A DNA stretch of 23,336 bases from a virus. Shown in pieces: positions 1 through 23,336 of this stretch (position 1 is its first letter; every line of letters starts with the position of its first letter). The position numbers were made by a program, and so were the translations under genes. The notes beneath the pieces are model-generated. The model did not search any database. It saw only the letters and a list, made by a program, of their open reading frames with translations, and was not told the origin of the DNA. The stretch covers positions 1 to 23,336 of IMG/VR virus record IMGVR_UViG_3300009159_003306; one strand, 5' to 3'.

Positions 1-1
1 A

Positions 2-634
2 ATGTTAGAAACAATTTGTGATATTTTAGAAGACGCCTACCAGCGCAATTGGATCACTAGTCGAGATGGAAATATCTCTATTAGGCACCATGATCGTGAT
101 CACTTTTATATTACTCCTAGTGGGGTAAGAAAGCAAACACTACAACCTGATCAATTTAAAAAGATCGGGCTAATAGATACAGGTAATGAACTGATTTGTA
201 AAATTCTACCTTACACTGCTATCTCTAGTGAGTTGCAACCAAGTGGTGAACTACCGCTGCATTTTGGGTTGTTGAAAGCTTTAGGACAACACAGCGATGA
301 CATTCGTGTAGTAGTTCATGTTCACCCTACGTACTGTGTTGCAGCAATGCATGCCGGTATTAACTTGAATGATCTAGTGACGCATTTCCCTGAGTTGGGT
401 AGATACACTAAAGTTGCGCCAAATGTAGGTGATGTTCCTCCTATTAGTGAAGAACTTGCTAAACAGTGTCATGCTAACTTAGGACTTGATGCTGAAGGCA
501 ATATTGCATATGATATTGTAGGTATTAAAGGTCATGGAGTAGTCGCAATTGACTCTACACCTTGGAGAGCATATGAACATATTGAACGATTAGAACATAT
601 TTGTAAGATCGTATTAGCATCGGGGAATTATTAA
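2..634 (+). CDS. Class II aldolase/adducin-family protein
   Basis: A 210-residue protein of the class II aldolase/adducin family, which includes fuculose-phosphate aldolase, ribulose-phosphate 4-epimerase and MtnB dehydratase. Visible family marks are the phosphate-binding GNIS and TPSG segments (about residues 23-42), the SGE segment carrying the usual catalytic Glu (about residue 82), the zinc-binding HVH pair near residue 102 and a late GHG supplying the third His. These imply a zinc-dependent lyase or epimerase on a phosphorylated sugar; the substrate cannot be read. The start lies at base 2, so a longer N-terminus is possible, but GNIS is at about the same distance from the start as in bacterial homologues. 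The stop abuts the nrdB ATG with no gap, so the two are probably translationally coupled. Confidence 0.85.
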   Translation: MLETICDILEDAYQRNWITSRDGNISIRHHDRDHFYITPSGVRKQTLQPDQFKKIGLIDTGNELICKILPYTAISSELQPSGELPLHFGLLKALGQHSDDIRVVVHVHPTYCVAAMHAGINLNDLVTHFPELGRYTKVAPNVGDVPPISEELAKQCHANLGLDAEGNIAYDIVGIKGHGVVAIDSTPWRAYEHIERLEHICKIVLASGNY

Positions 635-1735
635 ATGAGTAAAAGTCAATATAATCTAACTACAAAAACTGACTATCTTAATCGTAAGATGTTTCTTGAT
701 CCTGCAGGGCCAGTGACCATTCAACGGTTTGAAGAAGTCAAGTATCAAAAGCTACAGAAGATTGAACAGACTGCTCGTGGATTCTTTTGGGTCCCAGAAG
801 AAATTTCGCTGACTAAAGATGCAAATGACATGAAGGATGCTAGTGAAGCAATTGCTCATATCTTTACTAGCAATGTTCTTAGGCAGACTGCACTTGACAG
901 TTTACAAGGTCGTGCACCGGCTCAAGTGTTTACTCCTGTTTGCTCTATCCCTGAACTTGAAGCAATCATGAGCAATTGGAGTTTCTTCGAAACCAATATT
1001 CATAGTCGGTCATATTCGCATATCATTCGTAACATCTACAATGTTCCTAAAGAAGTATTCAATACGATTCACGACACTGCTGAAATCATTGAAATGGCCT
1101 CAAGTGTAGGGGAGTACTATGATGCACTTCATCTTATCAATTGCCAAAAAGAACTGGGAATGACTGTTAATGAGCAGCGTCACATTGAAGCAATTTGGCT
1201 AGCTCTACATGCAAGTTACGCACTTGAAGCTTTCCGTTTTATGGTATCTTTTGCGACATCTCTTGCTATGGTCGAGAACAAGATGTTCATTGGTAACGGC
1301 AATATTATTAGCTTGATTCTACAAGACGAGTTGCTACATAAAGAATGGACTGCTTGGATGATCAATCAAGTCATTAAGGAAGATACTCGCTTTGCTAAAG
1401 CAAAGATTGATTGCGAAGCAGAAGTTCGTAAGATTTATGAAGGTGTGATTCGTGAAGAAAAAGAATGGGCAGCGTATCTTTTTAAGAAGGGTCCTGTGAT
1501 TGGACTTAACGAACGGATCATGGTAGACTTCGTAGACTATAACGCAGTAGACGCTCTTAAACAGATTGGTATTAAGTACTGGAATCCAGCACCAAAAACT
1601 ACTCCTATTCCTTGGTTCAACAAGCACACTGATACGAGTAAGAAGCAGACTGCACTACAGGAATCAGAATCAACTAACTATGTTATCGGGGTCATGAGCG
1701 ATATTCTTGACTACGACGAATTACCAAATTTATAA
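635..1735 (+). CDS. nrdB: Ribonucleotide reductase class I small (beta) subunit
   Basis: A 366-residue homologue of E. coli NrdB, which houses the diiron-tyrosyl radical cofactor for reducing ribonucleotides to dNTPs with NrdA (not in this window). Ligands can be matched: Asp88 (ALDSLQGR), Glu119, His123, Glu198 (ALEAFRF), Glu232 and His235 (DELLH), and the radical Tyr127 in HSRSY. The acidic C-terminal tail is typical of the part that docks on the alpha subunit. The first Glu and His ligands are separated by three residues (ETNIH), whereas E. coli has two (ETIH); all neighbouring spacings match, so one residue is inserted between two metal ligands. The gene follows the aldolase directly and precedes glutaredoxin, as expected of a dNTP-supply operon. 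Confidence 0.97.
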   Translation: MSKSQYNLTTKTDYLNRKMFLDPAGPVTIQRFEEVKYQKLQKIEQTARGFFWVPEEISLTKDANDMKDASEAIAHIFTSNVLRQTALDSLQGRAPAQVFTPVCSIPELEAIMSNWSFFETNIHSRSYSHIIRNIYNVPKEVFNTIHDTAEIIEMASSVGEYYDALHLINCQKELGMTVNEQRHIEAIWLALHASYALEAFRFMVSFATSLAMVENKMFIGNGNIISLILQDELLHKEWTAWMINQVIKEDTRFAKAKIDCEAEVRKIYEGVIREEKEWAAYLFKKGPVIGLNERIMVDFVDYNAVDALKQIGIKYWNPAPKTTPIPWFNKHTDTSKKQTALQESESTNYVIGVMSDILDYDELPNL

Positions 1736-1745
1736 GGAGAAAATA

Positions 1746-1979
1746 ATGAAAGCTATTGTTTGGAGCAAAGACCATTGCCCGTATTGTGTACAAGCTAAGA
1801 CACTTCTATCACAGAAGGGTATCGAGTTTGAAGAACGTAAGATCGGTGACGGATACACTAAAGAAGACTTACTAGAAGCAGTACCAAACGCCCGCACTGT
1901 TCCGCAGATTTTCCTAGACGGAGAACTCGTTGGAGGATTCACAGAACTTAGAGCTAAATTTTTAGCCGAAACAGCCTAA
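1746..1979 (+). CDS. Glutaredoxin
   Basis: A 77-residue glutaredoxin of the short NrdC/GrxC type. It has the dithiol active site CPYC at residues 11-14, the cis-proline segment TVPQIF and the GGFTEL segment that contacts glutathione. It probably reduces ribonucleotide reductase, given its place ten bases after nrdB. The frame is open further upstream, but the ATG at 1746 is chosen because AAGGAG lies seven bases before it and the protein then begins MKAIVW, as glutaredoxins do; the upstream codons overlap nrdB. Confidence 0.93.
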   Translation: MKAIVWSKDHCPYCVQAKTLLSQKGIEFEERKIGDGYTKEDLLEAVPNARTVPQIFLDGELVGGFTELRAKFLAETA

Positions 1980-1989
1980 AGGAAATATT

Positions 1990-2289
1990 ATGAAGTTAGA
2001 AGTCAATTCAGTATACACGTTCAAGCTAAACAGCGGCGAAGAACTAGTCACTAAGGTATTGGGAGTTGATGGGGATGAGATTCTCATTCACGATCCTCTT
2101 TCAGTAGCTCCGGGTCCGCAAGGAATGGGACTCATGCCGGGTCTCTTCACCGCAGAACCCAAGGCAGAAGTAAGACTAAATAGTAAGAACGTTGCTTTCT
2201 ATGCATTGACTGATGCTAGTGTCAAGGTAAAGTATATTGAAGCTACGACTGGAATCAAACTTCCAGACAAGAAATTGATTATGGGATAA
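1990..2289 (+). CDS. Small beta-rich protein, possible Sm-like fold
   Basis: A 99-residue protein. The first 35 residues (VYTFKLNSGEELVTKVLG, then DGDEILIHDPL) read as alternating beta strands with an SG turn, similar to the Sm1 motif of LSm/Hfq proteins. The GPQGMGLMPGLF stretch (about residues 43-54) and a second strand-rich half follow. Sm-like proteins of phage origin are known from marine metagenomes, so an RNA-binding ring is possible, but this is inferred from pattern alone. Its neighbours are glutaredoxin upstream and the PAAR gene, which starts two bases after its stop, so it might instead be a small virion protein. The ATG is preceded by AAAGGAAATATT. Confidence 0.5.
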   Translation: MKLEVNSVYTFKLNSGEELVTKVLGVDGDEILIHDPLSVAPGPQGMGLMPGLFTAEPKAEVRLNSKNVAFYALTDASVKVKYIEATTGIKLPDKKLIMG

Positions 2290-2290
2290 T

Positions 2291-2560
2291 ATGGCACAAC
2301 TTAGTAGAAAAGGTGATCAGAATGATGCAGGCGGGCAGATCGTTAGAGGGGCAGGAACTGTCTTTGCTAACGGTAAGCCCGTCGGCTTGCATGTGAGTGA
2401 CATCACTTCTCACCCTAACGGAAGCAAACACAAAGCAGCAAAGACTACTGAAGGTAGTCCAACTGTATTTGCTGAAGGGGTCGCCGTTCTACGAGTTGGT
2501 TCAGGCAATGACTGCGGACACAAGATAAATCAGGGTAGCCCTGATGTGTTTGTACCATAA
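2291..2560 (+). CDS. PAAR-motif spike-tip protein
   Basis: An 89-residue protein with PAAR-like repeats: GGQIVRGAGTVFANGKPVGLHVSDI, with further similar segments SPTVFAEGVAVLRVG and SPDVFVP. Conserved His residues (GLHVSD, TSHP) and the late CGH motif can supply the zinc site at the tip. PAAR proteins cap the central spike of contractile phage tails (T4 gp5.4) and type VI secretion systems, forming the membrane-piercing point. This is good evidence that the phage has a contractile tail. The gene lies one base after the preceding stop and ten bases before the large structural gene, so they are probably one late operon. Confidence 0.85.
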   Translation: MAQLSRKGDQNDAGGQIVRGAGTVFANGKPVGLHVSDITSHPNGSKHKAAKTTEGSPTVFAEGVAVLRVGSGNDCGHKINQGSPDVFVP

Positions 2561-2569
2561 GGAAATACC

Positions 2570-5458
2570 ATGGCAGACACAGGTAAACAAAGTCCACTAG
2601 GAATCAATCTATTAGGTTCTGCATTACAGAACACTGGATTAGGCATCAATAAAGTAGTTGCAGGTTATTTAGGTTCTAGCAAGAACAACGCAACATACAC
2701 GTTTGGTTCACTAGTACAAGATAGTTCACTTAGACTACTTACCTGGGCAATCAACGATGGCTATCTTAGAGGGCCGGGCGACAGCAACAATACACTGACT
2801 GACGATACCTATGATAATCTAATTTCAATAGGTGCAGGTGTTATCCCTGCTTTAGGAAATTCAGCTTCTGCTAAGTATGTAGTTTCAGATCCGGGCAATG
2901 TTTGGACAACTCAAGCACTAGCATATGCAGCACAAAAGGGAGTGACCCCTGCTCTTCCTGGACCGGCAAACAGCGGATATGGTGTTACTGGAAACACTGA
3001 CAACGGACAGCAAGCAACTTGGTATCCGTATGATACTACAAATCCAAATAAAGCAGTAACACAGTGGGGATTCTTACGACTCTTTGCATTACAAGCATGG
3101 AATGAGTTTAACTATAACGCTGCTGACCCGCTGCAAACAACTCCGCAGTATAAAGATTTCTTATCATCGTTCATGACGTTTAATTCGTTCATGACTAGTT
3201 CTAATCAAGCAATCTATGCTATAGACAATTCTAATACGTTCATGGAAGGTGCATATAGCAACATGAACGATCTAATTAGCGGTGACATATCCGGTGTATC
3301 ATTGTCTACTGTTGACTTTGGTACTGACTTAGAAAACTTAGGGAAAGCACTTGATCTAAAGCATATCGCAACATTCGGTACTCCTTCGACGCTGTTAGCT
3401 ACTATTGGAAAGAGCGGCGCAATGACAAAGGATTTGGGCTTTGCTTTGTTGGCAGCAGGGTTATCTAACTCTGAAATTGCGAGTATCACAGGCGGTATCG
3501 TACCTAATTCTAGCACAGACTTAGAACAAAAAATCTACGGTGCTTTTCTGATCATCACAGGTGAAAATCTAACGCACGTTCTTGCCCCGTTGCAATGTAA
3601 GACACAAGGTTTGGATACTCTAGCTGATCTTCTAAATCTACGAAAGATGTTTCCTATTAGTTATGAATCGTTGACCGTTCCTGTATACAACGGAACTACA
3701 GGTTTGCCTACTAACAGTAAGACATACTATCCTATCTACGTGAACGGCGGAATCAATCTTAACATAGATAGTCCTGCTATCAAAGACTATGTAGGTACTA
3801 TTGTTCCTAGTGGAACACCTCCGATCTTTGATAACACAACGAATCCGGCAAACTATCAAGAATTGCCAAAAGGATTTGGGTCTTATCTAGCAGACATTAT
3901 TCCTGCTGATCAGGCACTGGCAGCCGGTGCATTCTCTTATTCAATGCGTCAAATCAAAAACATTGACTCACTAAACTTTGAGAAATTTTCTAGAGTCTCT
4001 AAAGGAATTGAAAATACGGCTGATCTGCCGCTTGTTGCCGGAACAAATAAACCAACTAATCAAGAAGCAACAGACGATAGCAAGAGAATATGTTCATTAG
4101 GATCAGGCCCTGCTGGTTCTTACACAATGAGCGATTTCTTTGGCTCTATGTCAGGTCTTCCCTATCCTTGGAAGAGAATCAAGCAACGCATCACCCAACT
4201 TGACACTAGTGCATTAGCTAATATCTATCAGCAATTATACCTTGCTGTTACATGGGAACCTGCTACTGTTACGGTTCAATACACATCATACGTAGTTGAT
4301 ACTACTACGTACTACACTGTAACAGGATTAACTATTGATAATCCAGGTGGAGGATATGGTAGAGGTGGTGCAGGCGCACCCACTATCACTATATCGAACG
4401 GCGGTTCAGGTACTTCTCAAATTGGAATCAGTGATCAAGACGCAAGGTCAAACGGTTCCGGTACATACGGTAGAGTAATATCAGTTGAATTGACCTCTGC
4501 TGGAACAGACTTAACTTCTATTCCCACAGCAACGATTGAATGTCCCCCTACTTCGGGATTGGGAGGGTCAAATACTTCAAGCGGCACTACAGGTTGGAAC
4601 GATCCAATGAACGCAGTTGTTCAAGGTTATATCGATCAAGCAAATGCAGAAATCGCTCGAATCGCATCAGTTACTGCTAATTCAAGAACTGTGCTGCATT
4701 TGAATGAATATTGGAATATTCTAGGTATACAACTGGCAAGAGAACAACGTTCACGTTACACGGGATTTTCTCCTGTAAATGTTCCGGTAGACTTGTTCAC
4801 TAACCCTTACCCAACTAGTATCTATTCGTTCATCGATTCAATGCCCGCGTTTTCACAAGACACGAAACCACACGGGGCAGTACAAACTATCGAAGCATTG
4901 ACTGACTTAGATTCAGTTGGTGGACAGAGTGCAGTTGGTATGATGCGTCAAGAACGCAACCAAGCTAGATTGCAAAAGCTAGGTATAGACCCTGATAATA
5001 ACATTCCTGACACCCCTGCACCAAGTCTTGTCAGGACACTACTAGCTAACGGAACTGTCCCGGGAGCAGTAGATGGCATTGGAGATTATACTCTTCCCGC
5101 ATGGCCTACTAATACGATGGACGGTGAAGAAATTGTTCCTGAACCCGAAGGTCTGTACGTATCTCCGACTGGGTTCCAGCAAACCGAGGGCTTAAATGAA
5201 GGCGATATCACCCCTATTCTAGATGGTGATCCAAACCCAGTCGTTGCTTTCCTAGTTCCTGCTGGCCCTGCAATCATTCCGGAAAGTCGAACAGACAGCG
5301 TAGTGATCATTGCTCCTCCGTCAGAATACAATCCGGCAAATCTTCCTGCTAACTTAGATCCGAATTATATTAACAGCACGGTACTACCATCTACGTTGAG
5401 CATACAAAAAGCAATTGCTCATGTGATTGATTGTAACTGTGATTGCTGGGTACAATAA
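2570..5458 (+). CDS. Large virion structural protein (baseplate or tail-associated, putative)
   Basis: A 962-residue protein rich in Asn, Ser, Thr and Gly, typical of phage virion proteins. It begins MADTGKQSPLGINLLG after AAGGAAATACC. A Gly-rich beta segment around residues 575-655 (NPGGGYGRGGAGAPTITISN and NGSGTYGRVISVELTSAGTD) resembles the short beta repeats of marine phage structural proteins. The C-terminus is proline-rich and ends with a cysteine cluster, CNCDCW. No enzymatic motif was seen. The PAAR spike tip immediately upstream suggests a baseplate or tail-spike-complex role; I cannot name a specific homologue. A sigma70-type promoter follows the stop, closing the operon. Confidence 0.7.
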   Translation: MADTGKQSPLGINLLGSALQNTGLGINKVVAGYLGSSKNNATYTFGSLVQDSSLRLLTWAINDGYLRGPGDSNNTLTDDTYDNLISIGAGVIPALGNSASAKYVVSDPGNVWTTQALAYAAQKGVTPALPGPANSGYGVTGNTDNGQQATWYPYDTTNPNKAVTQWGFLRLFALQAWNEFNYNAADPLQTTPQYKDFLSSFMTFNSFMTSSNQAIYAIDNSNTFMEGAYSNMNDLISGDISGVSLSTVDFGTDLENLGKALDLKHIATFGTPSTLLATIGKSGAMTKDLGFALLAAGLSNSEIASITGGIVPNSSTDLEQKIYGAFLIITGENLTHVLAPLQCKTQGLDTLADLLNLRKMFPISYESLTVPVYNGTTGLPTNSKTYYPIYVNGGINLNIDSPAIKDYVGTIVPSGTPPIFDNTTNPANYQELPKGFGSYLADIIPADQALAAGAFSYSMRQIKNIDSLNFEKFSRVSKGIENTADLPLVAGTNKPTNQEATDDSKRICSLGSGPAGSYTMSDFFGSMSGLPYPWKRIKQRITQLDTSALANIYQQLYLAVTWEPATVTVQYTSYVVDTTTYYTVTGLTIDNPGGGYGRGGAGAPTITISNGGSGTSQIGISDQDARSNGSGTYGRVISVELTSAGTDLTSIPTATIECPPTSGLGGSNTSSGTTGWNDPMNAVVQGYIDQANAEIARIASVTANSRTVLHLNEYWNILGIQLAREQRSRYTGFSPVNVPVDLFTNPYPTSIYSFIDSMPAFSQDTKPHGAVQTIEALTDLDSVGGQSAVGMMRQERNQARLQKLGIDPDNNIPDTPAPSLVRTLLANGTVPGAVDGIGDYTLPAWPTNTMDGEEIVPEPEGLYVSPTGFQQTEGLNEGDITPILDGDPNPVVAFLVPAGPAIIPESRTDSVVIIAPPSEYNPANLPANLDPNYINSTVLPSTLSIQKAIAHVIDCNCDCWVQ

Positions 5459-5482
5459 AAAAACTTTTTGGTCATTTTTCGG

Positions 5483-5511
5483 TTGACATCGGGTACCCTT
5501 TTTGCTATATT
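5483..5511 (+). promoter_or_regulatory. Sigma70-type promoter
   Basis: TTGACA at 5483-5488 and TATATT at 5506-5511, separated by exactly 17 bases, in the gap between the structural gene and the gene at 5545. The predicted start of transcription is near 5518, giving a leader of about 27 bases. Likely a host-polymerase promoter. Confidence 0.8.
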
Positions 5512-5544
5512 GAATCATAGACAGAAACGCAGAGAGAAAACACA

Positions 5545-5820
5545 ATGTGGACAATCGCTAAAGTTCGTAATGGTTTTCACGATCTTCCTAATGACCGCTT
5601 TCATACCTTTGCTGTAAAGTACGACGGTGAAGTTGTAGGAGAACTCAAGTTTGATCGCGGTCGTTGGAAATCGGCAGGCGGTCCCGCTTGGCAAGGTACG
5701 CTGTACAAGACTTCGCTTCACAATCCTATTGGTGCTGGTCCCGGATGTGTCGGGATAAGCTACCACAACAAAGATAAGCGCAAAGTTCTTGAATGGTTCA
5801 AGACCGGTGAGTGTGCATAA
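5545..5820 (+). CDS. Small conserved-looking hypothetical protein
   Basis: A 91-residue protein with its own strong promoter. It is rich in aromatic residues and appears to form an N-terminal beta sheet (FHTFAVKYDGEVVGELKFDRGRW) followed by a Gly-rich turn and a C-terminal helix (KRKVLEWFKTG). I do not recognise the family. Its start follows AGAGAGAAAACACA, a purine-rich ribosome site. Being under a separate promoter of the host type suggests early expression, apart from the structural genes upstream. A perfect small hairpin follows its stop directly. Confidence 0.7.
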   Translation: MWTIAKVRNGFHDLPNDRFHTFAVKYDGEVVGELKFDRGRWKSAGGPAWQGTLYKTSLHNPIGAGPGCVGISYHNKDKRKVLEWFKTGECA

Positions 5821-5836
5821 CACATTTGAAAATGTG
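5821..5836 (+). terminator. Hairpin directly after the stop codon
   Basis: CACATT pairs perfectly with AATGTG around the loop TGAA. There is no following T run, so it may be a weak terminator or an RNA 3' end stabiliser. Confidence 0.4.
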
Positions 5837-5849
5837 CTAATACTTAATT

Positions 5850-5858
5850 GATAAATAC
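5850..5858 (+). promoter_or_regulatory. Candidate T4-like late promoter
   Basis: GATAAATAC, 23 bases before the ATG at 5882. T4 late promoters are TATAAATA; the same core recurs at similar distances before 8983, 9587 (one extra T) and 12005. Inferred, not proven. Confidence 0.45.
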
Positions 5859-5881
5859 ATATCACATGGAGTGATACGTAT

Positions 5882-6019
5882 ATGGAAATTATTTATTTCT
5901 TGCTTGCACTAGTATCAATAGTAGCCACAGGAATTTTTGCTGGAGCTGTCGGTTTCGGCCTTTTGTATTGGTCCGTGACAAGGAATTATGATAGTGACGA
6001 ATATATCGAAAAGTTCTGA
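5882..6019 (+). CDS. Small single-span membrane protein
   Basis: A 45-residue protein starting MEIIYFLLALVSIVATG. Residues about 3-31 are a long hydrophobic segment with Gly and Ala, followed by a short polar acidic tail (RNYDSDEYIEKF). It is probably a one-span inner-membrane peptide of unknown role. The GGAG ribosome site sits at the loop edge of a perfect hairpin (5860-5876, TATCAC/GTGATA), so the start may be modulated by structure. The last 32 bases overlap the next gene in another frame. Confidence 0.6.
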   Translation: MEIIYFLLALVSIVATGIFAGAVGFGLLYWSVTRNYDSDEYIEKF

Positions 6020-6521
6020 GCGAAACACATTTCAATTGAACAAGTATATCGAACGTTGTAAAGAAAAAGGTGAGGAACCTAGCGAAGACTACCTAAATCT
6101 TTGGAAAAAGGTTGCAGAGAGCGAAGAAGAAAAGCTAAAAAATCTTGAATGGCAGAAGAATAACTTAGAGTACGATCTTCGTTCTACCGATTGGATTCTA
6201 GAGAAAGTACGTAACTCTGATACATATGCACAGAATCTCTATGCAGCCTTGTGTAACAATGAGTTCATTAAGAACGATGTGTGGCCCATTCTGCAAGAAG
6301 AACTTTGGAGTTGCTCCTGGCGTTACGCAGGGGGCATTATTGCTGATATGCAGGAAAAGGGTGACTATATGGAATGGTACTGTTCCGGCATCGGCAGCGG
6401 ACTAGGCAACGGAGACGAAGACGGCTCCAAAAAGCATGTCAGTGAAGGTGTAGTCACTGAAGAAATTAGAAAAGACCTATTTAACTTAGGCTGGTTAGTG
6501 AGGGAACAAGATGAATCTTAA
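5988..6521 (+). CDS. Hypothetical protein, helical N-terminus
   Basis: A 177-residue acidic protein. Residues about 17-75 are charged and helical, possibly coiled coil. The C-terminal half holds Trp-rich and Cys-containing segments (WSCSWRYAGGIIADM and MEWYCSGIG) that look conserved and compact. I do not recognise a function. AAGGAATT precedes the ATG at 5988; this start overlaps the small membrane gene by 32 bases. The next small gene begins inside its last codons at 6511, so this is a tight overlapping set. Confidence 0.75.
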   Translation: MIVTNISKSSERNTFQLNKYIERCKEKGEEPSEDYLNLWKKVAESEEEKLKNLEWQKNNLEYDLRSTDWILEKVRNSDTYAQNLYAALCNNEFIKNDVWPILQEELWSCSWRYAGGIIADMQEKGDYMEWYCSGIGSGLGNGDEDGSKKHVSEGVVTEEIRKDLFNLGWLVREQDES

Positions 6522-6669
6522 TAATTTAGGAACAGGAAAGAGGCTGATACAGCACGTTCTTTCTAACAAAAACATAAAGAACTGGTCAAAGGTCCAGCAA
6601 CAAAAGTCAACAGAACAAACAAAGAACCCTCTTAATCCTGAGTTTGTGAAGAAAAATGAGCGACCCTGA
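6511..6669 (+). CDS. Small basic hypothetical protein
   Basis: A 52-residue Lys/Asn/Gln-rich protein (begins MNLNNLGTGKRLIQHVL), too short for usual gene callers. It overlaps the previous gene by 11 bases and the next by 14. AGGGAACAAG precedes the ATG. No motif is recognised; the support is ribosome site, packing and same-strand overlap pattern. Confidence 0.5.
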   Translation: MNLNNLGTGKRLIQHVLSNKNIKNWSKVQQQKSTEQTKNPLNPEFVKKNERP

Positions 6670-6928
6670 TACGAAAGCTAAGAAGTCTAAGCGTCTGTCA
6701 AAGACGCATGATGCAATTGAAAAACAAGTGCGTATTGCTAAAGCAATGGGAATGAACCATGTGCTAAAGCAACCTCATCGTCTTGCGAAGCATCATGCAT
6801 TAGACTGCGGCAATCCCGAATGTTTGGTCTGTCATTCCGAAAAGGTTTTTCGCAAACCTACCTTGCAAGAACGAAAGTTCATTGAGGGCAACAAGGATAC
6901 CCAAAACGATTGCATTGACTCCGAATGA
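6656..6928 (+). CDS. Small phage protein with Cys cluster
   Basis: A 90-residue basic protein. The central part, PHRLAKHHALDCGNPECLVCH (residues about 41-61), carries three cysteines and several His residues in a CGNPxCxxC arrangement that could bind zinc, followed by KPTLQERKF. This layout is shared with small unknown proteins annotated in several large phages, which usually read CGxxxCxxCxNPRK; function unknown. It overlaps the preceding small gene by 14 bases and ends with TGA. Confidence 0.7.
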   Translation: MSDPDTKAKKSKRLSKTHDAIEKQVRIAKAMGMNHVLKQPHRLAKHHALDCGNPECLVCHSEKVFRKPTLQERKFIEGNKDTQNDCIDSE

Positions 6929-6966
6929 TTGATATAACTGATGTCTAAACAATAAGGAGCCTATCT

Positions 6967-7143
6967 ATGGTTAAAATGATTATTGCCTTTATCTCATTGT
7001 TCCTCATTTTCTTTTTCGGCATCGATATTTTTCGGAAATTGACCGGAAAGGAAAAAATTAACTTGACAAAGTGGATAGGCTATAGTACATTGTGTTCGTT
7101 ACTAGCAATTGGTGCTGTAACATTACTCGTTCTACTCTTTTAA
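6967..7143 (+). CDS. Small two-span membrane protein
   Basis: A 58-residue protein. Residues about 2-21 (hydrophobic, Phe/Ile/Leu-rich) and 38-57 are two probable transmembrane helices joined by a basic loop (FRKLTGKEKINLTKWIG). AAGGAG lies seven bases before the ATG, which supports expression. It ends 13 bases before the SPFH lipoprotein gene, so both may act at the inner membrane. A holin-like role is conceivable from size and topology but nothing specific shows it. Confidence 0.65.
   Translation: MVKMIIAFISLFLIFFFGIDIFRKLTGKEKINLTKWIGYSTLCSLLAIGAVTLLVLLF
7063..7091 (+). promoter_or_regulatory. Possible sigma70-type promoter inside the small membrane gene
   Basis: TTGACA at 7063-7068, a 17-base spacer, then TACATT at 7086-7091. 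It lies within coding sequence and the -10 is poorer than in the others, but it would drive the SPFH gene at 7157. Confidence 0.35.
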
Positions 7144-7156
7144 GGAAACAAGCTAA

Positions 7157-7954
7157 ATGAATCGTATTGCTAAGATTGCAGTTCTCACTGGTCTGATGGC
7201 CACAACTGCCGCATGTACTCGTATTGAAACTGGTGAAGTCGGCGTTCGTCGCGGCTTTGATAAGCAGATTCAGACTACTGAATTGCAGCCAGGATCACTC
7301 AACCAGACTATGTTCGGTGATGTTATGACGTTTCCTACCAAGGACGTTCAGGTTGACGTTGCTGACATGACCCCTCTCGCTTCTGACAACTCAACTGTTG
7401 CTGATTTTGATTTGTCAGTCATCTATTCTGTCAATCCTGCTAGCGTTGCTGAAATCTATGTCGGCAAGAGCCGTAGCTTCCACGCTGAAAACGAAGACGG
7501 CGATACGCTGTTGATGTATAACTACATTCGTCAGCTTGCCCGTAACGCTTCTTACAAGATTACTCGCCGTTACGAGTCGCTTAAGATGGCAGACAATCGT
7601 GCTGAAATTGAACAGCTTGTCCGTCAGGAAATCACCAATCAGCTTGCTGCTGAAAAGCTTGACGGTGACGTTATTGTGTCTCAGGTTCTTGTTCGTCAGA
7701 TCACCCCTGCAAAGAACATCGTAGCAAGTGCTAACTTGCTTGTTCAGGCGCAGAATGAGAACAAGCGTAAGGAAGTTGAAGTTTCCACTGCAAAGCTTGA
7801 AGCGCAGCGTATCTCTGCACTGAATGCTAACGCAGGTGCGACGAAGTACATGGAAGCTACTGCTCTCGTGACTATCGCCGAAGCTGTTAAGGAAGGTAAG
7901 GTTTCTACTATTATCGTTCCTTACGACTTCAAGGGTATCGTCAACGTTAAGTAA
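7157..7954 (+). CDS. SPFH/band 7 (prohibitin-like) lipoprotein
   Basis: A 265-residue protein with a lipoprotein signal peptide: charged start MNRIAKIA, hydrophobic core and the lipobox ending at Cys20 (TTAAC). The rest matches the SPFH/band 7 layout: GEVGVRRGFDKQ, beta-rich domain to about residue 100, then long helices with Lys/Glu/Ala repeats (about 140-245). Such proteins form membrane rings and scaffold or restrain membrane proteases such as FtsH. Phages of the T4 group and jumbo phages often carry a copy; its phage role is not settled. Codons are strongly T/C-ending with a higher GC content than the structural genes, a style shared with the rtcB to aaa region. AAGGAAACAAGCTA precedes the start. 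Confidence 0.88.
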   Translation: MNRIAKIAVLTGLMATTAACTRIETGEVGVRRGFDKQIQTTELQPGSLNQTMFGDVMTFPTKDVQVDVADMTPLASDNSTVADFDLSVIYSVNPASVAEIYVGKSRSFHAENEDGDTLLMYNYIRQLARNASYKITRRYESLKMADNRAEIEQLVRQEITNQLAAEKLDGDVIVSQVLVRQITPAKNIVASANLLVQAQNENKRKEVEVSTAKLEAQRISALNANAGATKYMEATALVTIAEAVKEGKVSTIIVPYDFKGIVNVK

Positions 7955-8086
7955 ATGAAAATGAAAGCGTGGATGATCGTACCGATTGTTGCTGTGCTGC
8001 TGCCATTCGTAGTAGTATACACTTGGGTACGTCATCCACGTGAGTGTTTTACTCATCTAGTAAAACAATTTCGTCCCCGAGGCTGA
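7955..8086 (+). CDS. Small single-span membrane protein overlapping a tRNA-like gene
   Basis: A 43-residue protein starting immediately after the SPFH stop. Residues 5-24 are hydrophobic (WMIVPIVAVLLPFVVVYTWV), followed by a basic tail. No strong ribosome site is seen, so translation would depend on coupling with the SPFH gene. Its last 14 bases form the acceptor and early D-region of the tRNA-like gene at 8073, which is unusual. It may be a real membrane partner of the SPFH protein or a chance frame. Confidence 0.45.
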   Translation: MKMKAWMIVPIVAVLLPFVVVYTWVRHPRECFTHLVKQFRPRG

Positions 8087-8146
8087 GTGGTTCACACGGG
8101 CTTCTAAAACCCATGATCGCAGGTTCAATTCCTGTCGGGGACGCCA
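8073..8146 (+). tRNA. tRNA-like gene with CTA in the anticodon loop (possible amber suppressor)
   Basis: A 74-base tRNA-shaped element with encoded CCA. The acceptor stem GTCCCCG/CGGGGAC pairs perfectly, and the T arm GCAGG/CCTGT with loop TTCAATT is canonical with a terminal G.T pair. Counting back from a five-base variable loop, the anticodon loop is TTCTAAA, giving anticodon CTA, the complement of UAG. The anticodon stem has only three central G-C pairs with C.A mismatches at both ends, and no good D stem can be drawn (14-base D region). A nine-base loop with TCT (Arg) is the alternative. It could be a divergent suppressor tRNA, a damaged tRNA, or a tRNA mimic. Confidence 0.55.
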
Positions 8147-8165
8147 AATTTTATATGGAGGAAAT

Positions 8166-8705
8166 ATGATCGAACAATTACCAACTGTTGTTCCTGCTGT
8201 AACTTTTAAGACTCGTGTCCGTGATGACTCTATCGAAGGCCCGAATCCGTATCGTTGGCAGGATACAACTTCATACGACTACTTTGCCGGCAAGCGAGTA
8301 GTTCTATTCTCGTTGCCAGGTGCATTTACCCCGACCTGCTCAACGTATCAGCTTCCTGGCTTTGAACAGAATTTTGATCAGTTCAAGGCTTTGGGCATTG
8401 ATGAAATCTACTGCGTATCGGTTAACGATTCGTTTGTTATGAATTGCTGGGCTAAGGATCAGAATTTGCAGAACGTCAAGGTTATTCCTGACGGTTCTGG
8501 AGTCTTCACCTCACAGATGAACATGCTTGTCCAGAAGGACAATCTGGGCTTCGGCGTTCGTTCATGGCGATACGCTATTGTTGTCAACAACGGCCAGATT
8601 GAAAAGTGGTTTGTTGAGCCAGGTATTGAGCATAACTGCGAATCTGATCCGTACGGTGAAACATCGCCTGAAACTGTTCTCGCATACTTGCAGGGTAATG
8701 CGTAA
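8166..8705 (+). CDS. Peroxiredoxin, Prx5/AhpC-TSA type
   Basis: A 179-residue peroxiredoxin. The active-site loop PGAFTPTC places the peroxidatic Cys at residue 58, followed by PGFEQNFDQFKALGIDEIYCVSVND, typical of the Prx5 branch, and the conserved Arg in VRSWRYAIVV. It reduces peroxides using thiol donors; the glutaredoxin encoded earlier is a plausible partner but this is inference. GGAGGAAAT lies just before the ATG. The 3' end overlaps the next gene by eight bases. It may protect the infected cell or phage enzymes from oxidative stress. Confidence 0.92.
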   Translation: MIEQLPTVVPAVTFKTRVRDDSIEGPNPYRWQDTTSYDYFAGKRVVLFSLPGAFTPTCSTYQLPGFEQNFDQFKALGIDEIYCVSVNDSFVMNCWAKDQNLQNVKVIPDGSGVFTSQMNMLVQKDNLGFGVRSWRYAIVVNNGQIEKWFVEPGIEHNCESDPYGETSPETVLAYLQGNA

Positions 8706-8958
8706 GCGAACTTGGGTCATAACCGAAGAACTCACTCGTGATGATTTAGAGTGGGTTCTTCGGTCCAAACTTAGCTTTACGCAAGGTGAGAAGAAGCATT
8801 TAGATATTATCTCTTATAGTGGCAGTGTTTTGCCGAAGCTGCCTAGTATGAGAGAACCGTCTACGATTATTACTACTACTGAAAAAGAAGAAACTTGGCT
8901 TAAACTATATTTTGCTGATAGAGCAATTCTGATAGCAGAAGAAGTCATGTATAAATAA
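8698..8958 (+). CDS. Hypothetical protein
   Basis: An 86-residue protein beginning MRKRTWVITEELTRDDLEWV. It is mixed alpha/beta with a basic start and acidic middle; no motif is recognised. The ATG overlaps the end of the peroxiredoxin gene (ATGCGTAA), implying coupled translation. A longer frame opens upstream inside the peroxiredoxin gene but has no ribosome site. Its stop coincides with a TATAAATA motif that may serve the next gene. Confidence 0.6.
   Translation: MRKRTWVITEELTRDDLEWVLRSKLSFTQGEKKHLDIISYSGSVLPKLPSMREPSTIITTTEKEETWLKLYFADRAILIAEEVMYK
8950..8957 (+). promoter_or_regulatory. Candidate T4-like late promoter
   Basis: A perfect TATAAATA, 25 bases before the ATG at 8983, overlapping the stop of the preceding gene. 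Confidence 0.45.
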
Positions 8959-8982
8959 TGAATGCTATAAAGGAGAAAGAAA

Positions 8983-9561
8983 ATGGCATAGACTGAATTA
9001 GCTTGTAAAGACGTTGTGTTCCACTTCAACAAGGGTCACCTCACCGATCCGTCAATTCCCATGTGGGTCTTGAAAACTAAGGGTGAGAGCTACTATGTAC
9101 ATCACGTTGACTGTTCTGTTCCGTGGTCTACTAAAGAAACCCCTGATAATCCCAGCACCAAAGGTAGCCTTAAGGTCAAAGATTGCTTATTAGTAATTGA
9201 TGATCAGAATTGCGCTACCATTTCCAAACTATCCATATTCGATAAAGTTCGTCTTGAAAATCAAAAGCGGGGAATAACCCGTGTCATCACCCATCGTGGC
9301 AATGAGCTACGAGAAGCACTAAAAAATCACAAAACTAAACACGGTCCAATCAAAACAGTAGGCGGCGCCTGTTCAACTACTTTCTATATCACTGACATTT
9401 ATAATGAGCAAGATGTTACTCTGCTTGCTCTGGTGGTTACAGGACTTCGTAAACTCATGCCCAACGAAGCTTACTACAGGATGTACGATGACCCAAAGTA
9501 CGAAAAGACGAACGATATAGATTTGGATGCTGAATTTGATGAGGAGGATGAAGATGATTAA
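8983..9561 (+). CDS. Conserved-type phage protein with in-frame amber at codon 3
   Basis: AAGGAG (8970-8975) lies seven bases before ATG at 8983, which reads M-A-amber-T-E-L-A-C-K-D-V-V, then continues without a stop to 9561. Without readthrough the first usable start is GTG at 9016 (181 residues), which has only a weak upstream site. The protein has segments that look conserved (HFNKGHLTDPSIPMWVLKTKG; PWSTKETPDNPSTKGSLKVKDC) and a very acidic C-terminus (DEEDEDD). Function unknown. The TAG may be decoded by a suppressor tRNA such as the element at 8073, may force use of the GTG, or may be a recent nonsense mutation (one step from CAG). Confidence 0.7.
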
Positions 9562-9565
9562 ATAC
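9558..9565 (+). promoter_or_regulatory. Degenerate late-promoter-like motif
   Basis: TTAAATAC within GATTAAATAC, 21 bases before the ATG at 9587. It differs by one base from the GATAAATAC motif at other starts; position is the main support. Confidence 0.25.
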
Positions 9566-9586
9566 ACATGACAGGGAGCATAATCA

Positions 9587-10219
9587 ATGAGCCATCTAAC
9601 AGACTTCATCACTAACTTTGGACAAGTGATAGAATTTGATTTCCCGCAATGGAATACTGTCGCGGCAAACGATATTCTAACGAAGCATCCGGGTTGGGTA
9701 AGATACCAACCACAGAAGCCAAATAATAGATGGGGCCTCAGCGTTACCAGTTTAGATGGAAACTTCTCAGGTGTTCCTGATCTTTATAGCCTCCGTGAAT
9801 ACAATCAAATGAACGGCACTGAGTATTGGGAAGCTGACTTCAAAGCACGAACAAACATATGTGACTTCATTCCTGAATTGGATCCGTTCCTTGACTTCTT
9901 CGGTAAAAGTTTAGGGCGGGTTCACTTTTTGAGATTAGATTCAGGTGGTTTTTTCCCGCCACATAGAGACAATGGTGCTATTGTAGATTCTCCCTCATTC
10001 AGAATACTTGTTCCTATTTCTAACTTTGGCAAGAACCAAATGAAATGGATTCAAGAAGAACAACCTATTCAACTAGAATTAGGAAGAACCTACTTCATTA
10101 ACACTACAAGGCCACACAGTCTGTTTAGTTTTACTGACAACTGTACAATGTTAGTTCTTAATGTGCTTGCTGATAAAGAGGTACTGGATAAGTTGGTTCG
10201 TCGTGTCATACCTATTTAA
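9587..10219 (+). CDS. 2-oxoglutarate/Fe(II) oxygenase-like protein (Asp/Asn beta-hydroxylase type)
   Basis: A 210-residue protein. The core LRLDSGGFFPPHRDNG gives the HxD iron motif at His126 and Asp128, and RPHSLFSF supplies the distal His near 177, the arrangement of aspartyl/asparaginyl beta-hydroxylases. These fold as a double-stranded beta helix and hydroxylate protein or amino-acid side chains using 2-oxoglutarate and oxygen. The substrate is unknown. GGGAGCATAATCA precedes the ATG. The next gene overlaps its 3' end, suggesting shared expression with the PP-loop ATPase. Confidence 0.72.
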   Translation: MSHLTDFITNFGQVIEFDFPQWNTVAANDILTKHPGWVRYQPQKPNNRWGLSVTSLDGNFSGVPDLYSLREYNQMNGTEYWEADFKARTNICDFIPELDPFLDFFGKSLGRVHFLRLDSGGFFPPHRDNGAIVDSPSFRILVPISNFGKNQMKWIQEEQPIQLELGRTYFINTTRPHSLFSFTDNCTMLVLNVLADKEVLDKLVRRVIPI

Positions 10220-11171
10220 AAACAACTGGCAAGTATACGATGAAAACTTTACCAGTTTGACCAAAGAGATAAAGTATAAAGTTGATCTTCCTGTAGAGTT
10301 TTTTGAAAATCTAAAGTTTGACCCACAGAGCCTAAAAGAATACAGAATTGCCGCTGCACAAACTGCTGCTTCTTTATGCGGTGACAATCCTGTCCTGTGC
10401 TTGAGCGGTGGCATCGATAGTCAAGCGATGGTTCAATGTTGGCAAGAAGCTAATCTAAAGTTTGATGTTGCTATTTTGGTATTCAATAATAACTTGAATG
10501 ATCATGATGTATCAGTTGCACTACGATATTGTGAACAGCACAACATAAAGCCAATCATATACGAACTAGATGTGATAAAGTTTTTGACGAGAGAAAGCCC
10601 TGATTACCAAGAGAAGTATAAGTGTTCAAGTCCGCAGTTCGCAACCCACTACAAGTTTTTCGACTGGCTAAGAGAACAGTATAGCGGTATTTGCTGCGGA
10701 GGAACAGCACTCGCTCCTGGCAAAACTAATTGGGGACCGGGATTAAGTGCAGCGCAAATCAATTTTACTGAGTACGCAAAGATCAACGATTATCCTGTCG
10801 TTGGTAATTTTTTAGGATACGATCCCGCACTAAGCTGGTCTATCGCTGTACTGACTCCAAAGCACGAATATGATTGGAACTGGTTAGTTGACGTTAACCT
10901 ACGGCTTGAGGATGTTAGTCGCTATCAATTGAAGGCTATCGGCTACAGGCGACATGGCTTTGACATCATGTTACAAGAAGATAAATTTACGGGATTTGAA
11001 AAGGCAAAAACCTATTTCAAAGAGTTGACAGGGGACGGCTGGGCCTTTGAAAAGAGATTCAGACTTCCTTGGCAGCAGAAGTTTGGCTCAGCAGTAGGGG
11101 AACTCGTGTTGACTACCGAGCAACGAAACGTCCTAGATGAATTAAATCTCAAGCACTCTATTTCTGATTGA
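10203..11171 (+). CDS. PP-loop ATPase (asparagine-synthase/QueC-like superfamily)
   Basis: A protein of about 322 residues with the N-type PP-loop LSGGIDSQAM (Ser68 of SGGxDS), which binds ATP and activates a substrate by adenylation. Further helix-strand alternation (FDVAILVFNNN, IKPIIYELDV) fits the HUP fold. Members include asparagine synthase, tRNA-modifying enzymes and QueC; no glutaminase domain is present and the substrate is unknown. GTG at 10203 (VSYLFKNNW) is preferred; an ATG at 10161 in the same frame would add 14 hydrophobic residues and overlaps the oxygenase gene more. Neither has a good ribosome site, so coupling is likely. Its 3' end overlaps the opposite-strand gene by 30 bases. 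Confidence 0.75.
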   Translation: MSYLFKNNWQVYDENFTSLTKEIKYKVDLPVEFFENLKFDPQSLKEYRIAAAQTAASLCGDNPVLCLSGGIDSQAMVQCWQEANLKFDVAILVFNNNLNDHDVSVALRYCEQHNIKPIIYELDVIKFLTRESPDYQEKYKCSSPQFATHYKFFDWLREQYSGICCGGTALAPGKTNWGPGLSAAQINFTEYAKINDYPVVGNFLGYDPALSWSIAVLTPKHEYDWNWLVDVNLRLEDVSRYQLKAIGYRRHGFDIMLQEDKFTGFEKAKTYFKELTGDGWAFEKRFRLPWQQKFGSAVGELVLTTEQRNVLDELNLKHSISD

Positions 11172-11912
11172 CTCTCCGCGCCCTGCGTTGCTATAGACAG
11201 TTGAGTCTGATACCAGGCCCGATGAAATCCAAATCACTTCATTTCCAATAAGGTCTGGGTACAGTTGATAAGATACCCCAGCCATACACGGATCGTTGAA
11301 TGGATTAAGATGAGTAATCAAAATCTTTTTGTCAACGCAATTATCTAGCCACTCTTTGACGATAACTGCTTCTTTATCGTGTTCTTCATTACACATTTCT
11401 GGAGTAGTCCACAGCGGATAAGAACCGTGATAGATATCTACTGAATCTACTGGCTTAAACAATGATTGGTCTTGGGTGTGTCCTAAGTTAACTTCTTTGT
11501 ACCATGCAGTTTTGTGCCAGTCTGATACTTCTACCTTTTCGGTAGTTTTGGGGTATCCGAACATGCACAATACACTGTACTTTTCTCCATTTATGTCTAG
11601 CTCAATTGGTTTCTGAAATCCATACTTTAAGTTTTTTGGCCAAAGTTCTGACATGCGCTGTCTAGTAGTCAGCGCAGTAGTAAGCTCATACCTGTTCTTT
11701 TGACGGGCAGCTTCCTGCCTGCCTGGATTATAAATGAAAGTTATATCGGGGTATTTTTGGCACATGCCCTCAGTGTAGAACATGCTTCTTCGAAACTGTG
11801 CTATATTTCCATTCACAACCACTACGTCACACTCGGGCATTTCGCCTTCTGCCGGGTGAGCAAGCTCATTGATCCAGTATTCCAAATCACTTATAACATG
11901 AATTTTAGTCAT
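11142..11912 (-). CDS. Metallophosphoesterase-like protein with substituted metal ligands
   Basis: The only gene on the - strand, 256 residues from the ATG at 11912 (MTKIHVISDLEYW). Its layout follows calcineurin-like phosphoesterases: strand then SDLE (residues 8-11, normally DxH), VVVVNGN (normally GD), YNPGRQE (normally GNHE) and ILITHLNPFND, which keeps the usual His. Three of the four metal motifs have replaced ligands, so it may be catalytically dead, use altered chemistry, or merely resemble the fold. It is convergent with the PP-loop gene and divergent from the protease gene. An upstream ATG at 11945 in frame is less likely because GGGGAT sits near 11912. Confidence 0.55.
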   Translation of the reverse strand: MTKIHVISDLEYWINELAHPAEGEMPECDVVVVNGNIAQFRRSMFYTEGMCQKYPDITFIYNPGRQEAARQKNRYELTTALTTRQRMSELWPKNLKYGFQKPIELDINGEKYSVLCMFGYPKTTEKVEVSDWHKTAWYKEVNLGHTQDQSLFKPVDSVDIYHGSYPLWTTPEMCNEEHDKEAVIVKEWLDNCVDKKILITHLNPFNDPCMAGVSYQLYPDLIGNEVIWISSGLVSDSTVYSNAGRGESIRNRVLEI

Positions 11913-11970
11913 ACTAGTAGTTATCCCCGATAAATACATGTGCAATATATCCTACTTAACAATGACCTAT

Positions 11971-11979
11971 GATAAATAC
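11971..11979 (+). promoter_or_regulatory. Candidate T4-like late promoter
   Basis: GATAAATAC, 25 bases before the preferred protease start at 12005. A second copy, 11929-11937, lies 34 bases further upstream, so the promoter may be doubled. This position argues against the earlier in-frame ATG at 11969. Confidence 0.45.
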
Positions 11980-12004
11980 TATGTCATCACAATCGGAGAA
12001 TCAA

Positions 12005-13747
12005 ATGCATTTAACTGTCACATTCAACACTGCTGAGAATTGCGCTTCTGTAGCCGAATCTCGCTTTAAAGCTGCACCAGACGCTGGCGCAGTTACTATA
12101 ACTATTCCTTGGGATATGTTGCTTAATGCTAAAACTGACCCAAACGTATTGAGTATTGAACAAGTAGCTCACGATCCGGAAGAATTCATTATTCAAGGTG
12201 ACGTTAATAATCCTGAAGTCGCGGCTTTGATTACTGATGTAAAAGAACTAGGTGATGGCTTTTATCATGTGGTAAGTACAAACGGATTAGCTCTACACGA
12301 TTTGGTGACCAGCATCGACCCTGTAAACATCGTCTCATTTGGTACCCACGCTGTTTCTACAGTTAACAGCGTTGAAGGTACTGATGTGACTGACCCCACT
12401 TCTACGGCTACACAGTGGGCAAGAATTCGTATTGTGAGTACATATCGTCCTCTTTTGACATCATTCAGTTATTACGATAGCCTTGTAGCAAAGAGTACGC
12501 CTGAAGTCTATCTCATGGACTCTGGTGTTAACTGGGATCATAACGAATTTACTGAAGTAGCACATGATGATTTTTGGAAGTCATCTACTTTTGCTGATTT
12601 TTCTGATAAGGTAGGTCACGGAACTGCAATGGCTTCTTGTATTGCGGGTAAAAATCTCGGCATTGCAAAAAATGTAAAGATTCGTAGCATCAAGATTTCA
12701 GAAGATGAGTCAGTTCCTTTCTCACTTGTTGACTTGAACGATGCAATCTCTGCTATCCTTAGAGAATGTCAGACTAATCCAGGTATCACTCGCATCGTAA
12801 ATGCATCTTGGACTGTTCCTAAGAACACATTCTTAGAAAGCAGATTCCAAGCGTTACTTAATGCAGGTGTAACTGTCATCGCATCCGCTGGTAACACAGG
12901 AACTGATATCTCAGCACTCTCACCTGCTAGCATGGCGAACGGATTGATCACAGTAGGCGCAATCGACAAGTACGATATTCCAGCTGGTTTCAACAACATC
13001 GCTCCTTCAGATAGCGGACTGACTACTAACTACGGTAATCTATTAGACATGTTTGCTCCTGGTGAAAATGTTGCAATGGCTAAATCATCTGATACAGCAG
13101 GCTACTTCATTGGTTCAGGTACATCAGCATCCGCAGCTTACGTTGCAGGTGTAGCAGCACAGACTGCTGCATTATTTGCAGATCAAGTTCCTAACCCAAT
13201 TCTAATGCAGAAGTTGATCGATGTATCAACAAAAGATGCTATCTTGTTTGACGATCCTAACTTCAGTGAAAATCAAAACAAGATCGTTTATTTGATAGGT
13301 GCAAAAGATGTTCAATCCGGCGTACTTGATTTGTATATGGGTGCATTCCACACAGATCCATCTGCTATCGTGTTGGATGTGAACACTATTATCGACATTA
13401 AGAATTACCTTACAGTCGATCCTACAGATACATTTACTTGGACTGTTGATTTTGAAAACACAACAGACGGTGATAGCTATTCTCCATTCGTATTGATGAA
13501 CGAAAGTACAGGAGTACTGACTGTTAATCCCCCAACCGTAGCTTTACCTGCTGACGAAGTTATCCACATGGTACTGTTCAAGGCTCATGCTACTAATAGC
13601 ATGATCACTTTAGATAGTCCTTGGTTATTCTTCTATCAGGTTGCTGATAGCTTAACTACAGAAGAAGCAGAACAAAACATTACTAGAGCATTGTCTGCAA
13701 CTAACAGTACTAGCTGCTTTGGATCGATGTTCGCTGTTCTGAAATAA
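12005..13747 (+). CDS. Subtilisin-like (S8) serine protease
   Basis: A 580-residue S8-family protease. The triad is intact: Asp172 (YLMDSGVNWDH), His205 (GHGTAMASCIAG) and Ser374 (GSGTSASAAYVAG), with the oxyanion Asn297 (SAGNTGTD). About 140 residues precede the catalytic domain and may act as a propeptide or virion-binding part. After about residue 430 comes a beta-rich C-terminal domain (TFTWTVDFENTTDGDSYSPF) like an Ig or cadherin module. No signal peptide is visible, so it probably acts in the cytoplasm or in the particle. GGAG six bases before 12005 decides the start; the frame opens at 11969. The following oxygenase starts three bases after its stop. Confidence 0.9.
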   Translation: MHLTVTFNTAENCASVAESRFKAAPDAGAVTITIPWDMLLNAKTDPNVLSIEQVAHDPEEFIIQGDVNNPEVAALITDVKELGDGFYHVVSTNGLALHDLVTSIDPVNIVSFGTHAVSTVNSVEGTDVTDPTSTATQWARIRIVSTYRPLLTSFSYYDSLVAKSTPEVYLMDSGVNWDHNEFTEVAHDDFWKSSTFADFSDKVGHGTAMASCIAGKNLGIAKNVKIRSIKISEDESVPFSLVDLNDAISAILRECQTNPGITRIVNASWTVPKNTFLESRFQALLNAGVTVIASAGNTGTDISALSPASMANGLITVGAIDKYDIPAGFNNIAPSDSGLTTNYGNLLDMFAPGENVAMAKSSDTAGYFIGSGTSASAAYVAGVAAQTAALFADQVPNPILMQKLIDVSTKDAILFDDPNFSENQNKIVYLIGAKDVQSGVLDLYMGAFHTDPSAIVLDVNTIIDIKNYLTVDPTDTFTWTVDFENTTDGDSYSPFVLMNESTGVLTVNPPTVALPADEVIHMVLFKAHATNSMITLDSPWLFFYQVADSLTTEEAEQNITRALSATNSTSCFGSMFAVLK

Positions 13748-13750
13748 CGC

Positions 13751-14548
13751 ATGGATCCGACTGTTACCGAAATCAAGATTCCGGTGTTTCCCAGATATAC
13801 ACCGGAATCTGAAATAACTGGTTACCTTGTAGAAAATGTGTTTTCAGAAAGTGATTTTCAACACCTGACTCGTTTTTGGGAACAGTCAAGTGGTAGGGGA
13901 GTAGACTGGGACAAGTCTATTTACTATTACAAGGGCAAAGCAAGAGGCGTTGCTAACCAGCGAAACTTTTTTGAACGCTATGATAGAAAACTAGTAGACT
14001 TGCCTGAACACGCAGACTGGCCATACCAAACACCGGAAACTATTCACGACTGGGCATATGAAATGATTGCACAGAACGTCAATCCTATCATATTAAAACT
14101 AGCTAGCAGACTTATTAATTGTAAACCCTTTGCTGATGACAAAGATCGCTGGATACCGCAACGTATCATTCTAAACTTCATGCAGCCCGGACAATGTTTA
14201 GGAGCGCATTTTGATTCTGAACCTTCTTTCTACAACCGTCCAATGGAACAAGTGAATCAGTATAGTGTGACTGTGTACCTAAATGAGTTATCTTGCGGTG
14301 GCGAGTTTTGGATTGATGGTAATCCTGATGCAGGCTATCCTGGATTTTGCTATAAGCCTAAACCAAACACTGCATTCATCTTTAACGGCGGGTATACTTG
14401 GCACGGTGTGAATGAGAACAAAGACGAAAATGGAACAGACAGAAAAGCATTTACTATTCGCTTTGCTCACATCGACTCGCTATTTCTTCCAGGCTCACCA
14501 GATGGGTTTATGTTCAAGAATAATCTAATCAGTCAAATAACTGCATAA
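13751..14548 (+). CDS. 2-oxoglutarate/Fe(II) oxygenase (prolyl 4-hydroxylase-like)
   Basis: A 265-residue protein with the iron triad His153-x-Asp155 (GAHFDSEPSF) and His218 (YTWHGVNE), plus Arg237 in FTIRF, which typically binds 2-oxoglutarate. The segment YSVTVYLNELSCGGEFWIDGN is typical of the prolyl-hydroxylase/AlkB-like jelly roll. It probably hydroxylates a protein or nucleic acid; the target is unknown. No clear ribosome site is seen and the ATG comes three bases after the protease stop, so translation is probably coupled and the two may share a substrate. Confidence 0.82.
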   Translation: MDPTVTEIKIPVFPRYTPESEITGYLVENVFSESDFQHLTRFWEQSSGRGVDWDKSIYYYKGKARGVANQRNFFERYDRKLVDLPEHADWPYQTPETIHDWAYEMIAQNVNPIILKLASRLINCKPFADDKDRWIPQRIILNFMQPGQCLGAHFDSEPSFYNRPMEQVNQYSVTVYLNELSCGGEFWIDGNPDAGYPGFCYKPKPNTAFIFNGGYTWHGVNENKDENGTDRKAFTIRFAHIDSLFLPGSPDGFMFKNNLISQITA

Positions 14549-14559
14549 GGACAAGAATT

Positions 14560-14766
14560 ATGAAAATGTATAACGTACCTAAAACTGAAACTGTCTTCAC
14601 CGAAGACGATTCAGTTGATAAGAAAATCAAGATGTTAGATACAAAGATTTCTAGACTAGCAGAAGAAGTTAGTCATCTTAAAGCTATGATACAAGCCACA
14701 AGCCGTCAAACTCGCCGTCAAAATACTGACATCACAAACTTGACAACGGTCATTCGCAGCAGATAA
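14560..14766 (+). CDS. Small coiled-coil protein
   Basis: A 68-residue protein. Residues about 18-60 have a heptad pattern (KKIKMLDTKISRLAEEVSHLKAMI) typical of a coiled coil, with a basic C-terminus. AAGGACAAGAATT precedes the ATG. Function is unknown; a small oligomeric structural or regulatory role is possible. It is the last gene before the rtcB promoter. Confidence 0.65.
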   Translation: MKMYNVPKTETVFTEDDSVDKKIKMLDTKISRLAEEVSHLKAMIQATSRQTRRQNTDITNLTTVIRSR

Positions 14767-14773
14767 AAAAAGG

Positions 14774-14802
14774 TTGACATCCTTACCCGAATGATGTAGT
14801 AT
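14774..14802 (+). promoter_or_regulatory. Sigma70-type promoter of rtcB
   Basis: TTGACA at 14774-14779, 17 bases, TAGTAT at 14797-14802. An inverted repeat GTATCT/AGATAC (14799-14818) overlaps the -10 and the likely start point near 14809, and could be an operator. Confidence 0.75.
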
Positions 14803-14832
14803 CTGAATTGTTAGATACGCAAGGGAAAAGTT

Positions 14833-16050
14833 ATGCAGGTTATTCAAGGAAATAAGGGCGGCCTCATTAAGGCCTGGATTGACGGAGTTTCCGTGGAAGA
14901 CCAAGCTCGGGCGCAGTTGGACAACATTGCGTCAATGCCCTTCATTCATAAGCACGTAGCAATCATGCCAGACGTTCACTGGGGAATGGGTGCGACTGTT
15001 GGTTCGGTTATCCCGACCAAGGGTGCAATCATTCCGGCTGCTGTCGGGGTTGATATCGGTTGCGGCATGATGGCTCATCGTACTAACCTTCGTGCGGAAG
15101 ATTTGCCCGACAACCTGTTCGGCATTCGCTCTGCGATTGAAGCACGAGTTCCACATGGTCGTACTGACAACGGTGGTAAGAATGACCGCGGCGCATTCGG
15201 CGTTGTGTCTAGTGAAGCAGAACTCAAGTTTGCTGGGCATGATGCTGGGCTAAAGGAAATTGTAGCGAAGCACCCGAAGATTGGTCAGGCTGCTGAACGT
15301 GCTCCGCATCACTTGGGTACGCTTGGTTCTGGTAATCACTTCGTAGAGATTTGTCTTGATGAAGATGATTACGTTTGGATCATGCTACACTCAGGTTCTC
15401 GTGGTGTAGGTAATCGTATTGGTTCTTACTTCATTGAACTTGCAAAGCAGGATATGCGTAAGTGGTTCATCAATCTGCCGGACATGGACTTGTCCTACCT
15501 TGCAGAAGGTACTGATCACTTCAACGACTACATGCAAGCAGTGTCTTGGGCACAGCGTTTTGCTCGTAGCAACCGTGAAGTGATGATGGAAGCAACTATT
15601 GCTGCTGTCAAGTCGGTTATCACGAAGCCGTTCTATAGCGAAATGATGGCAGTTAACTGTCACCACAACTATGTATCGCATGAACGTCACTTCGGTGAAG
15701 ACATCCTGCTTACTCGTAAGGGTGCAGTGTCGGCTAAGAAGGACGAACTGGGAATCATCCCGGGGAGCATGGGTGCAAAGTCATTCATCGTTCGTGGTAA
15801 GGGCAATCGTGAAGCGTTCTGCTCGTGTTCGCACGGTGCAGGTCGTTCTATGTCTCGTACCGAAGCGAAGAAGCGTTTTACCCTTGAAGATCACGCTAAG
15901 GCAACTGCAGGGGTCGAATGTCGTAAGGACGCTGATGTGATTGACGAAACGCCTCAGGCTTACAAGGACATTGATGCAGTCATGGCTGCACAGTTTGACC
16001 TTGTAGATATCGTGCATACCTTGAAGCAGGTAATCTGCGTTAAGGGATAA
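14833..16050 (+). CDS. rtcB: RtcB RNA-splicing ligase
   Basis: A 405-residue RtcB, close to E. coli's 408. Landmarks: PDVHWGMGATVGSVIPT, the metal-binding Cys77 in DIGCGM, the GSGNHF block, HSGSRGVG, NCHHNY and the guanylylated His334 in SCSHGAGRSMSR. RtcB joins 2',3'-cyclic phosphate or 3'-phosphate ends to 5'-OH RNA using GTP and manganese. In a phage it fits repair of tRNAs cut by host anticodon nucleases. It has its own promoter and a T/C-ending codon style. AAGGGAAAAGTT precedes the ATG. Confidence 0.97.
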   Translation: MQVIQGNKGGLIKAWIDGVSVEDQARAQLDNIASMPFIHKHVAIMPDVHWGMGATVGSVIPTKGAIIPAAVGVDIGCGMMAHRTNLRAEDLPDNLFGIRSAIEARVPHGRTDNGGKNDRGAFGVVSSEAELKFAGHDAGLKEIVAKHPKIGQAAERAPHHLGTLGSGNHFVEICLDEDDYVWIMLHSGSRGVGNRIGSYFIELAKQDMRKWFINLPDMDLSYLAEGTDHFNDYMQAVSWAQRFARSNREVMMEATIAAVKSVITKPFYSEMMAVNCHHNYVSHERHFGEDILLTRKGAVSAKKDELGIIPGSMGAKSFIVRGKGNREAFCSCSHGAGRSMSRTEAKKRFTLEDHAKATAGVECRKDADVIDETPQAYKDIDAVMAAQFDLVDIVHTLKQVICVKG

Positions 16051-16058
16051 AATGGGTA

Positions 16059-16091
16059 ACAGGGTGAAGAAAGTTCTTGACTTCACCCTGT
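16059..16091 (+). terminator. Perfect 11-bp hairpin between rtcB and the NAD+ genes
   Basis: ACAGGGTGAAG (16059-16069) pairs perfectly with CTTCACCCTGT (16081-16091) around an 11-base loop. There is no T run after it. The -35 of the next promoter starts in its loop, so it may end the rtcB transcript, act as an operator, or both. Confidence 0.5.
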
Positions 16092-16107
16092 CGACCTTGT
16101 ATAAATA
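16077..16107 (+). promoter_or_regulatory. Sigma70-type promoter overlapping a perfect TATAAATA late motif
   Basis: TTGACT at 16077-16082, 17 bases, TATAAA at 16100-16105. The -10 is also the first six bases of TATAAATA (16100-16107), the T4 late promoter consensus, so one site could serve both early and late polymerase forms. Confidence 0.65.
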
Positions 16108-16112
16108 AGACT

Positions 16113-16133
16113 GTAGCGAGATAGACTCGCTGC
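16113..16133 (+). promoter_or_regulatory. 5' leader hairpin with ATAGA loop
   Basis: GTAGCGAG pairs with CTCGCTGC (one G.T) around the loop ATAGA, beginning at the predicted RNA 5' end. A hairpin with the same loop precedes nadV. Confidence 0.5.
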
Positions 16134-16162
16134 ATATAAATGCTTCAAAGGAGTTTTGAGCA

Positions 16163-17233
16163 ATGAATAAGAAATTTGACCTATTGGTCTTCATCGGGCG
16201 TTTTCAGCCCTTTCATCTTGAACACCAGCGCATCATTGACGTTGCGCTCACACAATCAAAATACGTTCTCGTTTTGGTCGGATCGTCCGGCAAGTCTCGC
16301 ACTATTCGCAATCCCTTCACGTTTGACGAACGCAAGTGCATGATCGCAGGTTCGTACAGCGAAGATGACAGCAAGCGAGTCATCATCAAGCCTCTGTATG
16401 ACAAGACCTACAACGATGCTGCTTGGATCAACCAAATTCAGAATATCGTCAAGAACACTGCGACTGATGCAGTCAACGATTTTGGCTTTCATAATGCCGG
16501 ACTTGAAGATGCTAAGGTTGGACTTATCGGTGCTAGCAAGGATCAGTCTAGCTATTATCTAAAGATGTTCCCGCAGTATGATAGCGTTGACGTTCCTATT
16601 GAATTTGAAGTAAACGCCACTGACATTCGTGAAGATTTCCTTGAAGGTATTAACCGCAGCGCAGTTGAAGACGAAGTTCCTGAGAACGTTGCTGACTTTC
16701 TTTACGGAAATGCAACTGAAGGATTCGTTGACTTCCCTGAGTACAAGCAGTTGCGTAGCGAACTTCTGTTCGTGCGTGATTACAAGAAGCAATGGGCAGT
16801 TTCTCCCTATCCCGTCAAGCACGTAGCAGTTGATGCGGTGGTTGAACAGAGCGGACACATCCTGCTCGTTAAGCGCCGTTCAGAACCTGGTAAGGGGCTG
16901 TATGCACTTCCCGGTGGTCACCTCAACGAGTTTGAGCGCATGGAAGACGGCATGATCCGTGAACTTCGTGAAGAAACGAAGATTAAGGTTCCTCAAGCTG
17001 TGCTTCGTGGGTGTGTACAAGACTCTAAGACTTTTGACGATCCGTATCGTTCTACTATCGGTCGTGTTATCACTCAGGCTTTTCATATCAAGCTGCCTGA
17101 TGATGTTACGCTTCCTAAGGTCAAGGGCAGCGATGACGCTGAAAAGGCTATGTGGGTTCCTCTCAGTGAACTGCGTGAAGAAGATTTCTTTGACGATCAC
17201 TATCATATCATTCAGTACTTCCTGGGGCTTTAA
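16163..17233 (+). CDS. nadM: Bifunctional NMN adenylyltransferase / Nudix hydrolase
   Basis: A 356-residue fusion. The N-terminal nucleotidyltransferase has GRFQPFHLEH (residues about 12-21), SSGKSRTIRNPFT and NATDIRE (the ISxTxxR-like motif), as in NadM enzymes that make NAD+ from NMN and ATP. The C-terminal part from about residue 215 has a complete Nudix box, GGHLNEFERMEDGMIRELREET, so it probably hydrolyses ADP-ribose or a related dinucleotide. The same fusion is known in bacteria and in phages such as KVP40. AAAGGAGTTTTGAGCA precedes the ATG. The macro-domain gene follows after two bases, and nadV comes next, completing a nicotinamide-to-NAD+ route. Confidence 0.93.
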   Translation: MNKKFDLLVFIGRFQPFHLEHQRIIDVALTQSKYVLVLVGSSGKSRTIRNPFTFDERKCMIAGSYSEDDSKRVIIKPLYDKTYNDAAWINQIQNIVKNTATDAVNDFGFHNAGLEDAKVGLIGASKDQSSYYLKMFPQYDSVDVPIEFEVNATDIREDFLEGINRSAVEDEVPENVADFLYGNATEGFVDFPEYKQLRSELLFVRDYKKQWAVSPYPVKHVAVDAVVEQSGHILLVKRRSEPGKGLYALPGGHLNEFERMEDGMIRELREETKIKVPQAVLRGCVQDSKTFDDPYRSTIGRVITQAFHIKLPDDVTLPKVKGSDDAEKAMWVPLSELREEDFFDDHYHIIQYFLGL

Positions 17234-17235
17234 TC

Positions 17236-17727
17236 ATGTTACAACTCGCTACAGGTAACCTCATTGACATGGCCGAACAAGGTCTGTTTGATGTAATCGT
17301 ACACGGTTGCAACTGCTTGAACACTATGGGTTCAGGCATTGCAGCAGAGATTCGCTCTCGCTATCCAGAGGCCTATGAAGCTGATACTGCATACTCACTC
17401 AAACTCCAAGATGATACGAATAGCCAAGTTCAAAAACTTGGTAACTATTCTGCTCATTTGGTAAAGGGAGAGCATGACTTTCTTATTGTGAATGCATATA
17501 CTCAGGTAATGTTTACGCCACGAGGTGTTGACCATTTTGAGTATGCTTCGTTTGAAGTCATTCTCAAGAAGTTTGCTCATGAATATGGCCCCTTCAAGAT
17601 CGGCTTCCCGTATATCGGTATGGGACTAGCAGGCGGCGATAAGGATCGTATCATTGCGATGATTGAAGACTTCGCAGTACAGGTTTCCGCTAAGGGCGGT
17701 TCAGTAACTTTGGTAGAATTTGGTTGA
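17236..17727 (+). CDS. Macro-domain protein (ADP-ribose phosphatase-like)
   Basis: A 163-residue single macro domain. It has the N-terminal GNLID, the ADP-ribose-binding stretch VIVHGCNCLNTMGSGIAAEI and the second loop FPYIGMGLAGGD. Macro domains bind ADP-ribose and may remove phosphate from ADP-ribose-1''-phosphate, reverse ADP-ribosylation or bind related signals. Placed between nadM-Nudix and nadV, it probably clears ADP-ribose derivatives produced during NAD+ consumption or RNA repair; the exact reaction is inferred. It starts two bases after nadM and ends just before the nadV promoter. Confidence 0.85.
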   Translation: MLQLATGNLIDMAEQGLFDVIVHGCNCLNTMGSGIAAEIRSRYPEAYEADTAYSLKLQDDTNSQVQKLGNYSAHLVKGEHDFLIVNAYTQVMFTPRGVDHFEYASFEVILKKFAHEYGPFKIGFPYIGMGLAGGDKDRIIAMIEDFAVQVSAKGGSVTLVEFG

Positions 17728-17752
17728 CACAGGCAAAAAGATAAGCTATACT
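17724..17752 (+). promoter_or_regulatory. Sigma70-type promoter of nadV
   Basis: TTGACA at 17724-17729, 17 bases, TATACT at 17747-17752. It overlaps the stop codon of the macro-domain gene. Confidence 0.8.
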
Positions 17753-17772
17753 ATAAAAAGAATTGAAAAAGT

Positions 17773-17791
17773 CTAGTTGATAGACAACTAG
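17773..17791 (+). promoter_or_regulatory. 5' leader hairpin with ATAGA loop
   Basis: CTAGTTG pairs perfectly with CAACTAG around ATAGA, about 14 bases after the predicted start of transcription and 26 before the ATG. Same loop and closing G-C as the nadM leader hairpin. Confidence 0.5.
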
Positions 17792-17816
17792 CATACAAAG
17801 ATAAAGGAGATTTATC

Positions 17817-19181
17817 ATGCACAACATCATTCTCAATTCGGACTCGTACAAGTACAGTCAATTTAATCAATACCCTGCTAATACTACAGGCATCTACAGC
17901 TACATTGAAAGTCGCGGCGGCGTATATGACGCTACTGTGTTCTTCGGTCTACAAGCATTCATCAAGGAATATCTTATTGGTCCAGTAGTGACTATGGATA
18001 TGATTGACGAAGCAGAAGCACTCATCACTGCACATGGCGAACCCTTCAATCGTGAGGGTTGGGAATATATTGTGCGTGAACACGGTGGCAATCTTCCCGT
18101 CATTATCAAAGCAGTCCCAGAAGGCACTGTAGTAGGTGTTAAGAATGTTCTCGCTACCATTGAGAACACTGACCCTGCTTGCTACTGGTTGACTAGCTTC
18201 CTTGAGACTGCGTTGCTTCGTGCGATTTGGTATCCGACTACGGTTGCTACCAACAGTTATGAGAACAAGAAACTGATTCTTGACTATTTGGAGAAAACAG
18301 GTGACCCTACTAGTATTGATTTTAAGCTGCACGACTTTGGCGCTCGTGGTGTCTCTAGTCTTGAATCTGCTGGTATTGGTGGAGCCGCCCATCTTGTCAA
18401 CTTCATGGGAACCGATACTGTGGAAGCTCTCCTGTTCGCTCGGCGTTATTACGCTGCTGACATGGCTGGGTTCAGTGTACCTGCTATGGAACACAGCACT
18501 GTAACAAGCTGGGGCCGCGAAAACGAAGTTGCCTCGTATCGCAACATGGTCAAGGTGAATGGCAAGCCCGGCGGTATTGTTTCGGCTGTGTCGGATAGCT
18601 ATGACATCTTCAAGGCATGTGAGTTGTGGGGTACGGAACTCAAGCAGGATGTGATTGATAGCGGTGCTACTCTCGTTGTTCGTCCTGACTCGGGTGATCC
18701 GGCAACTGTTGTTAAGCAGTGCTTGCAGATTCTTGAGAAGCACTTTGGCTCGACTAAGAACGACAAGGGCTACCGGGTCTTGAACAATGTGCGTGTCCTT
18801 CAGGGTGATGGCATCAATCATGCTTCTATTCGTAGCATCCTGTTCACTATCACGATGGCTGGCTACAGTGCAGACAACGTAGTGTTCGGTCAGGGCGGCG
18901 CTCTGTTGCAGATTGTCAATCGTGACGATCAGAAGTTTGCAATGAAGTGTTCGGCTGCTCTTGTCGATGGTGTTTGGGTCGATGTTTACAAGGACCCAAT
19001 TCACGACAAGGGAAAGCAGAGCAAGAAGGGTCGGGTCACTCTCTACAAGGATGGTCATGGCAACTTCTTTAGTGATGTTATCAATAAGGGTTATCCTGAT
19101 GAACTGCACACTGTTTTTGAAAATGGTGTTCTCGTCAAGGAATACACTTTTGATGAAGTTCGGGCAAACGCTACAATCTAA
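17817..19181 (+). CDS. nadV: Nicotinamide phosphoribosyltransferase
   Basis: A 454-residue NAMPT/NadV. Recognisable blocks are SDSYKYSQFNQYP, YIESRGG, HDFGARGVSS, the catalytic His region FSVPAMEHST, SDSYDIFKACELWG, VVRPDSGDP, LQGDGIN and FGQGGALLQ. It condenses nicotinamide with PRPP to NMN, which the adjacent adenylyltransferase turns into NAD+. Phages use this pair to restore NAD+ after host defences deplete it. It has its own promoter and leader hairpin, and AAAGGAGATTTATC before the ATG. A GC-rich inverted repeat follows the stop. Confidence 0.97.
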   Translation: MHNIILNSDSYKYSQFNQYPANTTGIYSYIESRGGVYDATVFFGLQAFIKEYLIGPVVTMDMIDEAEALITAHGEPFNREGWEYIVREHGGNLPVIIKAVPEGTVVGVKNVLATIENTDPACYWLTSFLETALLRAIWYPTTVATNSYENKKLILDYLEKTGDPTSIDFKLHDFGARGVSSLESAGIGGAAHLVNFMGTDTVEALLFARRYYAADMAGFSVPAMEHSTVTSWGRENEVASYRNMVKVNGKPGGIVSAVSDSYDIFKACELWGTELKQDVIDSGATLVVRPDSGDPATVVKQCLQILEKHFGSTKNDKGYRVLNNVRVLQGDGINHASIRSILFTITMAGYSADNVVFGQGGALLQIVNRDDQKFAMKCSAALVDGVWVDVYKDPIHDKGKQSKKGRVTLYKDGHGNFFSDVINKGYPDELHTVFENGVLVKEYTFDEVRANATI

Positions 19182-19189
19182 GGTGAATA

Positions 19190-19223
19190 AGGGGTTGACT
19201 TAACGGTCAACCCCTGTTATAAG
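19190..19223 (+). terminator. Perfect inverted repeat after nadV containing a -35-like box
   Basis: AGGGGTTGAC (19190-19199) pairs perfectly with GTCAACCCCT (19206-19215) around six bases. It is probably a transcript end or stabiliser for nadV. TTGACT (19195-19200) plus TATAAG (19218-19223) also gives a 17-base-spaced promoter, but transcription would start almost at the next ATG, so that reading is weaker. Confidence 0.5.
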
Positions 19224-19229
19224 AAGAAT

Positions 19230-19553
19230 ATGACAAAGCGTTATGTATACTTTTTCACACGCCAAGATATCTTCAAGGAGTACCAGCTTGTGCAGACTGC
19301 ACATGTTGCTATGAAGTTGGGTACAAAGTTGGCAAAGAGCGAAGACCCAGATAATACGTACTTCACTTGTGTGGGTGTCCGTAACTTAGAAGCCCTTGAG
19401 GCTGTTGAAAAGATTCTAGATCAGTTCGGTTTTTTCTATGAAGCATTTATCGAACCTGACCTGAATGGCGGGGAAAAGACAGCAATTGCTCTTTACCCTG
19501 TAGATGAAGATAAGCGGGATATCCTGCTTGCGTTTAACCTGTTGAAGTTTTGA
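19230..19553 (+). CDS. Peptidyl-tRNA hydrolase Pth2-like protein
   Basis: A 107-residue protein whose order of segments recalls Pth2: a first strand YVYFFTRQDI, a helix QLVQTAHVAMKLG like the family's QxxHA helix, a strand with NLEALEAVEKIL and a final EPDLNGGEKTAIALYP strand resembling the family's terminal GxxTxxxxGP. It might release peptides from stalled tRNAs, which fits the RNA-repair setting, or only share the fold. The match is by eye and partial. AAGAAGAAT precedes the ATG. Confidence 0.45.
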   Translation: MTKRYVYFFTRQDIFKEYQLVQTAHVAMKLGTKLAKSEDPDNTYFTCVGVRNLEALEAVEKILDQFGFFYEAFIEPDLNGGEKTAIALYPVDEDKRDILLAFNLLKF

Positions 19554-19560
19554 GGATCAA

Positions 19561-20619
19561 ATGGCATATTTTCTTAAGAGTGGTACTACTTACAAGGTTT
19601 CGTCAAAGGAATCTATGGATCTACATGAGGCACTTCCTGCAGGTAATTACACCATTGGGCAGGACATGTTTGGTAACTTCTTCCTTGAGCAGATCGATTC
19701 GTTCGAACTGCCAAAGAAGTTGTACGGTGATTCGCTTCGTCACACGGATCGTATTATCAATACCTTCTTTTCTCGTCCAGCGCAAACAGGCGTTATGCTG
19801 AACGGTGAAAAGGGTTCCGGCAAGACTATGCTTGCTAAGAACGTTGCTAATGAACTTGCAAAGCAAGGTGTTCCGACTATCGTAATCAATCGTGATTGGA
19901 CGGGAGACGGTTTCTTCAAGCTGTTGCAGGACATTGATCAGCCTTGTGTTGTTCTTTTTGACGAGTTTGAAAAGGTATATGACAAGGATGATCAGGAGCA
20001 GATTCTGACTCTGCTTGACGGTGTGTTTGGCTCTAAGAAGCTGTATATGTTCACTGTCAACGACAAGTGGCGTGTTGATCAGCATATGCGTAATCGTCCC
20101 GGACGTATCTACTACATGCTTGATTTCAAGGGACTTAGTCCCGAATTCATTGTTGAATATTGCGAAGACAACCTGACTGAACAGAAGTACATTGAACAGA
20201 TTGTTTCAATCGCAAGCCTGTTTGGTGAGTTTAACTTTGACATGCTCAAGGCACTTGTTGAAGAAATGAATCGCTACAACGAAAGCCCGACCGATGCTCT
20301 TGCGATGCTCAATGCAAAGCCTGAGTTTGATGGTGGTACGAAGTATGCAGTTGAAGTTGTCCACATGGGTACTACGATTGATCGTCCTCATCCATCTGAG
20401 TTTAGCGGAAACCCGCTAAGTCCTAAGGGTTTCGGAGTTGAGTTTGATCCTGAACCCGACAATGATGATTCGGATTGGACAACTGTCCGTTTCAACCCTA
20501 ACTCGTTGATCAACCTCAACGCTCAGGAAGGGAAGTTCATCTTTGAAGATCAGGGCACTCGTGTGATTCTTACCCGAGTGAAGGAGAAGGCATATTTCAA
20601 CTACGCTGACCTGTTCTAA
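19561..20619 (+). CDS. AAA+ ATPase
   Basis: A 352-residue protein. A 70-residue N-terminal part precedes Walker A GEKGSGKT (residues 82-89), Walker B VVLFDEFEK with Asp134-Glu135, a sensor-1-like TVND and RNRPGRI as probable arginine-finger region. It is a typical ATP-driven remodeller, but the target is not shown. The C-terminal 80 residues lack a known domain. It starts seven bases after the Pth2-like gene. Its final codons contain AAGGAG (20581-20586), which may be the ribosome site of the following HAD gene. Confidence 0.88.
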   Translation: MAYFLKSGTTYKVSSKESMDLHEALPAGNYTIGQDMFGNFFLEQIDSFELPKKLYGDSLRHTDRIINTFFSRPAQTGVMLNGEKGSGKTMLAKNVANELAKQGVPTIVINRDWTGDGFFKLLQDIDQPCVVLFDEFEKVYDKDDQEQILTLLDGVFGSKKLYMFTVNDKWRVDQHMRNRPGRIYYMLDFKGLSPEFIVEYCEDNLTEQKYIEQIVSIASLFGEFNFDMLKALVEEMNRYNESPTDALAMLNAKPEFDGGTKYAVEVVHMGTTIDRPHPSEFSGNPLSPKGFGVEFDPEPDNDDSDWTTVRFNPNSLINLNAQEGKFIFEDQGTRVILTRVKEKAYFNYADLF

Positions 20620-21298
20620 TTTTGTCTTCGATGTGGACGGTACGCTGACTCTTAGTAGACAGCGTATCGATCCATCGTTTGAAGAATGGTTCCTTTCCTT
20701 CTGCCAAAGCAATAGCGTCTATCTCGTGTCTGGAAGCGACTACGAGAAGACGTTAGAGCAGCTTGGCGAAGATATATGCAATGCTGTTAAGGGCGTCTAT
20801 AGCTGCTGCGGGAATGCTCTCTACGTCAAAGGAGAGTTGCAGTATCACAATGATTTTGAGTTGTCTGATGAACAAGAACAATTCATGCGTAATTTAGTGG
20901 AACTAAGTGCATTCCCTGCTAAAACAGGTAATCATCTTGAGAAGCGCATTGGTTTAGTAAATCTCAGTGTAGTTGGCCGTAATGCAAATCGGGAACAAAG
21001 ACAGTTCTATTCAGGCTATGACTGTGCAATAAATGAGCGTAAAAATCTAGCCGAACTAATTGAACGTAGGTTTCCAGAGTTACAAGCTACCTTGGGTGGT
21101 GAAACTGGAATCGACATTCATCCAAAGGGGAAAGATAAATCGCAGATTGCAGAATTTATCCGTCCGTTTATCTTCTTTGGTGACAAGGTGTATCCTGGAG
21201 GAAATGATTTTACCATAGCCAATGCCGCAGATAACTATTACTGCGTTGATGACTGGCAAGAAACGTTTGAAATATTAAAGGAGTACCATTCATGTTAG
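20594..21298 (+). CDS. HAD-superfamily phosphatase (phosphomannomutase-like), start unresolved
   Basis: The protein has FVFDVDGTLT with both catalytic Asp residues, SGSD, a Lys in GKDKSQ and the late FFGDKVYPGGNDFTI, the order of eukaryotic-type phosphomannomutase HAD phosphatases. The frame has no ATG, GTG or TTG between the TGA at 20579 and the motif; the first GTG (20633) lies inside it and would remove the nucleophile Asp. ATT at 20594, seven bases after AAGGAG, is the best-placed start and is used here; CTG at 20606 is the alternative. It overlaps the AAA+ gene and ends with the window's only TAG stop, overlapping the next ATG by seven bases. Confidence 0.8.
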   Translation: MSTTLTCSNFVFDVDGTLTLSRQRIDPSFEEWFLSFCQSNSVYLVSGSDYEKTLEQLGEDICNAVKGVYSCCGNALYVKGELQYHNDFELSDEQEQFMRNLVELSAFPAKTGNHLEKRIGLVNLSVVGRNANREQRQFYSGYDCAINERKNLAELIERRFPELQATLGGETGIDIHPKGKDKSQIAEFIRPFIFFGDKVYPGGNDFTIANAADNYYCVDDWQETFEILKEYHSC

Positions 21299-21708
21299 AA
21301 TGTTTGATTTTAGGCGATAGTATCGCAGTTGGAACAAAGATGTTTGCCCCTAAGGAATGCGTATCGTATTCTAAGGGTGGATATAACACATGGCAGTGGA
21401 ATAAGAAGTGGGGAAATACCCCACTTGATGCAAAGGTAGTTGTAATCAGTCTCGGAACCAATGATCACAAATACGTTCGTACCGAAGCTGAATTGCGTAA
21501 GATGCGTAATCGGGTGCATTCGAAGCGAGTTATGTGGGTTATGCCCCCGTGTAATGAAAAGTTTTGTAAGGCAAACGTCAATGCAATTGTTGAGAAGTTA
21601 GCACATGAATATGGTGACACTATCATCGGTACTAAGCATGTTCAGCCGGATCATATTCATCCCTCTTGGAAGGGATATAAAGAAATTGTAAAGAAGGTAG
21701 GATTATGA
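21292..21708 (+). CDS. SGNH/GDSL-family hydrolase
   Basis: A 138-residue compact protein with the SGNH blocks in order: LGDSIAVG (nucleophile Ser), GGYNTW (Gly), LGTND (Asn) and DHIHPSWKGY (Asp and His). Such enzymes cut esters, often acetyl groups on sugars or lipids; at this length it is a minimal domain. Substrate unknown, but host-surface sugars or cell envelope are possible. GGAG precedes the ATG, which overlaps the TAG of the HAD gene; its own TGA overlaps the next start by four bases. Confidence 0.8.
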   Translation: MLECLILGDSIAVGTKMFAPKECVSYSKGGYNTWQWNKKWGNTPLDAKVVVISLGTNDHKYVRTEAELRKMRNRVHSKRVMWVMPPCNEKFCKANVNAIVEKLAHEYGDTIIGTKHVQPDHIHPSWKGYKEIVKKVGL

Positions 21709-22232
21709 GTCAATTTGGAACTGGAACATGGGTGAATGTTGTTAAGAACAGCATCTCCGAACACCTCTCTCACTTAGAGAGAAATTTTGAAATCGCCATG
21801 ACACAACATGGACTAGATGAGATTGATGCACATGCATGTGCGCTAGCTGCTGCTATCGCATCGGGTAACGGCGAACTTGCGTTTGAAATCTCAATGAATG
21901 GTCCTTTGTTTGGCAGGGATGAGAGGGAGTTGGTAGCACAAGCGGTTGTCAGCATGTCAATCGACAATGTATATCTCTCCTATCTAGACGCAGTTGACAT
22001 TGCAGAGTACAACTCTCCTAGGTCGCATTCGCTAGAAATTTTCGAACCGATCATGACCGATGAGACAGGTAAGGCTGCAATGTATGCATTTGCTGCTGCT
22101 ATCGTTCTTAAGCACAGCCGGTCATTTGCTTTGGTCGAATTGCTCAAGGATCGTAAGTTCACCCGTGAGCAGATTCAAGACATCGCAAACATCGCTGCTG
22201 TTGTCTCATCCATCAATAAAGCAATTATTTAA
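21705..22232 (+). CDS. Hypothetical helical protein, faint AhpD-like layout
   Basis: A 175-residue, almost wholly helical protein rich in Ala. Two similar stretches (ACALAAAIASGNGELAFEIS and AAMYAFAAAIVLKHS) and the ending FTREQIQDIANIAAVVSSINKAI recall the AhpD/carboxymuconolactone decarboxylase arrangement, but the catalytic CxxC is absent. Function unknown. ATGA overlap with the SGNH gene shows coupling; it ends the operon before the promoter at 22252. Confidence 0.65.
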   Translation: MSQFGTGTWVNVVKNSISEHLSHLERNFEIAMTQHGLDEIDAHACALAAAIASGNGELAFEISMNGPLFGRDERELVAQAVVSMSIDNVYLSYLDAVDIAEYNSPRSHSLEIFEPIMTDETGKAAMYAFAAAIVLKHSRSFALVELLKDRKFTREQIQDIANIAAVVSSINKAII

Positions 22233-22251
22233 CCGATAGGAAAAAAAGTTC

Positions 22252-22280
22252 TTGACATTCTCTAACTAGGCATATATAGT
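22252..22280 (+). promoter_or_regulatory. Sigma70-type promoter upstream of the structured RNA
   Basis: TTGACA at 22252-22257, 17 bases, TATAGT at 22275-22280, following a run of seven A. No convincing gene follows; it points to the RNA and tRNAs. Confidence 0.8.
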
Positions 22281-22349
22281 GTGTACATGATGACGAAACA
22301 GAGCTTTGACGCAAATCTGCCAAAAAGCGCCGTTAAATCAACATAAAGA

Positions 22350-22378
22350 TTGACAGGACTAAATAAACTTGCTATGAT
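22350..22378 (+). promoter_or_regulatory. Second sigma70-type promoter of the structured RNA
   Basis: TTGACA at 22350-22355, 17 bases, TATGAT at 22373-22378; predicted start near 22385. Both boxes are near consensus. Confidence 0.75.
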
Positions 22379-22384
22379 TACTAA

Positions 22385-22905
22385 ATGTTCGATATCGCTG
22401 AAACAGCATGACACCGGATTATGGGGACAACTCTCCATATTGGGCCAAGCTGCGGTAGCATATCCAACAGATGTTCGCAGTGCCTTTAATTCAATGATTG
22501 AAGGTGTCGGGGGATGAAGTAAGCATAGTTCATAAACTAGTTTATTTTGCCCCTGGGAATCGAAAGACTCTCAGGGTTTTCCATTAGTAAGAGGCTAAAA
22601 TCTCTTACAGTCAGATGAAAGACTGACAAAAAGTGCAAGTCGGAACGAGGCTGCAAAGCACTATAAAAAATGAACGGGCGGTGATAGGGATGAAATCTGC
22701 GGAGATAACGCAGAGAGTAAAAACTTTCAGTGAGGAACATCGTGATTCCTCGCAAGCGGGCAAGTCCGAAATGCCGGACAACATAGTCTCGCTTGTCAAC
22801 AAAAGGCTACTCATTTATTACACGAGAACATTGAAACTTAAACACCGCCCTCACCCTCTGAAGGTGAGACAACGCACGTTGAAAATGTTTTCATGTAAAA
22901 AATGA
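22385..22905 (+). ncRNA. Candidate large structured non-coding RNA (GOLLD/ROOL-like class)
   Basis: A stretch of about 520 bases without a credible gene between two strong promoters and a tRNA cluster. It contains at least eleven stem-loops: 22420-22439, 22449-22481, 22490-22502, 22551-22576, 22587-22608, 22608-22625, 22632-22662, 22696-22714, 22730-22753, 22753-22795 (outer, enclosing 22764-22779) and 22850-22868. Most are perfect or carry one G.T. Such density, length and position before phage tRNAs are the traits of the giant ornate RNAs GOLLD and ROOL, whose function is unknown. I cannot confirm a family from sequence alone. The 3' end may be set by tRNA processing at 22932. Confidence 0.65.
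22532..22545. repeat. 14-base perfect palindrome within the RNA region
   Basis: ATAAACTAGTTTAT reads the same on both strands. In RNA it could form an intermolecular kissing contact, or in DNA a protein site. Confidence 0.4.
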
Positions 22906-22931
22906 TCAATAAATATTCATGCAAAGATTAT

Positions 22932-23005
22932 TGACCCTTCGTCTAATGGTAGGACATCGGATTTTGATTCCGCGAATCGGGGTTCGAGTCCCTGAGGGTC
23001 ATCCA
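22932..23005 (+). tRNA. tRNA-Gln (TTG)
   Basis: 74 bases with encoded CCA. Acceptor TGACCCT/AGGGTCA, D stem GTCT/GGAC, anticodon loop TTTTGAT giving TTG, T arm CGGGG/CCCTG with loop TTCGAGT. The outermost anticodon-stem pair (T.C) is mismatched. Confidence 0.95.
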
Positions 23006-23011
23006 ATCAAT

Positions 23012-23087
23012 GCCCACTTAGCTCAGTTGGTAGAGCAATACACTAGTAATGTATAGGCCGCGAGTTCGAATCTTGCAGTGGGCACCA
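23012..23087 (+). tRNA. tRNA-Thr (AGT)
   Basis: 76 bases with CCA. Acceptor GCCCACT/AGTGGGC, D stem GCTC/GAGC, anticodon stem ATACA/TGTAT perfect, loop CTAGTAA giving AGT. A at the wobble position of a bacterial or phage tRNA-Thr is unusual. Confidence 0.92.
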
Positions 23088-23095
23088 TTCTTTAT

Positions 23096-23172
23096 GACTC
23101 CTTAACTCAACTGGACAGAGTGCAAGTCTTCGAAACTTGAAGTTGTGGGTTCGAATCCCTCAGGGGTCGCCA
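23096..23172 (+). tRNA. tRNA-Arg (TCG)
   Basis: 77 bases with CCA. Acceptor GACTCCT/AGGGGTC with one T.G, D stem ACTC/GAGT, anticodon stem CAAGT/ACTTG, loop CTTCGAA giving TCG. One T.T mismatch in the T stem. Confidence 0.93.
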
Positions 23173-23178
23173 ATTCAT

Positions 23179-23255
23179 GCCCGCGTAGCTCAGCCGGATA
23201 GAGCATCAGATTACGAATCTGAGGGTCGGAGGTTCGAATCCTTCCGCGGGCGCCA
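23179..23255 (+). tRNA. tRNA-Arg (ACG)
   Basis: 77 bases with CCA. All stems pair (acceptor GCCCGCG/CGCGGGC, anticodon TCAGA/TCTGA). Loop TTACGAA gives ACG, the normal substrate of TadA, which converts A34 to inosine. Confidence 0.95.
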
Positions 23256-23262
23256 ATTTTAT

Positions 23263-23336
23263 GTACGCTAAGTGTTACGGTAGCACGACTGGTTCCAACC
23301 CAGTTAGCGTGGGTTCGACTCCTACAGCGTATGCCA
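23263..23336 (+). tRNA. tRNA-Trp (CCA)
   Basis: 74 bases with CCA, ending at the last base of the window. Acceptor GTACGCT/AGCGTAT with a terminal G.T, D stem GTGT/GCAC, anticodon stem ACTGG/CCAGT, loop TTCCAAC giving CCA. Confidence 0.93.

Follow-up and report, generated by a model that had tools for sequence, protein, structure and literature searches.

Results

Genomic setting and distribution

The window, by which we mean the whole stretch of 23,336 bases that was analysed, is a virus record carrying genes for the RNR small subunit, RtcB (tRNA ligase family), nicotinamide phosphoribosyltransferase and other phage proteins. The region under study lies near its end, with a small GDSL-like lipase/acylhydrolase (Pfam PF13472; 21292-21705, + strand) among the genes that precede it, and comprises a promoter, a short leader ORF, a set of predicted helices, a structured RNA and a tRNA array, all on the + strand. 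The array (22932-23336) is cut by the contig end and holds five tRNAs, Gln(ttg), Thr(agt), Arg(tcg), Arg(acg) and Trp(cca), confirming the cluster that a sequence-only reading of this DNA had placed directly after the region. A further tRNA at 8073-8143 (+ strand) was found by Rfam and missed by ARAGORN. Its anticodon loop, TTCTAAA, suggests a CUA anticodon and therefore a putative amber suppressor; a tRNA with a CTA anticodon also lies upstream in the related loci L008, L009 and L011. TAG is the stop codon of one of the 21 ORFs of at least 100 aa on the + strand of the window, and reading through TAG made no major ORF of the window much longer.

Relatives were collected with the 175-aa protein encoded upstream of the region as the starting query, which gave 13 IMG/VR loci; nhmmer located the region downstream of this protein in 12 of them. 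A pattern search with the most conserved part of the region yielded 33 loci and looser patterns 37 at most, and the region is common to these 37 IMG/VR loci, which are environmental phage contigs. Among the 34 places scanned first, which include the window, 31 have tRNAs after the region and the other three lie on contigs that end within 120 bases; tRNAs also follow in the later-found loci L055-L058. The first downstream tRNA is tRNA-Gln in most loci, and no tRNAs were found upstream of the 34 scanned places, up to 3 kb each. The core of the region had no match among 84,980 bacterial and archaeal genomes in two scans, BLASTN against 50,697 phage records returned no DNA similar to the region, and neither similar DNA nor a similar leader peptide was found in cultured phages. 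In L055, a more distant relative, a permuted tmRNA (RF04321, tag ANTNFALAA) that may belong to the phage lies at 11414-11864 on the - strand, on one stretch with the leader, the core and the tRNA array. L053 (about 4480-4800) and L024 carry a short ORF between the structured RNA and the first tRNA, that of L053 beginning with MYKKTAKATQRKMMKTAEYAP.

Promoter and leader start

A sigma-70-type promoter, TTGACA-N17-TATAGT (11/12), is situated at 22252-22280 and keeps a similar position in most relatives. A strict consensus search of the window and its relatives placed a TTGACA-N17 promoter 84-124 nt upstream of the ATG of the leader in the window and most of the others, and in L055 and L056 a promoter is nearer to the ORF. 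The sequence-only reading had proposed two promoters. Both sequences are present and the first is conserved, but the second, TTGACA-N17-TATGAT at 22350-22378, is exact in the window only (TTTACA in L029 and L042) and its -10 element overlaps the leader start codon, so that it is probably incidental. Directly before the ATG, positions 22355-22373 hold AGGA, a possible Shine-Dalgarno sequence, and a conserved AU-rich spacer (AGGACTAAATAAACTTGCT). The spacing from AGGA to ATG is unusually long in the main group, at 15 nt, and is 8 nt in L055. Between the hairpin described below and the tRNAs, most loci have no strong promoter.

A leader ORF containing all 20 amino acids

The leader ORF occupies 22374-22517 and runs from ATG through 47 codons to TGA, encoding the peptide MITKCSISLKQHDTGLWGQLSILGQAAVAYPTDVRSAFNSMIEGVGG. 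An ORF of 45-50 codons is present at the same place in all relatives whose sequence extends far enough, and indels within 22374-22517 come in multiples of three in the alignment of the relatives collected first. The median dN/dS is 0.53, a moderate value. No Pfam family matched the leader, and its alignment contains no stretch conserved enough to serve as a search query.

The composition of the leader is more constrained than its sequence. The window leader contains all 20 amino acids and uses 39 distinct codons among its 47, more than any of the 6563 background 47-codon windows (mean 28.3, maximum 38); most leaders have 34-39 distinct codons. Complete sets were present in 20 of the 25 distinct leaders and in 1.4-2.8% of the background 45-50-codon windows, which were drawn from 365 genes of the same phages. 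Each of the five incomplete leaders is short of a single amino acid, Asp in L058 and Cys in the four others. L055 and L056 share the core and have leaders without evident similarity to the others, yet both hold all 20. L026 has no Trp or Cys at the usual positions and carries each of them at another, and Asp, Glu, Lys, Gln and Met also vary in position among leaders. When alignment columns were permuted among sequences, which keeps the make-up of each column and breaks compensation, 5000 permutations gave a mean of 7.4 and a maximum of 14 complete leaders, compared with the 18 of 23 observed. As relatedness inflates such tests, sets thinned to representatives below 60% identity matter more; here seven of nine leaders were complete (permuted mean 2.0, maximum 6), the effective sample sizes being small because the loci are related. 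Codon diversity also exceeded the expectation from the peptide and the codon usage of the phages (mean z +1.96; P = 0.0005 for the window), an excess that is absent in L053 and L056. Since residues relocate rather than being kept by position, the leader is unlike an ordinary peptide, and it is its completeness that appears to be selected. We are highly confident that the leader is genuine, that it is translated and that its composition is under selection.

The leader has no run of codons for a single regulatory amino acid, and codons exactly cognate to the phage tRNAs showed weak enrichment or none. If wobble is allowed, 75-94% of the tRNA species read some leader codon, a figure without a control. 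A search for analogous leaders, complete in amino acids and followed by a terminator ahead of a tRNA array, gave no convincing case in Xanthomonas phage XacN1, Felixounavirus EF202P1, Morganella phage MP1, Klebsiella phage KP185 or locus L005.

Predicted mutually exclusive helices at the end of the leader

The last codons of the leader include GGGG (22510-22513), which can pair with CCCC at 22550-22553 to form a candidate antiterminator helix (22510-22553), the extension register of which was read by hand. It is stacked on a spacer helix, 22516-22530/22535-22548, that follows the leader stop codon. CCCC is also the 5' arm of a terminator-like hairpin, CCCTGGGAATCGAAAGACTCTCAGGG (22551-22576; -14.0 kcal/mol), which is followed by TTTT up to position 22580, and the GGGG/CCCC pairing is predicted to exclude this hairpin. 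Across 22 distinct sequences the terminator stem is 99.4% paired, with compensatory U-A/C-G and G-C/A-U exchanges. Covariation was counted for the spacer helix and the terminator only, because the GGGG/CCCC register shifts among relatives; the spacer helix consists mostly of A-U and G-U pairs and is weakly informative. The same arrangement is built from different sequence in L053 (GGGGUAC...GUACCCC versus CCCCGGAAA...UUUCCGGGGUUUUUU) and in L055 and L056 (AGGUUUAAGUAU...AUACUUAAACCU versus AAACCUUAG...CUAAGGUUUUUUU).

In all leaders except three the hairpin is followed by a U-rich tail, the U tract being 4-7 long in most leaders, the majority having only four (UUUUCC); the window hairpin was not called by a strict terminator scan. 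The three exceptions, L031, L049 and L052, have UUAACC instead, which is poor for intrinsic termination, and their leaders also lack Cys. This joint absence of Cys and the U tract may reflect close kinship only. Two optional hairpins, 22587-22593/22602-22608 and 22610-22614/22623-22627, follow at 22587-22627. They are found in the window, L002/L034, L013/L028, L014/L048, L024, L036 and L053, and are absent from the other relatives.

Folding was simulated with a ribosome at each codon in turn and the transcript ending inside the terminator loop. For the leaders analysed in this way, the 5' arm of the terminator was mostly sequestered (usually 0.9-1.0) with P-site codons from 0 to about 38, and it was largely released with the ribosome at the last leader codons. 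When the codons of the ORF were permuted, early sequestration was as high as observed in 30% of trials for L048 and in 0-13% for each of the other 17 leaders. Dinucleotide-shuffled leaders often sequestered the GC-rich arm too (mean 0.6-0.86), and single-locus significance is modest for this reason; nor do the loci count as independent, being related. In full-length folding, the terminator was often the predicted equilibrium structure for early stalls as well, so that the switch would rely on co-transcriptional order. Under this folding model, 18-20 amino acids would be sensed in nearly all leaders and 15 of 20 in L026. One or more amino acids, often Glu, which is the one most frequently placed too late, occur in the last codons only, and stalls there would go unsensed.

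A structured RNA between the hairpin and the tRNAs

The 3' part of the region begins with a near-invariant 51-nt core (22631-22681), the most conserved part of the region. It contains a stem, 22632-22636/22658-22662, and a contact between positions 22650 and 22675, which was G-C in 14, C-G in six and U-A in two of 22 distinct sequences, with zero mismatches. We read this contact as a long-range Watson-Crick tertiary or pseudoknot interaction because the neighbouring bases do not extend a helix. A second structured domain (22682-22812) has hairpins at 22696-22701/22709-22714 and 22732-22736/22747-22751 and a nested hairpin in which 22754-22758/22790-22794 encloses 22764-22768/22775-22779. The latter corresponds to the nested stem-loop noticed earlier at about 22753-22795, which is real and covarying. 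Two-sided changes occurred in 16 of the 27 pairs of the 3' RNA, the core pair included. The 57 compensatory cells compare with 17.5 in shuffled alignments, none of 500 shuffles being as high, and sliding the pairing partners destroyed the pairing. Covariation among homologues, one of the checks that the sequence-only reading had named, was found in this domain, and the proposal made there of a structured RNA, which is conserved, with covarying pairs ahead of a phage tRNA cluster is supported.

The Rfam scan of the window identified tRNAs only, and no family matched 22631-22812. A 736-nt search (22200-22935; E up to 10) returned just two matches at chance level, neither of them GOLLD or ROOL, and no T-box or other Rfam leader or riboswitch family matched beyond these two. 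Four divergent relatives likewise contained no GOLLD or ROOL at Rfam gathering scores. The predicted RNA at 22631-22812, which covariation supports, is separate and new. Put-like processive antitermination RNAs let RNA polymerase read through later terminators; the position and extreme conservation of 22631-22812, on which this comparison rests, are suggestive of such a role. Our guess is that it could aid polymerase in crossing the untranslated tRNA array, as an element for antitermination or processing.

Discussion

The features of the 5' half, all of them established by computation, suggest a ribosome-mediated transcription attenuator, an assignment in which we have good confidence. Transcription would start at the 22252-22280 promoter, and a ribosome would enter the 47-codon leader. 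If all aminoacyl-tRNAs were available, it would reach the stop codon, which adjoins the antiterminator helix, and would open this helix; the terminator-like hairpin could then form, polymerase would stop and few tRNAs would be made. A tRNA lost to anticodon-nuclease cleavage or left uncharged would instead make the ribosome stall upstream in the leader; the leader end and spacer would then pair with the terminator 5' arm, and polymerase would continue into the tRNA genes. We infer that the hairpin terminates transcription and that stalling relieves termination. As the peptide contains every amino acid, a shortage of almost any one could be registered by a single short ORF. In the full model, which we regard as reasonably probable, the leader would sense tRNA shortage in general and so turn on the phage tRNA array.

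Phage tRNAs have been proposed as a counter to anticodon nucleases (PMC10264068; PMC11555353). On the basis of these papers and of RtcB in the window, host anticodon nucleases would be a plausible trigger in nature, although we consider it rather unlikely that they are the main one. A more far-reaching reading is that of a universal sensor of tRNA integrity, in which selection would keep 20 amino acids and a wide codon set within a 45-50-codon leader, the loss of almost any host tRNA would turn on the phage tRNA arsenal, and the new class of structured RNA downstream would help to express or process the array. We hold this reading tentatively, at slightly below an even chance. The near-invariant RNA behind the terminator is outside what the attenuator model explains.

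Three other explanations were weighed. The sequence-only reading had taken the approximately 680 bases to be devoid of a credible gene and to form one giant non-coding RNA, possibly of the GOLLD or ROOL kind. Its size, phage setting and tRNA adjacency fit a large ornate RNA, and GOLLD and ROOL are both often near tRNA islands (PMC12286853). The strong structure on which that reading relied is also real, since 22285-22931 folds at -186.8 kcal/mol compared with -150.1 +/- 8.0 for 20 shuffles (z = -4.57), and the 3' domain covaries. However, the absence of a gene was an error: a leader peptide is encoded in the 5' half, where its ORF persists in all relatives that are long enough and has indels in multiples of three, and terminator-like and antiterminator helices accompany it. 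The stem-loops are divided among the attenuator, the optional two-hairpin insert and a separate domain of about 180 nt, the Rfam scans of the window and of four divergent relatives identified neither GOLLD nor ROOL, and L055 and L056 retain the core but not the remaining sequence. A single giant RNA is therefore very improbable.

The ORF could instead encode a small functional protein, for example an anti-defence protein, with the hairpin as its terminator and an unrelated RNA gene beyond. The conservation of the ORF and its start context and the dN/dS value agree with this; on the other hand, the sequence drifts, to the point that the L055 and L056 leaders have no clear similarity to the others, while the amino-acid set stays complete. 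This explanation also fits poorly with a peptide that has no Pfam match, with an ORF end that pairs with the terminator arm and with most loci lacking a strong promoter between the hairpin and the tRNAs, and we consider it unlikely. Somewhat less likely still is a leader that reports general translation inhibition, caused by antibiotics, starvation or host shut-off, and that mainly regulates the downstream RNA instead of the tRNAs. Such a role would be in keeping with the high conservation of the downstream core and has a parallel in toiL of E. coli, a multipurpose uORF responsive to ribosome-targeting antibiotics of several classes (PMC12121999), but it would call for neither a full set of 20 amino acids nor high codon diversity, and the tRNAs are the constant neighbours.

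If the tRNA-shortage sensor is correct, tRNAs would be made on demand when the tRNA pool of the cell fails, which is a better fit to counter-defence against anticodon nucleases than to constitutive codon compensation. It would also represent an attenuator selected for a complete amino-acid alphabet instead of a run of one codon, accompanied by an undescribed RNA family in 37 environmental phage contigs. In the literature that was searched, leader-peptide regulation of phage tRNA arrays was not found described.

The proposed system resembles the trp, his, leu and thr attenuators in its promoter, short leader ORF and mutually exclusive helices and in the position of the ribosome as the switch, which is here predicted. 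In amino-acid operons the regulatory codons of the leader specify the operon's own amino acid (PMC1183508), whereas the phage leader samples all 20 amino acids and its predicted regulated genes are phage tRNAs. As it lacks a codon run for a single amino acid, it would be a variant attenuator rather than a member of the single-amino-acid kind. With toiL of the E. coli topAI-yjhQ operon, it shares the use of one short uORF for several translation stresses, with stalls at different positions (PMC12121999). toiL is antibiotic-responsive and acts via RBS occlusion and Rho (PMC12121999), whereas the predicted output of the phage leader is an intrinsic-type terminator before tRNAs and its selected feature is a complete amino-acid set. 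The phage setting, tRNA adjacency and extensive structure are shared with GOLLD and ROOL, but no covariance model matches, the 3' RNA is only about 180 nt long and a coding leader makes up the 5' half. Phage tRNA counter-defence (PMC10264068; PMC11555353) has the same output genes, and it offers a plausible trigger for the leader described here.
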